Shown here: positions 1 to 64,000 of the stretch, piece after piece | How positions within the stretch are numbered: the first letter of the stretch is position 1 | Layout: every line of letters begins with the position of its first letter | Source: Deltaproteobacteria bacterium | Lineage (GTDB): Bacteria; Desulfobacterota; Syntrophobacteria; Syntrophobacterales; Syntrophobacteraceae | Assembly: GCA_012517315.1 (NCBI GenBank) | Contig: JAAYVE010000056.1 | Span: forward strand, 1 to 64,000 | Length of the DNA: 64,000 nt | Direction of reading: 5' to 3' | Program-made: the position numbers and the translations under genes | The notes under the pieces: generated by a model | Told to the model about the DNA's origin: nothing | Seen by the model: only the letters and a program-made list of their open reading frames with translations | Databases searched by the model: none

Positions 1-2175
1 CAGGTGGGTGGGGCGGGGGTTGCCGCCCTCTCCCTCTCCGACCTCCTCTTTTTCCGCAAGGCGGTCCATGGCCAGGAAAAGACGGGGGGAGGGGTTTTCC
101 ATCATGCCTGCGGCGTCTGCAACTGCAACTGCGGCGTGACGTACCGGGTGAAAAACGGCCGTGTCGTCGAGTTTGCCGGAAACCCGAAAGACCTGATGGG
201 TGCAGACGGGAAGCTGTGCGTCAAGGGGTTTTCAGCCTTGCGAGGCTTCCACGATCCATGCCGCCTCAAGTACCCCCTCATGCGGACGAACCCCGAAAAA
301 GGTAGAGGGGTGGACCCCGCCTGGAAGATCATCTCCTGGGACGATGCTTTTGAACTTGTGGGTAAGAAGTTCCGGGAGGCATACGACAGGGAGGGACCGG
401 GAGGCATCCTCCTATTCGATCGATCCAAACCGTGGGAAAGCCATTTGTGGAATTCCATCGGGACGCCCAATTTCCTTTGCCACGTGGACACCTGCTACAG
501 CAACCACGAAGTGGTCGGCATCGCCATGGCCGGGGCGCGCATCTGGGGATGGGACTTCGCCAATTCCAAGTATATCATGGGCTTCGGATACGATCAGCCG
601 GGAAAGAGCAAGAACATCCACCAGAGGGAATTCATGAAAGCCAGGGCCAAGGGGGCGAAAATCGTCATTTTCGACCCGCGGCTTTCCGTCACGGCGCAGA
701 AGGCGGACCTCTGGATCCCCATCAGGCCTGGTACCGACCTGGCCGCTATCCTGGCCATTATCCACGTCATGGTGAAGCAAAACCTGGTGGACAAGGAATT
801 TGTGGACACCTGCACTATCGGTTTCGACAAACTCAAGGCTCACGTGGAGAAATACACTCCTGAGTGGGCTGAACCCATCACGCATGTTCCCGCCAGGACC
901 CTGCGCCAGGTGGCACGGGAATCCGGCACCTCCCGCCCCGCCACACTAGCTTACCACAAGAGGGATGCAGGCGGGCCCACCTATATGAACTCCCTCCAAA
1001 CCGCCCAGGCCATGCTCACGCTCCAGGCGCTGGCCGGGACGCTGGACAGGCCGGGGGGTCTCTTCTTCCCTCGCAAGCCGAAGCTCCCGGGGATCCATGA
1101 AGTATACAACCTCCAGTATCCGGACCAGCAAAAGATTCCCCGGTTCGACGATCCGGAAAACACCACTCCCCTCGCCTTTAAGAGCAAGAAAGCCGGTTTC
1201 AGCACAGCCGCCGATGCCATCTTGAAAGACGGTCGCACCCGTGTGGCCCTCTTCCACAAGTACAACACCACCTCCTTCACCAATCCCCAGAACCTTGAAA
1301 AGGCGCTGAAAAAACTCGCCTTCATCGTGAACGTGGACATGTACATGACGGAACTCGGCGAATACGCCGACGTGGTGCTGCCGGAGAACTACTGGCTCGA
1401 AAACGGCGGCATCACCGTGAGAGATTACCAGGCCTATCGGCCCCAGGTGCTTCTTGATGAGGGAGCGAAAAGGCTCTTCGACACAAAAGGGTTCGCGGAG
1501 ATTTCCAATGGAATCCTCAAGTCCATGGGCCTGACCCAGTATGTGGTGGATCCCAAACTTCTCAAGAGCAAACAGTTGGAAGCCCTCGGCATCACGGAGG
1601 CATCCCTGCGGCAAGCCGGGGCGGTTTATGACAGCGAGGAACCCTTCAAACCCAAGGGGAAATTCAAAACCCCCAGCGAAAAGGTGGAACTCTACAGCAC
1701 GGTCCTCGAGAAGGCGGGGCACGCACCCCTTCCCGAGTGGGTGGAACCCGCAGCCAAGCCTACCAAGGACTTCCCCTATTACATCGTGACCCACCATCTG
1801 CCCTGGATGCGCATGCTCAAAAACTGCAACGATTCGGTCATCACGGACCTGCAAAAAGAGAATCTGGCCCATATGCATCCTTCCCTGGCAGCCAAGATCG
1901 GGGTCAAGGCAGGGGATATGGTTTGGCTCGAATCGCCCCTGGGAAAGATCAAGATCAAGGCCGCTGTCACGGAAGGCATTCGACCGGACACGATCATGAC
2001 GGAACACGGGTTCGGCATATGGTCCAGGGGGAGATGCGTGGGATGCGGATGGGGAACCAACGAGGGGGAAATCCTTCCCGACAGGACCCTGGAAGAGATG
2101 AAGAAATGGAAGCGCTACGTCGCAGGCCGGGGGGTGGGAGTGTCCGATATCACCGTCAACGTGAAGAGGGCGTGA
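1..2175 (+). CDS. Molybdopterin oxidoreductase catalytic subunit, PsrA/PhsA-like (5' truncated)
   Basis: Large Mo/W-bisPGD oxidoreductase of the DMSO reductase superfamily. The open frame runs through the left edge, so the true start lies upstream. The first visible residues (VGGAGVAALSLS) look like the hydrophobic core of a Tat signal whose twin arginines have been cut off. Counting from the GTG at position 4, a [4Fe-4S] site is seen as Cys36, Cys39, Cys43 and Cys72, with an extra Cys41 between them. Cys164 in VDTCYSN sits where Cys-type enzymes (polysulfide/thiosulfate/arsenate reductases) ligate Mo. The C-terminal molydopterin-dinucleotide-binding region includes HHLPWMRM and MTEHGFGIWS. 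A TorD chaperone and an Fe-S subunit follow. No NrfD subunit is seen for this module, so one may lie upstream or be shared. The substrate cannot be told from sequence; a sulfur compound is my inference. Confidence 0.85.
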   Translation, partial: QVGGAGVAALSLSDLLFFRKAVHGQEKTGGGVFHHACGVCNCNCGVTYRVKNGRVVEFAGNPKDLMGADGKLCVKGFSALRGFHDPCRLKYPLMRTNPEKGRGVDPAWKIISWDDAFELVGKKFREAYDREGPGGILLFDRSKPWESHLWNSIGTPNFLCHVDTCYSNHEVVGIAMAGARIWGWDFANSKYIMGFGYDQPGKSKNIHQREFMKARAKGAKIVIFDPRLSVTAQKADLWIPIRPGTDLAAILAIIHVMVKQNLVDKEFVDTCTIGFDKLKAHVEKYTPEWAEPITHVPARTLRQVARESGTSRPATLAYHKRDAGGPTYMNSLQTAQAMLTLQALAGTLDRPGGLFFPRKPKLPGIHEVYNLQYPDQQKIPRFDDPENTTPLAFKSKKAGFSTAADAILKDGRTRVALFHKYNTTSFTNPQNLEKALKKLAFIVNVDMYMTELGEYADVVLPENYWLENGGITVRDYQAYRPQVLLDEGAKRLFDTKGFAEISNGILKSMGLTQYVVDPKLLKSKQLEALGITEASLRQAGAVYDSEEPFKPKGKFKTPSEKVELYSTVLEKAGHAPLPEWVEPAAKPTKDFPYYIVTHHLPWMRMLKNCNDSVITDLQKENLAHMHPSLAAKIGVKAGDMVWLESPLGKIKIKAAVTEGIRPDTIMTEHGFGIWSRGRCVGCGWGTNEGEILPDRTLEEMKKWKRYVAGRGVGVSDITVNVKRA

Positions 2176-2195
2176 GGGAGGTTGAAACCACATTC

Positions 2196-2798
2196 ATGGA
2201 AGAATTGGAACCTCTGCTTGATTGGTCCAAGAGGGCGATGCTCTACCCGGACACACTGACTTCCATCCAGGAGACAGTCAGGGGTGCATGCTGTTTCAAC
2301 CGGCCGGAATGGGACGCACCGCAGCAGGCGGGGGAGATGGCGCACTGTCTTGACACGTCTCCCGAAGGGTTCCTGCAGGAGCAGCAGGTGGAATACACAC
2401 GGCTCTTCGTCAGCCGTTTTGGAGGCATTCCTGTACCACCCTATGCCTCCTGGTACCTCCACCAGGGCCTTCTCATGGGTCCGTCGCTGGACTGGCTCAC
2501 CTCCGTTTACGCCCGGGGAGGGCTATCGTGGTCTCCCCGGCAGGGGGCCGAGACGCCGGACCACATCGCCGTGGAATTGGAATTCCTGCAGCACCTGGCA
2601 AGGCAGTGTTCCCAAGCCGCGGACCCATCCGCCCGGGAAATGCCGCAGCTTCTGTGGAGCATCTTCTGGGAAGAGCATCTGGGATGTTGGTTACCCAATT
2701 TCGCCGAAAGGCTTGCAAAGAACGCCAGAACCCCTCTCTTTCGTTTGCTGGCGGACGTGCTCATGAATATTTGCCAAAAGGAGATTCGTCATGGGTGA
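2196..2798 (+). CDS. TorD/DmsD-family molybdoenzyme chaperone
   Basis: About 200 residues and all-helical in character. The VPPYASWYL motif and the TPDHIAVELEFL segment are hallmarks of TorD/DmsD/NarJ-type chaperones, which hold a Tat-exported molybdoenzyme in the cytoplasm until its cofactor is loaded. It lies directly after the truncated catalytic subunit and overlaps the Fe-S subunit by 8 bases, so that enzyme is the likely client. I chose the ATG at 2196 (MEELEPLLDW). An in-frame GTG at 2172 overlaps the upstream stop as GTGA and is a real alternative that would add eight residues. No second TorD is visible for the downstream module. Confidence 0.85.
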   Translation: MEELEPLLDWSKRAMLYPDTLTSIQETVRGACCFNRPEWDAPQQAGEMAHCLDTSPEGFLQEQQVEYTRLFVSRFGGIPVPPYASWYLHQGLLMGPSLDWLTSVYARGGLSWSPRQGAETPDHIAVELEFLQHLARQCSQAADPSAREMPQLLWSIFWEEHLGCWLPNFAERLAKNARTPLFRLLADVLMNICQKEIRHG

Positions 2799-3423
2799 TC
2801 GCTACGTGATGATTTTTGAACCCGACCTCTGCATCGGCTGCAATGCCTGTGCGGTGGAATGCCGCCGGTACAACGCCCTCTCCGAGTCGGGTCATTTCAG
2901 GACTCGGGTGGAACCGACGGAAACCGGGACCTTTCCCAACGTCGTCATGATGCACGTGCGCCATTCCTGGGCCCATTGCGACAATGCCGTGTGCATCAAC
3001 AGCTGTCCTACGGGGGCCACCTTCCGTGCGGAAAACGGCTTCGTACTCATCACCAAGGACAAGTGTATCGGCTGCGGGGCGTGCGTGGACGAGTGCCCTC
3101 TCGAGGCCCGGCGCCTCGTGCAGGAAGGCAGTGAGGTCAAGGCGGACAAATGCACATGGTGTTACTCCCGGGTCCATGAGGGGAAATCGCCCGTGTGCGT
3201 CAGTCGATGCATCACCGGGGCACTGAAATTCGGGAAAACCTCGGACCCGGTCATTCAGGAAATCCTCTCCAGGCCGGGCACGGAAGCCTATCATCCGGAA
3301 TTCAAGACGAAACCGCAGCTCTATCACACTCCCCTCAGGGCCAGGCGAAATGACCTCCCCGTCATCCGCTCAGCCATGGTCCCGGGCGTACCCACAACAT
3401 CCATCGATGGGGCGAGGGGCTGA
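2791..3423 (+). CDS. Four-cluster [4Fe-4S] ferredoxin-like electron-transfer subunit (DmsB/PhsB/NrfC type)
   Basis: A 210-residue protein with four cysteine groups typical of the beta subunit of bisPGD respiratory enzymes. The first is Cys14-x2-Cys17-x2-Cys20-x3-Cys24; the others lie in HCDNAVCINSCPTGA, CIGCGACVDECP, and CTWC paired with CVSRC. It would pass electrons between the upstream catalytic subunit and a membrane quinone module. It has no signal peptide, as expected for a subunit carried out with its Tat-exported partner. The start at 2791 overlaps the chaperone gene by 8 bases and follows AAAAGGAG. The last ~45 residues are a proline/arginine-rich tail without cysteines. Confidence 0.9.
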   Translation: MGDRYVMIFEPDLCIGCNACAVECRRYNALSESGHFRTRVEPTETGTFPNVVMMHVRHSWAHCDNAVCINSCPTGATFRAENGFVLITKDKCIGCGACVDECPLEARRLVQEGSEVKADKCTWCYSRVHEGKSPVCVSRCITGALKFGKTSDPVIQEILSRPGTEAYHPEFKTKPQLYHTPLRARRNDLPVIRSAMVPGVPTTSIDGARG

Positions 3424-4020
3424 GGGACAACGCAGCGGCCGAACCAGACAAACGAACGCAGCCTCGTGGGGGGACGGACAAAGAGCGCCCATTCCCTTCA
3501 CGAGGTGTGAACAAGTCTTCCGTCTCTCCTTTTCCACCAGCACTTCCTATAGACCCCTCTTCTTCTTCCGTGTCGAGATATTCCCCCCTTGAGAAAAAGC
3601 TTCCCCCTTCTCCGTTTCATCTTGCACCAGTCGCTGCACGGCGCTCCGTAAGAGATGGGGAGACAAATTATGGCTTGCCTGCACCCTTTTCAGGCACTAT
3701 AAAAGACGACAATGACCCTGGGATTTGCTCATGGGCATGGGACAGGGAAAGAAACAACAGTCCTGAGTTCGGCTACCAAGGCCGCAATCCCTGTCGACAC
3801 GAATCCGGGACGCTGAATCCCTGGATCGGTGGTTGGGTCACCTTCAATCACCCGAAGTAAGGTGCAAGTGGTTTTACCCCCATCGGTTTGATTCAAACAG
3901 ACAGCCCGACGCTGATCATCAATCCCTCGGACGCACACGAGTTCTCCAGCGCTTCCTCATCAACGCGGGAAAAGGAGCATCCTTAAGTCTTAAAGAGGGC
4001 GTGCCGCTTCCAGTGAATGC

Positions 4021-4068
4021 GCCGGGCTTTGGCGCAAAACACCCTGACGCAGGGCGTCTACAGGGTGA
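4021..4068 (+). other. Two consecutive hairpins in the leader
   Basis: The first hairpin pairs GCGCC (4021-4025) with GGCGC (4033-4037). The second is nested: ACCCT (4043-4047) pairs with AGGGT (4064-4068), and inside it GACGC (4048-4052) pairs with GCGTC (4056-4060) around a three-base loop, leaving a TAC bulge. No T run follows either one, so these are not standard terminators. They could be part of a structured 5' leader or a protein site. Confidence 0.45.
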
Positions 4069-4299
4069 AACGTTGTGCATCCCAGGAGAAATCGCACGGC
4101 TTTTCTTGCTGACGGTCCCCGCAAAAGGGAACAAGAGAGGCCGTTAAAACCCACAACCCAGCCCTCACACCAAAAAAGGGTTGAGGTGCGAACAGCATAA
4201 TCCTGGAATTGTGGAGCCTCACTCAACGTTTTTTATTGGAGAAATGGGGGGCAAGGTTTTCGGGAGAGACTCTTGCGTTGTGGGGGGCAGGACGCACGC

Positions 4300-4327
4300 G
4301 ACGTATTTCCATAGACGTATTTCCATA
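4300..4327 (+). repeat. Perfect tandem 14-bp repeat (GACGTATTTCCATA x2)
   Basis: The 14-mer at 4300-4313 is repeated exactly at 4314-4327. It ends 37 bases before the start of the Fe-S subunit gene of the second module. The spacing of 14 is not a whole number of helical turns. A regulator site or a chance duplication are both possible. Confidence 0.75.
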
Positions 4328-4364
4328 ACGGATGACCTCATCTTCACGGGAAAGGATGTGCATC

Positions 4365-5117
4365 ATGGCTTGGAACTTGCCTGTGGAAGACCAGCTGGTC
4401 CGGATGCAAAGAGATCTGGCAAGAGCTCAAAAGAAGAACCCGCCGGACATCAAATGGTCCATGATCATCGACGTGGCCAAGTGCATCGGATGCCATGCAT
4501 GCACCATCGCGTGTGTCTCCGAAAACAAACTACCACCCGGGGTGGTCTACCGGCCGGTATTGGAAGAGGAGATCGGCCATTACCCCCATGTGCGGCGCCG
4601 TTTCCTCCCCAGACCCTGCATGCACTGCCAGAATCCCCCCTGCACGAAGGTATGTCCCGTTACGGCAACATATAAAAATGCGCAGGGAGTCACCATCATC
4701 AGATATGAGCGGTGCATCGGTTGCCGATACTGCCTGGTGGCCTGCCCTTACGGGGCCAGAACGTCGGATTTTGCCGAATGGTACACCAAGGGAACGCCGG
4801 AGTTGCCCGGGAGGCTGGTGGGACGGAAGACAGCATCGGAAGGCTATGAGTCTGATCCAGCGGCGGAGTACGGGAAGAAATGGCCCAAGCGGGGAGGAGG
4901 CTCACCCATCGGAAACGCCAGGAAGTGCCATTTCTGTCTGCACCGCCTGGCGGTGGGGATGCTGCCGGCGTGTGTGACCTCATGTGTGGGCCGTGCCACC
5001 TTCTTCGGAGATCGCAATGATCCCGATAGCCTTGTCTTCTCGCTGCTGAGTTCCCCGCGTATCCACCGTCTCAAGGAGGAACTGGGGACTCAGCCCACCG
5101 TGTACTATCTGGCTTGA
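4365..5117 (+). CDS. TtrB-like four-cluster [4Fe-4S] subunit of the second molybdoenzyme
   Basis: A 250-residue ferredoxin-like subunit, first gene of a three-gene module (Fe-S, NrfD, catalytic). That order is the same as ttrB-ttrC-ttrA of tetrathionate reductase. Clusters are marked by Cys40, Cys43, Cys46 and Cys50 ([11 protein letters not shown]), then [30 protein letters not shown], and CHFC paired with CVTSC. The insertion of about 45 residues between the third and fourth groups is normal in NrfC/TtrB-type proteins. I chose the ATG at 4365, eight bases after AAAGGA, over an upstream ATG at 4332 without such a site. It ends 14 bases before the membrane subunit. Electron transfer between NrfD and the catalytic subunit is the expected role. 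Confidence 0.88.
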
Positions 5118-5131
5118 AAGGGGGATCCACC

Positions 5132-6364
5132 ATGAACGGGACGATCTTCAAAGTGCTCATCGGGTTGGCGGTGGCCGGTTTGCTCGCAGGAAGCTGGGGC
5201 ATGGGGGAACGCCTCATTTACGGACTGAACCCCGTGGCCTTCGGTTCTTACGTGCCGTGGGGGTTGTGGGTTTCATTCTACCTGTTCTTCCTCGGGCTCT
5301 CCGCCGGCGCCTTTCTCGTGACTACCATGACTTATGTCTTTGGGATGAAGCGTTTCGAGGTCATCGCGAGGCTTTCGGCATTCACCGTGCTCATCTGTCT
5401 CCTGTGCGAAGTGCTGTTCATCACCCTGGACCTGGGGCGTATGGAACGGATCTATCGGTTCCTCCTCACTCCCAGTTTCTCTTCCCTCATGACCTGGATG
5501 TTCGTTTTCTTCAACGCCATGCTCGTCATCTATGCCATCAAGACCTTCCTTCTGGCTCGGGGGGACCTTGTCAGGTGGGTTGGCGACCCTGCCAGGAGAG
5601 GCAGGAGCATCTACCGTCTGCTGGCCCTTGGACTCACCTCCTATGATGCGTCCGCATGGGCTCGCGAGAAGCGCATGGTACGACTGCTTTCCATTTTGAG
5701 CCTCCCCGTGGGACTGCTTTTCTATGGAACCAACGGGGCGTTTTTCGCCATTCTCATGAACCGACCCATCTGGAACAGCGCCTTGACACCATTGCTCTTC
5801 ATCATGGCAGCCATCCTTTCCGGGGGCGCCTTGGTGACCTTCCTCACCTTTCTCTTCATGCACGACGAGGAACTGATCCACGGGCTGGGCAGGGCGATTC
5901 TCTTCGTCCTCGTCACATTCCTCTTCCTCCAAGCCATGCAGTTTTTCGTCGGTTACCAGACGGGACTCGCCATGACGGTCACCACCCTGAATCTCATCGC
6001 TTTCGGCCCTTACTGGTACTCCTTCTGGATCGTGCACCTCCTCATTGGGAGCCTCATCCCGTTGATTCTTTTGACCACGCGTCCCCATGATTCGCGAGCC
6101 GTCGCCTGGGCCTGTTTCCTCATTGTGGCGACATTTCTCTCCGTGCGTTTCAACTTCGTCATCCCGGACCTTGCCATCTATAAGCTGGACGGCCTCGAGG
6201 AAACCTTCTTCCACCCGAGGCTGCGCACCAATTACGTCCCCAACTTGAACGAATGGCTGGTGAGCCTCTGGATCGTCAGCCTCGGGCTTCTGGCTTTCCT
6301 CCTGGGAACACGCTGGCTGCCCGTGCTTTCCCCGGAAAAGGAAGGGAGTGAACATGCCATTTAG
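5132..6364 (+). CDS. NrfD/PsrC-type membrane subunit
   Basis: A 410-residue polytopic protein with about nine or ten hydrophobic segments, matching the NrfD/PsrC/QrcD family that docks quinones and passes electrons to the Fe-S partner. The NrfD-like region begins with a GSYVPWGLWVSFYLFF segment, and GLSAGAFLVTTM follows. The ATG at 5132 is preceded by AAGGGGGAT; a TTG at 5114 that overlaps the upstream stop is less likely. The length is longer than classical TtrC (about 340) and nearer to QrcD or large NrfD proteins. The stop overlaps the start of the catalytic subunit. It sits in the cytoplasmic membrane and links the enzyme to the menaquinone pool. Confidence 0.88.
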   Translation: MNGTIFKVLIGLAVAGLLAGSWGMGERLIYGLNPVAFGSYVPWGLWVSFYLFFLGLSAGAFLVTTMTYVFGMKRFEVIARLSAFTVLICLLCEVLFITLDLGRMERIYRFLLTPSFSSLMTWMFVFFNAMLVIYAIKTFLLARGDLVRWVGDPARRGRSIYRLLALGLTSYDASAWAREKRMVRLLSILSLPVGLLFYGTNGAFFAILMNRPIWNSALTPLLFIMAAILSGGALVTFLTFLFMHDEELIHGLGRAILFVLVTFLFLQAMQFFVGYQTGLAMTVTTLNLIAFGPYWYSFWIVHLLIGSLIPLILLTTRPHDSRAVAWACFLIVATFLSVRFNFVIPDLAIYKLDGLEETFFHPRLRTNYVPNLNEWLVSLWIVSLGLLAFLLGTRWLPVLSPEKEGSEHAI

Positions 6365-9300
6365 CAGACATGACCATGAGGATTTTCACTTGGGGGGACG
6401 GGAGATTGGCCGGCGGGAGTTTCTCAAGTCTTCCGCCATCCTCGGAGGAGCACTGGGGGCAACCACAGGCCTGATCCGCCTCAAGACCGACGATGGGGCC
6501 GCTCAAGCCGGGGGGGCTGAGAACGCCGTCGGAATGGCAGACAATGCTTACGTCCATCACCTGCCGGAAAACCAGATCTATTCGGTGTGCCAGCAGTGCA
6601 ACACGAACTGCGGCATCAAGGTGAAGTTCCTGGACGGTCACGTGGCAAAGATCGACGGAAACCCCTACAGCCCATGGACCCTCACCCCGCACATTCCCTA
6701 CGACACCCCCTTTCGGCAGGCAGCTTCCATCGAGGGGGGGATCTGTCCCAAGGGGCAAGCGGGAATCCAGGCCCTCTACGATCCCTACCGCATCGTCAAG
6801 GTCCTGAAGCGTGCGGGGAAGCGGGGGGAAAACAAGTGGAAGACCGTTCCCTTCGAGCAAGCCATCCAAGAGATTGTTTCAGGGGGGGATCTCTTCGGCG
6901 AAGGCAAGGTGGAGGGACTCAAAGACATCTGCGTCCTCAGAGACCCCAAGCTTTCGGCAGAATTGGCCGCGGACGCCGCTCTCGTGGCATCCAAGAAGAT
7001 GTCTCTGGACGCATTCAAGACTAAGCATGCGGCGAATCTGCACACTCTCATCGATCCCGACCATCCCGATCTCGGTCCCAGGAACAACCAGGTGTGCCTC
7101 AACTGGGGTCGGCTGAAAGCCGGGCGGAGCGACCTTCTCAAGCGTTTCTTCAACAGCGCCCTGGGAACCGTCAACACCCACGGCCACACCACCGTTTGTC
7201 AGGGTTCCCTCTACTTTACCTGCAAGGCCATGAGCGATCAGTTCATGGAGGGCAAGTGGGCGGGCGGGAGCAAGTTTTACTGGCAGGCCGACACGGGAAA
7301 CGCCGAGTTCATCATTTTTGTGGGGTCTAACCCTTTCGAGGCCAACTACGGCCCTCCTCTAAGGGTCCAGAAGGTGACCGAGGGAATGATCGACGGCCGC
7401 ATGAGAATCGCCGTCGTCGACCCCCGGTGCTCCAAGACGGCGGCACGCGCATGGAAGTGGCTTCCTGTGCGCCCAAACGGCGTGGCCGCCGTGGCCATGG
7501 GGATGATTCACTGGATCATCGAAAACAAACGCTACGACGCCCGCTACCTTTCCAACGCAAATAAGGCGGCAGCGCTGGCGGACAAGGAACCCACCTGGAC
7601 CCAGGCGACATGGCTCGTAAAAATGACCGAAGAAGGGATCCCCGGACCCTTTCTGCGAGGCTCCGACATCGGCATCGCACCCGAGAAACGCACCAAGAAA
7701 GACGGGGGGGAATGGGAGTTCGATCCTTTCGTGGTCTCCAAGGGGGGGCAGCTCACGCCCTTCGACCCCAATGACGAAAAGGAAGCTGTAGAAGGCGACC
7801 TCCTGGTGGACACCCGGGTGAACGGCACCCGTGTCCAGTCGGTCCTGCAGGTTTACAGGGAAACGGCAGGTGCCCGCAACCTTGCCCAGTGGGCCGAACT
7901 TGCGGGAGTCAAGGAGAAGGACCTGTCGGATCTGGCACTCGAGTTCACCAGTCACGGGAAGCGTGCCGTCGCTGATGTGCACCGGGGTGTTTCCCAGCAT
8001 ACTTCCGGTTTTTACAACGTCCTCGCCTGGATGACGGTCAATGTCCTCATTGGCAATCACGACTGGATGGGGGGGCTTGCCAAAGCCACCACCTACGACA
8101 TCATGGGCGGCAGGGAAGGAAAACCATTCGATCTGGGAAAACAAAGCGGAAAGCTCAAGCCTTGGGGGATTTCCAACATTCGGCACGAAACGGTGTACGA
8201 CAAGACGACCCTTTTTTCCGGGTTTCCGTCCAAGCGCGTTTGGTACCCGTTTTCCAGCGACATCTACCAGGAAGTGATCCCCAGCATGGGAGACGCCTAC
8301 CCATACCCCATCAAGGCCCTTTTCCTCTACATGGCAGCGCCCGTCTATTCGCTTCCTGCCGGGCACAAACTGGTGGAAATTCTTTCGAACCCCGGAAAGA
8401 TCCCCCTCATCATCGCCTCCGACATCGTCATCGGCGAGACGAGCATGTACGCCGACTACATCTTCCCTGATCTGACCTACCTGGAGCGGTGGGAGTTCTC
8501 CGGTTCCCACCCCTCCGTGACCCCCAAAGTGGCCCCCTTCCGGCAGCCCGCGGCACCGCCCCTGACCGAGACCGTCACGGTCTACGGGGAAAAGATGCCC
8601 TTGTCCCTGGAATCCCTGATCCTGGGGCTGGCTGAGAAGCTCAAGCTGCCGGGCTTCGGTGAAAACGCCTTCGGCCCTGGGCTGCACCTCAAACGGGAAG
8701 AGGACATGTATCTCCGGATGGTTGCCAACATCGCCTTCGGTGACAAGCCCGACGGGTCGGAGAGACTGCCGGCTGCGGACGAGGATGAAATGCGAATCTT
8801 CCAGCAGTCGAGAAGGCACCTGCCGCCCACCGTTTTCGATCTGGAACGTTGGAAGTCTCTGGTGGGACCTGAGTGGTGGCCTCGCGTGGTCTATGTCCTC
8901 AATCGCGGCGGTCGTTTTCAGGGGTACACCCAAGCCTACAAGGACATGCAACTCGCCAACAAGTACGGGAAACTGGTGGGAATCTATTTCGACAGGCTGG
9001 TGACCACCAAGAATTCCATGACGGGAAAGCCCTATGTCGGTCACGCGCACTTCATGGAAGGACCCCGCGACTGTTCCGGGCAGCTGCTGGACGATGCATC
9101 CAAGGGGTTCGACATGACCCTCATCACCTACAAGACCATCACCCAAACCAAGTCCAGAACGGGTGGCAATTACTGGCTGCAAGCCCTCTATCCGGAGAAC
9201 TTTTTTGAAATCTCGGCGGCCGATGCCCGCAGGATGGGTTTCAAAGCAGGCGACCTGGTGCAGGTGGTGTCCGCTTCCAATACGGAAGGGATGTGGGACT

Positions 9301-9584
9301 TGGGAAACGGACAGAAAAAGCCCATGATCGGCCACGTGAGGGTCAGGGAAGGCATTCGGCCCGGTGTGGTGGCCTTTTCTCTTGGCCACGGGCATTGGGC
9401 CTACGGGTCGCAGGCGGTGGTCATCGACGGTGTGACGATCCCCGGAGATCCCCGGCGGGCAACCGGGGTTCATGCCAATGCCGCCATGCGGGTAGATCCG
9501 GTTTTGAAGAACACGGGACTTGTGGATCCGGTGGGAGGCAGCGCGGTTTTCTATCAGAGTCAGGTGAAATTGATCAAGGTGTGA
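6354..9584 (+). CDS. Large Tat-exported molybdopterin oxidoreductase, TtrA/PsrA-like
   Basis: 1076 residues, at the upper end of the family and close to TtrA (about 1020). A Tat signal is visible: Arg20-Arg21 in GRREFLKSS, followed by a hydrophobic stretch. A [4Fe-4S] site is formed by Cys79, Cys82, Cys86 and Cys131. The likely Mo ligand is Cys282 in HTTVCQGSLYF, so a Cys-type rather than Ser- or Sec-type enzyme. A C-terminal cofactor domain is present. The start codon overlaps the NrfD gene by 11 bases, with GAAGGGAG upstream; a GTG at 6348 is possible. Gene order suggests a tetrathionate-reductase-type complex on the outer face of the membrane. Thiosulfate, polysulfide, arsenate or selenate are alternatives I cannot exclude. 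No ttrRS two-component pair is next to it. Confidence 0.85.
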   Translation: MPFSRHDHEDFHLGGREIGRREFLKSSAILGGALGATTGLIRLKTDDGAAQAGGAENAVGMADNAYVHHLPENQIYSVCQQCNTNCGIKVKFLDGHVAKIDGNPYSPWTLTPHIPYDTPFRQAASIEGGICPKGQAGIQALYDPYRIVKVLKRAGKRGENKWKTVPFEQAIQEIVSGGDLFGEGKVEGLKDICVLRDPKLSAELAADAALVASKKMSLDAFKTKHAANLHTLIDPDHPDLGPRNNQVCLNWGRLKAGRSDLLKRFFNSALGTVNTHGHTTVCQGSLYFTCKAMSDQFMEGKWAGGSKFYWQADTGNAEFIIFVGSNPFEANYGPPLRVQKVTEGMIDGRMRIAVVDPRCSKTAARAWKWLPVRPNGVAAVAMGMIHWIIENKRYDARYLSNANKAAALADKEPTWTQATWLVKMTEEGIPGPFLRGSDIGIAPEKRTKKDGGEWEFDPFVVSKGGQLTPFDPNDEKEAVEGDLLVDTRVNGTRVQSVLQVYRETAGARNLAQWAELAGVKEKDLSDLALEFTSHGKRAVADVHRGVSQHTSGFYNVLAWMTVNVLIGNHDWMGGLAKATTYDIMGGREGKPFDLGKQSGKLKPWGISNIRHETVYDKTTLFSGFPSKRVWYPFSSDIYQEVIPSMGDAYPYPIKALFLYMAAPVYSLPAGHKLVEILSNPGKIPLIIASDIVIGETSMYADYIFPDLTYLERWEFSGSHPSVTPKVAPFRQPAAPPLTETVTVYGEKMPLSLESLILGLAEKLKLPGFGENAFGPGLHLKREEDMYLRMVANIAFGDKPDGSERLPAADEDEMRIFQQSRRHLPPTVFDLERWKSLVGPEWWPRVVYVLNRGGRFQGYTQAYKDMQLANKYGKLVGIYFDRLVTTKNSMTGKPYVGHAHFMEGPRDCSGQLLDDASKGFDMTLITYKTITQTKSRTGGNYWLQALYPENFFEISAADARRMGFKAGDLVQVVSASNTEGMWDLGNGQKKPMIGHVRVREGIRPGVVAFSLGHGHWAYGSQAVVIDGVTIPGDPRRATGVHANAAMRVDPVLKNTGLVDPVGGSAVFYQSQVKLIKV

Positions 9585-9598
9585 CGGGAGAATAAGGA

Positions 9599-10201
9599 AT
9601 GCCCATACAGACCACCCTGTGCGGCAGGCCTCTCCAAGGCGTGCTGGAAACAATCGAACGCTTTCACGGCTGGAAAGCGCCGGGCGTCGTGATCGGGGCG
9701 TTCATGGTCGACCTTGCCCAGGAGTGCATGGGCCCGGCGGTAGAAGCGGACGCCATCGTGGAAACCCGCCACTGTCTTCCAGATGCCATCCAACTGTTCA
9801 CTCCCTGCACGTTCGGAAACGGCTGGATGAAAGTGCTGAACTGGGACAAATTCGCCTTGACCCTCTATGACAAAAAGGCCCTGGAAGGATTCAGGGTTTG
9901 GCTGGACTTGGCGAAGACACGGAAATTTCCGAATCTGTACAATTGGTATATGCGCTTGGCGCCTAAGCAGTCTCTGCCCCTCGATGTTCTGCTGGAGAGC
10001 ATTCTCGAGGCTGGCAGATCGATGCTCTCCTTCGCCCCTGTGACCGTGACCCGCTACTTCGGAAAGGAAAAGAAACTGGAGATCGGGGTTTGCAACGGCT
10101 GCGGCGAGGCCTACCCGTGCAGCCAGGGAACTCTGTGCCTTGCGTGCCAGGGAGAGGGCTATTATTCCTTTCGTGGAGAACGCGCGCCGGAATCGCTTTG
10201 A
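9599..10201 (+). CDS. FmdE-family protein with C-terminal zinc ribbon
   Basis: A 200-residue protein resembling FmdE, the accessory subunit E named from formylmethanofuran dehydrogenase operons. The N-terminal part has ETIERFHGWKAPGVVIGAFM, like the family's opening His/Gly-rich segment. The C-terminus holds CNGCGEAYPC and CLACQ, a likely zinc-binding treble clef. It begins 14 bases after the molybdoenzyme and is in the same transcription direction, so it is probably cotranscribed. In non-methanogens FmdE-like proteins often sit near Mo/W formate dehydrogenases. A role in cofactor supply or maturation of the neighbouring enzymes is my inference, not shown by sequence. Confidence 0.8.
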   Translation: MPIQTTLCGRPLQGVLETIERFHGWKAPGVVIGAFMVDLAQECMGPAVEADAIVETRHCLPDAIQLFTPCTFGNGWMKVLNWDKFALTLYDKKALEGFRVWLDLAKTRKFPNLYNWYMRLAPKQSLPLDVLLESILEAGRSMLSFAPVTVTRYFGKEKKLEIGVCNGCGEAYPCSQGTLCLACQGEGYYSFRGERAPESL

Positions 10202-10252
10202 TCCACCCGGGCTGGCCCGCACCGATCATCCCCAGTGTGTGAGGTCCCTTAC

Positions 10253-11284
10253 ATGTCCCAGATGAAAATCAGAGTAGAAGACGCCGTGGGGATGGTCCTC
10301 GCCCACGATGTCACCGAAATCCGCCGTGGTGAGTTCAAAGGGCCTGCTTTCAGGAAAGGCTACCGAATCAGGGATGTGGACGTGTGCCATCTCCAGAGGC
10401 TTGGCAAGCGGCACCTTTACGTGCTGAAGATCGAGGAAGGCTTCATGCACGAGGACGATGCCGCGGAAAACCTCGCCCAGGCTTTTTGCGGTCCCGGGGT
10501 GACCTGGAAGGATCCGCCGAAGGAGGGTAAGATCGCCCTCGTGGCTGAAAGGGACGGCCTTTTCAAAGTCAGCGTGGAGGCGTTGGAGAGGATCAATCTC
10601 CTAGGGGATATCATGTGCGCGTCACGGCATACGAATTCACTGGTCCGCACAGGTGACACGGTGGCGGCGACCCGTGCTATCCCCCTGGTTGTTCCCAAAC
10701 CGCTGGTGGACGAGGCAATTTCCTTTGCCATGGCTGGAGAAGAGCGCCTCCTGGAAGTGAAGCCGCTCCGGAAAGCCAGGGCCGGAATCGTCATTACGGG
10801 CAACGAGGTCTTCACCCACCTCATCGAGGACCAGTTCGAAATGGTCCTGCGAAGGAAACTCCAATGCCTGGGTTCTGAGGTTATAGGAGCTATCCTCGCC
10901 CCGGACGATACCGAGTTCATCGTTGACCAAATCAAGCGGTTTCTTTCCGAAGGCGCCGATCTTCTCCTCGTCACAGGCGGCATGTCCGTGGACCCCGATG
11001 ACGTGACCCGTCAGGCTGTCATGAAGGCGGGTGGATCGGACTTCGTCTACGGGTCCCCTGTCCTTCCGGGAGCCATGTTCATGATCTCCTCCATCGGTTC
11101 CGTTCCGGTCCTGGGAGTCCCCGCCTGTGGGCTCTACCATGAAGTGACGATCCTGGATCTCGTGCTTCCCCGAATCCTGGCTGGGGCGATGCTCACCCGC
11201 CGAGACATCGCCGCCATGGGACACGGGGGACTCTGTTTCCATTGCCGGGAGTGCCGTTTTCCCATCTGCCCCTTCGGAAAATGA
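10253..11284 (+). CDS. Molybdopterin-binding protein (MoeA/MogA-like domain) with cysteine-rich C-terminus
   Basis: A 343-residue protein. Residues from about 165 form a MoCF/MPT-binding domain: the AGIVITGNEVF strand and LVTGGMSVDPDDVTR, the glycine-rich molybdopterin loop seen in MoeA and MogA. The N-terminal third (VEDAVGMVLAHDVTEI) resembles the start of MoeA. The extreme C-terminus carries CFHCRECRFPICPFGK, a four-cysteine cluster (C-x2-C-x2-C-x4-C) absent from standard MoeA. I chose the ATG at 10253, which follows TGAGG; a GTG at 10235 is in frame. Together with the FmdE-like gene it suggests a local cofactor-handling pair for the molybdoenzymes. It is not obviously MoeA itself. Confidence 0.82.
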   Translation: MSQMKIRVEDAVGMVLAHDVTEIRRGEFKGPAFRKGYRIRDVDVCHLQRLGKRHLYVLKIEEGFMHEDDAAENLAQAFCGPGVTWKDPPKEGKIALVAERDGLFKVSVEALERINLLGDIMCASRHTNSLVRTGDTVAATRAIPLVVPKPLVDEAISFAMAGEERLLEVKPLRKARAGIVITGNEVFTHLIEDQFEMVLRRKLQCLGSEVIGAILAPDDTEFIVDQIKRFLSEGADLLLVTGGMSVDPDDVTRQAVMKAGGSDFVYGSPVLPGAMFMISSIGSVPVLGVPACGLYHEVTILDLVLPRILAGAMLTRRDIAAMGHGGLCFHCRECRFPICPFGK

Positions 11285-11486
11285 GGACGCCGCCGAGGTG
11301 GACTGCGAGGACAAGGGAAACGAATCCTGCAAGGAACAAGGAGGCAGAGGATACCCATTTCGGGTTTCCGGCAAACAGGGGAGGAAGGAGAGGGGACCCC
11401 CCTGTGTCCCGCGCTGCATCCGACGGCATCGGAAGTATTCCCGCAGATGATGGTCGCAAGTGCGTATAAGAAAAAGGAGGTTTTCC

Positions 11487-11816
11487 ATGAAGCACGACAG
11501 GATCCCCCGATGGTACGCCCGAACGAGGGAGAAATACCCCAACTTTGCAAAGGCCCTTGAAAATCTGGGTGAAACGGTGCGCAAGGAGGGACCGCTGGAC
11601 GAAAAAACGTCCCATCTGGTTCAACTGGGAGCCGCTGCGGCCATCCGCTCGGAAGGGGCGGTCCACAGCCATGCCAGGAGAGCGATGGAGGCCGGCGCCA
11701 CGCCCGAGGAAGTCCACCACGCCATCCTGCTCCTCACGAGCACCATCGGCTTTCCCGCCACCTCCGCGGCACTCAGCTGGGTCTATGACCTTCTTAATGC
11801 GCCCCCGGAGTCCTGA
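11487..11816 (+). CDS. Carboxymuconolactone decarboxylase-family (AhpD-like fold) protein
   Basis: A 109-residue protein with the CMD-family core (LDEKTSHLVQLGAAAAI, then HSHARRAMEAGATPEEVHHAILL). The fold is that of AhpD and gamma-carboxymuconolactone decarboxylase. The catalytic CxxC of AhpD-type peroxidase partners is missing: the equivalent stretch reads SEGAVHSHARR, keeping the histidines but no cysteine. It may therefore be a non-redox CMD homologue. AAGGAGG lies six bases before the ATG. It is 200 bases downstream of the molybdopterin-binding protein; whether it belongs to that operon is open. Confidence 0.82.
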   Translation: MKHDRIPRWYARTREKYPNFAKALENLGETVRKEGPLDEKTSHLVQLGAAAAIRSEGAVHSHARRAMEAGATPEEVHHAILLLTSTIGFPATSAALSWVYDLLNAPPES

Positions 11817-12043
11817 CCCTACCGAACAGGTCATATCCGGCTCGGCCTACAGGCAAGCTCATGCAATGCGTCTGCCCGGTGACGTTCATTGACCGAGGGC
11901 ACAGACTCTGCACCTTGTCTGCGGAGCATATACCCGGCCCTGGGGCGCTGCGCCGGAGCGTGCATTGCAGGAAAGGCGGGCGGTGAACCCGCCTGGGGTA
12001 CACATTGTTCCTTCGGGGGACCCATAAGGTCGGAAGAGGCGCC

Positions 12044-12370
12044 TCAAGCGGATGTAGCTGAGCGCAGCGGCTTGCCCGCAAGAGGGTTGTAGAGTTTCAT
12101 GATGGCGAACTTCATCACATCCACCGTTTTCAGATCCACCACGAACCCAAACAGGGTGTTCGCAGCTTGTTCCGGGAGTTCACACGCATTGGATGCATCA
12201 AAGGCGACATCCGGAAAACCCTTCACGAGCTTCTTTTGGTCCATCTTGCTCATGCCCACCTGGATCACTTTTTTGCCGCCCACTTCCTTGACTTCACCCG
12301 CAAGTCCGGCGGCCTCGACCTTCTTGAGCCTTTCGTCATCCAGAACGATGTTCACGTAAAAATCTGCCAT
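12044..12370 (-). CDS. Unrecognised 108-residue protein
   Basis: I do not recognise a family. The protein is soluble-looking, with a lysine-rich first half (DDERLKKVEAAGLAG, GGKKVIQVGMSKMDQKK) and a more hydrophobic second half ending near KLYNPLAGKPL. The ATG at 12370 has AGGAGG about eight bases upstream on the minus strand, which makes it a good gene call; a GTG two codons earlier is too close to that site. It is transcribed alone, convergent with the carboxymuconolactone decarboxylase-like gene and divergent from the nitrilase-like gene. A hairpin followed by T residues lies about 40 bases before its start. Confidence 0.65.
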   Translation of the reverse strand: MADFYVNIVLDDERLKKVEAAGLAGEVKEVGGKKVIQVGMSKMDQKKLVKGFPDVAFDASNACELPEQAANTLFGFVVDLKTVDVMKFAIMKLYNPLAGKPLRSATSA

Positions 12371-12710
12371 TTCCACAACCTCCTAAAATGTTTTGATTCT
12401 TTAAATCAGAGAAAAAGTAGGGAGCAGCCGTCTCCTCGGTGCACCCTACCGACCGGGGATTGCTTTTCGTGGTAAACCTGCCGCCCGTCGGCATCCCATC
12501 CTGCCAGAACTCTATCTCAACGCTTCTATTGCGTTGTCATCCGCATGTCAAGCAGCAGTGCAACTCTCCTTGCCGAGAATCGACCCGTGCCGTATAACTC
12601 CCTGGAAGCAACGCGGCACGGCACTATCAGGATTCTTGGAGCCGTCGGATCGATTGTTCCGCAATGCGGACGGGCCACCAAGTTCCGTTGCTTTGAGTGG
12701 AGGACTTGCT
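12371..12710. other. Divergent intergenic region
   Basis: 340 bases between the small minus-strand gene and the plus-strand carbon-nitrogen hydrolase. It contains the terminator-like hairpin listed separately and a short palindrome (TGATT...AATCA, near 12393-12407). I see no gene and no clear promoter. Confidence 0.5.
12412..12448 (-). promoter_or_regulatory. Terminator-like hairpin in the leader of the small gene (possible attenuator)
   Basis: On the minus strand a stem formed by 12441-12448 and 12418-12425 (seven pairs with one T-T mismatch, 15-base loop) is followed directly by C and then five T residues (12416-12412). It lies between any upstream promoter and the 108-residue gene, so it could act as an attenuator. 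On the plus strand it has no T tail. Confidence 0.35.
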
Positions 12711-13499
12711 GTGAAGAGAGAGGTTGTGGCCGGATGTGGTCAGTTTGATGTCCTGCCCGGGGAAGTGGACAGAAACCTGACTGCAGTGGAGGACTTGCTG
12801 CCCCGATTTGCGGAGGCGGACTGCCGGTTGCTGGTTCTCCCGGAGATGTGGTCCTGTTCCTTTCCTTATCCGATCCTAGGGGAGATGGCGGCAAGGACCG
12901 GCGAGGTGCTCAGGAGGATCGAGCAGTGGGCGGCGACCTATTCCATGGTGATGGTGGGAAGCCTCCCCGAGGCGGCGGGCGACCGCATATACAACACCAG
13001 CTTCGTGGTGAACATCGATGGGAAGGTTGTGGGCAAGTATCGAAAGGCCCACCTCTTTTCCCTTCTGGACGAGCACCTGCATTTCGGCAGGGGGCAATCC
13101 TCCCTGGTGTGTCCCACCGCAGTCGGCAACCTGGGAATCATGATCTGCTATGATCTGCGCTTTCCTGAACTGGCCAGGCGTCTCGCCCTGGATGGGGCTG
13201 AGATCCTCTGCATCTCCGCCCAGTGGCCCATTGAAAGGATCGATCACTGGAACACGCTTGTGCGCGCCCGGGCCATCGAAAACCAACTGTTCGTCGTGGC
13301 CTGCAACGGGAGCGGCAGGGAAAACAGGCTCCAGTACGGCGGAGCTTCCGCCATCGTCTCCCCCACCGGAGCACTCCTGTCGTGCACGCCCCCCGGAGGA
13401 GCAATCGGCATCGCTGCTCTTCAATTCGAGGAAATGGAAAACATCCGACGACGCATTCCCTGCTTTGAAGACCGCGTCCCCAAGCTCTACCGCCTATAG
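12711..13499 (+). CDS. Carbon-nitrogen hydrolase (nitrilase superfamily, Nit2/omega-amidase-like)
   Basis: 262 residues, the usual length of a single-domain nitrilase-fold amidase. The catalytic triad is visible: Glu45 in VLPEMW, Lys112 in YRKAHLF and the nucleophile Cys146 in ICYDLRFPE. WSCSFPYP and the overall pattern resemble omega-amidases (Nit2/YafV), which hydrolyse alpha-ketoglutaramate-type amides in the cytoplasm. The start is the GTG at 12711, eight bases after GGAGG; longer upstream readings have no such site. It stands alone upstream of selB. Substrate assignment is tentative. Confidence 0.9.
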   Translation: MKREVVAGCGQFDVLPGEVDRNLTAVEDLLPRFAEADCRLLVLPEMWSCSFPYPILGEMAARTGEVLRRIEQWAATYSMVMVGSLPEAAGDRIYNTSFVVNIDGKVVGKYRKAHLFSLLDEHLHFGRGQSSLVCPTAVGNLGIMICYDLRFPELARRLALDGAEILCISAQWPIERIDHWNTLVRARAIENQLFVVACNGSGRENRLQYGGASAIVSPTGALLSCTPPGGAIGIAALQFEEMENIRRRIPCFEDRVPKLYRL

Positions 13500-13605
13500 G
13501 CGCCGAGGTCTATGTCCTTGAATCCAATGGGACTCCTCTGGTATGGTACATCTCGCTTGATCCCGATATGGAAACGCCAAACGACGGGGGAAAAGGCTCG
13601 CATCC

Positions 13606-15534
13606 ATGAAACAGGTGATATTGGGCACCGCCGGCCACATCGATCATGGGAAGACATCGCTCATTCGGGCTCTTACCGGCATCGACACGGACCGGCTCAA
13701 AGAGGAGAAGCTCAGAGGCATCACCATCGAACTCGGGTTTGCCTACATGGACCTTCCCAATGGTGAGCGCCTCGGAATCGTCGATGTTCCCGGGCACGAG
13801 CGGTTCGTCAAGCATATGGTGGCCGGGGCCACGGGAATCGACTTGGTCGCCCTCGTCATCGCCGCCGACGAGGGGGTCATGCCCCAGACCCGCGAACATA
13901 TGGAGATCTGCCAGCTTCTGCAGGTTAAAAAGGGGCTGGTGGTACTGACCAAGACGGATCTCATCCATGACCCGGAATGGCTCGATATGGTGCGCGAGGA
14001 CGTGGCGGATTTTCTTAAGGGGACATTCCTGGAAGGAGCCCCGATTCTTCCGGTTTCCGCCGTTACAGGGGAGGGGCTTGAAGCACTCCGGCGGGCGCTG
14101 GCGGAACTGGTGGCCCAGGTGGAACCCCGTAGCGCGGACGGGCCTTTCCGCCTCTCGGTGGACCGGGTGTTCAGCATGCGGGGGTTCGGAACCGTCATTA
14201 CGGGAACCAGTATTTCCGGGAGACTTCGGGTGGGTGACCCCGTCATCGTTTACCCGGCGGGACACAAGTCCAAGGTCAGAGGCCTCCAGGTGCACAACGA
14301 CGAAGTCCAGGAGATCTACCCGGGCCAAAGGACGGCCATCAACCTTCAGGGCATGGAAAAGGCCCTGATGGAACGGGGAAATGTCGTGGCCACTCCTGGC
14401 TCCCTTGTCACGACCCACATGGTGGATGTCCACCTGGAAATGCTTGCCAGCGCACCCCGCCCCCTGAAAAACCGTGCCAAGGTCCGCTTCCACACAGGGA
14501 CGGCGGAAAACCTCGCCACTGCGGTGCTCCTGGACCGGGAGGAACTTGCCCCCGGCCGCAAAGCCTTTCTCCAGCTCCGCCTGGATCAGCCGGTGGCGGT
14601 GCTTCGCGGGGACCGTTTCGTCCTTCGGTCGTATTCCCCGGTTCAGACTATTGGGGGCGGGACCATCCTTCACCCCCTCCCCCGGAAACACCGGGGCCAG
14701 CACAAGCTGGCCGCGGCGAAAGACCTGGAAACGCTCCTCACGGGGGACGCGGAAAGCATTGTTTTGTGGCATGTGAAAGATGCGGGTTGGGCGGGTCTGA
14801 CAGAAGAAGAACTGCAGGTGCGTTCCAACGTGCCTCCCCGGACCATGGAGAAGATCCTGCAGCGGTTCACCAGTCAGAAGCAGGTGATCGTCTTCGACAG
14901 AGAAAATCGCCGTCTGCTGCACCCGCACGTCCTGGGCGAGGTCAAGACGGCCATCACCGAAACCCTTGCGGATTACCATGGGAAATTCCCCCTGAAGACA
15001 GGCATGGGTAAAGAGGAACTGGTCGCTCAACTGCCTCAGCCGCTGGACCCGAAACTGTACAACTTCATTCTGCGCCAGCTTGTGGACGAGGATCGCATCC
15101 AGGTTGAAATGGAATGGGTGCGCCTTTCTTCCCATAAGGTGGATCTCTCAAAGGATGAGGAGGGACTTCGCCAGAGGATCGACAAGGCATACCGAGATGC
15201 AGGCCTGCAACCCCCTTTCTTCAAGGAAGTGGCCGCGACCCTTCCCGGGACGCCCAAACAGCACCAGGCGGTTCTGGAATGGATGCTGTCCCAGGGGATC
15301 CTTGTAAAAACCAAGGAAGATATTTACTTCCACGCACTTCCCCTCAGGGAACTCCAACAAAAGCTGGTGGCCTTTCTCCGGGAACATGGGGAAATCTCCA
15401 CACCCCAGTTCAAAGAAATGACCCAGGCGAGCCGCAAGTACACCATTCCCCTCCTGGAATATTTCGACGGCCAGAAGATCACTATCCGCATCGGGGACAT
15501 GCGGCGTCTGCGGGAGAGCAAGACGGGCGCCTGA
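13606..15534 (+). CDS. selB: Selenocysteine-specific elongation factor SelB
   Basis: A 642-residue translational GTPase with the SelB layout. The EF-Tu-like G domain has G10[19 protein letters not shown] and TKTD. Domains II and III follow with [18 protein letters not shown], then about 250 C-terminal residues of winged-helix repeats that bind the SECIS RNA. It delivers Sec-tRNA(Sec) to in-frame UGA codons. The [15 protein letters not shown] sequence in the effector loop is characteristic of SelB rather than EF-Tu. The start ATG follows the upstream gene by about 100 bases. No selA, selC, selD or obvious selenoprotein is in the window; both molybdoenzymes here have Cys at the Mo position. Confidence 0.96.
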
Positions 15535-15593
15535 TCCCCATGCCCCTGACAAGGTGCCGGACTGCCCCATCCAACGAGAAAAGGAGACTCCAA

Positions 15594-15884
15594 ATGCTTA
15601 AGCACGTCGTTTTCATGAAGTTCAAGAAAGGAGTGGCGGAAACGGAGATCCAGGAACTGGAAAAGGGCCTGGCGGGATTGCCGGCAAAAATTTCCGAGAT
15701 CAGGGGGTATGAATTCGGCCGTGACGTCCTCCACACGGAGCGATCCTACGACTTCGCCCTGGTCTCCACCTTCGACGACCTGGACTCCATGAAGCGCTAC
15801 CAGGTGCACCCGGAACACCAGAAGGTCGTGGAAAGGGTCAGGCAACTGTCCGAGAACATCCTGGCCGTTGATTTCAATTTCTAG
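15594..15884 (+). CDS. Stress-responsive A/B-barrel (Dabb) domain protein
   Basis: 96 residues beginning MLKHVVFMKFKKG, the typical opening of the Dabb family of dimeric alpha/beta barrels. The pattern continues with YDFALVSTFDDLDSMKRYQVHPEHQKV, matching the conserved YxVHPxH segment. The biochemical role of the bacterial members is mostly unknown. AAAAGGAG precedes the ATG. It lies 59 bases after selB and 119 before the radical SAM gene, all in one direction, so cotranscription is possible. Confidence 0.9.
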   Translation: MLKHVVFMKFKKGVAETEIQELEKGLAGLPAKISEIRGYEFGRDVLHTERSYDFALVSTFDDLDSMKRYQVHPEHQKVVERVRQLSENILAVDFNF

Positions 15885-16003
15885 AAACCGTGCCGCCTTC
15901 AGGGAGTCACGGACAAGAAGGCACCCGAGGCCGGTCGCCGGAGAATACAGAGGGCGTTGCGCGGGTACGCCACTCCAGCGCAGGAGAAAGGAAGAGCACT
16001 ATC

Positions 16004-17080
16004 GTGAACAAAGGGAACCTGAAGCGCATCTTTTACCTGGCAAGGACTACTCTGCCTTATCTGAAACCGGCAAAGGTGCGCAACCTCCTCCTTTGCGAAC
16101 TGGAGATCAGGAGGCGCACGGTACAACAGGCCTCCATGCCTTATGTGAGCCTGGTGGACGTGACGGACGTGTGCAACCTGCGCTGCCCCTACTGCCCCAC
16201 CGGCCGGAACCAGGACAGCGGGCGGCCCGTCCGTGTCATTCCCCTGGACATCATGAGAAGGTTCCTGGATGAAATGGCGCCCCACCTGGTGAGCATCAAT
16301 CTGTTCAACTGGGGGGAACCCTTCATTCATCCCCACATTGCGGAAATCGTCTCCATGTGTCACCAGCGCAATCTCTGCGTCACCATCTCCAGCAATCTCA
16401 GCGTCGCCTTCACCAAAAGGATCCTCGCCACGTGCGAAGCCGGTCTGGACTATCTCATCGTCAGTCTGAGCGGCATACGTCAGGAAACCTACGCGAGATA
16501 TCACAAGGGAGGCCACCTGGACCGAGTGATCGCCAACACGAAGGCCATCGTCGAGTGGCGGAAAAGGCTCGGTAGAAGCAGGCCTTTCATCGAATGGAAG
16601 TATTTGCTCTTCAAGCACAACACGGGGGAAGTCCAAGCATGCGAGGCCCTCGCTGACGGCCTGGGGGTGGACATCTTTCGAGTAAAGACCGGAGGAGGAC
16701 CGGAAGAGGTCTGTGTGGGAGACGACCAAGACCCGGCCGCCTCCAACTGCCCGGAACTCTGGCGGATGGCCGTCCTGAGCGCAGATGGAGGAATTCCGGG
16801 TTGCTGTTACCTTTACTGGAAACACGACGATTTCGGCGAAATGTGGGAGCGGACGGTGGCCCAAGTGCGGGGGGGTGAACGATTCGTTCAGGGGCGGCGC
16901 CTGTTCAACCCGGAGGAGTCATCCCTACTACCGCCGAACCTCGATCATCCGTGCCTGAAGTGCTACCGTGTCCACAACCAACCCCACTTGAAGCGGTTCT
17001 TGACCGAGAACTCCAGGGCCAAGGAAGGTCATCGGACCGGTGCCCCCTACCCCTATCCCAAGCGGGAAAACGGCCCATGA
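16004..17080 (+). CDS. Radical SAM protein with C-terminal SPASM-like cysteines
   Basis: 358 residues. The radical SAM cluster motif is Cys57-x3-Cys61-x2-Cys64 (CNLRCPYC). The core barrel includes NLFNWGEPFIHP (the GGE-like motif, here WGE) and VSLSG. The last third has additional cysteines (SNCPEL, GCCYLYW, HPCLKCYRVH) as in SPASM proteins that bind auxiliary clusters. The start is the GTG at 16004, nine bases after a GGAAGA site; the longer upstream frame has no family similarity. Substrate unknown: such enzymes modify peptides, sugars or lipids. No short precursor peptide gene is seen beside it. Confidence 0.88.
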   Translation: MNKGNLKRIFYLARTTLPYLKPAKVRNLLLCELEIRRRTVQQASMPYVSLVDVTDVCNLRCPYCPTGRNQDSGRPVRVIPLDIMRRFLDEMAPHLVSINLFNWGEPFIHPHIAEIVSMCHQRNLCVTISSNLSVAFTKRILATCEAGLDYLIVSLSGIRQETYARYHKGGHLDRVIANTKAIVEWRKRLGRSRPFIEWKYLLFKHNTGEVQACEALADGLGVDIFRVKTGGGPEEVCVGDDQDPAASNCPELWRMAVLSADGGIPGCCYLYWKHDDFGEMWERTVAQVRGGERFVQGRRLFNPEESSLLPPNLDHPCLKCYRVHNQPHLKRFLTENSRAKEGHRTGAPYPYPKRENGP

Positions 17081-17136
17081 ACAGCACCCCCGTGGCTCTG
17101 CCTGCATCCCCTTCCTTGGGCCATTCTCCGGGGCGT

Positions 17137-18345
17137 TCAGGCAATCGAGGTTTCTTCCTCCTCCGTTCCCAGCAAGTCGATGAGGCGTTGCAGCATGTGG
17201 GTGAAGAGCGTGACCCCCACGTCCAGGGCGCGCTCATCCATGTCGAAATAAGGGGAATGGAGACCATGCCGGAAGCCTTTTTCCGGATCGTGGCATCCCA
17301 GGCGTAGAAGGACCCCGGGATAGCGCTGCAGGAAGTAGGCGAAATCCTCGGAACCCATGCGTGCTTCCTGGGAGTGCACATTCCCCTCGCCGAGAACCTG
17401 TTCCGCCTCGCGGGAGATGAGGCGCACGAGGTGCGTGTCGTTCACCACCAGGGGATAGCCGGGGGTAATGGTCACGTCGGCCTTGAGTCCGTGGGCCGCC
17501 GCAATCCCCTGCACCACTTGGTGCACACGATCCACCACCTGGTTGCGCACCTCCGGGGAGAGAGTCCTGAGGGTCCCCTCCAGAATCGCCTCCTCTGGAA
17601 TGATGTTCGTGGCGGATCCTGCGTGGAATCGGCCGACGGTCAAGACAGCCCGCTCTGAAGAAGCAATATTGCGACTGATGATGCTTTGCAGGGCGCCCAC
17701 GAGACATGCACCCCCAACGATGGGATCGATGCACAGGTGGGGATGCGCCCCGTGGCCTCCCCGCCCCTCGAGGCGGATGTGAATGGTGTCGGAAGCCGCG
17801 TTGGTGACTCCCTCCGAAATTCCGATCTGCCCGGTGGGCAGTTCGGGATGCAGGTGCCCGGCGAGAATGGCCTGGATGTTGTTCTGATCCCGAAACCCAT
17901 TCTCCAACATGGCCTTAGCTCCCGCCCCCCCTTCTTCTGCAGGCTGAAACACCAGAAGGACCGCACCCCGGCCCCACTGCCGCCAACCTGTTTGCTGAAG
18001 TCTGCGGGCCACCCCAAGGGCGATCGTCATGTGCCCGTCATGCCCGCACGCGTGCATCCGGCCATGATTCACGGACCGGTAGGGCACATCGTTCAGTTCC
18101 GTGATGGGGAGAGCATCCATGTCGGCGCGCAAGGCGACGATCGGCCCGGGCCGCTGCGCTTCCACCCGGGCAACGACTCCCGTCCTGCCGATCCCGGATT
18201 CGTACGGAACGTCCAGGGAGGCAAGCACCTGGCAGATCCTGGCCGCCGTGTTCTCTTCCCGGTAAGCCAGTTCCGGGTGGCGATGGAAATGGCGGCGCAG
18301 TTCCACAAGCCAGTCGTGGAAAGGAGTCATGCACATTTCCAGCAT
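17137..18345 (-). CDS. M20-family metal-dependent amidohydrolase (IAA-amino acid hydrolase/HipO-like)
   Basis: 402 residues of the M20D type. Metal-binding residues are visible in MHACGHDGHMTIALG, QPAEEGGAGAKAML, AGHLHPELPTGQIG and near the C-terminus RMGSEDFAYFLQRYPG. The dimerisation domain has GRGGHGAHPHLCIDP. Members remove acyl groups from N-acyl amino acids, as in hippurate or IAA conjugates; cytoplasmic. I chose the ATG at 18345, which has TGGAGGGG about seven bases upstream; a TTG at 18360 extends the frame. It is convergent with the radical SAM gene and about 170 bases downstream of the carboxyltransferase, so it could be read from the same promoter. Confidence 0.92.
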   Translation of the reverse strand: MLEMCMTPFHDWLVELRRHFHRHPELAYREENTAARICQVLASLDVPYESGIGRTGVVARVEAQRPGPIVALRADMDALPITELNDVPYRSVNHGRMHACGHDGHMTIALGVARRLQQTGWRQWGRGAVLLVFQPAEEGGAGAKAMLENGFRDQNNIQAILAGHLHPELPTGQIGISEGVTNAASDTIHIRLEGRGGHGAHPHLCIDPIVGGACLVGALQSIISRNIASSERAVLTVGRFHAGSATNIIPEEAILEGTLRTLSPEVRNQVVDRVHQVVQGIAAAHGLKADVTITPGYPLVVNDTHLVRLISREAEQVLGEGNVHSQEARMGSEDFAYFLQRYPGVLLRLGCHDPEKGFRHGLHSPYFDMDERALDVGVTLFTHMLQRLIDLLGTEEEETSIA

Positions 18346-18516
18346 GGGAGGCCCCTCCAAAGATCTCGGTCGAAATCGAACCCATCAAAACAGAAAGTCC
18401 ACTCCATGCCCAAGGCGTGAAGCGGACCCCTTTGGATTCCGGTTGCAAACCGCTCCAGCAAATGAGAATCGGGAAAGGACCCCGCCCTGAGGGGGCGGTT
18501 CCATCCTTCATCCGCT

Positions 18517-20070
18517 CTATTGCGGGATGTTCCCGTGCTTTTTGGGAGGTAGGGCTTCCCGCTTGGTCGCGAGCAGTTCAAAGGCCTCGATCAGGCGCAC
18601 ACGGGTTTCCGACGGCACGATGACTCCGTCGATGTATCCCCGGGACGCCGCGATATACGGGTTGTAGAGCATCTGGTTGTAATGGTCGATCACTTCCTTG
18701 CGCTTGGCCACCGGGTCTGCAGCCTCCGCGATCTCCTTGCGGAAAATGACGTTGGCGGCGCCTTCGGCGCCCATCACTGCGATTTCAGCCGTTGGCCAGG
18801 CCAGGGAGATGTCCGCCCCAAGATCCTTGGAACACATGGCCAGGTAGGAACCGCCGAAGTCCTTGCGCGGCATGAGGGTCACCTTGGGGACGGTGGCTTC
18901 CGAGTAGCACCACAGAAGCTTGGCACCGTGGCGAATGATGCCGCCCCATTCCTGCTGAGTTCCGGGCAGGTAGCCGGGAACGTCGGCGATGGTGAGAAGG
19001 GGAATGTTGAAGGCATCGCAGCAGCGGATGAAACGGGTGGCCTTGTCGGAGGAGTCGCAGTCGAGACATCCAGCCATCACTTTGGGCTGGTTGGCGATGA
19101 TGCCGATGCTCCTTCCGTTGAGCCGGGCATGCCCCACCACGATGTTCCGTGCATAATGCTCATGGATTTCAAAGAATTCCCCGTTGTCCACGATGTGGCG
19201 GATGAGATCCTTCATGTCGTAAGCGCCCATGGGGTTATCGGGGATGATGGTGTCCAGTTCGGGACAGATGCGGTTGGGGTCGTCCCCAGTGTCCACGTAG
19301 GGCGGCTCCTCGTGATTGTTGTCGGGGTAATAGCTCAAGAGGATCTTGATCTTCTCGATGGATTCCATGTCCGAATCGCAGGCGAAGTGGCAAACACCGC
19401 TCTTGGTGGCATGAGCCATGGCACCGCCGAGATCCTCCTGGGTCACGATTTCACCCAGCACCGCCTTGATGACGTCCGGACCGGTGATGAACATGTAACT
19501 GGACAGCTTGGTCATGAACACATAGTCGGTCATGGCAGGCGAGTAAACGGCCCCCCCGGCGCAAGGGCCCATGATGGCCGAAATCTGGGGAATGACACCC
19601 GAGGCGATGGAATTCCTGTAGAAGATCTGGCCGTAGCCGGAGAGCGCATCCACACCCTCCTGGATGCGGGCGCCGCCCGAATCGTTGAAGCCCACGAAAG
19701 GCTTCCCCAGCTTCAAGGCCATGTCCATGACCTTACAGATCTTCTTGGCGTGCATTTCACCCAGGCTTCCCGCCCGTGCTGTGAAATCTTGTGCAAATGC
19801 AAACACCTGGCGGCCGTTGACCATACCGAAACCCGTCACAACGCCGTCTGCGGGAATGTCCACCTTGTCGATTCCGAAAAGAGTTCCCCTGTGTTTGACG
19901 AACATATCCAGCTCGCGGAAGGTCCCCGGATCGAAAAAAGCATCCAGACGTGCTCGGGCAGTCATCTTGCCACGCTCCAGCTGAGCGGCAACAGCCTTGG
20001 GCCCACCCATCTCCTTGATTTTCGCTTCGCGCTCGCGCAGTTCCTTGATTTTGTCAGCTACCCTTCCCAT
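18517..20070 (-). CDS. Acyl-CoA carboxyltransferase (propionyl-CoA carboxylase beta / methylmalonyl-CoA decarboxylase alpha type)
   Basis: 517 residues of the crotonase-fold carboxyltransferase family. Oxyanion-hole segments are seen as NDSGGARIQEGVDAL and GPCAGGAVYSPAMTD in the N half, and ADVPGYLPGTQQEWGGIIRHGAKLL with GGSYLAMCSKDLGAD in the C half. It moves the carboxyl group between biotin and propionyl/methylmalonyl-CoA. In an anaerobe this fits the methylmalonyl-CoA route of propionate metabolism (inference). GGAGGAG precedes the ATG at 20070. No biotin carboxylase, biotin carrier or decarboxylase membrane subunit is adjacent, so the partners are encoded elsewhere. Confidence 0.93.
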   Translation of the reverse strand: MGRVADKIKELREREAKIKEMGGPKAVAAQLERGKMTARARLDAFFDPGTFRELDMFVKHRGTLFGIDKVDIPADGVVTGFGMVNGRQVFAFAQDFTARAGSLGEMHAKKICKVMDMALKLGKPFVGFNDSGGARIQEGVDALSGYGQIFYRNSIASGVIPQISAIMGPCAGGAVYSPAMTDYVFMTKLSSYMFITGPDVIKAVLGEIVTQEDLGGAMAHATKSGVCHFACDSDMESIEKIKILLSYYPDNNHEEPPYVDTGDDPNRICPELDTIIPDNPMGAYDMKDLIRHIVDNGEFFEIHEHYARNIVVGHARLNGRSIGIIANQPKVMAGCLDCDSSDKATRFIRCCDAFNIPLLTIADVPGYLPGTQQEWGGIIRHGAKLLWCYSEATVPKVTLMPRKDFGGSYLAMCSKDLGADISLAWPTAEIAVMGAEGAANVIFRKEIAEAADPVAKRKEVIDHYNQMLYNPYIAASRGYIDGVIVPSETRVRLIEAFELLATKREALPPKKHGNIPQ

Positions 20071-20422
20071 CTCCGCTTCTCCTCCGTTTGAAGACAGTGA
20101 TCCTTCCCTAGTCTGCTTCCACTGAGCCATAGTCTTGCCATTCTATCGGTTCACAGGGGCTTGTCAAGCGCTTTCCCCAGGATCTGTGAATAATTGCACA
20201 GTTTTCAACCCCTGGAGACACAGAAAACTCTCTCGCAGACGATCCCCACTGGGCGGCCCTTCCGGCAAGGGCCGGACGGCCGTTGCCCCCATGGGATTCC
20301 ATTCTTCCCGGCTCTCTCTGCCTGCTGCATGGAGACACGGTCGCCCTGTTCGGGGCACATCCAGTGAAGCCATCAACACTGCCCCTTTTGTGCCCTGGCT
20401 GGGGCGATGGAGCGTCACGAGG
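20071..20422. other. Intergenic region between holC and the carboxyltransferase
   Basis: 352 bases. It contains the strong minus-strand promoter of the carboxyltransferase (listed separately) and a perfect eight-pair hairpin, 20254-20261 with 20267-20274, without a T tail, which might mark the 3' end of the dnaE-holC transcript. Nothing else is recognisable. Confidence 0.5.
20140..20167 (-). promoter_or_regulatory. Sigma-70-type promoter of the carboxyltransferase gene
   Basis: On the minus strand TTGACA (20167-20162) and TAGAAT (20145-20140) are separated by 16 bases. The -35 is a perfect consensus match and the -10 matches five of six. The start site would be near 20133, leaving a leader of about 63 bases. 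It is one of the best housekeeping-type promoters in the window. Confidence 0.65.
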
Positions 20423-20887
20423 TCAGGGTTTCAGTGTCGGTATGGAAAATGTGGAGGCGTGTGGCACATGGGTGAGAGCAAACCCCGCTTCCTTAGCTCT
20501 CTGCCAGACAAGGCGGCTCTCCTGTCTTTGCCGGGAATCGTCCATCACGATGAAGTGAACGGACCAGCGGAAGTGTTTCATGAAATCGAGTTCCACCGGG
20601 CAGTCGGCGATCAGGACTTCACAGCCTTTGACAAGCGTCTCCCCGATGGTGATCCAGACTTCATTGGGAAGAGCGTCCCCATTGGATCCGCCCTGGATCC
20701 CATGGGGAATGAAACTTTCCTGGGAAAAGGTCCAGAGCATGGCATCGAGTTGCTGGGCCGCGACGGTCGACTCGACCACCACCTGGATCCGCCGCTTTTG
20801 GGCATAAAACCCCTCAACCCAGCGGCACAGGAGGATCCTCTGCTCCGCCGCCGGCGTTTCCACAAAGAATATGAGGGGTCCCGCCAT
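20423..20887 (-). CDS. holC: DNA polymerase III chi subunit
   Basis: 154 residues with the HolC pattern. It opens with GPLIFFVE and continues with a KRRIQVVVES strand. The diagnostic LDAMLWTFSQESFIPHG segment follows, then VWITIGE and a C-terminal VHFIVMDD strand. The chi subunit bridges the clamp loader (via psi) to single-stranded DNA-binding protein. It lies downstream of dnaE and a Mth938-like gene on the same strand with gaps of 20 and 40 bases, so all three are probably one operon. In many proteobacteria holC pairs with an aminopeptidase gene instead. The C-terminal stretch (residues ~130-154) is weakly conserved. Confidence 0.88.
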   Translation of the reverse strand: MAGPLIFFVETPAAEQRILLCRWVEGFYAQKRRIQVVVESTVAAQQLDAMLWTFSQESFIPHGIQGGSNGDALPNEVWITIGETLVKGCEVLIADCPVELDFMKHFRWSVHFIVMDDSRQRQESRLVWQRAKEAGFALTHVPHASTFSIPTLKP

Positions 20888-20907
20888 GGTTGCAGTTTCG
20901 CCTCGAT

Positions 20908-21249
20908 TCAGCAGGTGAGGTGAAATGCACCGGCCACCTTCTTCCCTTCACGGAGGAGCCGGTTGAATGTCTCCACGGCTCGGGGCGTCGGTTCTTCCAG
21001 GAGTGCGATTCCCGCCTCTGCCAGGAAGGCTCGCAGCCGGGGGTCGACCTGCATGCGGCCCGGGTCGCCCTTGCCGATCACCACAACATCGGGGCCAAAC
21101 CGCACAATGTCGTCCAGATCCTCCAGGTGCACCCAGTGCCCTTCCCTACGCCACCAACCAGCCAGGACCTCCCCGCCCAGAATCTTCAGGTCCGAGGAAT
21201 AGCTGCGTCCCAGTATCTTCATGGTTCCAAAACGGAAGCCTTCGATCAT
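20908..21249 (-). CDS. Mth938-like domain protein
   Basis: 113 residues. The N-terminal segment IEGFRFGTMKILGRSY and the following GWWRREGHWVHLEDL and VVVIGKGDPGRM match the small Mth938/NDUFAF3-type alpha-beta domain. Bacterial members have no firm biochemical role; the human relative is a complex I assembly factor. The start at 21249 has GGAGGG on the minus strand. A longer reading to 21399 overlaps dnaE and lacks support. It lies between dnaE and holC, an unusual place that may only reflect cotranscription. Confidence 0.82.
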   Translation of the reverse strand: MIEGFRFGTMKILGRSYSSDLKILGGEVLAGWWRREGHWVHLEDLDDIVRFGPDVVVIGKGDPGRMQVDPRLRAFLAEAGIALLEEPTPRAVETFNRLLREGKKVAGAFHLTC

Positions 21250-21289
21250 CGCACGCCCTCCCTCCGCCCGGTCTTCACACATCGGCACA

Positions 21290-24200
21290 TCAGTTTGGAC
21301 GGTGGGAAACCGGATTCCGCCCTCCGTTGCCACATTCGGGAAAGGGGCGGTAAACGGCTTCCGCACAGCCGTTTCCGAAATGGGCCTGTATGTCTTCAAA
21401 GAAAGACCTGGAAGGACTCACGAGGAGTTTCTTACTCAACTCCATGACCGCCTCCCCCTTTCCCGGCACATTCAGGTGCAAGACTGCTCTGCACGCCCCG
21501 GGATGGCTCATGAGAACATGGCGCAACCGGGCGAGGCGGTCACGGTCCAGCCTCTCCACATCAAGGAGGATGCGGATGCAGTCCACCGTCTGCAGTTTGG
21601 CCTCTTCGAGGGTCAGGATGCGGGTCGCCAGGACCTTGCTGCTCTTTTCGTCATGCTGCACTTTTCCCATGACCACCAAGGGCTCATCCTGCTCAAAAAG
21701 GGGTCTTGCCGGCAGAAACGAGTCGGAGAAGGAGACCACCTCGACAATCCCTTCCTTGTCCTCAAGGGAAAGGAACCCCATCCGGTCTCCCTTCTTGGTG
21801 GTCAACTCCTTGATGATGCTGATCATGCCGCACAGCACGACCTCGGTTCCCTCCCTTCTTTCGCTGACGGACTGGGTATCCGCAGTGCACAGGGATGCCA
21901 GTTGATCTGCGTAGAAGTCTAACGGGTGCCCGGAAATGTAAAACCCGAGGGATTCCTTTTCAAACTGGAGGGTTGTACGGCTGTCCCAGGGGGGCACGTC
22001 GGGAAGCGCGGGCACGGGCGTCTTCTTCCTTGACCGGAGCATTTCGAACATGTTCACCTGACCGCTCTGGCGGTCCCTCTGGACGGCCTGGGCCTTTTCC
22101 AGGGCATCGTCCAGGGCTGCCATGACCTCGGCTCGCACGGGGTGAACGGAATCGAATGCGCCGCACTTGATGAGATGTTCCACAACACGGCGGTTCACTT
22201 TTTGGGTGTCTACCCGCCGACAGAAATCGTACACGGAGAGAAAAGGCCCTTTCTGCTCCCGGCTCTGGAGAATGGCGTCCACAGCGCTTTCTCCCACGTT
22301 TTTCACAGCCCCCAGCCCAAAGCGGATTCGCCCTTCCACCACAGAAAAGTCTTTGTTGCTGGCGTTCACATCGGGTGGAAGAATGACGATGTTCTTCTCG
22401 CGGCACTCATTGATGAGCTTGACCACCTGGTCGGTACTGCTGAGAAGGCTGTTGAGGAGGGCGGCCATGAACTCCACCGGGTAGTGGGCCTTGAGGTAGG
22501 CTGTCTGGTAAGCGATGAGGGCGTAGGCGGCGCTGTGGGATTTGTTGAAACCGTAACCCGCGAATTTCTCCATGAGGTCGAAAATATGGTTCGCCTTGGA
22601 AATGTCGATGCCATTCTCCCTTGCACCCGTGAGAAAACGGTCCCTTTGCTTTTTCATTTCCTCGGGCAGTTTCTTTCCCATCGCGCGCCGGAGGAGGTCC
22701 GCCTCCCCCAGGGTATAACTGGCCAGGCGACTGGCAATTTCCATCACCTGTTCCTGATAGAGGATCACCCCGTAGGTTTGCTCCAGGATGGGACGCAGGG
22801 CTTCCAGATCATAAGTGACCTCCTTGCGGCCGTGTTTGCCGTCGATGAAGTGCTCCACCATCCCGCTCTCCAGGGGGCCGGGTCTGTAGAGCGCCACCAG
22901 CGCCACGATGTCGGAGAAGTTCTCCGGACGGAGCCTCACGAGGATATCCCGCATCCCGGAACTCTCCAACTGAAAGACGCCCGTGGTGTCTGCACGGCTG
23001 AGGAGAGCATAAGTATCCCCGTCATCCAGGGGCAGTTCATCCATCTTCAGGTCCACCTGGTGGTTCTTTCGAACCAGTTCCACGGCGTTGTGGATGACGG
23101 TGAGATTGCGCAGGCCCAAGAAATCGAACTTGATCAGCCCCGCCTTTTCCACGTACTTCATGGAGTACTGGGTCATGATTTCGTCGGCCTGCCCCTTGTA
23201 GAGAGGCATGTACTCGACAATGGGCCGATCGGACATGACAACGCCTGCGGCGTGGGTGGAAACGTGCCTGGTCAATCCCTCCAGGGCAAAAGCCACCTCG
23301 AAGAGTTCCCTCAACTGGGGATCGTCCCTCTGCAACTCACCCAGCCTCGGTTCCATCTGGAAGGCCTCCTTGAGGGTGATCTTGGGTGAAGGAGGAATCA
23401 ATTTGGCAATGCGGTCCACTTCGTTGTAAGGCATGGCCAGGGCACGCCCCACATCGCGGATGACCGCGCGGGCCTGCATGGTTCCGAAGGTGGCAATCTG
23501 AGCCACCCGGTCCTTGCCGTATTTTTGGGTTACGTACTGGAGCACATCCTCCCGACCGTGCACGCAGAAATCCACGTCGATATCCGGCATGCTGATGCGC
23601 TCCACGTTCAGGAAACGTTCGAAAATGAGGCCGTGTTCGATGGGGTCCAGGTCCGTGATGTTCATGACGTAAGCAACCAGGCTTCCCGCAGCCGATCCCC
23701 GCCCCGGCCCCACGGGGATTCCTCGTCCCTTGGCGTAGTTGATGAAATCCGCCACAATCAAAAAATAGGCGGCAAATCCCATCTTGCGGATCACATCCAG
23801 TTCATAGCGAAGCCGCTTCTCATATTCTTCCGCATCCTTGGAGGAAAAATCAGGACGCTTCCTGCGGATCCGCTTCAGTCTCTCCTCAAAACCTTTCAAC
23901 ACCGTCTTCTCAAAGCGCTCCTCCAGCGTCTCGCCGGCATCCAGGGGAAAGACGGGAAAGTGGTACTGGTCCAGGTCGATCAGCAGGTTGCAGCGTTCCG
24001 CGATGGCGACCGTGTTCTCCAAGGCCTCCGGCACGTTGGCGAACTCCCTTGCCATCTCATCGGGGGACTTGAAATACAGCTGGTCCGTCTGGAACTTCAT
24101 GCGCTTCTCATCCAGGATGGTCTTGCCCGTCTGGATGCATAACAGGATCTCGTGGGCTCGGGAGTCGCTGCGCCTCAGATAGTGACAGTCGTTGGTGGCC

Positions 24201-24826
24201 ACGAGGGGAATGCCCAGATCCCGAGCCATGGCGATGAGCGCGTCGTTGACCACCGTTTGCTCAGGGATCCCGTTGGCCTGGAGCTCCAGGAAGAAATCCC
24301 CCTCGCCGAAAATCTCCACGTATTCCTGGGCCAGCCGCCTGGCAGCCGTTTCCTGGTTTCGGAGAACGGCGGAGGCGATTTCTCCTTTCATGCAACCGGA
24401 AAGGGCGATGAGTCCCCCGGCGTTCTCCCTGAGAATCTCCTTGTCGATTCTCGGCTTGTAGTAGAAACCCTCGAGGTGGGCAGCGGAAAGGAGTTTCAGA
24501 AGATTCCTGTACCCCGTTTCATCCTTGGCCAGGAGCACCAGGTGGTAGTTGCGGTCCTCCTCCTGGCCCTGACCGTTTTCCCCTTTGCTCTGCCGGTCGA
24601 ATCGACTGCGGGGGGCCAGGTAGACCTCGCTCCCCAAAATGGGCTTAAGACCCGCTTTTTTGGCCGTGATATAGAATTCGAGGGCACCGAACATGTTACC
24701 GTGGTCCGTGATGGTCACGGCGGGCATGCCGTAGCTTCTGGCGGTTTCCATGAGATCCTTCAACCGGATGGCTCCGTCCAGGAGGCTATACTGAGTGTGA
24801 ACGTGCAAGTGCACGAATGGGATCAT
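21290..24826 (-). CDS. dnaE: DNA polymerase III alpha subunit
   Basis: 1178 residues, full length for DnaE. The PHP domain starts with HLHVHTQYSLLDGA and TITDHGNM. The polymerase core has GPGRGSAAGSLVAYVM, the catalytic acidic pair in PDIDVDFCV and STHAAGVVMS. Fingers and helix-hairpin-helix parts include GYGFNKSHSAAYALIAYQTAYLK. The OB-fold and C-terminal tau-binding region follow (GMISIIKELTTKKGDRMGF). It is the replicative polymerase. GGAG precedes the ATG at 24826. It leads the dnaE - Mth938-like - holC cluster, so two parts of the holoenzyme are coexpressed. Confidence 0.97.
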   Translation of the reverse strand: MIPFVHLHVHTQYSLLDGAIRLKDLMETARSYGMPAVTITDHGNMFGALEFYITAKKAGLKPILGSEVYLAPRSRFDRQSKGENGQGQEEDRNYHLVLLAKDETGYRNLLKLLSAAHLEGFYYKPRIDKEILRENAGGLIALSGCMKGEIASAVLRNQETAARRLAQEYVEIFGEGDFFLELQANGIPEQTVVNDALIAMARDLGIPLVATNDCHYLRRSDSRAHEILLCIQTGKTILDEKRMKFQTDQLYFKSPDEMAREFANVPEALENTVAIAERCNLLIDLDQYHFPVFPLDAGETLEERFEKTVLKGFEERLKRIRRKRPDFSSKDAEEYEKRLRYELDVIRKMGFAAYFLIVADFINYAKGRGIPVGPGRGSAAGSLVAYVMNITDLDPIEHGLIFERFLNVERISMPDIDVDFCVHGREDVLQYVTQKYGKDRVAQIATFGTMQARAVIRDVGRALAMPYNEVDRIAKLIPPSPKITLKEAFQMEPRLGELQRDDPQLRELFEVAFALEGLTRHVSTHAAGVVMSDRPIVEYMPLYKGQADEIMTQYSMKYVEKAGLIKFDFLGLRNLTVIHNAVELVRKNHQVDLKMDELPLDDGDTYALLSRADTTGVFQLESSGMRDILVRLRPENFSDIVALVALYRPGPLESGMVEHFIDGKHGRKEVTYDLEALRPILEQTYGVILYQEQVMEIASRLASYTLGEADLLRRAMGKKLPEEMKKQRDRFLTGARENGIDISKANHIFDLMEKFAGYGFNKSHSAAYALIAYQTAYLKAHYPVEFMAALLNSLLSSTDQVVKLINECREKNIVILPPDVNASNKDFSVVEGRIRFGLGAVKNVGESAVDAILQSREQKGPFLSVYDFCRRVDTQKVNRRVVEHLIKCGAFDSVHPVRAEVMAALDDALEKAQAVQRDRQSGQVNMFEMLRSRKKTPVPALPDVPPWDSRTTLQFEKESLGFYISGHPLDFYADQLASLCTADTQSVSERREGTEVVLCGMISIIKELTTKKGDRMGFLSLEDKEGIVEVVSFSDSFLPARPLFEQDEPLVVMGKVQHDEKSSKVLATRILTLEEAKLQTVDCIRILLDVERLDRDRLARLRHVLMSHPGACRAVLHLNVPGKGEAVMELSKKLLVSPSRSFFEDIQAHFGNGCAEAVYRPFPECGNGGRNPVSHRPN

Positions 24827-25024
24827 GGGGATGGCTCCGTAAGATATTCCGGCTCGGAAGACGAGGAACGTCCGCGCCCCGGGATCGCACCCCTGTGATG
24901 CGGATGCGGAGTCCAGGGCCGTGCAACCTGCCTGCCCTCCTCCAAGTGAGACTGCAACCGCTCAGCCTCAAGCACTGGCGGCGACCGAGGGGACTCCTGC
25001 AGGAGGTTCCCCCGCTCCCCGCTT

Positions 25025-25053
25025 ATTGTGTTTCAAGTCTCAAACCACTTCAA
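25025..25053 (-). promoter_or_regulatory. Possible dnaE promoter
   Basis: On the minus strand TTGAAG (25053-25048) and CACAAT (25030-25025) are 17 bases apart, matching four of six positions each. The leader to dnaE would be about 190 bases. Weak by itself, but it sits in the only AT-richer part of the gap. Confidence 0.3.
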
Positions 25054-25228
25054 GTTTATAACCTCCCCCATGGATGACACCCTGCAGGTCTCCCGGGAAT
25101 CTTGCTCACTTCCCCTTTTCGGTGAAATTTCCAGTTATTCGGTCCCTTTTACGCCTTGTGAATTGGAAACCGGTTATTCCCCCGGGAGGGGGGCATGGAG
25201 AACCTGCAATCGATGCAGCGATTTACAC

Positions 25229-25257
25229 TTGACCTACGGGGGGGCATCGTTTACTTT
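25229..25257 (+). promoter_or_regulatory. Putative promoter of tRNA-Gly
   Basis: TTGACC at 25229-25234 and a -10 candidate TACTTT at 25252-25257 are 17 bases apart; TTTACT at 25250-25255 is a shorter-spaced alternative. The tRNA begins 22 bases later. Confidence 0.45.
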
Positions 25258-25278
25258 TGCACCGAAAAAGCGTTTTTT

Positions 25279-25354
25279 GCGGGTGTAGCTCAGTTGGTAG
25301 AGCACAAGCTTCCCAAGCTTGGGGTCGCGGGTTCGAATCCCGTCGCCCGCTCCA
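25279..25354 (+). tRNA. tRNA-Gly (anticodon CCC)
   Basis: A 76-base cloverleaf with all arms. The seven-pair acceptor stem joins 25279-25285 to the bases before the discriminator T. The D arm has GCTC...GAGC. The anticodon stem CAAGC/GCTTG encloses the loop TTCCCAA, giving anticodon CCC, which reads GGG. The T arm has GTTCGAATC. The 3' CCA is encoded at 25352-25354. It is a lone tRNA gene upstream of the rimP-nusA-infB operon. Confidence 0.95.
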
Positions 25355-25467
25355 CATGGAAGGCACAAGTCTTCCATGGAAATCGCCTTCCCTTATTGAG
25401 GTGGCGGCGGGTCTTGCCAAGGGCGGGCCTTGGGCTGACTTCGATTAGTGGATGACATGGGTCTTTC

Positions 25468-25500
25468 GCTCCCCGGGAAATGCGGGGAGCTCTCTGTTTC
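25468..25500 (+). terminator. Possible weak terminator after tRNA-Gly
   Basis: GCTCCCC (25468-25474) pairs with GGGGAGC (25484-25490), followed by TCTCTGTTTC. The stem is strong but the T tract is interrupted. Confidence 0.4.
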
Positions 25501-25532
25501 TCAGGTTAGATTGCTGTCGCATCTGCTAATAG

Positions 25533-25561
25533 AAGTGGGTAAGTCACCCACTTTTTTTTTT
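25533..25561 (+). terminator. Rho-independent terminator upstream of rimP
   Basis: AAGTGGGT (25533-25540) and ACCCACTT (25546-25553) form a perfect eight-pair stem with a five-base loop, running straight into ten T residues (25552-25561). It would end the tRNA transcript 50 bases before rimP. If the rimP operon promoter lies upstream of it, it would work as an attenuator instead. Confidence 0.85.
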
Positions 25562-25610
25562 GGGTCAAAGGCCATGAAATGCACTGACTGCAAACGGGGA
25601 AGGCGGAGCG

Positions 25611-26099
25611 GTGAAAGCGGGGGAAGGCAGGGAGGCTCAAGTCGTCGCCGAGGTTTGGAGGCTTGCTGAGCCGGTCCTTCAGGCGGAAGGCATGGAATTG
25701 GTGGAGGTGGAATACAGGCGGGAATCCCACGGATGGGTGCTTCGCCTCTTCATGGACCAACCTTCGGGCGTCAGCGTGGACGACTGCGCCCGCATGAGCG
25801 ACGTGGTGGGAGACCTCCTGGATGTGGCCGACATCATCCCCAATCCTTATCACTTGGAGATTTCGTCTCCCGGTCTCAATCGCCCTCTTCGCCGGCTGGA
25901 ACATTTTCAGGAACAAGTGGGAAAGATCATCGAAGCCAGAACACTGGAACCCATCGAAGGCCGGCGCAGGTTCACGGGAGTCCTGAGGGAAGCCGCCGGG
26001 GCGACGATCACCGTCGAATGCGATGGAAAAGGATATGAAATCCCCATCTCCCGGGTGGAACGGGCACGGCTCCGATACTTCGAATCCGGCGGCAAATGA
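25611..26099 (+). CDS. rimP: Ribosome maturation factor RimP
   Basis: 162 residues, the normal length. The N-terminal domain has GMELVEVEYRRESHGWVLRLF and SVDDCARMSDVVGDLLDV; HLEISSPGLNRPLRR is the family signature. The C-terminal SH3-like domain contains RFTGVLREAAGATITVE and ISRVERARL. RimP helps 30S subunit maturation. The GTG at 25611 follows a GGCGGA site. It opens the conserved rimP-nusA-rnpM-infB operon, though a 164-base gap separates it from nusA. Confidence 0.95.
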   Translation: MKAGEGREAQVVAEVWRLAEPVLQAEGMELVEVEYRRESHGWVLRLFMDQPSGVSVDDCARMSDVVGDLLDVADIIPNPYHLEISSPGLNRPLRRLEHFQEQVGKIIEARTLEPIEGRRRFTGVLREAAGATITVECDGKGYEIPISRVERARLRYFESGGK

Positions 26100-26263
26100 T
26101 TCGGGAGGGTGAGGACGCGAACCACCATGGCGCAATCGCCTTCCCTTCTTAGGCAAGGTGCCCGCAGAGGCGGAAAGACCTTGGAGGAGCCTGGCTTTGT
26201 GAAACACGAGGGGAAACGCTGTATCGAAAGTGATGAAGGGACTTTTCGAGGAGACGGAGGACC

Positions 26264-27625
26264 ATGACCACTGAACTCAAGCGGTTGATCGATCAGGTGA
26301 GCCGGGAAAAGGGGATCGACCGCCAGACTCTTATTCAGGCTCTGGAAGAGGCCATCAAGTCGGCCATAAAGAAGAAGTTTGGCAGCCGGTTCGACCTGGA
26401 TGTCACCTTCAATGAGGAATTCGGCGAAATCGAAGCCTTCCAGTTCAAAGAGGTCGTGGCCCATGTGACGGAACCGGATAAGGAAGTCTCCCTGGAGGAG
26501 GCCTTGCGCCTCGATCCTGAAAGTGAGATCGGCGACGAACTGGGCATCCGGATGGGTACGGAGACCTTGGGGCGGATCGCGGCTCAGTCGGCCAAGCAGG
26601 TCATCATCCAGAAGATGAAGGACGCGGAAAGGGAGGTCGTCTACGAAGAATTCAGAAACCGAAAGGGGGACATCGTCAACGGTATCGTGCAGCGTGCCGA
26701 CAAGGGGGGAATTATTGTGAACCTGGGCCAGGCCGAGGCCATCCTCCCTTCCAAGGAACAGATTCCCAAGGAGGTCTTTCGCCAGGGAGACCGCATCCGG
26801 GCTTATCTTCTGGATGTGAAGAAGATCAGCAAGGGGCCGCAGGTCATCCTCAGTCGAACACACCCCCATTTCGTCATCCAGTTGTTCCACGCGGAGGTCC
26901 CGGAAATTGCAGAAGGAATTGTGAGCATCATCAGTGCGGCCCGCGAGCCGGGTTCAAGGGCCAAGATCGCGGTGATTTCCAAGAACCCCGACGTGGACCC
27001 CGTGGGCGCCTGTGTGGGCATGAAGGGATCCAGGGTCCAGAATGTGGTGCAGGAATTGAGAGGCGAGCGGATCGACATCGTTCCCTGGAACATGGACCCC
27101 GCCAAGTTCGTGGTCAACGCTTTGGCTCCCGCCATCATCTCCAAGGTCATCATCGATCAGGCTAACCGGAGCATGGAAGTGATCGTACCCGACGATCAGC
27201 TCTCCCTGGCCATCGGAAAACGCGGGCAGAACGTGCGGCTGGCATCCAGGCTGACCAACTGGCGCATCGACGTCAAGAGCGAGACGCGTTACACCCGCCA
27301 GAAGCAGGCCGGATATCAGGCGCTTCTCAAGATTTCAGGCCTCACGGAAGACGTGGCTGACCGCCTTTATGAAGCGGGAATCACTTCGCTGCACGAATTC
27401 GTGGAGGCAAGCCTTCCCGAGTTGGAAGAGGTGACCCGCCTGTCGCAGCAGGCCATCGCCGCCCTGAGGGAAGAAGCCGTGGCGCTGCTCCGGGAGTGGG
27501 AATCCTCCTCTGCGGCGGACAGCCGTGAGGAGGAGGAAGGCCCCAAAGAGGTTGAAGAGGAAGGGGAACCCGGAGCGGACGTGGACATGATGGACACTGC
27601 CGGAAAAGACAGCCCAGGAGATTGA
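26264..27625 (+). CDS. nusA: Transcription termination/antitermination factor NusA
   Basis: 453 residues. The N-terminal RNA polymerase-binding domain is followed by an S1 domain near residues 135-200 (GDIVNGIVQRADKGGIIVNL) and two KH domains (VDPVGACVGMKGSRVQNVV and LSLAIGKRGQNVRLASRLTNW). A helix-hairpin-helix like C-terminal region follows (ISGLTEDVADRLYEAGITSL). The last ~50 residues are strongly acidic. It modulates pausing, termination and rRNA antitermination. The start ATG has GGAGGACC upstream. Its last bases overlap the ribosome site of the next gene. Confidence 0.97.
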   Translation: MTTELKRLIDQVSREKGIDRQTLIQALEEAIKSAIKKKFGSRFDLDVTFNEEFGEIEAFQFKEVVAHVTEPDKEVSLEEALRLDPESEIGDELGIRMGTETLGRIAAQSAKQVIIQKMKDAEREVVYEEFRNRKGDIVNGIVQRADKGGIIVNLGQAEAILPSKEQIPKEVFRQGDRIRAYLLDVKKISKGPQVILSRTHPHFVIQLFHAEVPEIAEGIVSIISAAREPGSRAKIAVISKNPDVDPVGACVGMKGSRVQNVVQELRGERIDIVPWNMDPAKFVVNALAPAIISKVIIDQANRSMEVIVPDDQLSLAIGKRGQNVRLASRLTNWRIDVKSETRYTRQKQAGYQALLKISGLTEDVADRLYEAGITSLHEFVEASLPELEEVTRLSQQAIAALREEAVALLREWESSSAADSREEEEGPKEVEEEGEPGADVDMMDTAGKDSPGD

Positions 27626-27627
27626 TC

Positions 27628-27930
27628 GTGGCGCTCAGAGGGCATACCCCCGTCCGCACCTGTATCGCCTGTAGAGAAAAACGGGCAAAGAGGACGCTCG
27701 TGCGCATCGCCGTGGACCGGGAAAATCAAACCCCGTTTGTGGACTCGAAGCAGCGTGCTCCAGGCCGGGGCGTTTATGTTTGCCCCGAATGCCTGCTGCG
27801 GCTGGGATACGACAAGAAAATGCAAAGAGCTTTTCGACACCGAGCAAAAGGTCTCTGGGATAAGATGCCCCTGGCGGTTTTGGATTGCCCATCGGGCCAG
27901 GAGAAAGACCTCAAGATCGGTGAGACTTGA
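27628..27930 (+). CDS. rnpM: YlxR/RnpM-family RNA-binding protein
   Basis: 100 residues with the DUF448 pattern: GHTPVRTCIACREKRAKRTLVRIA, followed by RAPGRGVYVCPEC. Recent work on Bacillus names this family RnpM, an RNase P modulator; older names are YlxR. The start is the GTG at 27628, seven bases after AGGAG and three bases past the nusA stop. A TTG overlapping that stop is a less likely start. Its place between nusA and infB is the standard one. Confidence 0.9.
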   Translation: MALRGHTPVRTCIACREKRAKRTLVRIAVDRENQTPFVDSKQRAPGRGVYVCPECLLRLGYDKKMQRAFRHRAKGLWDKMPLAVLDCPSGQEKDLKIGET

Positions 27931-28138
27931 CCGGCGTCACAGGAGAAGAGGGTTTTTCAGCGGTTCGGGACCGTTTTCGCCGCCCTTTCTCGGGGGGCAA
28001 TGTGGGCTCCCGTCGTCGGAAAGGGACGGCACGCGTGCAGCCGGAGAATCTCCGGCACCACGAAGAGGAAACCGCTCAAACGAAAGTAAAGCAATGACTG
28101 TGCATGCCGGAGTTGCATAAACACGGGGGGAAGTTTTC

Positions 28139-31054
<2,916 letters not shown>

Positions 31055-31159
31055 TGGGCCCAAAGGAAGCATGACAATCCCTTCAGGGCCTCCTCCTCAC
31101 TGAAGCCGCTCCCTGCCCCGGGCCGGGTGTAAAAGGAGAGGCCAATCGAAAGAGGTTCC

Positions 31160-31450
31160 ATGACGGTTGGGGTTGCTCGCGTCACGTTTCGCCTGCACGG
31201 CAATGACTCCCTGAAGGAGAAGCGTCGAGTGGTCAAGAGCCTGGTGGAGAAAAGCCGGCACCGTTTTAACGTCTCTGTCGCCGAGGTGGCCGACCAGGAT
31301 GTGCATCAAAGAACGACCATCGGGATCTCCGTCGTCGGCAGTGACGGTCGGGTTCTCAACTCGCTGCTGGACCGCATCATCGACTTCATGGACTCGCTCA
31401 ATCTTGCGGACCTGGTCGACCAGGAGATCGAACTGATCACCTTGGGGTAA
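31160..31450 (+). CDS. DUF503/YlxP-family protein
   Basis: 96 residues with the DUF503 pattern: GVARVTFRLHGNDSLKEKRRVVKSLVEKSRHRFNVSVAEV, then TIGISVVGSD. It is a small ferredoxin-like fold of unknown function that is conserved between infB and rbfA in many bacteria, exactly its place here. GAAAGAGG precedes the ATG. About 220 non-coding bases separate it from rbfA. Confidence 0.9.
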   Translation: MTVGVARVTFRLHGNDSLKEKRRVVKSLVEKSRHRFNVSVAEVADQDVHQRTTIGISVVGSDGRVLNSLLDRIIDFMDSLNLADLVDQEIELITLG

Positions 31451-31668
31451 CGCGTCCTAGGAGTTCCGGGACACGCAATGTCCCTCGTCCCTGAGAGTCC
31501 CCCGCAACCTCTACGGGAAGGAGGAGCGCGTGTGGGCCCGAGTGCAGGGAGCTTGTCCAAACGAGGGGACAGGGTTCCCACAGACGGTTTCCTGATCGGG
31601 CATCGAGGGAATCACGCGGCTGGCCTGGATGGTTTTTTCCATGCCGCAGAAAGCGCTGATCGAGAATT

Positions 31669-32034
31669 ATGGAGTACAAGCGTTCCGATCGAGTGGGCGA
31701 TCTTCTGCTCAGAGAAGTGGCTGACCTGCTTCTGCGAAGGGTTAAAGACCCCAGAGTGGCGGGAATCACCATCACGGCGGTGGAGGTGACGGCGGACCTG
31801 CAGAATGCCCGGGTTTATTACTGCATGAGTGCAGCGGCACTCCAGACGGACAGGAAGGAAGTGGACAAGGGCTTGTCCAAGGCGAAGGGGTTCATTCGCC
31901 AGGAACTTGGGAGACGGCTGCACATGAAGCACGTGCCACAGATAGAATTCCGTTATGACACGTCCTTTGAATACGGGGACCGGATCGAACGGCTCTTGAA
32001 GGAAGTCCTGAGGAATGAGCAAAACTCGGAATGA
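31669..32034 (+). CDS. rbfA: Ribosome-binding factor A
   Basis: 121 residues, the usual size, starting MEYKRSDRVGDLLLREVADLLLRRVKDPR, the family opening. The conserved VEVTADLQNARVYYC and PQIEFRYDTSFEYGDRIERLL segments follow. It acts in late 30S maturation. The ribosome binding site is weak. The gene overlaps nrnA by 20 bases, which suggests coupled translation. Confidence 0.94.
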   Translation: MEYKRSDRVGDLLLREVADLLLRRVKDPRVAGITITAVEVTADLQNARVYYCMSAAALQTDRKEVDKGLSKAKGFIRQELGRRLHMKHVPQIEFRYDTSFEYGDRIERLLKEVLRNEQNSE

Positions 32035-33103
32035 GTGCATCGCACAAATCGTGAAATGCATAGCGGCCAACCGGCGATTCCTTGTGACGACCCACGTGCG
32101 ACCTGACGGGGACGCCCTCGGTTCCATGCTGGCGATGGTCTCCGCACTGCGCCGCATGGGCAGGCGAGCGGACGCCTATTGCCAAGACCCGGTTCCCCAG
32201 TCTTATTCGTTTCTCCCCGGCGCCCAGGAGGTTCAGACAGGACTCCCTCCCGAATCCTCCTATGATGCCGCCGTCTTCGTGGACTGCGGAGATCATGACC
32301 GCGTGGGGGAGCAGTTGACTGCTCACACCAGGGAGATGCCCCTGCTCATCAACATCGATCACCACGTGAGCAATCGGCCGTTCGCCCATGTTTCGTGGGT
32401 GGAAGCGTCCGCCAGCAGCACTTGCGAGATGCTCTTCGATCTGTTCAATCACCTGCCCATCGTGATCGACGCCCCTCTCGCGTGCCAGCTCTACACCGGC
32501 TTGATGACCGACACGGGGTCCTTCCGCTTTTCCAACACCAGTCACCGGGTGTTGGAAATTGCATCCAAGCTGGTGGATGCAGGGGCCGAACCTGCAACGA
32601 TTGCCCAGCGGGTCTTTGAGTCGGCTCAACCCCAGACGTTGCACCTGCTGGCTCGAATGCTCGCCACGGTCTCCTTCCATGCCGACGGGCGCCTGGCAAC
32701 GGGGGAACTGAGCGTGGACATGTTTCGGGAAACGGGCACAAACCCGACGGAAAGCGAAGGGTTCATCAACCATCTCCGTTCGGTGAAAGCCGTCGTGATG
32801 GCTATGCTCTTCAGGGAGGACGAAAAGGGGATCATCCACGTGAGCCTGAGGTCCAAAGACAGTGTCGACGTGGCTGCCTTCGCCCATTCCAACGGTGGTG
32901 GCGGACATCGGAGGGCTGCGGCTTTCCGCGTGCGGGGAGACCTACAAAGCGTCCGGAATGAATTCACGCAAAGGGCAGTGGACTATGTTCGAGTCTTCCC
33001 GTCAAGCCTCGAGACCGACCGGCAACCGCTTTTCACCGCAACAGGGGAACCGATGCAGGCGCATGGGCGGAGTGTCATGAAAACGAGGAACGCACAATCG
33101 TGA
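32015..33103 (+). CDS. DHH-family phosphoesterase (NrnA-like nanoRNase/pAp phosphatase)
   Basis: 362 residues. Active-site motifs are HVRPDGDALGSMLAM (DxD), FVDCGDHDRVGE, INIDHHVSNRPFAHV (the DHH motif) and TGLMTDTGSFRFSNT. The C-terminal DHHA1 domain has SNGGGGHRRAAAFRV. Relatives degrade two- to five-base RNAs and dephosphorylate pAp. The last ~45 residues extend past the DHHA1 core and are not conserved in my memory of the family. It lies in the standard slot after rbfA and overlaps the next gene by the four bases GTGA. Confidence 0.9.
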   Translation: MSKTRNECIAQIVKCIAANRRFLVTTHVRPDGDALGSMLAMVSALRRMGRRADAYCQDPVPQSYSFLPGAQEVQTGLPPESSYDAAVFVDCGDHDRVGEQLTAHTREMPLLINIDHHVSNRPFAHVSWVEASASSTCEMLFDLFNHLPIVIDAPLACQLYTGLMTDTGSFRFSNTSHRVLEIASKLVDAGAEPATIAQRVFESAQPQTLHLLARMLATVSFHADGRLATGELSVDMFRETGTNPTESEGFINHLRSVKAVVMAMLFREDEKGIIHVSLRSKDSVDVAAFAHSNGGGGHRRAAAFRVRGDLQSVRNEFTQRAVDYVRVFPSSLETDRQPLFTATGEPMQAHGRSVMKTRNAQS

Positions 33104-33543
33104 AGATCGCCATCCCACCCGAGGAATACAGACTTCTCATCGACCTTTTGGAAATCGCCGACTGGGTTTTGCACAGTTACCGGACGGACTTGCCTCCCGA
33201 GACCGAGGGCTGCAGGGATCTGCAACAGAGACTCTATGCCTTGGCGGCGAAAATGGGGGCGGAGGATCTGGTGCAATACGACAGTGTACTCGGCCAACAC
33301 GCCACCACGAGGGAATACGAAGAAAACTCCGAATACATGTCCTTCATCGAGGATTACGAGGAAAACTCCTTTTGGAACGAGCTGATATCAAGGCTTGCCG
33401 ACAGAGACCTGGTGGTCCGGGAGGGGGTGGAGGCAGTGAACAGCATGGATGTGGGCGAACGGGTGGAAAAGCTGTTGACCCTGGAGGAGAAGTACGCATC
33501 CGAATTTGAGGCAAACGGCCTGAAAAACCTGCAGATCCGGTAG
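33100..33543 (+). CDS. Unrecognised 147-residue protein between nrnA and truB
   Basis: No family recognised. The protein is acidic and helical (KIAIPPEEYRLLIDLLEIADWVLHSYRTD, then long Glu-rich helices near EYEENSEYMSFIEDYEENSFW) and has no membrane segment. The GTG start overlaps the nrnA stop as GTGA, so it is probably translated by coupling and belongs to the translation operon. The next gene begins 84 bases later. In other bacteria this slot is usually empty. A role in RNA turnover or translation would be guilt by association only. Confidence 0.75.
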   Translation: MKIAIPPEEYRLLIDLLEIADWVLHSYRTDLPPETEGCRDLQQRLYALAAKMGAEDLVQYDSVLGQHATTREYEENSEYMSFIEDYEENSFWNELISRLADRDLVVREGVEAVNSMDVGERVEKLLTLEEKYASEFEANGLKNLQIR

Positions 33544-33627
33544 GAAAGGGAAATGAGCAGCATTCCGCGCCGGCGTATGAAGGGTCGAGTATGGAACCTT
33601 AATTTCGACAGGGGTAGAGGCGTCTTT

Positions 33628-34575
33628 ATGGGGAAAAGGGGGGATCTTCCTTCAGTGTGCAGCGCATCGGAACCCAGTGGCGTCCTTGTGGTGGACAAGC
33701 CGGAGGGGATCACCTCGCACCAGGCGGTGGCCCAGGTGAAGAGCAGGCTTTCCCTGAGAAAGGCCGGCCATTGCGGGACACTGGACCCGTTCGCCACGGG
33801 GGTACTTCTCGTTTGCATCAACCAGGCGACACGCATCAGTGATCAACTGCAGATTCAGGACAAGGCCTACCGGTTTGTGATGCACCTGGGGGTGGAAACG
33901 GACACGCTGGACCACACGGGTAGAGTGGTGAGAACCCATGCGGGGGAACCCTGCTCTCCAGAGACGCTCCTCCGTGCACTGGAACGCTTCAGGGGTGTCA
34001 TTACCCAGAAGGTGCCCCTTTTCGCTGCGGTCAAGGTAAATGGAGACCGTCTTTACAAGTTGGCCCGCAAAGGATTGCCTGTAGAGGTTCCACCCCGTGA
34101 GGTGACCGTTCACGAACTGGAACTGCTCGAGTGGCTCTGGCCGAAGGCCACTTTGGAAGTCCGCTGCTCCAAAGGAACGTATGTTCGTCAACTGGCAGCG
34201 GACATCGGCACAGCAGCGGGTTGCGGGGCGCACTTGTGCCAGTTGCGCCGGCTTGCCAGCGGCCCGTTTCACGTGGACCAGGCGGTCCCATTGCAGGAGA
34301 TTGCCTCCTACGGGGATGGGGAATCCCCCTTCCGGAGGATGTTGACCATGAACGAAGCGCTTGGTAGCCTGCCGGAAGTGAGGATTGAGGATTCCTCTCT
34401 CCTCCGGGCGGCTTACGAAGGATACCTGGATCCGGAGTGGGAAGCGGAGCAGAGGAGACGGCTTTCCGTCACAGAGGGTCCCGTTCGCCTGGTGGACAAA
34501 AGAAATTGCCTGGTGGCCATGTGGTGGCCCTGGGCGGAAGGGAAGGAAAGGCGTAAACTGCGCGTCTTCAAGTAG
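33628..34575 (+). CDS. truB: tRNA pseudouridine(55) synthase TruB
   Basis: 315 residues from the chosen [20 protein letters not shown] opens the domain, and the catalytic aspartate is Asp53 in [14 protein letters not shown]. Further signatures are [19 protein letters not shown] and [17 protein letters not shown]. It makes Psi55 in the T loop of tRNAs. The ATG at 33628 follows TAGAGG by seven bases. An in-frame ATG at 33553 with AGGAAAGGG before it would add 25 residues that have no counterpart in the family. A C-terminal PUA-like part ends near [14 protein letters not shown]. Confidence 0.94.
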
Positions 34576-34712
34576 TGTGGAGAAAGCCTTTCGATGGGCA
34601 TGGCGGCGGCCCGGCACCGTCCTGGCGAGGAAAAAAGACGCTGCGTGGGCCATCGAGGCTAATGGAAGGATCGATTCAGCTGAAAGAAGCTGGAAGCAGA
34701 GGAGGATTAGCT

Positions 34713-34982
34713 GTGGCAATGACCTCGAACCGGAAGAAGGAAATTATTGAGGACTTCAAATTGCACCCCGGAGACACCGGTTCGCCGGAGGTTCAGATCG
34801 CACTTCTGAGCGAACGGATCGCTTACCTGACAGATCATTTTAAGACCCATCAGAAGGATCATCATTCCCGCCGTGGGCTTCTCAAGCTCGTGGGCCAGCG
34901 CAGGCAGCTGCTGAACTATTTGAAACGGAAAAACGTGGACCGTTACAACACGGTCATCGAACGGCTTGGCCTGCGCCGTTGA
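34713..34982 (+). CDS. rpsO: 30S ribosomal protein S15
   Basis: 89 residues when started at the GTG at 34713, exactly the length of E. coli S15. The alignment [40 protein letters not shown] and ERLGLRR is clear. GGAGG lies seven bases before this GTG; the ATG at 34719 would be 13 bases away and give a shorter N-terminus. It binds 16S rRNA in the central domain. It lies between truB and pnp as usual. Confidence 0.96.
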
Positions 34983-35056
34983 AGCCCCCTTTCGCTGTCT
35001 CTTGGAGCAGCTGTGGCTGGCGGATGGATTCAATACAGAAAAAAAGGGAACGACTC

Positions 35057-37153
35057 ATGAGTTATTCAGTTCAAGTTGAGGTGGGCGGAAGACCGCTCGT
35101 ATTCCAGAGCGGCCATATGGCCCGCCAAGCCAGCGGTTCCGTCCTGATGCGCTACGGCGACACCGTCGTCATGGTCGCGGCGACCAAGGAAGACAGGGTC
35201 CGTGAAGGAATCGACTTCGTGCCCCTCATGGTGGACTATCAGGAGATGAGCTACGCTGCCGGTCGGATACCTGGCGGGTTCTTCCGGAGGGAAATCGGCC
35301 GACCCAGTGAGAAAGAGACCCTGACTTCCCGGCTCATCGACCGGCCGATCCGTCCACTCTTTCCGAAGGGATACAGCTATGAAACCCAGGTGATCGCGAC
35401 GGTCCTCTCGGTGGACCAGGAAAACGAACCGGACGTGGTAGCCATGACGGGGGCTTCCGCCGCCCTTCACATTTCCCCCATTCCCTTCCATGGGCCCATC
35501 GGTGCGGTGCGGGTGGGAAGGGTGGACGGATCGTTCGTCATCAACCCCTCCGCTGAACAACTCACCCACAGTGATATGAACATCGTTGTGGCCGCAAGCA
35601 GGGAAGCGGTCGTCATGGTGGAGGGGGGTGCGGAATTTGTTTCCGAGACGGACATCGTGGAAGCCCTGGATGTGGCCTACCGGGCCGTTCAGCCCATTCT
35701 GGACGCTCAGGATGCCCTGCGCACCATGCTCAAGGACGTTGTCAAGGAGGAGGTTCCCCCCGTCCTGCAGGATCCCGTTCTCGTGGAAGCCGTTGAACGA
35801 GTCGCGGCGGAAGAAATGCGCGAGGCCGTCTCCACTCCTCAAAAGCAACTGCGCAGTCAGCGCAAGAAAGCCCTCAAGGCGAGGGTCAAGGAGGAGCTTT
35901 CAGGGGAGTTCCCCGAAAGGGAAAAGGAAATTGAGGACATCTTCGGGAACCTGGAAAAGTCCATTGTTCGGCGCATGATGGTTCAGAAGGGAGTCCGCAT
36001 CGACGGACGACGTTTCGACGAGATCCGACCCATCGAGATCGAGGTGGGTCTTTTGCCGAGGACTCACGGATCGGCCATGTTCCGGCGAGGGGAAACGCAG
36101 GTCCTTGCGGTGGTGACCCTCGGTTCGTCATCCGATGAGCAGAAGATCGAAGCCCTGGCTGGAGAGACGTTCAAGTCCTTCATGCTGCACTATAATTTCC
36201 CCCCTTACTGCGTGGGTGAAGTCAGGCCTTTACGCGGTCCCGGAAGAAGAGACATCGGACATGGAGCCTTGGCGGAGCGATCGGTGAAAACCGTTCTCCC
36301 CAGGGACGGCGAATTCCCCTACACCATCCGGGTGGTTTCGGAAGTACTCGAATCCAACGGTTCCAGCTCCATGGCAACGGTTTGCGGGGCTACCCTGGCC
36401 CTCATGGATGCGGGCGTCCCCATCACCGAAATGGTGGCAGGCATAGCCATGGGCCTGGTCAAGGAAGGGGACCGAATCATCGTCCTCACCGACATCCTCG
36501 GTGATGAGGACCACCTGGGTGATATGGATTTCAAGATCACGGGAACGGCTAGGGGGATCACGGCCCTCCAGATGGACATCAAGGTGTCGGGAATCGACAG
36601 GGCGATCATGCAGTCAGCCCTGGAGCAGGCCCGAGTGGCACGTCTCAGCATCCTGGAAAAGATGCGGCAGGCCCTTCCCGCACCCCGCCCCGAACTGTCC
36701 CCCTATGCCCCCAGGGTCACCACCCTGCAGATCAACCCTGAGAAAATCCGCGACGTCATCGGTCCGGGGGGGAAGGTCATCCGGTCCATCGTGGCCGAGA
36801 CAGGGGCCAAGATCGATATCGATGACACGGGACGCGTGGTGGTGATGAGCCCTGACAGGGAGGCCTGTGAAAAAGCGGTCGAGCGCATCAGGCTTCTCAC
36901 TCAGGAACCTGAAGTGGGACAGCTCTACATGGCCCGGGTCGTGAGGGTCACCGACTTCGGGGCCTTTGCGGAAATCCTTCCCAATATCGACGGCCTCATC
37001 CACATTTCGCAACTGGACCACAAGCGGGTTCGAAAGGTCACCGACGTGGTGAACGAAGGCGACGAAGTCCTGGTGAAGGTGATCGAAATCGACAAGGATG
37101 GCCGCATCCGTCTCAGCCGCAAAGCCGCATTGGAAAAACCGGAAGGCGAGTGA
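35057..37153 (+). CDS. pnp: Polyribonucleotide nucleotidyltransferase
   Basis: 698 residues. Two RNase PH domains are linked by a helical region; the second contains [20 protein letters not shown] and the FNFPP-like [15 protein letters not shown] domain is near residues 560-615 ([25 protein letters not shown]). An S1 domain ends the protein ([23 protein letters not shown]). PNPase degrades RNA from the 3' end phosphorolytically. The ATG at 35057 follows AAGGGA; longer readings upstream run into the rpsO stop. The 74 bases between rpsO and pnp show no obvious RNase III hairpin. Confidence 0.97.
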
Positions 37154-37212
37154 GGGGTCCGACGCCTCGTTTCCCTGTTGAAGCGACCGCCCACGAAACA
37201 CCGGCGGCCGCC

Positions 37213-37248
37213 GGGAACCGTCCTTTCATCTAAGGAAGGAGGGTTCCC
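37213..37248 (+). other. Hairpin after pnp
   Basis: GGGAACC (37213-37219) pairs with GGTTCCC (37242-37248), and an inner TCCTT/AAGGA pair lies inside. No T tail follows. It could protect or process the pnp 3' end before the peptidase gene. Confidence 0.4.
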
Positions 37249-37354
37249 GGACAACAAGGATTGACCGCCCCCCGGCGACCGACAGCAGCGGAAACGGCCC
37301 GCTCAAGTCCCCCCGGGGGTTCCGTCCTCTTGTGAATTCCACATTAACAGCGAG

Positions 37355-38623
37355 GTGAGTTTGTTTCAGAAGACAGTTCTCAAGAACGGCGTCCGCATCG
37401 TCACCGAAAGACTCCCTTACGTCCATTCCGTCTCCACCGGTATCTGGGTGAACGTGGGTTCCCGCGATGAAGAGGAAAACGAAAGGGGAATCACACACCT
37501 CATCGAGCACATGCTCTTCAAGGGGACCGAAAGTCGCACAGCCCTGGACATCGCCAAGGAACTGGATTCGGTGGGAGGCTTTGCGAACGCCTTCACGTCC
37601 AAAGAGCACGTGTGTTTCCACGCCAAGGTCCTGGACACACACCTGCCCCTCGTGGTGGATGTCCTGACGGACATCTTCCTCAACTCCGTCTTCGATCCTC
37701 AGGAAATCGCCCGGGAACAGCAGGTCATCGTCCAGGAAATACGAATGATTGAAGACACACCCGACGAACTGGTGCATATTCTTTTTCAGGAGATGTACTG
37801 GAAGGGCAATACCTTGGGCCTGCCCATCTACGGAACCGTGGAGACAGTGGAAAAGGCCGACCGTGAAAGCATCAAGGCATACGTCGCCAGGAAGTTTCAC
37901 CCGACGCGAATCGTCATTGCCGCAGCGGGCAATCTCGACCATGAGCGATTCGTCGAACTCGTCGCGCCTTCCATGGAAACATGGAATCACGCTCCCACTC
38001 CCCGCAACCGTAAGACTCCCACGGAAAACTACGAAATCAAGGTCATGAGGAAAGACTTGGAGCAGGTGCACCTGACCCTCGGCATGAAAGGCGCGTCCCA
38101 CGTAGATGAAAACCGCTTCGCCTGCCATCTGCTCAATGTCATCCTCGGCAACAGTATGAGCAGCAGGCTCTTCCAGGAGGTGCGGGAAAAGCGCGGACTG
38201 GCCTATTCGGTCTTCTCCTTCCTCAACAGCCACGAGGACACAGGGATTTTCGGCGTTTATGCGGGAGTCAGTCCCAAGAACGTGGAGGAGACCCTCCGGG
38301 TGATTCTGGACCAGTTGGAGAAATTGTCGAAAGAACCCATTTCCGATACCGAAGCGGCTGCTGCCAAAGAGTATGTCAAGGGCAGCATGTACCTCAACGC
38401 GGAAAGCACCGACTCCCGTATGAACCGCCTTGCAAGGAACGAATTCCTGTTCGGCCGCGATGTGCCTTTTGAAGAGGTGGAGGCCCGGATCAACGCCGTG
38501 ACCCCGGAGGCGCTCCATGAATGGTTTTGCACAACTTATGCCCCCTCACGCTGCGGCCTTCTCTTCCTTGGTCCTCTCGACACCGACGAGGAAAGCATCA
38601 GACAGTCCCTCCTGCAGCGGTGA
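37355..38623 (+). CDS. M16-family zinc peptidase (PqqL/YmxG-like)
   Basis: 422 residues, a single-chain M16B peptidase. The inverted zinc motif is His48-x2-Glu51-His52 (THLIEHMLFKGT), with the third ligand in the following VQEIRMIEDTPDE helix. The second lobe has the conserved RxY-like segment EVREKRGLAYSVFSF. Homologues (YmxG/mlpA) commonly follow pnp, as here. The GTG at 37355 has only a weak ribosome site; a TTG at 37361 after AGGTGAG is an alternative. The natural substrate is not known; targeting-peptide-like peptides are cut by the mitochondrial relatives. Confidence 0.93.
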   Translation: MSLFQKTVLKNGVRIVTERLPYVHSVSTGIWVNVGSRDEEENERGITHLIEHMLFKGTESRTALDIAKELDSVGGFANAFTSKEHVCFHAKVLDTHLPLVVDVLTDIFLNSVFDPQEIAREQQVIVQEIRMIEDTPDELVHILFQEMYWKGNTLGLPIYGTVETVEKADRESIKAYVARKFHPTRIVIAAAGNLDHERFVELVAPSMETWNHAPTPRNRKTPTENYEIKVMRKDLEQVHLTLGMKGASHVDENRFACHLLNVILGNSMSSRLFQEVREKRGLAYSVFSFLNSHEDTGIFGVYAGVSPKNVEETLRVILDQLEKLSKEPISDTEAAAAKEYVKGSMYLNAESTDSRMNRLARNEFLFGRDVPFEEVEARINAVTPEALHEWFCTTYAPSRCGLLFLGPLDTDEESIRQSLLQR

Positions 38624-38632
38624 GGAGTTCTG

Positions 38633-39415
38633 ATGGGGCTCTACTTTCAGATCCTGGCGAGCGGTTCCAAGGGCAACGCCATTCTCGTGTGCAGTGAAAA
38701 AACCCGTCTCCTCGTGGACGCGGGGCTGAGCGGAAAAGAGATCGTCACGCGCCTGGGAAAGACGCCCGTCAACGGCAGGCAGTTGAATGCCCTCCTGGTC
38801 AGCCATGAGCACCAGGACCACATCCGGGGAGTGGGGGTCCTCAGTCGTCGATTCGATCTACCCGTTTATGCCACTCCGGGCACCTTGGAAGGATTCCCCC
38901 CCACAGAGGCGAGGATGGCTCAGGTGCACCTTTTCCAGGCAGGTTCCTCCTTCAGTATCGGAGATCTTCACATACAGGCGTTTTCCATCTCGCACGACGC
39001 CAGGGATCCGGTGGCATTCGTTATCCAAAACGGGGGAAAGAGACTGGGTGTCTGTACGGACCTGGGAGTGGCGACCCACTTGGTGCGAACGAGGCTGCAG
39101 AATTGTCACGGACTCATCATTGAAGCCAATCATGACACGGAACTTCTGCTCAACGGTCCCTATCCTCCCCACCTGAAACAACGTATTCGAAGCCGCCACG
39201 GGCACCTGTCCAACAACGACACCTGCGAACTGCTCCAAACTCTGTTCCATGAGGACCTCAAAGCGGTTGCTTTCGCCCATCTCAGCGAGATCAACAACCA
39301 TCCGAACCTGGTGAAAAGCATGTACCGGCAGTTTGCCGCAAGCCCCCTTTGGGAACAGGTGCGCTTCCGCATCGGCATGCAGCACGAGGTTTCCGAGGGA
39401 GTCGAACTCACTTGA
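38633..39415 (+). CDS. Metallo-beta-lactamase-fold hydrolase (YycJ/WalJ-like)
   Basis: 260 residues. The metal motif is His58-x-His60-x-Asp62-His63 (SHEHQDHIRG), with later ligands in ISHDA, CTDLG and HLSEINNH. The opening FQILASGSKGNAILV is typical of the YycJ group, some members of which act as 5'-3' exonucleases on DNA or RNA. It starts nine bases after the peptidase, so the two are cotranscribed. A hairpin without a T tail (39420-39426 with 39438-39444) follows. Confidence 0.9.
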   Translation: MGLYFQILASGSKGNAILVCSEKTRLLVDAGLSGKEIVTRLGKTPVNGRQLNALLVSHEHQDHIRGVGVLSRRFDLPVYATPGTLEGFPPTEARMAQVHLFQAGSSFSIGDLHIQAFSISHDARDPVAFVIQNGGKRLGVCTDLGVATHLVRTRLQNCHGLIIEANHDTELLLNGPYPPHLKQRIRSRHGHLSNNDTCELLQTLFHEDLKAVAFAHLSEINNHPNLVKSMYRQFAASPLWEQVRFRIGMQHEVSEGVELT

Positions 39416-39523
39416 GGGGGGGAATCGAACGGGGGTTGATTCCCGCCGTTCCAGCCACCCTTCTTTCGCAGACACCTACAACTTCGGCCGCTCCCAGGGG
39501 CAGACCTGAAGAGAGGTTTATCC

Positions 39524-40462
39524 ATGACACGCCTGAACAAATGCTTTTTGCTTCCCATCGATGGCACCACGGAATCCCTGAAGCCGGTGGAGTTCCTGAA
39601 GAAGCTGTACTCCAGCCTGACGCATCTCAGGATCATCGTCTGCTATTTTCTGCCCCCCCTGCCCCCCATATACAGGGAGAAGGCCGACTCGCCGGCAATG
39701 GCCAAGAAGAGAATCGAGGTTCTGGGAAAGAGAGAGAGAGAGACCCGATCGGTCATCGATCAAGCCCGGGCACTCCTGCTGAAGGCCGGCCTCCCCGAAG
39801 ACGCCTTCGCCGAGCACATACAGGAAAAGGCATCGAGTCTTCCCAAGGACATCTGCATGGTGGCGGGTTTCAAGAAGGCGGATGCGCTGGTCATGCAGAA
39901 GCAGACCCAGATCACCCTGGAGAGCCTCTTCCGGGACGACCCGACCCATGCACTTCTGCAACACTGCGCCGCATGCCCCGTCTGGCTCATCGAGGGAAAT
40001 GCCCATACCTCAAGGGCGGCCATATGCATCCTGAACGAGGACACCTCCCTTCGGGCGGTAGACCACGCTGGTTTCATGCTCGCCGAAACCTCCACGGAGA
40101 TCCTCCTCCTCCATGCCACGAGGGGAATAACGAAACCGGTGACCGTTCCCGCCTCACGGGCGGAACAGGATGCCGCTGACTGGCTTGAGACCGAGGAAGG
40201 AAGGATTCTGAAACCTTACCTTGTCCAGGCGAGGCAGATTCTGGAAAAAGAGGGGATTGCCCCCGAACGGGTGCACATGGAACTCATCCCCAGCAGGGGG
40301 AACGTGGCCCTTGAAATCATTCAACACTGCAGGAAGAAGAACATTGGCATTGTGGTCATCGGCCACTCCAACCCCACAGGGAAATGGAGCTTCCTCAAGA
40401 GTTCCATCACGAAGAAGGCCCTCGCCGAATTCACGGACATGGCCGTGTGGGTGAGCCAGTAG
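39524..40462 (+). CDS. Tandem universal stress protein (UspA-like)
   Basis: 312 residues forming two UspA-like halves, about 1-160 and 165-312. The first half starts NKCFLLPIDGTTESLKPVEFL. The second ends IVVIGHSNPTGKWSFLKSSITKKAL, a divergent version of the GxxGx9GS ATP loop that lacks the usual glycine spacing. ATP binding is therefore doubtful. It may respond to stress or growth arrest in the cytoplasm. It stands alone, convergent with secF, the two stops being five bases apart. Confidence 0.82.
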   Translation: MTRLNKCFLLPIDGTTESLKPVEFLKKLYSSLTHLRIIVCYFLPPLPPIYREKADSPAMAKKRIEVLGKRERETRSVIDQARALLLKAGLPEDAFAEHIQEKASSLPKDICMVAGFKKADALVMQKQTQITLESLFRDDPTHALLQHCAACPVWLIEGNAHTSRAAICILNEDTSLRAVDHAGFMLAETSTEILLLHATRGITKPVTVPASRAEQDAADWLETEEGRILKPYLVQARQILEKEGIAPERVHMELIPSRGNVALEIIQHCRKKNIGIVVIGHSNPTGKWSFLKSSITKKALAEFTDMAVWVSQ

Positions 40463-40467
40463 ACGAC

Positions 40468-41532
40468 TTAGGCCTCTGCCCGCCTGGCCACTTTCTTACG
40501 CCCCTTCAACTCGTAGTAGGCGATGACCACCAAGCTCGCCACGAATACCGTGGAGTACGTTCCCGTAATGATCCCCACCAACATGGCGAACGCAAAATCA
40601 TGGATCACCGTCCCTCCAAAGACAAACAGGCAGACCGTCACCAGGAAAACGGTCCCCGACGTGAGGATGGTCCGGCTCAGAGTCTGGTTCACGCTGGTGT
40701 TGATGAGCGCGTGAATGTCCTGCTTCTTATCCTTTCGCAGGTTTTCACGCACTCGGTCAAAAATGATGATCGTGTCGTTGATGGAAAAGCCCACAATGGT
40801 GAGGATGGCCGCAAGGACTTCCAGTGTGAACTCCTTGCCCGCCAAGGCAAAGGCACCCACCACGATGAGGACGTCGTGCAGCAGGGAAAGGAGGGCTCCC
40901 AGAGCATACGGCAACTCCAGGAACCAGCACAGAACCAGTGTGACCACCAGAGCGGCGAGGATGAGAATCGTTGCATCCAGGCCCGCGATTTCCAGCAGGT
41001 AGACGCCGAAAACCAGAACCCCTGCCATGATTCCGCTCTTCACCCATTTGAATTCGAATCGGCCGGAAACGTAGATAGCCATGAGCAGCAATGCATAGTA
41101 CACGGCGAAGAGCGCTTTCTGTCTCAGATCCGCACCCACCTTCGGACCGACCATTTCCACCCGGCGCACCGAGGCTTCATCCTTGCCGAAGGTGTCATCC
41201 AGCCTCTCCTCAATGGAGCCGGATAGGCTCTGAAGTTCAGAAGTGATCAACTCCGTCCGGATGAGGTATTCATGATCTGAAGCAGCACCGATTTGCTGGA
41301 TGCTGCTCGCTCCCGCAAGATCCTTCAAGGCGCTGCGGATGGCATCGGGAGTCGTGGGCTGCTTGAACTGGATCTGGATGAGGGTTCCCCCGGCGAAATC
41401 CACCCCCATGGGCAGCCCTCCCCGATAGATGTACGCGGCGACACCGATGAGAATGAGTACGGTGGACAGGGCAAGAGCCTTATACCTGGCTCCGACGAAA
41501 TTAATGTTGATATCGGGTCGAATCAGCTGCAT
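40468..41532 (-). CDS. secF: Protein translocase subunit SecF
   Basis: 354 residues. The N-terminal helix is followed by GVDFAGGTLIQIQF, the family signature, and a periplasmic domain. Five more membrane helices follow with SINDTIIIFDRVREN, the conserved helix-4 motif. SecDF uses the proton (or sodium) gradient to pull proteins through SecYEG on the periplasmic side. The start at 41532 has AAGAGG on the minus strand. It is the third gene of yajC-secD-secF. Confidence 0.96.
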   Translation of the reverse strand: MQLIRPDININFVGARYKALALSTVLILIGVAAYIYRGGLPMGVDFAGGTLIQIQFKQPTTPDAIRSALKDLAGASSIQQIGAASDHEYLIRTELITSELQSLSGSIEERLDDTFGKDEASVRRVEMVGPKVGADLRQKALFAVYYALLLMAIYVSGRFEFKWVKSGIMAGVLVFGVYLLEIAGLDATILILAALVVTLVLCWFLELPYALGALLSLLHDVLIVVGAFALAGKEFTLEVLAAILTIVGFSINDTIIIFDRVRENLRKDKKQDIHALINTSVNQTLSRTILTSGTVFLVTVCLFVFGGTVIHDFAFAMLVGIITGTYSTVFVASLVVIAYYELKGRKKVARRAEA

Positions 41533-41635
41533 GCATCAACCTCTTGTTCCCATTTCATGGGATGTGTCTTGAGGAACCTCACGGGCAGAAACGAATGCCG
41601 TGAACCCTGCCTCCCTTCTGCAGCGCTGCTCCATC

Positions 41636-43234
41636 TCATATGCTCAGACTCTTGATGCGGCGCTGCAAGAGCAGGTAGTCGAAAATCGACCGTGTCACGA
41701 TGATGGCCGTGAACAGGTTCGCCACCAGTCCGATGGTGAGGGTAACGGCAAATCCCTTGACGGGGCCGGTTCCGAACTGGAAGAGGACAAAGGCGGCGAT
41801 GAGAGTGGTGAGATTGGAGTCGATGATGGTCACCGTCGCCTTTTCATATCCAGCCTCAACGGCCGCCCGTGGAGTTTTCCCGAGCCTCAATTCCTCCCGG
41901 ATTCGTTCGTAGATGAGGACATTGGCATCCACGGCCATGCCGATGGTGAGGGCGATGCCCGCGATGCCCGGAAGGGTCAGAGTGGCCCCGAATGCCGCCA
42001 GACCGGCGAAAAGGAGCACCATGTTCAAGGCCAAGGCCACATTGGCGATGAGCCCCGATCCCTTGTAATAGAGGAGCATGAAGGCGACCACGAGAACGGC
42101 CCCGATGAGAGAGGCCATCAACCCTTTCTGAATGGAATCCTTGCCGAGACCCGGCCCCACGGTGCGCTGCTCCAGGATTTTCACGGGGGCCGGGAGCGCC
42201 CCGGCCCTCAGTACGATCGCCAGATCCCTGGCTTCCTCCATCGTGAAGCTCCCGGTGATGCTGGCCCGCCCCCCGCCGATCTTTTCCCTGATGTTTGGAG
42301 CGGAATACACCGTCCCATCGAGGACGATCGCCAGTTGCTTGTTGACGTTCTCACCCGTCAGGCGCTCGAAGGTCCTCGCACCCGTCGCGTCGAACTCCAG
42401 GGCAACGTAGGGCTGGTTGAACTGGGTGTCGATACGCACCTCTGCAGTAGTGATGTACTCCCCGGTCATGAGGGTCCTGTCCTTCAAGGCGATTTGCGTG
42501 TCGGAGGTCCGGCCTGCTGCGGAGTTAGCGCGTTTCATGGGATAGATCTTGACTCCGGGGGGCAGTTTGCCCTCCTTGGAGTCTTGCGGGGAAACCCCTT
42601 CCGCCACCAGTTTGAATTCCAGAAGGGCCGTTTTCCCCACGAGATCGATCGCCCTCTGGGGATCCTGGATCCCAGGCAGTTGCACCTGAATCCGGTCCTC
42701 CCGCTCCCGCCGGATGTCCGGTTCCGTCACCCCGAACTGGTCAATGCGGTTGCGGATGGTTTGGAGAGCCTGGTCGACGGCCAGTTCCCTCACCCGCTGC
42801 ACTTCCTTGTCCTGGAAGGTGTATGAAATGAGATAGCCCTCGGGATTCGTCTCCCCTCCAGCATTTCTCAGGATTGGATAGAATTTCTCCATCAGCTTGT
42901 TCAACTCGGTCCCGCCCTCGGGCGAAGGCAGAGAGACCTGGATATCCCAGGATTTCGCCCGTTCGATCTTGTTGAATGGGATCTTTTCCTTCCGAAGGGT
43001 TTCCTTGATGTCTTCCACCATGCGGTCGGCCGTGTTGATGACCGCCTTGTCCGCCTCCACTTCGAGCACAAGATGCATTCCCCCCTGTAGATCGAGGCCG
43101 AGGTGAATCTTTTCTTTCGGCAGGAACTTGGTCCACCAGGGCGGAAGTGTGGGGAAAAGGGTAGGCGTGAGGTACACGAATCCTGAAATCAGGACCACGA
43201 CGACCAGAACTTCCCGCCATTTGATGTTCTTCAA
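41636..43234 (-). CDS. secD: Protein translocase subunit SecD
   Basis: 532 residues from the chosen start. The N-terminal helix is followed by IHLGLDLQGGMHLVLEV. The P1 periplasmic region contains the RNRIDQFGVTEPDI signature. The five C-terminal helices carry GIALTIGMAVDANVLIYERIREE, with the conserved Asp used in ion coupling. The TTG at 43234 lies seven bases after GGGAGG and gives MKNIKWREV. A TTG at 43249 overlaps that site and is unlikely. secF follows after 103 bases. Confidence 0.95.
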   Translation of the reverse strand: MKNIKWREVLVVVVLISGFVYLTPTLFPTLPPWWTKFLPKEKIHLGLDLQGGMHLVLEVEADKAVINTADRMVEDIKETLRKEKIPFNKIERAKSWDIQVSLPSPEGGTELNKLMEKFYPILRNAGGETNPEGYLISYTFQDKEVQRVRELAVDQALQTIRNRIDQFGVTEPDIRREREDRIQVQLPGIQDPQRAIDLVGKTALLEFKLVAEGVSPQDSKEGKLPPGVKIYPMKRANSAAGRTSDTQIALKDRTLMTGEYITTAEVRIDTQFNQPYVALEFDATGARTFERLTGENVNKQLAIVLDGTVYSAPNIREKIGGGRASITGSFTMEEARDLAIVLRAGALPAPVKILEQRTVGPGLGKDSIQKGLMASLIGAVLVVAFMLLYYKGSGLIANVALALNMVLLFAGLAAFGATLTLPGIAGIALTIGMAVDANVLIYERIREELRLGKTPRAAVEAGYEKATVTIIDSNLTTLIAAFVLFQFGTGPVKGFAVTLTIGLVANLFTAIIVTRSIFDYLLLQRRIKSLSI

Positions 43235-43412
43235 CGCTGATCCTCCCAATGGCTGAACGGGTCACCCCCTTAGGCTGCCCTCAACTTTCCGGTAAGCTGC
43301 CGGAGAGGAACGTTCGCCCGTTTCCCATGGACTCCCCGACCGGCTGTTGAGGAATGTGTGGAGTGATTCACCGCGGAAACACGAAAAGAGGGGGGGCACG
43401 GGGGAATGGGCT

Positions 43413-43751
43413 CTATTCTTCAGGCTCACCCTTGGAGATGACACCTGCGATATAACCGCGCTGCACCTTCACGCGCACCTTCTCGGCAATCTCCAGGGTC
43501 GCCACGGTCTCGGTGAGACCGGTGATCTTTCCCTGAATACCGCCAGTGGTCACCACCACATCCCCCCTCTGCAGACCGTCCAGCATCGCCTTGTGTTCCT
43601 TTTGTTTTTTCTGCTGAGGGCGAATGAGGAGAAAATAGAAAATTCCGACCATGAGCAGAAGCGGCAGAAAAGCGGCGATGCCTCCCGCCCCCTGGGCGTC
43701 GCCGCCCTGTCCCAAGGATCCCATTGCATATGCAACACCCGTCCAGTCCAT
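43413..43751 (-). CDS. yajC: Preprotein translocase subunit YajC
   Basis: 112 residues with one membrane helix (AAFLPLLLMVGIFYFLLIRPQQKKQKEHKAML), the diagnostic RPQQKK, and a soluble tail with LQRGDVVVTTGGIQGKITGL. It associates with SecDF. The ATG at 43751 is placed five bases after GGAGGA; an upstream ATG at 43763 lacks a site. It heads yajC-secD-secF and follows a good promoter. Confidence 0.94.
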   Translation of the reverse strand: MDWTGVAYAMGSLGQGGDAQGAGGIAAFLPLLLMVGIFYFLLIRPQQKKQKEHKAMLDGLQRGDVVVTTGGIQGKITGLTETVATLEIAEKVRVKVQRGYIAGVISKGEPEE

Positions 43752-43857
43752 GAATTCCTCCATCCGTTTCACCGATACCGGCGCAAACCGGTAAAAACCG
43801 CCATCGAAGATCGTTGAGCCTTGTTCCAGTTGGATCCCGAAAACCGCGAAACGGCTA

Positions 43858-43886
43858 TATAAACGATATTTTCGGTCAATTGTCAA
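43858..43886 (-). promoter_or_regulatory. Promoter of yajC-secD-secF
   Basis: On the minus strand TTGACA (43886-43881) is a perfect -35. A -10 candidate TTTATA is at 43863-43858, 17 bases away, within an AT-rich stretch; TATATA at 43861-43856 is the alternative with 19 bases. The leader is about 100 bases. Confidence 0.55.
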
Positions 43887-44042
43887 CCGCAGTCGTTCGC
43901 GTTTTCGCGGCAATCCCGTTTCCCGGAAGGTGCACAAAGGAACCTGGCGGATCAAGCGTTCGTCCCGCATCCACTCGGAAAACGGGGTGAATTCGGCATC
44001 AAGGAGGAACGGATGTCCAGCGGAATTTCACTCTATCCCCTT

Positions 44043-45017
44043 TCAGTATCTTCCCGCCGACCCGAGCACGTTGGTGTTCTTGTGCTTGATCACCTCCATC
44101 AGTTCCTTGCGCGCCGGTCCAAGGTACTTGCGGGGATCGAATTCCCCGGGGTTTTCCGCCAGGATCCTGCGAACGACAGCGGTGACCACCATGCGGCCGT
44201 CGGTGTCGATGTTGATCTTACAGACCGCGGACCGGGCAGCCTCGCGGAGCTGCTCCTCAGGAACGCCCGCCGCCCCCTGCAGGTTTCCACCATACGCGTT
44301 GATCATCGCCACATACTTCTGCAAAACCGACGACGCGCCATGCAGGACAATGGGGAAACCCGGCAGTCTCTTCTCGACCTCCCTCAAGATATCGAAGCGC
44401 AACGGCGGCACCGCCTCCCCCGGCTTCAGTTTGAACTTGTAGGCCCCGTGGGATGTGCCGATGGAAATGGCCAGACTGTGCACTCCCGTCCGATCCACAA
44501 AATCCTGGACCTGTTTCGGGTCAGTATAGTGCGACACCTCGGAGGACACCTCATCCTCAATGCCGGCGAGGACACCCAACTCACCCTCGACGCTGACGTC
44601 GTAAGGATTGGCATAGTCAACCACCTGTTTGGTGAGCTTGATGTTTTCTTCGTAAGGCAAGTGCGAACCGTCGATCATCACCGAGGAAAAGCCGGATTGG
44701 ATGCAGGACTTGCACAGTTCGAAGGAGTCGCCGTGGTCGAGATGCAGGGTGATGGGTATCCTGCTGTCCATTTCGCGCGCCATCTGCACCGCCCCCATGG
44801 CCATGTAGCGCAGCAGCGTCTGATTGGCATAGTCCCGGGCCCCCTTGGATACCTGCAGGATCACGGGGGACCTTGATTCCACGCATCCGACGATGATTGC
44901 CTGGAGTTGTTCCATGTTGTTGAAATTATACGCAGGGACGGCATATCCCCCCTCCATGGCCTTCCGGAACATCTCCCTGGTGTTCACGATACCGATCTCA
45001 TGATACGGTGCTTTCAT
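44043..45017 (-). CDS. fba: Class II fructose-bisphosphate aldolase
   Basis: 324 residues of the zinc-dependent aldolase family. Zinc-binding and active-site segments are ITLHLDHGDSFELC (with the catalytic Asp next to zinc His), VEGELGVLAGIEDE, IGTSHGAYK, VLHGASSV and INIDTDGRM. It cleaves fructose 1,6-bisphosphate, or makes it during gluconeogenesis. It resembles the longer Tag/Fba-type proteins in anaerobes. GGAGGAG precedes the ATG at 45017. It is transcribed alone between the sec genes and a 552-base gap. Confidence 0.93.
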   Translation of the reverse strand: MKAPYHEIGIVNTREMFRKAMEGGYAVPAYNFNNMEQLQAIIVGCVESRSPVILQVSKGARDYANQTLLRYMAMGAVQMAREMDSRIPITLHLDHGDSFELCKSCIQSGFSSVMIDGSHLPYEENIKLTKQVVDYANPYDVSVEGELGVLAGIEDEVSSEVSHYTDPKQVQDFVDRTGVHSLAISIGTSHGAYKFKLKPGEAVPPLRFDILREVEKRLPGFPIVLHGASSVLQKYVAMINAYGGNLQGAAGVPEEQLREAARSAVCKINIDTDGRMVVTAVVRRILAENPGEFDPRKYLGPARKELMEVIKHKNTNVLGSAGRY

Positions 45018-45569
45018 GATTTTCTCCTCCCTAGAGTAACCAGGCAAAGCAATTTGCTCCGGTTTTCAACTGCAGGCGATCAGGAAAGGGGGCAGACTGG
45101 ACACGGGCGCCAAACATCCGGGGCTGGCGAAAATAGCCCTACCTCCTGGCACCACGGCATCGAACCCCCACTGCAGGCCATCGGCTTCCCGGGGCGGCAT
45201 GCTTCTTGGGGGGAACAGCAAGAACCGGTTTCATTGTCTCAATTTCTCCAGGACGATCGCCCGATCGTTAGCACATCAAGGTATGGGCATCAACCTGTAT
45301 TTGGTCCGGGTGGACAGGATCAGGCGGTTTCCAGTTTGCACCGCAGCCCCCCCCAGCCGAAAGGGGTTCATTTTTCATGTCACCGTTGTCACTTGCACAT
45401 GGATGCATACAACAGAAGAGCGTTTCAGTATCCTTCCGCACAAGCGCCCATAGATCGCAAATTCCCGCCTCCATCGCGGGACCGAATATCTCCAACGGAC
45501 GATGAAGCCCGGGACAAAGGCGGAATGCGGGACGACCCTGAAGAACCGCAACTGAGAAATGTACGGGCA
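45018..45569. other. Intergenic region upstream of the aldolase
   Basis: 552 bases between the aldolase start and the polymerase stop. Overlapping short frames exist on both strands, including a 101-codon one on the minus strand that abuts the polymerase stop, but none has a family match or ribosome site. I see no clear promoter or RNA element. Confidence 0.5.
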
Positions 45570-47801
45570 TCATTGAACTCTTCGGGGCAGGTATTCCCCG
45601 AACTTCTTGTAGAGGTCCTGGAGTTTCGCTTTGTAATAGGCCACGTTCTCATCGGGATGCCCCGGATCGAATGCGGAAGCGAATCGGCAGTTTTCGAAAA
45701 CACGCACCTTCCGGTCGGTGCCGGTCACATAGTAGGACACCTGGTCTCCCGCCCGGTAGTTTCTTCCTGAAGCCAGGGCCAGTTCGTAAGTGGCGGCCCG
45801 GTTCCTCTTCTTCGCCTTGACCTTCTGGCTGTAGCTGTCCAACGATTCGGTCAACGTTTCGGTCTTGGCCAGGGACGCCACATCCAGTTCGTGACGGTCG
45901 AGTTTCCCGAGGGTTTCCCTGTAAAGGTCCGGGATCTCATCCCCTCTCCCTTCCAGGAGCAGCCGAAGCATTTCCGAGAGGAAATCCCTGAGGTACTTTT
46001 CCATACCCCGGGAACGCAATCCGCTTCCCTTGATCACGACGTTTCCGCCCTGATCCAGGAGCGCATAGTTCTTCCTCTTGTATGAAAACATGGCGGGATA
46101 CACGGCATCCATTTCCACCTCCAGTCCCTGTGGAAGGCTTTCCGACAGACGCCGGACCAACTGGACAGCTTCACTTTCGGTTTTCACGCCGTCTGGTGGG
46201 ACGAAGTAGATGCCGTCGGTATCGATCTCGATGGGAAGGGCACCTTCACGGCGCAGCCAGTCGATCATGCTCCGGATCGTCTCCCTCCCCCTCCGGGTGA
46301 CCTCCGCAGCGACGTCCGGGTCGGCGAAGTGATGGAGATCGGTCCCCAGGTAACCGTAAAACGAGTTGATTAGGGTCTTGAAGGTCTGCTGCATGGCTTC
46401 CCAATAATCGTGTTCGTGGCGGGAAAGGGTCATTTCCCTCGCCAGTTTCTTGGCTTCCAGACGAAACGACCGGAGGTCCTTCAGAAGGGGCAGGAACACA
46501 CCGAGAGTGTCCCCCCTGGGCTTCAGGTCGCCGATGGCCATGATGGACGGATAGAGGGAGGCCACATCGCAGTGCACAACATTTTTCACAACCCCTTCCA
46601 CAAAAACGTCAGTGTAGCCGCCCTCGAACGTCGACCTCACAGGGGGTTGAGGAACCGACGCCCTGCGCCGCAGGTATTCTCTCAGGAAAAGAGCATTGAT
46701 CTTGGTCGCATTCCCCCTAATGAAGATATTCTGGTAGGAGAAGGGAAACATCCTGGCCTGGAGAAAAAAAGGGTATCCAAGAAGCTCCGAAAGAGCCAAG
46801 GTCTCCCGGACATCGTCCAGGTTGTAACGCATCAATGATTCCGGGTCATGTTCAAAGGCCCACTGTATCCTTCCGCGATCGATGTAGGTTCGATCCTCCT
46901 CGGCCAACCCGAAGTGCTTCGCGGCTGCCTTGAGCCCGTAGCTCTCCAGTTCCCGGGCTGTCACGTCATAGTATTGGAGGAGGAAAAGAGTGTCCACCAC
47001 ATGGCGCCCGAATAGATCCACGCGGGTATAGTCCAGGACTCTCTCCGCCACGGTGAAACGGGAACGCCTGATGCGGGGAGTGCTCCCGTCGCGGCCCCAG
47101 GACAGCTTGACGCCATGGAGTTTCGCTCTGGCCACGATGTATTCCAGGTCGAAGTTGAAGAGGTTGTGCCCTTCCAGGACATCGGGGTCGAGACTGCAAA
47201 TCCTCTCCCCTAGGGTCTCGATCATGCGTTTTTCGTCCATCTCCGCCCCAAACAGGACCTCTTCATATCCCCGGTTGTCCATGAGGGCGATGGAGATGAT
47301 CCGGTCCTCTTCCCTCTCCGGGTTTGAAAACTCGAAGCCGGGGGCGCAAGCCGTCTCGATGTCCAATGCCAGTCGACGGAGGTCTCCGAAAGAGACACCT
47401 TTGAAGAGTGTTCGGCCCGTCAGGAGGAGGTACTGATGAACGGGGTCCGAAAGAAAAAGATATGGGGCTTGAAGGGATGAGGAGGACTCCCCTGTCACCT
47501 TGCGCAGGTGGTCCTTCGCCTTCACACAGGCGGGCCAATCCTCAAACAATGCGAGAAGTCGAAGCGGGTTCCCCGGAGAAAGTGCTTCCAGGCGGAAGTT
47601 TTCCTTGAACCCATCGAGGAAGCGTTCTTCTTCAAGGAGGACAAACGGCGTGAAGGGCTCCTCCCGGATGGCGATGTTTCCCCCCTCCTCTCTCAGAAAC
47701 AGTTTCACGGCATTCTTCCCGGCAGGCTCCACCGCCAGAATCCCTTCCATCGGGTCGGCACCGAAAAGGACTTCATTTCTCTCAAGTTCCGGGTTTTTCA
47801 T
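45570..47801 (-). CDS. Family-B DNA polymerase with 3'-5' exonuclease
   Basis: 743 residues, similar in length to archaeal PolB and E. coli Pol II. Exonuclease motifs are complete: LALDIET (Exo I), EGHNLFNFDLEYI (Exo II) and YNLDDVRETL (Exo III). Polymerase motifs are also complete: CDVASLYPSIM (A), KTLINSFYGYLG (B) and IEIDTDGIYF (C). GGYTDVF is the YxGG-like linker element. It should be an active proofreading polymerase, probably in repair or lesion bypass. The ATG at 47801 has GGGAG upstream; the longer frame runs into the ATPase gene and is not protein-like there. It is 32 bases downstream of the ATPase, in one direction. Confidence 0.9.
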   Translation of the reverse strand: MKNPELERNEVLFGADPMEGILAVEPAGKNAVKLFLREEGGNIAIREEPFTPFVLLEEERFLDGFKENFRLEALSPGNPLRLLALFEDWPACVKAKDHLRKVTGESSSSLQAPYLFLSDPVHQYLLLTGRTLFKGVSFGDLRRLALDIETACAPGFEFSNPEREEDRIISIALMDNRGYEEVLFGAEMDEKRMIETLGERICSLDPDVLEGHNLFNFDLEYIVARAKLHGVKLSWGRDGSTPRIRRSRFTVAERVLDYTRVDLFGRHVVDTLFLLQYYDVTARELESYGLKAAAKHFGLAEEDRTYIDRGRIQWAFEHDPESLMRYNLDDVRETLALSELLGYPFFLQARMFPFSYQNIFIRGNATKINALFLREYLRRRASVPQPPVRSTFEGGYTDVFVEGVVKNVVHCDVASLYPSIMAIGDLKPRGDTLGVFLPLLKDLRSFRLEAKKLAREMTLSRHEHDYWEAMQQTFKTLINSFYGYLGTDLHHFADPDVAAEVTRRGRETIRSMIDWLRREGALPIEIDTDGIYFVPPDGVKTESEAVQLVRRLSESLPQGLEVEMDAVYPAMFSYKRKNYALLDQGGNVVIKGSGLRSRGMEKYLRDFLSEMLRLLLEGRGDEIPDLYRETLGKLDRHELDVASLAKTETLTESLDSYSQKVKAKKRNRAATYELALASGRNYRAGDQVSYYVTGTDRKVRVFENCRFASAFDPGHPDENVAYYKAKLQDLYKKFGEYLPRRVQ

Positions 47802-47833
47802 GGGGAATGGCTCCCGCAGGTCAGGAAAAAACT

Positions 47834-50596
47834 TCAGTGCCTCCCGTGCCGGAAAACCCATTTCTCCAGCTCCACAGCGCAGAAAATGACGGCGCTGAGG
47901 GCGAGGCAGCCGATGAACTCTGCCGGCGTGAGGCGCACGGTGTGGAAGAGTTGCTGCAAGAACGGAGTGTAAAGGATGAACAGGTGCAGGACGGCCGTGA
48001 GGAGGACTGCCAGCAGCATGGGCTTGTTGGATAGGACCCCGATGGTGAAGAGGGAGTCCCTGGAGGAACGGATGGCAAGAGCATGGCTCAGCTGCGCAAA
48101 GGTCAAAATCGTGAAGACGATCGTCTGCCAGGAAGGATGCTCCTGCCTCCACCACCAGAATCCTGCGGCGAGGGGCAGGAAACCCATGAGCACTCCCACC
48201 CAGGCGATGTGCCGCAACATCCGCGCGTCGAAGATCCCTCCCTGATGCCCGCGAGGTGGACGCTGCATCACGTCCCTTTCCGCAGGCTCAACACCCAGAG
48301 CGAGAGCTGGAAGCCCGTCCGTGACCAGGTTGATCCACAGGATCTGCAGAGGAAGAAGGGGAAGGGGCATGCCTAGGAAGGGAGCGACCAGCATCACCCA
48401 GATCTCTCCGAGATTCGTGGTGAGGAGGTACTTGATGAACTTGCGGATGTTGTCGTAGATGATGCGTCCCTCTTCGGCCGCCGCAACAATGGTGGAAAAA
48501 TTGTCGTCCAGGAGGACCATGTCCGCCACCTCCTTGGACACGTCGGTTCCCGTCATTCCCATGGCAACACCGATGTCCGCCTTTTTCAAAGCGGGGGCGT
48601 CGTTCACGCCGTCACCCGTCATGGCCACCACGTGCTGCCTGCGCTGCAGGGCTTCCACGATCTTGAGCTTGTGCTGGGGCGAGACCCTGGCAAAAACAGG
48701 AGTTTCGTCCACGATGGAGTCCAGGTCGCGATCGGACATGCGATCCAGTTCCACACCGGTGACTACGCCGCCATTGCGGGAGATCCCCAGTTCGCGGGCT
48801 ACATGCAGTGCAGTGAGAGGATGGTCTCCCGTGATCATGACGGGCCTGATACCGGCACCCCGGCACTTGGCGACAGCCTCCGGCACCTCGGGCCGAGGAG
48901 GGTCCAGAAGTCCCACCATACCGACAAAAACCAGACCCTTCTCTACCATTCCGGGTACATCCAGCGGTGTCTTCCCGGAAAGCTTACGGCACGCGATCCC
49001 AAGAACACGCATCCCCTCCCCGGCCATGCGGTCGTTGCCGGAGGCAATGCGCCTGATCCATTCCCCGGTGATGGGCTCCGACCGGTCCTGGTTCCAGACC
49101 CGGTCGCAAACCTCCAGCACGCTGTCCACCGCCCCCTTGGTGCATGCAAGGAGTTTGCCCTCCTCATGCTCCCGGCCTTCGTCCTCATCAAGGGATTGCA
49201 ACGCTTTTTCCAAAACGGCATCGCCAGGGCCCATGGTATGGACCGTCGTCATGCGCTTGCGGTCCGAATCGAAGGGAACTTCGAAAACCCTGGGAAACGC
49301 CCGCTCGAGGGGATCCTTCAGCATTCCGAAGTGAGCGGCGGCAACCACCAGGGCCGCTTCCGTCGGATCCCCCAAGGCCCGGCAGGAGGAGGGGATTTCA
49401 GGTTCCTGCAGGTTGAGCACGGCATCGTTGCAGAGCGCCCCCACCGCCAGCACCAGGGACACCGATGTCGGCTGCCTCGCTGCGGAGGTCTTTTCACCGG
49501 GGTCCAATTCCCCCCGGCAAGCGGTGCGATCCGCCACCGTCTTCAATTCCACGCGATGCCCCGCCACGTCGATGATGCGCACGGTCATGCGGTTTTCGGT
49601 CAGGGTTCCCGTCTTGTCGGAGCAAATGACGGTCACCGAGCCCAGGGTCTCTACAGCGGGCAGTTTCCGGATGAGGGCCTTTCTCCTGAGCATCCGCTGA
49701 GAACCCAGGGCAAGGGCGATGGTCACCACGGCGGGCAGCCCTTCAGGGATGGCGGCAACCGCCATGCTGATGGCTACCAGAAACATCTGCCTGAATTCCC
49801 CGCCACCCAGCAATCCCAGGGCAAAGATGACGGCCACCAGGGCCAGAGCCCCACCGGCCAGCCAATGGCCCAAATGCTCGAGGCGCTCTTGGAGTGGCGT
49901 GGCCCGTGCGCTCATCGTCTGGATCATGGAGGCGATGTGCCCCAGTTGCGTCTTCATGCCCGTTTCCGTCACCAGTACCCGGCCTCGGCCCCGGATCACG
50001 GTGGTCCCCATGAAGACCAAGCAGCGACGATCTCCCAGAGGGAGCTCTTCCCGTTCCATGGGAGCGACTGTCTTGTCCAACGGTTCCGACTCCCCCGTCA
50101 GGGCGGCTTCCTGGACACCCAAGCCGACGGCCTCCACCAGCCGACCATCGGCCGGCACGATGTTCCCCGTTTCAAGGAGGACGATATCGCCCGGCACGAG
50201 ATCCCTGGCGGATAGTCCCATGACGGACCCGTCCCGCAGGACGTTGACGGTGGGAACGGCGAGAGACCGCAGGGTGGCGATCGCCTTCTCCGCCTTGAAT
50301 TCCTGGTAGAACCCCATGGCCGTGTTGAGGACCACGATGGCCAGGATCGCTCCCGCATCCTTGAAGTCGCCAAGAAAGAAAGAAATGGCGGCGGCGGCAA
50401 TGAGGATGAGCACCATGGAAGCCGTGAGCTGCTCCCACAAAATGCGCCAGGGGCCCCTCGCAGAGCTCTCCCTGATCTCATTGTGCCCGTGAAGTTTCAG
50501 TCGCAGGGAGGCTTTCTCCTGACTCAGCCCCCTGGCGGGGTCGGAATCCAGGACCCTGCAGGCCTCGCCCATTTCTATGGTGTGCCAGGGTTTCAT
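47834..50596 (-). CDS. P-type Ca2+-transporting ATPase (PMR1/SERCA-like, P2A)
   Basis: 920 residues. The phosphorylation site is in CSDKTGTLTENRM, with TGES in the actuator domain and TGDGVNDAPALKKADIG at the hinge. Calcium-site residues are recognisable: VAAIPEGLPAVV in helix M4 and ILWINLVTDGLPALALG in M6, the P2A Ca2+ pattern. It pumps Ca2+ (or Mn2+) out of the cytoplasm. The ATG at 50596 follows AAGAGA; a GTG at 50626 is in frame. It is divergent from the TerC-family gene with 193 bases between them. Confidence 0.93.
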   Translation of the reverse strand: MKPWHTIEMGEACRVLDSDPARGLSQEKASLRLKLHGHNEIRESSARGPWRILWEQLTASMVLILIAAAAISFFLGDFKDAGAILAIVVLNTAMGFYQEFKAEKAIATLRSLAVPTVNVLRDGSVMGLSARDLVPGDIVLLETGNIVPADGRLVEAVGLGVQEAALTGESEPLDKTVAPMEREELPLGDRRCLVFMGTTVIRGRGRVLVTETGMKTQLGHIASMIQTMSARATPLQERLEHLGHWLAGGALALVAVIFALGLLGGGEFRQMFLVAISMAVAAIPEGLPAVVTIALALGSQRMLRRKALIRKLPAVETLGSVTVICSDKTGTLTENRMTVRIIDVAGHRVELKTVADRTACRGELDPGEKTSAARQPTSVSLVLAVGALCNDAVLNLQEPEIPSSCRALGDPTEAALVVAAAHFGMLKDPLERAFPRVFEVPFDSDRKRMTTVHTMGPGDAVLEKALQSLDEDEGREHEEGKLLACTKGAVDSVLEVCDRVWNQDRSEPITGEWIRRIASGNDRMAGEGMRVLGIACRKLSGKTPLDVPGMVEKGLVFVGMVGLLDPPRPEVPEAVAKCRGAGIRPVMITGDHPLTALHVARELGISRNGGVVTGVELDRMSDRDLDSIVDETPVFARVSPQHKLKIVEALQRRQHVVAMTGDGVNDAPALKKADIGVAMGMTGTDVSKEVADMVLLDDNFSTIVAAAEEGRIIYDNIRKFIKYLLTTNLGEIWVMLVAPFLGMPLPLLPLQILWINLVTDGLPALALGVEPAERDVMQRPPRGHQGGIFDARMLRHIAWVGVLMGFLPLAAGFWWWRQEHPSWQTIVFTILTFAQLSHALAIRSSRDSLFTIGVLSNKPMLLAVLLTAVLHLFILYTPFLQQLFHTVRLTPAEFIGCLALSAVIFCAVELEKWVFRHGRH

Positions 50597-50789
50597 TTTG
50601 TTCGTCTCTTTTGAATTCGTGTGCACCGCATGCAGGAAACGAAATCCCGATCTTACGCAAGGACGGGAAAAGCTGTTGGAATTCGCCGGAGAGACAGATA
50701 TAAGGTGAACAATGCCTGGTCACAACGGCGTTTATCGTTGGCCTTTCCCATGAACATCACAGCCGATCTTGCCATGAGGAGCAGCACCA

Positions 50790-51545
50790 TTGGACCTGGG
50801 AATCTTTGGAAGCATCACCTTTGACTGGACGTTTCTTTCCGCCCTTGTCAGCATCGTCATCATCGACTTGATCCTGGCAGGAGACAACGCCGTGGTCATC
50901 GCCATGGCCGTCCGTTCGCTGCCGCCGGATCAGCGGAAGAAGGGGATCATTTTCGGAGCCGGTGCCGCCGTGCTCATCCGGGTGATCGTCACCTTTTTCG
51001 TTTCTCAGCTGTTGCAGATCAACTACGTCAAGCTCATCGGAGGATTGCTCATTCTCTGGATCGCCGTCAAGCTTTTCGTAGAGGGAGCGCCGGAGGAGGG
51101 CCTTGAGAAAGAGGCCGCCACCATGTGGCAGGCGATCAAGATCATCGTCATCGCGGACATCACCATGGCCACGGACAACATGCTCGCGGTGGCCGGAGCC
51201 TCACACGGCAATCTCTTCCTCCTCCTGTTCGGCCTTGGGCTGAGCATCCCGTTCGTGGTTTTCACGAGCAACCTTCTGTCCATGCTCATGGATCGATATC
51301 CCATCATCATTTACATCGGTGCCGCCATTCTGGGAAGGGTCGGCGGGGAGATGATCATCACCGATCCGGTCGTAGTGAGACTCCTAGCTCCAGGGAAGGT
51401 GCTCCAGTATTCCGTTGAAGCCGGGCTGGCCATCGGGGTCCTGGTGGCTGGCAAACTCTGGATGAAATGGATGATGCGCTCTGAACCGGTGCACGGTGAT
51501 CTGGACGAGGCAGACGCCGCTCTGGCGCCACAGCGGAAGGAATGA
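50790..51545 (+). CDS. TerC-family (YjbE-type) integral membrane protein
   Basis: 251 residues with about seven hydrophobic helices. The two acidic motifs of the TerC superfamily are present: IIDLILAGDNAVVIAMAVRSL in the first helix pair and IVIADITMATDNMLAVAG in the second. Members are linked to tellurite resistance and metal (Mn2+, Ca2+) export. The start is the TTG at 50790, nine bases after GAGGA. It is divergent from the Ca2+-ATPase, so both may serve divalent metal balance (inference). The kinase-like gene follows after seven bases. Confidence 0.9.
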   Translation: MDLGIFGSITFDWTFLSALVSIVIIDLILAGDNAVVIAMAVRSLPPDQRKKGIIFGAGAAVLIRVIVTFFVSQLLQINYVKLIGGLLILWIAVKLFVEGAPEEGLEKEAATMWQAIKIIVIADITMATDNMLAVAGASHGNLFLLLFGLGLSIPFVVFTSNLLSMLMDRYPIIIYIGAAILGRVGGEMIITDPVVVRLLAPGKVLQYSVEAGLAIGVLVAGKLWMKWMMRSEPVHGDLDEADAALAPQRKE

Positions 51546-51552
51546 AGGATCG

Positions 51553-52356
51553 ATGGCAGTGCTGACGGTATCCCGTGAATTTGGGAGCGGAGGAAGGGAA
51601 ATCGGGCGGGCGGTCGCCGACTCTCTCGGATACGCTTACGTGGACAAGGAATCGATCCTTCGGCATCTGAAAGGTGCCGGGGGAAAGTGGGAGGACTGGG
51701 GCAAGGGCCTGGATGAACATTGCCCCACAGTATGGGAAAAATACGACCGATCATTCAAGGTCTTCGCGGCCCTCATCCAGGAAGCCGTCTTGGAGCAGGC
51801 CTTTCAAGACCGGGTGGTCATCATGGGTCGGGGGGGCAACTACATCCTGGAAGGCTTGCCGCACGTCTTTCGCATCCGGGTTGTGGCCCCTCTTGAAATC
51901 AGAGTCGACAGGATTGTCACCAGGGACTCGTTGGACCGGGAAACGGCCGTCTACCTCGCGCAAAAGACGGACCGGGACAGGGACTGCTTCATCTACACCA
52001 TGTACGGCAGGCGGTGGGACGCCGCAGATGGGTACGACGCTGTTTACGACATGGCCAACCAGTCCGTGGACGAGGTGTCGGCCGCTGTCCGGGAAGCCCT
52101 CCTGGCGAGGGAGAGTCTCCTCACCGAGGAGGTGAAAGGCCTGCTCCGCCTCCGTACCGCAGCAGCGAAGCTCAAAGTGGGACTCTATTCCAACCGGTCC
52201 TTTTTTATCCCCACCCTGGACGTGGCGACGGACGGAAGCTCCCTCATTCTCACGGGCATCATTCACAATCCCGGGGAACACCGGAAGGTGGAGGAAGAAG
52301 CAAGGAGGCTGGCGGGGGACATACCTCTGAAATGCATCCTACACTACCGCAGGTGA
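51553..52356 (+). CDS. Cytidylate kinase-like family protein with C-terminal BON-like domain
   Basis: 267 residues. Residues 1-190 are a P-loop kinase of the cytidylate-kinase-like group: VSREFGSGGREIGRAVADSLGYAYVDKE contains the Walker A-like loop (GSGGREIG, without the usual GKS/T), then MGRGGNYILEG and RIRVVAP follow. Residues 215-267 (LDVATDGSSLILTGIIHN, then a helix) look like a BON domain, which is normally a membrane or ligand-binding module. The substrate is unknown. It starts seven bases after the TerC gene, so they are cotranscribed. A GGTGACC/GGTCACC hairpin covers its stop codon (52352-52373). Confidence 0.82.
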   Translation: MAVLTVSREFGSGGREIGRAVADSLGYAYVDKESILRHLKGAGGKWEDWGKGLDEHCPTVWEKYDRSFKVFAALIQEAVLEQAFQDRVVIMGRGGNYILEGLPHVFRIRVVAPLEIRVDRIVTRDSLDRETAVYLAQKTDRDRDCFIYTMYGRRWDAADGYDAVYDMANQSVDEVSAAVREALLARESLLTEEVKGLLRLRTAAAKLKVGLYSNRSFFIPTLDVATDGSSLILTGIIHNPGEHRKVEEEARRLAGDIPLKCILHYRR

Positions 52357-52470
52357 CCCGGTGAAGGGTCACCGGTGAGGGAACAGCAACCATGAAACGC
52401 GACCTACCGCCCCCTGTCTGACATTTCGCGGGGTTGCACCTTCTTCGGGGCAACTCCCGTCACCCTTTCC

Positions 52471-52500
52471 TTGACATTTCACGCCCATGTCCGTTATTGC
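52471..52500 (+). promoter_or_regulatory. Putative promoter of the symporter/kinase unit
   Basis: TTGACA at 52471-52476 is a perfect -35. TTATTG at 52494-52499 (17 bases) or TATTGC at 52495-52500 (18 bases) is the -10 candidate. The small membrane protein gene starts 48 bases later. Confidence 0.5.
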
Positions 52501-52547
52501 CTAAGCAGGCAGTCAGATTTTTCCATCATTCGCCCCGGGGATCAGTC

Positions 52548-52790
52548 ATGAAACGTCTCTGGACACTCTTTGCCCAACCCCAATTCCATGCGTTCCTCTT
52601 CTCGGTGGGCCTGGTGGTGCTCAATTGGCCTTTTCTCGGCACCTTACGTCAAAAGCCACCCGGCATGGTGCTCTTGACCATCCTCATGCTCTGGGTTGCG
52701 GCCATCTTGCTGCTTTTCATGATCAACCGGAGCTGCAGGCGATTCCTGAACAACGAAGTCCGCAACCGGGGAAAGAGCGGCGATGCTTAA
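52548..52790 (+). CDS. Small two-helix membrane protein upstream of symporter-kinase
   Basis: 80 residues with two hydrophobic helices (FHAFLFSVGLVVLNWPFL and MVLLTILMLWVAAILLLFMI) and a basic C-terminus. The stop overlaps the start of the symporter/kinase gene by eight bases, so translation is probably coupled. The arrangement recalls the small subunits found beside sodium:solute symporters (DUF4212) and the small CbrX gene reported before cbrA in Pseudomonas. I do not see enough similarity to name it. The ATG follows a GGGG-rich stretch without a strong ribosome site. Confidence 0.75.
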   Translation: MKRLWTLFAQPQFHAFLFSVGLVVLNWPFLGTLRQKPPGMVLLTILMLWVAAILLLFMINRSCRRFLNNEVRNRGKSGDA

Positions 52791-55700
52791 GCCCCAGTTC
52801 GTGATTGCAGTCTTCTGCGCATACATCGGCTTGCTCTTTCTCATTGCCCTGTGGGTGGAAAAACAATCGGAGAAGGGAAAGAGCCCCGCGAACAACCCGT
52901 TTGTATATGCCCTCTCCCTCGCCGTCTACTGCACCGCCTGGACCTACTACGGCAGCGTCGGGCAGGCGGCAAACCACGGGCTGCTCTTTCTGCCCATGTA
53001 CGCGGGGCCGACGGTGGCCGTCTTCCTGTGGTGGAATGTCCTCAGGAAAATGGTTCGCCTCAAGGACACCCACAGAATCACCAGCATCGCCGATTTCATC
53101 TCTGCCAGGTACAACAAGTCTCAGAGCATCGCCGCCCTAGTGACTCTCATCTCCATAGTGGGCATCACTCCTTACATCGCCCTACAGCTCAAGGCCATTT
53201 TCTCCACATTTGCTGTTGTCACAGCGGGTTGCGCCACAACCTCCCCCATAGAGCCCCCCGTTGCCCCTTGGGTGTGCAGGTACATGGGACCCGTCGTCGT
53301 ATTGCTTCTGATTTTTTTCACCATCATTTTGGGTGTCCGGCGCCTGGATCCGACGGAAAGGCACGAGGGAATGGTGATGGCCCTCGCCGTGGAATGCCTG
53401 GTAAAGCTTGTGGCCTTGCTCGCCGCTGGACTCTTCGTCACCTACGGGCTCTACGATGGGTTCGGGGACATTCTGTCCCACCTTTCCAGAAGCCCTTTTC
53501 ACGACATGCTCACCTTCGGGGGGAGAGGAGCGTCTTACTTCACCTGGGCCAGCTATTTCATCCTCTCCATGAGCGCCATTACCTTTCTCCCTCGTCAGTT
53601 CCACGTTGCGGTGGTGGAGAACCATGACGAGAAGCACATTCTCACTGCCATGTGGGTCCTTCCCCTTTATCTTCTCCTGGTGAGCGTGTTCGTCATTCCC
53701 ATTGCCGTGGCCGGACTTCTCGAGGGTCTCCCAATCCAACACGCCGACACCTTCGTTCTTCGGCTTCCCCTGCTTCACGGCACCCCGTGGCTTTCTCTTT
53801 TCGTCTTCCTGGGAGGTTTTTCCGCCGCCGTCGGGATGGTGATGATCAGTTCCGTCACCATGGCCACCATGATCACCAATCACCTTCTTCATCCTCTGAT
53901 GGAACTGCGCCCGGGACTGTCTTTTCTCAAGCGTCACCTTCTCAGGTGCCGCTGGGCTTCGGTGGCCGCTTTCATCCTCATGGGGTACGGGTTCGAGGAA
54001 TACGTAGGGGAATCATACCTTCTTGCCAACATCGGTCTCATCTCCTTCACCGCTATTTTGCAGTTCGCACCGTCCATCGTGGGAGGGATCTTCTGGAAAA
54101 GAGGCAACCGGCACGGCACCCTGTGGGGAATGCTCGCCGGTTTTCTCATCTGGTTCTACACCCTGCTGCTTCCTTCTTATGCCCGAAGTGGCTGGATTTC
54201 CAGTTCCATCCTGGAAGACGGCCCATGGGGCCTGGAACTGCTGATGCCCGAAAAGCTTTTTGGGCTGACCGGTGTCAATCCTTTCGGCAATGCCGTCTTC
54301 TGGACGATGCTTGCAAACATCGGCATTTACGTGGTCGGCTCCCTCTTCAGCAGGGAAGACGAGGCGGAAAGAAGGATTGCGGAGGAGTTCGTCGGAGCGC
54401 TGGAAACCATGCGCCCCCTGAGGCGGGGGCGTTCCAGGGACGCTTATATTGCGCTGGAACCCAAGACCCGGGAAATCACCCGGCTGCTCTCCCAGTATTT
54501 CCCACAAAAGGATGGGGAAGAAATCGTGCGCAGGTGTTTGGAGGATGTGGGGATTCAGGAGACGGACCGCATTTCCATCGACCAACTGCTGGATCTCCAC
54601 AGCAGAGTCGAAAAAACCCTGGCGGGAGCTATCGGAGCGGCATCGGCACACCGGGCCATTCGCCAGGGCACCATTTTTACGGCCCGCGAGGCGAAGGAAC
54701 TCGCGGAGGTCTACGGAGAAATCCTCGCCCAACTGAAAGTCACCCCCAGCGAACTGACCACCCGCATCGACTATTACAAAGAAAAGGAATCGCTGCTCAC
54801 GCAACAGGCCAGGGAACTGGAACAGAAGGTCTTGGAACTCCAGCGTGAAATTTCCATGAGAAAACAGGCCCAGGAAGCGCTGAGGGAGAGTGAGGAGCGA
54901 TACCGCCGCCTCGTGGAAAGCATGGAAGAAGGGCTCCAGATCGAGGATGAAAACGGGATCATCACCTATGTCAATGAAAAGCTTTGCCTCATGTGGGGGA
55001 TGTCGAAAGAGGAAATCGTCGGCCACCCGGCGGACGATTTCATGCACCACGCGGATTCGGAATCGCTGCGGGAGAGGATGCTCAAGCGAAAGGAAGGAGA
55101 AATTCAGTCCTTCGAAATGTCCTGGGTAACCAGAGACCGGCGCCGAGTGCACGCCATCGTCTCGTGTGTCCCCATCCTCACCCCCGATGGGTGCTACAGG
55201 GGCAGCTTCAGCGTCATCACGGACATCTCCCACCTAAAGGCCCTGGAGCGCCAAAAAGCAAACATCATCTCCATGTTCGCTCACGACATGCGGTCGTCCC
55301 TCTCCGGGATCCCTGGCCTCGGTCTGCGCCTCCTCAAACACGCCCACACTATGGACGATGAAAAGAAATCCGACTATTTGCGGATCATCAACCAGGAAGC
55401 CGCCAAACTGGAATCCCTTGTGGACGATTTTCTCGACTTCTCCCGATTGGAAACCGGGAGGCTGAAATTGCATTTCCGGGCCACTTCCCTGGACAAAGAA
55501 CTGGTGGAGCTGTACGAGATTTACCAGGAGAAAGCTTCCCAAAAGGATTTGTCCCTTCACCTGCGCATCGAACAGGCGCTGCCCATCGTGGAGGCGGACG
55601 TGAACCGTCTGCGCAGGGTATTCACCAACTTGTTGGACAACGCCTTGAAATTCTCTAGAGAAAAAGGACACATCACCATCATGGCCGAGGAGGGCAGCCA

Positions 55701-55944
55701 GGAAGTGGTGATCAAGGTGATAGATGATGGAATCGGCATTGACGCAGCCGAGATGCCATATATTTTTGATCTCTTCCACCGGGGGCCGGCTGGGGAGAAG
55801 AAGGAAGGATACGGAATCGGCCTGGCCACGGTCAAAGCCATCGTGGAGGGCCACGGGGGAAGAGTCCAGGTGGAGAGTAAGCTGGGAGAAGGCTCTACCT
55901 TCACCGTTCATCTCCCCACCCGCAGAAAGGATGCGGTGGATTGA
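52783..55944 (+). CDS. CbrA-like hybrid: Na+/solute symporter domain fused to PAS and histidine kinase
   Basis: 1053 residues. The first ~520 form an SLC5/SSS-type transporter of about 13 helices (FLWWNVLRKMVRLKDTHRITSIADFISARY is the typical early loop). A STAC-like linker follows, with a coiled coil near 660-710 and a PAS domain near 705-820. The kinase core has His834 in SMFAHDMRSSLSG, the N box NLLDNALKFS, and G boxes IDDGIGID and GYGIGLATVKAIV. CbrA-type proteins control carbon and nitrogen use, possibly sensing histidine or similar solutes. No response regulator is adjacent, so it is an orphan sensor. One unusual insert after the fourth helix (GCATTSPIEPP) carries a cysteine. Confidence 0.9.
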   Translation: MLKPQFVIAVFCAYIGLLFLIALWVEKQSEKGKSPANNPFVYALSLAVYCTAWTYYGSVGQAANHGLLFLPMYAGPTVAVFLWWNVLRKMVRLKDTHRITSIADFISARYNKSQSIAALVTLISIVGITPYIALQLKAIFSTFAVVTAGCATTSPIEPPVAPWVCRYMGPVVVLLLIFFTIILGVRRLDPTERHEGMVMALAVECLVKLVALLAAGLFVTYGLYDGFGDILSHLSRSPFHDMLTFGGRGASYFTWASYFILSMSAITFLPRQFHVAVVENHDEKHILTAMWVLPLYLLLVSVFVIPIAVAGLLEGLPIQHADTFVLRLPLLHGTPWLSLFVFLGGFSAAVGMVMISSVTMATMITNHLLHPLMELRPGLSFLKRHLLRCRWASVAAFILMGYGFEEYVGESYLLANIGLISFTAILQFAPSIVGGIFWKRGNRHGTLWGMLAGFLIWFYTLLLPSYARSGWISSSILEDGPWGLELLMPEKLFGLTGVNPFGNAVFWTMLANIGIYVVGSLFSREDEAERRIAEEFVGALETMRPLRRGRSRDAYIALEPKTREITRLLSQYFPQKDGEEIVRRCLEDVGIQETDRISIDQLLDLHSRVEKTLAGAIGAASAHRAIRQGTIFTAREAKELAEVYGEILAQLKVTPSELTTRIDYYKEKESLLTQQARELEQKVLELQREISMRKQAQEALRESEERYRRLVESMEEGLQIEDENGIITYVNEKLCLMWGMSKEEIVGHPADDFMHHADSESLRERMLKRKEGEIQSFEMSWVTRDRRRVHAIVSCVPILTPDGCYRGSFSVITDISHLKALERQKANIISMFAHDMRSSLSGIPGLGLRLLKHAHTMDDEKKSDYLRIINQEAAKLESLVDDFLDFSRLETGRLKLHFRATSLDKELVELYEIYQEKASQKDLSLHLRIEQALPIVEADVNRLRRVFTNLLDNALKFSREKGHITIMAEEGSQEVVIKVIDDGIGIDAAEMPYIFDLFHRGPAGEKKEGYGIGLATVKAIVEGHGGRVQVESKLGEGSTFTVHLPTRRKDAVD

Positions 55945-56201
55945 CTCCTGTCCCTCCTGCCGGTTCGCTCTTACCGAACAAAGGGGGGATGCTCGCCCAG
56001 GCGGGGTCCCGGCAACATCCCCGTTGAGGATCGATCGTTCCGTTTTTGTGGGAACGGCAGATCCTTCCCAGCGAGCGAGAAGGAAAATCCAATCCTCAAC
56101 TCATGGGAGTCGTTGGCATGGGGGAGGGAGACCTCATTTTGCGATGGTCGAACAGGATCAGACCAAGGCATCTTTCCGGGGGATCAGACAAGGATATTCT
56201 C

Positions 56202-56978
56202 ATGAACAGCATCAAAGGGATCGCCTTCGACCTCTTTAACACGCTCATCACCGTGGGATCGGGCGCTTTGAATGAAGCGATCGACAGGCTTCTTGAGAGC
56301 CTCGAGAAAGATGGCATCGTTTTGGACAGACGGGAGTTCCAGGCAGCCTATCGGCAATCAGCCCTTCACCACATTGCCGCCACAAGGCACGACGGGAGGG
56401 AAACCCACAACCGTTTCTGGATCAGCTCCGCCCTTGCCGGCCTGGGATTCGGCATCGACCCGGATGACCCAAGGATCGACCGGGCGGTGGAACGCTACTT
56501 CTCCGCCTTTCTCGATCATTGCCGCCTGATTCCCGGCACTGTGGAGATGCTGGAGGCACTCAAGGACCGCTATCGCATCGGACTCCTCTCCAATTTCACC
56601 CACCCTCCCGCCGCCAGGAAGATTCTGGTTGGCCTAGGGATCTCCCCCTATTTCCATGTGACCATCATATCCGGCGAAGTGGGGTACCGGAAGCCTCATC
56701 CCTTCGTCTTCCAGTTGCTGCTTGGAAAAATGAACCTAGATCCGGAACAACTTCTCTACGTGGGGGACGATCCGGAACCCGACATCGACGGGGCCTGTCG
56801 GGTCGGAATCCGCACCGTGTGGACGACCTACGTCCGGGACCGTCACATTCCCCTTGCCCCGGGGGTGGCCTCGGAGCAGTTGCCTGCGCCAAGCAGCTTC
56901 ACGCACAGGATTTCTTCCTGGGAGGAGTTCCTGATTCTGCTGGACGGCAACGGCGCACTGCACCCCTCACAGGATTGA
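56202..56978 (+). CDS. HAD-superfamily hydrolase (haloacid dehalogenase-like)
   Basis: 258 residues. Motif I is IAFDLFNTL with nucleophile Asp10, but position +2 is Phe12 instead of the second Asp used by phosphatases. Motif II is LLSNFT, motif III YRKPHPFVF and motif IV LYVGDDPEPDIDGA. The loss of the second Asp is usual in true dehalogenases, so phosphatase activity is doubtful. ATG at 56202 follows AAGGA by seven bases; the frame upstream of it has no match. It lies about 260 bases after the symporter-kinase and may have its own promoter. Confidence 0.88.
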   Translation: MNSIKGIAFDLFNTLITVGSGALNEAIDRLLESLEKDGIVLDRREFQAAYRQSALHHIAATRHDGRETHNRFWISSALAGLGFGIDPDDPRIDRAVERYFSAFLDHCRLIPGTVEMLEALKDRYRIGLLSNFTHPPAARKILVGLGISPYFHVTIISGEVGYRKPHPFVFQLLLGKMNLDPEQLLYVGDDPEPDIDGACRVGIRTVWTTYVRDRHIPLAPGVASEQLPAPSSFTHRISSWEEFLILLDGNGALHPSQD

Positions 56979-57119
56979 TGCATACCTCGAGAGGGGCTGG
57001 CGACAATTGCAGGCCTGCCGTTTCTTCTGCCCTTCAATCCATTCCTAGAGGGAGTGAGTGAGCCGGCGCGATCCTGCCGCACGCTCACCCGATTCCCTCA
57101 GAAAACCGCAGGAGGGCCC

Positions 57120-57323
57120 CTGCCGTACGTGAACATCAAGATCACACGGGAACACGTGACCGCGGAGAAGAAAGGAGAACTCATCCGCGGCGTCACCAAG
57201 CTGCTTCAGGACACCCTGGGGAAGAACCCCACCACGACGGTGGTGGTCATTGACGAGGTGGAAACAGACAACTGGGGAATCTGGGGGGAAACGGTGACTG
57301 TCCGGAGAAAGCGCGGGGCATGA
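57120..57323 (+). CDS. 4-oxalocrotonate tautomerase-family protein, probable CTG start
   Basis: 67 codons. PYVNIKITREHVTAEKKGELIRG matches the first helix-strand of 4-OT enzymes, whose catalytic base is the N-terminal Pro1 exposed after Met removal. The codon before this Pro is CTG at 57120, with GGAGG at 57111-57115. No ATG, GTG or TTG sits at that place. A GTG at 57054 would bury the Pro 22 residues inside, and a GTG at 57129 would delete it. I therefore take CTG as the start. The function is a small tautomerase or dehalogenase; the substrate is unknown. Stop is seven bases from the comEA stop on the other strand. Confidence 0.75.
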   Translation: MPYVNIKITREHVTAEKKGELIRGVTKLLQDTLGKNPTTTVVVIDEVETDNWGIWGETVTVRRKRGA

Positions 57324-57329
57324 CAGGAG

Positions 57330-57905
57330 TCAATCCTCCCCTTTGATTTCCAGGTAGTCTCTCCATTTCTCCACCGTTTTGCCTCCCACCCCCGGGATTC
57401 CCTTCAGGTCATCAAGGCTGTTCCAGGGAATCTGCTGTCTGCGGGAGACGATAGCCGCCGCCACATCCTTTTTCATGGCGGGGATCAGGGCGAGTTCCTC
57501 TTCCGTCGCTGTATTCACATCCAGCTTGTGGCCGAGGGCAAGCAGTGATCGTGCATCCATTCTCTCCAGGGTGAGCTGAATGCCCCCGTGAGCCTGCCGC
57601 ACGACACACAACTGCCCCCCTGGGCGGAGTCTTCTACCCATCAACTCCAATGACCGGGCATCACCGTCTCCACGGACACCGCCTGCGGCGCGGATGGCCG
57701 TTTCCACCGTCGCACTGTCCGGCGGGAGGGCATAGACCCCGGGTTGGACGACCTCCCCCTGGACGGAGACGATGACAGGAGCGGGAGCCGGGGGGGCAGG
57801 GGGGGCATCTCGCCGGGAGAGCCTGAAGACGGACGCCACGAAGAGGGCTGCGGCGAGGATCGTGATGACCGTCCATTGTGAGGCGGGCACGTTTCGATTG
57901 AACAC
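57330..57905 (-). CDS. comEA: ComEA-like helix-hairpin-helix protein
   Basis: 191 residues. An N-terminal membrane helix (ASQWTVITILAAALFVASVF) is followed by a proline-rich linker, an SLBB-like domain (IVSVQGEVVQPGVYALPPDS), and two C-terminal HhH motifs (DVNTATEEELALIP and SLDDLKGIPGVGGKTVEKW). ComEA binds DNA at the cell surface during natural transformation. The GTG at 57905 abuts the cimA stop, so it is probably read with cimA. It has no strong ribosome site of its own. No comEC or other competence gene is near. Confidence 0.88.
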   Translation of the reverse strand: MFNRNVPASQWTVITILAAALFVASVFRLSRRDAPPAPPAPAPVIVSVQGEVVQPGVYALPPDSATVETAIRAAGGVRGDGDARSLELMGRRLRPGGQLCVVRQAHGGIQLTLERMDARSLLALGHKLDVNTATEEELALIPAMKKDVAAAIVSRRQQIPWNSLDDLKGIPGVGGKTVEKWRDYLEIKGED

Positions 57906-59489
57906 CTATTTCTGATTCTGCTTTTCGTCTTTGTACATCTTGTAGTTGATGCTGTCCACGAGCGCCTGCCAGCTGGCTTCCAGGATATCATGGGAGACCC
58001 CGACAGTCCCCCAGTGGTCGTTTTCGTCATGGGATTCGATGAGGACCCGGACTTTTGAAGCCGTCCCGTCCCGGCCGGGAAGGACACGTACCTTGTAATC
58101 GCTCAGTTCCATGCGCGTGAGCTGCGGGTAGAACTTTTCCAGCGCCTTGCGCAGTGCATTGTCGAGGGCGTTGACCGGTCCGTGTCCCAGTGCGGCCGTG
58201 TGCTCCATCTGGCCCCCCACCTTCACCTGGATAGTGGCCTCCGCCACGGGAGCAGCGTCTTCACTGGTCTTGTGGTCGATGACCCGAAAGCCTTCCAGTT
58301 CGAAATACCGCTTGCTCCTTCCCATGGCCTTGTTGATGAGCAGTTCGAAGCTCGCCTCGGCCGCTTCGAATTGAAACCCCTGGTGCTCCAGTTCCTTCAG
58401 TTCCTCGAGCACCTGCATGGCAACGGGGTCTTTCTTGGAGAGGTTGAGACCGAACTCCTCCGCCTTGCGCTTGATGGCGGCGCGCCCGGAGAGATCGGAG
58501 ATGAGCACCCGCCGGCGGTTCCCCACGAGGGCGGGGTCGATGTGTTCGTAAGTGAGAGGATTGCGTTCCACGGCGCTGATGTGAACCCCGCCCTTGTGTG
58601 CGAACGCGCTTCGCCCGACAAAGGGTTGGTAACGATTGGAAGGAACGTTCGCCAACTCCAGGATGAAGCGGCTCACAGGGCGCAGTTTGGCCAGATTCTC
58701 CGGGGACATGCACGGAATTCCCATTTTCAGGCACAAATTGGGGATGATGGAGCACAGGTTTGCGTTCCCGCAACGCTCGCCCACGCCGTTGATGGTCCCC
58801 TGCACCTGGACGGCGCCCATTTCCACCGCCACGAGGCTGTTTCCCACCGCCAAGTCTCCGTCGTTGTGGACATGAATGCCCAGAGGAGCATGGGGAAAAC
58901 GCTCCCTCACCGCCTGCATGCCTTCCCGAATGGCCGCGGGAAGACTTCCGCCGTTGGTGTCACACAGAATGAGGCAGTCGGCACCCCCTTCCAGGGCACT
59001 CTCCAGGGTGGCCAGTGCATAGCGGGGGTCATCCCGGAACCCGTCGAAGAAGTGTTCGGCATCGTAGAAAAGCTCCATGCACTGCGGTCGCAGAAAGGCG
59101 AGGCTCTCCTTGATAATCTGGAGGTTTCGGTCCAGGCCCACGCGTAGGGCCTCGCGAACATGCACAGGCCATGACTTGCCGAATATGGTCACCACCGGGG
59201 TTTTCGCCTGTATCAAGGCACGGATGTTCTCGTCGGACTCCGCCAACCGGCTGGGATGGTGTGTGCTCCCGAAAGCGGCGATCCTTGCGTTCTTCAACTC
59301 GTAATTGCGGATTTCCTGGAAAAACCCCACATCCTTAGGGTTCGACCCTGGCCAACCGCCTTCGATATAATGGATTCCCAGGTCATCCAGTTTGAGGGCG
59401 ATCCGCACCTTGTCTTCCATCGAAAGGGAAAAATCCTCGGCTTGCGTGCCGTCCCTCAGGGTGGTGTCGTAAATCTTGACTTCTTGCAC
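57906..59489 (-). CDS. cimA: (R)-citramalate synthase
   Basis: 527 residues, the usual length for CimA and longer than most homocitrate synthases. The catalytic TIM barrel begins [17 protein letters not shown]. Metal-binding residues lie in [15 protein letters not shown]. The C-terminal regulatory LeuA dimer domain covers about residues 380-520. It condenses pyruvate and acetyl-CoA to citramalate, giving a threonine-independent route to isoleucine, known in many Deltaproteobacteria. The start is the GTG at 59489; upstream codons have no family similarity. It is 118 bases after lysC on the same strand. LeuA-type 2-isopropylmalate synthase is a less likely reading. Confidence 0.9.
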
Positions 59490-59607
59490 TGTGCAACCTT
59501 TCTTTCGGTGTTTTTCCAAATGGAGGACAAGGAGAGACAAGAAGAGGTGCCGCGGTGAACCTGAACGAGCAGAAGCCTTCTCCCGGGCGGGCGCCCGGAC
59601 AAGGCCC

Positions 59608-60861
59608 CTAGAATTCCTCCCGGATGAGAATTCTCTCGTTTGGGGGCTTGTCCAACTGAAACGCGTCATGAAGCACGCGAACAGCCAGTTCCGTGTATTT
59701 CTCGTCGATGATGACGGAAATTTTGATCTCGGAGGTGCTGATCATCTTGATGTTGATGTTCTCCTTTGCGAGGGTGATGAACATCTTGCTGGCCACTCCA
59801 CTGTGACTCCGCATACCCAGACCGATGAGAGAAATCTTGGAGATGTTGGGATTGCTATGCACCCGGCCAGCCCCAATCTCCATCCCCACTCTTTCAGCGA
59901 TGCGCATCGTTTTCTCATAGTCTTTCTGGGGAACCGTAAAAGAGATGTTCGCTTTTCCCAGGACGCTTCCGCGCCCCTGGACGATAAGATCCACGTTCAC
60001 GTCCTCCTCGGACAAGGGCTGGAAAAGCTTGGCGGCCATTCCGGGCTGATCGGGAACGTCGGTCAGGGTAATGCGTGCTTCGTTTCGATTGTAGGTGATT
60101 CCGGAAACCACCACCTTTTCCATTTCTTCATCCTCCTTGGTGACCAGGGTACCGGGGGCATCAGTGAACGATGAAAGCACCATGATGGGGACATTGAACT
60201 TCATTCCGAACTCCACGGAACGCAAGTGGAGGACCTTGGCGCCCGTGCTGGCCATCTCCAGCATCTCCTCGAAACTGATCTTTTCGAGTTTCCTCGCTTT
60301 GGAGTAGATGTTGGGATCCGTGGTGAAAACCCCTTCGACGTCGGTGTAGATCTCGCATACCTCGGCACCCAGCGCCGCCGCCAGGGCAACCGCCGACGTG
60401 TCCGAACCGCCTCTCCCCAGGGTGGTGATATTCCCCTCGTCGTCGTATCCCTGAAAACCGGCCACCACAACGATTTTGCCTTCCCTCAGCCGTTCCATGA
60501 TCGGAAGGGTCTCGATCCAGCTGATGCGGGCCTCCCCGTGATGGTGATCCGTGATGATCCCGGCCTGGTATCCCGTCATGGAGACCGCTTCGGCCCCCAA
60601 TCCTTTCACGGCCATGCTGAAGAGGGCGATGGTGATCTGTTCCCCCGTGGCCAGCAATACGTCCAACTCCCGCGGATCGGGGTTTGGACTCATTTCCCGG
60701 GCAAGCGCCAGGAGACGGTCAGTGTCACCCGCCCGGGCAGACAGGACCACCACCAGGTCGTCCCCCGCCCTCCGCCGTTCCACCACTCGGTGGGCCACAG
60801 ATTGAATCCTTTCGACGTTTGCTACGGAAGTCCCGCCATATTTCTGAACGATCAATGCCAT
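59608..60861 (-). CDS. lysC: Aspartate kinase
   Basis: 417 residues, the common monofunctional length. The kinase domain starts [19 protein letters not shown] and includes [29 protein letters not shown] and [14 protein letters not shown]. Two ACT domains at the C-terminus ([19 protein letters not shown] and [20 protein letters not shown]) give feedback control by lysine/threonine. It begins the aspartate family pathway. TAGGAG precedes the ATG at 60861. With cimA and comEA downstream it forms a short amino-acid cluster. Confidence 0.96.
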
Positions 60862-61506
60862 GTAGTGACGCTCCTACAATCAACCGGCGTATGGACACAC
60901 GGCCTTGAGTCACCGGGGCCGGGGAACTCAAACAAGGTTTTCCCCTCAAGAACCGCGCGCTTCTGCTCCCATCGAAGCAGAAGTGAGTTTTCTTATCACA
61001 CATGCAGGGATGAAGTGTAGTTCATTTTTCGCCTCTTCTCCCCGTGACGGCATTTCCACTCCAATTGCAACTGATCGTAAACATGAGACATTGATGGGAA
61101 AAGGCGGATGTGGTATCCTCCGTGTCCAGAAGAGTTGGCTTCTCCCGTGGGAGCCTTTGAGGGCATCACTGTCCCTGCCTTGGGCAGCGCCGGGCTGAGC
61201 TTCCCCGTCTTCAGAACCGGCGAGAGGAGAACGGCAGGTGTGGGCCTCGAGTCTCCTTCCACACACGAGAGGTGTCGTCTCATGAACTGGGATACCGAAG
61301 GCTTTCTCATTTCAGGAGAGATTGCGACAAAGGAGGTGATGTTCAGGGAGGCCGAAATGCAGTCTCTCACACGCAAGGGATCACGATGAAGTTTCCTTCA
61401 GGAAGAATGGGGTCTGGCACCGGGCTGCCTTCTTTTGAAAAGGCCCGTCTACCGCAGATTGATGGGGCAAAATCATTCCCTTCATAGATCTCCAGGAGGA
61501 AAGGGT
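60862..61506. other. Divergent intergenic region between lysC and the YeiH-family gene
   Basis: 645 bases without a firm gene. It contains an inverted repeat TTGAGT (60905-60910)/ACTCAA (60926-60931), and an eight-pair hairpin 60960-60967/60976-60983 followed by GTGAGTTTTCTT. It also holds two tiny overlapping frames near 61282-61490 of about 35 and 33 codons. A full anti-Shine-Dalgarno match (AAAGGAGGTGAT) is near 61329-61340. Leader peptides are possible; I cannot show that they are made. Confidence 0.45.
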
Positions 61507-63267
61507 ATGGCTGCAAACGAGGTAAAAGGAACGAAAGAACCGGATTACGTAGTGATTGAGAGCGGCAAGACCACTCTCAGGGATCTTTACACCAAGGAAG
61601 ATTGGATGGCCATTTGGCTGGGTTTCGCCCTGCTCATCGCAGGTCTTCTCCTCTTTCTCCCCCGTCCTCCCGCAAAAATGGACGAGAACCTGGCCAAGTA
61701 CAACGCAACCATGAAGGAAGAGGCCGCCAAGGCCCCGTTCAAGACCATCGCCTGGAATCAGGCCTCAGCGGCGAAAAAGGGTATCCGTGCGACAAATCAG
61801 GATTTTGCTAAGGCCATTAAGGAATACCTGGAAGCCCCCAGTGACTGGAGCGTGAACCCGCTGGATGCTCTTTACAGGAGTAAGGCCACAGCCGAAGCCA
61901 TGAACGCCAAAGGAGAGGAAGCCTATAAGAAGGTGAAGGAAGCCGAAGAAGCGGCTCTCGCCAAGGCCAAGGCCTCGGAGGAAGCGGCGGCGGCGGCCGC
62001 TTTCAAGGACGAAGCACTGAACAAGCAGGCGGAATCGGACATCAAGGCCTGGCTTGCCGCCAAAGACAAGACGTCCAAGGCCAAAAGGAAAGTCTCCAAC
62101 AAGCCGTATAACAGGTTTCCTTATCTCCTGGGGCTTGCCGTTGCTCTGGCCTTCTTTTTCGGCATCGGACGCGCCGTCATGGGCGACTCCTTCATCCGAT
62201 TTTTCGTCGGTTTCTTTTTTGTTTTCATCCTTGCGGTACTCGCTTACATGGGAGAGACACAGGCCACCATGAAACACTGGGGGTTCGGCTTTCCTTTGTG
62301 GGCCATCGTCTTCGGCATGCTCATCAGCAACACCATAGGCACACCCCGGTGGGTCGAACCCGCCGTGCAGACCGAATACTACATCAAGACAGGTCTGGTC
62401 CTGCTGGGAGCCGAAATCCTTTTCAACAAGATCCTCGCCATCGGAAAGCCGGGGATCTTCATCGCCTGGATCTGCACGCCCATCACCCTCATCGTGACCT
62501 ACTGGTTCGGCCAGAGAGTGCTCAAAATAGCCTCCAAGACCTTGAACATCACCATCTCGGCGGACATGTCCGTGTGCGGTGTTTCGGCGGCCATCGCCAC
62601 AGCCGCCGCGTGCAGGGCGAAGAAAGAAGAGCTGACCCTTGCCATCGGACTCTCCATGGTGTTCACTGCCGTGTGCATGGTGGGCCAGCCGGCGGTGGCT
62701 CGTCTCGTGGGAATGCCTGAAATCCTGGCAGGAGCCTGGATGGGCAGCACCATCGACTCCACGGGTGCGGTGGCAGCCGCCGGTGCGTTTTACGGGGAGA
62801 AAGCCCTCTACGTGGCGGCGACCATCAAAATGATTCAGAACGTCCTCATCGGGGTGACAGCCTTCGGCGTCGCCGTCTACTGGTGTGCACGTGTGGAATG
62901 CGCTCCGGGGCAGCGGGTGAGCTGGTGGGAGATCTGGTACCGTTTCCCCAAGTTTGTCATTGGCTTCATGCTGGCATCCATCTTCTTTTCCATTCTGGAC
63001 CAGAGCATGGGCAAAGACTACAGCGCGGTGATGATCGACCACGGCGTTTTGCGGGGATTCACGCGATTGGCCCGGGAATGGTTCTTCGCCCTGGCCTTCA
63101 CGTCCATCGGCCTCGAGACCAATTTCCGGGAATTCAAACCGTATTTCAAGGGGGGCAAGCCCATCACCCTCTATATCTTCGGCCAGTCGCTGCAGCTGGG
63201 AATGACTTTGCTCGTCGCTTACATCATGTTCTACATTATTTTTACGGAGGTCACCAAGAATCTCTAG
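61507..63267 (+). CDS. YeiH-family (putative sulfate exporter) membrane protein with long Ala/Lys-rich insert
   Basis: 586 residues from the ATG with AGGAGG seven bases upstream. The C-terminal ~390 residues are a polytopic YeiH/DUF698-type transporter (SADMSVCGVSAAIATAAACRAKKEEL, GSTIDSTGAVAAAGAF), a family annotated as putative sulfate exporters. Ahead of it lie a first helix near residues 35-52 and a soluble, alanine- and lysine-rich, probably coiled-coil segment (about 60-195). Typical YeiH proteins are near 350 residues and lack this. A link to sulfur metabolism is plausible but not proven. A small membrane protein gene follows after four bases. Confidence 0.85.
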   Translation: MAANEVKGTKEPDYVVIESGKTTLRDLYTKEDWMAIWLGFALLIAGLLLFLPRPPAKMDENLAKYNATMKEEAAKAPFKTIAWNQASAAKKGIRATNQDFAKAIKEYLEAPSDWSVNPLDALYRSKATAEAMNAKGEEAYKKVKEAEEAALAKAKASEEAAAAAAFKDEALNKQAESDIKAWLAAKDKTSKAKRKVSNKPYNRFPYLLGLAVALAFFFGIGRAVMGDSFIRFFVGFFFVFILAVLAYMGETQATMKHWGFGFPLWAIVFGMLISNTIGTPRWVEPAVQTEYYIKTGLVLLGAEILFNKILAIGKPGIFIAWICTPITLIVTYWFGQRVLKIASKTLNITISADMSVCGVSAAIATAAACRAKKEELTLAIGLSMVFTAVCMVGQPAVARLVGMPEILAGAWMGSTIDSTGAVAAAGAFYGEKALYVAATIKMIQNVLIGVTAFGVAVYWCARVECAPGQRVSWWEIWYRFPKFVIGFMLASIFFSILDQSMGKDYSAVMIDHGVLRGFTRLAREWFFALAFTSIGLETNFREFKPYFKGGKPITLYIFGQSLQLGMTLLVAYIMFYIIFTEVTKNL

Positions 63268-63271
63268 TCCC

Positions 63272-63580
63272 ATGGAAACGCGGCATTTTCACAACCGGCG
63301 TACAGTGTGCGGGTCTCGCCCTTCGGACCCGCACCAAGGCGTACATCCTTGGCTGAAGCTCCTTCTGGGCGTCCTTCTCATCGGGATCTTCATGTTTGCC
63401 CTGATGCCCTTGGCCGGTTACCTGCCTGGGGCGGTCACCATGGGCAGGGTCATCGACGAGCGCGACCTCAGGGCGACAGCCATCTATTACACAGACCTGG
63501 AAGAGTCTGCCGAGGGAGCTGAGACCATTCGGGACAGTCTCGCCTATCCTCCTCGAGAAATGGAAAGGGGCGAACCGTAA
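63272..63580 (+). CDS. Unrecognised 102-residue single-helix membrane protein
   Basis: It starts four bases after the YeiH-family gene. A single hydrophobic helix (LKLLLGVLLIGIFMFALMPL) lies near residues 28-47, followed by a soluble region (VIDERDLRATAIYYTDLEESAEGAETIRDSL). I know no family. The ribosome binding site is poor, so translational coupling to the upstream gene is likely. It could be an accessory part of the transporter. Confidence 0.6.
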   Translation: METRHFHNRRTVCGSRPSDPHQGVHPWLKLLLGVLLIGIFMFALMPLAGYLPGAVTMGRVIDERDLRATAIYYTDLEESAEGAETIRDSLAYPPREMERGEP

Positions 63581-63680
63581 CCCCGGGCCCATGAGGCTCG
63601 GCGAGTTGCTTCTCCCTTCATGATCCATCGTGGGCCGCATTTGCCTGGCCCCCTCTTCCCTTGCCGGAAAAGGAACCCCC

Positions 63681-64000
63681 ATGAAGATTCTTTTCATTTA
63701 CCCCAAAGTCGCTGAAACCTTCTGGAGCTTCAAGCACGCCCTGCGGGTGGTACGCCGAAAGTCTGCATTTCCTCCTCTGGGTGCACTCACTGTTGCGGCC
63801 ATGCTGCCGCAGGAATGGGAAAAGCGCCTCGTGGATCTCAACGTGCGCGATTTGACGGATGCCGACCTCCGGTGGGCGGACTACGCGTTCATCAGCGCCA
63901 TGATCGCTCAGAAGGAATCCACGAGGGACGTTATCGACCGGTGCATGCATCTAGGCGTCAAAACCGTTTGCGGTGGGCCCCTATTCAATTCCTACCGGGA
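63681..64000 (+). CDS. B12-binding radical SAM protein (N-terminal part, cut by window edge)
   Basis: Only 106 codons are inside the window. They begin MKILFIYPKVAETFWSFKHALR and continue with KSAFPPLGALTVAAMLP and WADYAFISAMIAQKEST, the opening of the cobalamin-binding domain in the B12-binding/radical SAM group with a DUF4070-like C-terminus. The radical SAM cysteines would lie downstream, so they cannot be checked. AAAAGGA precedes the ATG. The reaction is unknown; some relatives are methyltransferases. Confidence 0.85.
   Translation, partial: MKILFIYPKVAETFWSFKHALRVVRRKSAFPPLGALTVAAMLPQEWEKRLVDLNVRDLTDADLRWADYAFISAMIAQKESTRDVIDRCMHLGVKTVCGGPLFNSYR

Follow-up and report, generated by a model that had tools for sequence, protein, structure and literature searches.

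The 5' portion of the window, that is, of the whole 64,000-nucleotide stretch that was analyzed, encodes two molybdoenzyme modules, each with a catalytic subunit (A) and an iron-sulfur subunit (B). Our preferred reading, for which belief and doubt are about evenly balanced, is that a sulfate reducer here has two independent periplasmic systems within an arsenic, or arsenic-sulfur, redox island. Module 2, a member of a Ttr-like clade with the motif CQGS, probably reduces arsenate or a thioarsenate. Judged by its sequence, module 1 is a deep branch, undescribed so far, that has a defined partner set and lacks a membrane anchor. Thioarsenates are the arsenic-sulfur species that arise in sulfidic water. 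The genes named in the original prediction are all present, on the forward strand and in the order it gave, including, for module 1, a Cys-type enzyme accompanied by TorD and an Fe-S subunit and, for module 2, the ttrBCA-type order. Their co-location, to which that prediction drew attention, appears meaningful.

The module 1 catalytic subunit is a bis-MGD molybdoenzyme (1..2175, +) with a [4Fe-4S] motif, CxxCxxxC, and a Cys metal ligand in HVDTCYSNH. It extends over 724 aa within the window and its 5' end is open. Position 1 of the window is the first base of its contig, C25, and an assembly break is what cuts the gene short. The final bases of contig C22 encode a Tat start, MQGITRRRF-, corresponding to the first ~10 codons of this subunit, and C22 appears, on the basis of homology and not of reads, to adjoin the window start. 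Because the end of C22 supplies the missing Tat start, module 1 can be read as lysR-A-torD-B. Subunit A is followed by a TorD/NarJ-family chaperone (2196..2798, +; PF02613) and by subunit B (2791..3423, +), which has four [4Fe-4S] motifs and neither a leader nor a membrane segment. Profile searches identified a single PF02613 gene genome-wide, the module 1 torD, and five NrfD genes, one of them in the window. The earlier count of one chaperone and one NrfD for two enzymes holds genome-wide for the chaperone but not for NrfD.

A gap of 941 bp without a convincing gene (3424..4364) lies between the modules, and neither a sigma-70 promoter match nor a + strand terminator match was found in it. 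The arrangement suggests that the modules are transcribed separately. Module 2 consists of subunit B (4365..5117, +; 250 aa, no Tat leader), an NrfD-type membrane subunit C on the quinone side (5132..6364, +), and subunit A (6348..9584, +; 1078 aa), which has the Tat signal GRREFLKSS and the metal ligand Cys284 in GHTTVCQGSLYF (motif HTTVCQGSLYF). The AlphaFold model of this subunit is poor (mean pLDDT 52.6). After B-NrfD-A come an FmdE-family protein with a treble-clef zinc finger (9599..10201, +) and a MoCF/MoeA-like molybdopterin-binding protein (10235..11284, +), each of which also belongs to this cluster in many relatives. No TorD gene adjoins module 2 in the window.

Phylogenetic reconstruction groups module 2 A with TtrA (support 100), but inside its own CQGS clade. 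Module 2 resembles TtrBCA of the Salmonella/Yersinia type in its BCA order, its NrfD anchor, the Tat signal on A, and its membership in the same superclade; it differs in its attached FmdE and MoCF genes and in its metal-ligand motif, which is GAYCGLAYRAG in TtrA. An additional Tat signal on B is a feature of Ttr (Duval 2008), and Yersinia TtrB starts MDQGKRAFLQKLG, whereas module 2 B has no such signal. Against the NCBIfam TtrA equivalog cut-off of 1750 bits, module 2 A scores 473, below it, and Yersinia TtrA scores 1980. Anaeromyxobacter sp. PSR-1 respires arsenate without arr, and a TtrA homolog is reported to be implicated in its As(V) respiration (Muramatsu 2020, PMID 32978134). A PSR-1 locus (L120) has two module 2-type copies; a copy there falls in the CQGS clade with 55% identity, the correspondence with the implicated homolog being by organism and not by published locus. 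The PSR-1 copies differ from module 2 in that FmdE and MoCF genes were not seen beside them. Likeness to ArrAB comprises a Tat-exported A with an Fe-S B, an anchor that may be missing, and an arsenic context, but neither module groups with the ArrA of PDB 6cz7. No match above the NCBIfam ArrA equivalog cut-off (1600 bits) was found genome-wide, and both modules are far below it. Neither enzyme qualifies as QrcB by Qrc score and loss of the metal-ligand Cys, which both window enzymes retain; the genome's QrcB-like gene is on contig C34.

The gene neighborhood carries much of the case for arsenic. Contig C22 has acr3 (458.9 bits, cut-off 282.8), arsM (347.5 bits, cut-off 263), an arsR-type regulator (94.1 bits, cut-off 55), a rhodanese gene, and an arsC-like gene that scores below its cut-off (136.7 bits, cut-off 174.3). 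All of these genes point towards module 1. Two other genomes have arsenic genes close to module 1, and about ten have them close to module 2. In G360, acr3, arsM, rhodanese, MauE, and LysR genes are upstream of a 36% module 1 homolog, and in G032 module 1 has rhodanese, arsC, arsR, CDF-MauE, and ArsP genes at a distance of 9-20 kb; at most other module 1 loci, no arsenic genes are close by. Module 2 adjoins a divergent arsR-acr3 in Desulfovibrio DV, its A gene is followed by arsR-acr3-arsC in Desulfomicrobium, and ars genes also adjoin it at L100, L107, L109, L114, G003, and G132. Such genes were found near 10 of 53 module 2 loci and 1 of 35 controls (p=0.044, a statistic that ignores relatedness). 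At 42 of the 53 loci, none of acr3, arsC, arsM, and arsP was found within about 7 kb.

These features are compatible with the following scheme. Module 2 would act as a Tat-exported A-B pair anchored on NrfD, an anchor that implies electrons from menaquinol, with the FmdE and MoCF proteins probably aiding its cofactor loading. Module 1 would be an A-B pair without an anchor, served by a TorD of its own and preceded by a LysR-type gene. Its electron partners are probably c-type cytochromes of the periplasm and not quinone, and its substrate is probably a sulfur species or one that combines arsenic and sulfur. Proteins encoded in the island (ACR3, ArsM, rhodanese, and thiol-redox proteins) would handle the products of both modules.

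It is possible, though in our judgment rather doubtful, that both modules act on sulfur compounds (tetrathionate, thiosulfate, polysulfide) and that the ars genes are chance neighbors. Module 2 would then be an enzyme of tetrathionate or thiosulfate disproportionation, and module 1 a thiosulfate or polysulfide reductase. TtrA and PhsA are indeed the nearest curated families, the host is a sulfate reducer with dsrAB, and the rhodanese gene suits sulfur transfer. A Ttr-type BCA of Desulfolithobacter is the top protein of thiosulfate disproportionation and is made specifically then, and a related cluster of BCA type is present in D. hydrothermale. However, module 2 A is far under the TtrA equivalog cut-off, as is module 1 A under that of PhsA (367 bits, cut-off 694; E. 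coli PhsA, 1361), the metal-ligand motif of module 2 is unlike those of TtrA and the D. hydrothermale form, and the ars neighbors recur, differently arranged, in several lineages. The two-step pathway on sulfur compounds put forward earlier is unproven, and the neighboring genes suggest arsenic or arsenic-sulfur compounds instead. Dissulfurimicrobium, an obligate sulfur disproportionator, also carries a relative of module 2 (44-46%).

Returning to the arsenic-sulfur island, module 1 A forms its own clade (support 100/100), outside PsrA, PhsA, ArrA, and TtrA. By score it is nearest to the PhsABC/PsrABC group (PDB 2vpw), but that group has the A-B-C operon with an NrfD-type anchor, whereas module 1 has no NrfD subunit, has TorD in its cluster, and branches separately. 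Module 1 could be an undescribed, cytochrome-linked, thioarsenate-reducing family beside a quinol-linked CQGS arsenate reductase in sulfate reducers without arr, a narrower proposal that we regard as improbable. Membership of module 1 in the MOLY cluster (MolyA-MolyB-MolyC) is less credible still. This cluster of sulfur-disproportionating Desulfobacterota has been proposed to mark the disproportionation of elemental sulfur (PMC12998232). Its parts, A, B, and a TorD-family chaperone without an anchor, are those of module 1, but gene order and clade differ. Reference clusters were located by synteny in Dissulfurimicrobium and in G288, which we take to be Thermosulfuriphilus. The TorD-A-B clusters from D. 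hydrothermale and G288 fall with PsrA (100/100) and not with module 1, and a clade uniting module 1 with MOLY is rejected by the AU test (p=0.000144), the MolyA proxies having been picked by synteny and organism and not being the authors' own sequences. On this test against such proxies, module 1 was ruled out as a MOLY member. No clear YTD cluster was found at the genome's two YedE-type sites (C56 and C12), nor a MOLY-type cluster at the TorD genes of Desulfurivibrio alkaliphilus (G223).

The partner sets of both modules are conserved in relatives. Seven further loci have the A-torD-B order and more than 40 have B-C-A, so the gene content of the window is real and not due to chance. Module 1 occurs as A-torD-B without NrfD in G038, G032, G101, G316, G157, and G132, and as A-B only in G360; no NrfD was found near it in any relative with context (full context for L080, L081, L194, L195, and L198, where a closely related module 2 is often absent from the genome). 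B-NrfD-A is kept in most of the more than 40 module 2 loci, none of which has an adjoining TorD, and FmdE and/or MoCF lie beside it in about half of the Desulfobacterota relatives. FmdE and MoCF as common parts of both modules were ruled out, as relatives that lack module 1 still have these genes after module 2. Where other genomes have both modules (G032, G157, G132), these are on different contigs. As the modules usually occur apart, each is complete in itself. The original prediction was that the modules could share quinone and maturation parts, and it named as contrary outcomes full partner sets for each and placement of both enzymes in well-studied clades; separate sets are what is conserved, with the FmdE and molybdopterin-binding proteins belonging to module 2, and the clades are not well-studied ones. 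That the modules form a single functional unit with NrfD and chaperone in common, as their adjacency on the same strand, the one TorD gene of the genome, and the one NrfD of the window might suggest, is the least credible reading of all, given the 941-bp gap and the fact that each partner set is kept even when the genome lacks the other module or has it at another site. Plasmid searches returned distant relatives only (≤35%).

Arr is missing from several arsenate respirers, among them Desulfomicrobium Ben-RB, for which no enzyme is known. The CQGS Ttr-like clade (Desulfomicrobium, Desulfovibrio, PSR-1) provides a concrete candidate arsenate reductase for such organisms, and, among the proteins annotated as tetrathionate reductases in Desulfobacterota and Chloroflexota, many may use arsenic compounds. 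Downstream of module 2 is a gene for an AhpD/CMD-like protein (11460..11816, +), homologs of which are also 3' of module 2 in L084/L094 and L117.

The genes at the start of the window are best read as an arsenic/sulfur redox island that would hold two independent reductases, modules 1 and 2, whose substrate and electron partner can be proposed by inference. All of the module genes are on the + strand. Module 1 consists of the catalytic subunit (A) of a molybdoenzyme (1-2175, 5' end cut), TorD (ending at 2798) and an Fe-S subunit, B (2791-3423). Module 2 has the order B (4365-5117), NrfD (5132-6364) and A (6348-9584), followed by FmdE (9599-10201) and a MoCF (molybdopterin-binding) protein (10235-11284). 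FmdE, the MoCF protein and LysR presumably have roles in the island. The 941-bp gap between the modules contains no convincing gene, no + strand terminator match and no sigma-70 promoter match.

The module 1 molybdoenzyme was described as truncated in the original prediction, and the truncation is a contig end: the window is C25:1-64000 of the source genome (G000) and begins at base 1 of its contig, therefore A is cut there. In two genomes, G032 and G038, the module 1 orthologue is preceded by a lysR gene at a distance of about 350 bp. When G000 was searched with that LysR, the best match (39%) lay right at the end of C22 and was oriented outwards. The final bases of C22, ATG CAG GGC ATC ACG AGA AGG CGG TTT CT, encode MQGITRRRF(L); C25 opens with QVGGAGVAAL, and the orthologue reads MSRREFLQWTTGGVAAAAL over the same stretch. 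Homology, position and spacing thus suggest that C22 and C25 adjoin with about one base missing, a join that would restore the Tat signal of module 1 A.

Contig C22 carries genes for Acr3, CDF-MauE, a VKOR-thioredoxin-like protein, ArsM, an ArsR-type regulator, an ArsC-like protein, an Fe-S protein, a rhodanese, a CCG protein and LysR, all oriented towards module 1. G360, which holds a more distant relative, has acr3, arsM, rhodanese, MauE and lysR genes upstream of its module 1, and in G032 rhodanese, CDF-MauE, arsC, arsR, ArsP and DsbD_TM genes lie 7-20 kb from it. In two genomes module 1 is found with a CCG-domain (HdrD/GlpC-like) Fe-S protein, the side differing between them (G000:C22:1652-2887 and L081:10225-11562).

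Relatives of module 2 at 65-80% are spread across the Desulfobacterota; those in Chloroflexota and Anaeromyxobacter are at 53-59%. The B-NrfD-A order is nearly always kept, NrfD is missing from some relatives at 50-57%, and in about half of the Desulfobacterota loci the cluster continues with FmdE and/or the MoCF protein. In three clusters (L096, L102 and L115) B and A are separated by two tandem NrfD genes, each of about 410 aa, and paired module 2-type catalytic genes lie close together at L089 (G081), L120 (Anaeromyxobacter PSR-1) and L099/L201 (G134). The catalytic subunits form a Ttr-like clade, here called CQGS, with the distinct metal-ligand motif GHTTVCQGSLYF. Canonical TtrA has CGLAYRAG instead, and the form found in Dissulfurimicrobium has CEQSHHIAY. 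Module 2 B has no Tat-like leader, and in this it departs from the Ttr clade in the definition of Duval 2008.

Arsenic genes are also found near module 2. Desulfovibrio DV has divergent arsR-acr3 beside it; in Desulfomicrobium A is followed by arsR-acr3-arsC and B is preceded by ArsP; locus L100 has arsR-ArsP-DsbD_TM-acr3 after A; G003 has arsC, acr3, rhodanese and DsbD_TM before B; and G132 has arsM after A. Such neighbours were found at 10 of 53 module 2 loci versus 1 of 35 controls (p=0.044, a value that ignores relatedness), and the one control locus with such neighbours lies about 25 kb from the module 2 of its own genome. A conserved cassette for a CysE-like transferase, a NifU-like protein and a protein of 302 aa that has no Pfam match (L194:11606-13721, L195:3592-5690 and L197:9590-11602) borders module 1 in G101 and G316 and module 2 in G132, a further link between both neighbourhoods.

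Anaeromyxobacter PSR-1 respires arsenate without arr, and a TtrA homologue has been implicated in this respiration (Muramatsu 2020, PMID 32978134). Two module 2-type genes are present in PSR-1 at L120, and the one included in the tree falls in the CQGS clade. A Pyrobaculum TtrA has likewise been proposed as an arsenate reductase, and Desulfomicrobium Ben-RB is another arsenate respirer that lacks arr. A sulfur role may apply, above all to side branches: in Desulfolithobacter, the proteins specific to thiosulfate disproportionation are dominated by a Ttr-type BCA enzyme. At L193 (G157:C168) a Ttr-like B-A pair has small cytochromes on either side, and next come a second molybdoenzyme, an Fe-S protein, NrfD and cytochromes, an arrangement resembling one reported for Desulfolithobacter (GF1_03930-03980).

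For module 1, close orthologues (70-72%) are present in G038, G032 (uncultured Desulfosoma) and G036, relatives at 43-45% in G157, G101, G316 and G132, and one at 36% in G360. Among relatives with context, A-torD-B is kept, except for A-B in G360, and NrfD is absent from the module 1 loci. No dsrA match was obtained in three of the module 1 genomes; the enzyme is thus not restricted to sulfate reducers. Phylogenetic reconstructions reveal a single clade of module 1 catalytic subunits (100/100). Compared with reference enzymes, as the original prediction proposed, the clade is separate from PsrA (2vpw), PhsA, ArrA (6cz7) and TtrA. The MOLY cluster, a proposed sulfur-disproportionation marker, has the same parts as module 1. 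In Dissulfurimicrobium and G288, however, the TorD-A-B clusters group with PsrA, unlike module 1, and a tree holding module 1 with them was rejected (AU p=0.000144).

The source genome (4.43 Mb, 99% complete) has about 17 DMSO-reductase-family genes, one PF02613 chaperone gene and five NrfD genes. Its dsrA scores above the cut-off, and a search of the genome for ArrA gave no match above cut-off. Next to an NrfD gene (C34:177447-178400) lies a gene for a QrcB-like protein whose metal-ligand Cys has been lost (C34:179511-181736); together they probably represent this sulfate-reducing bacterium's Qrc complex. A QrcB/QrcC-like fusion of 972 aa (C47:117872-121972, locus L017), with an NrfD gene nearby, resembles alternative complex III (ActB).
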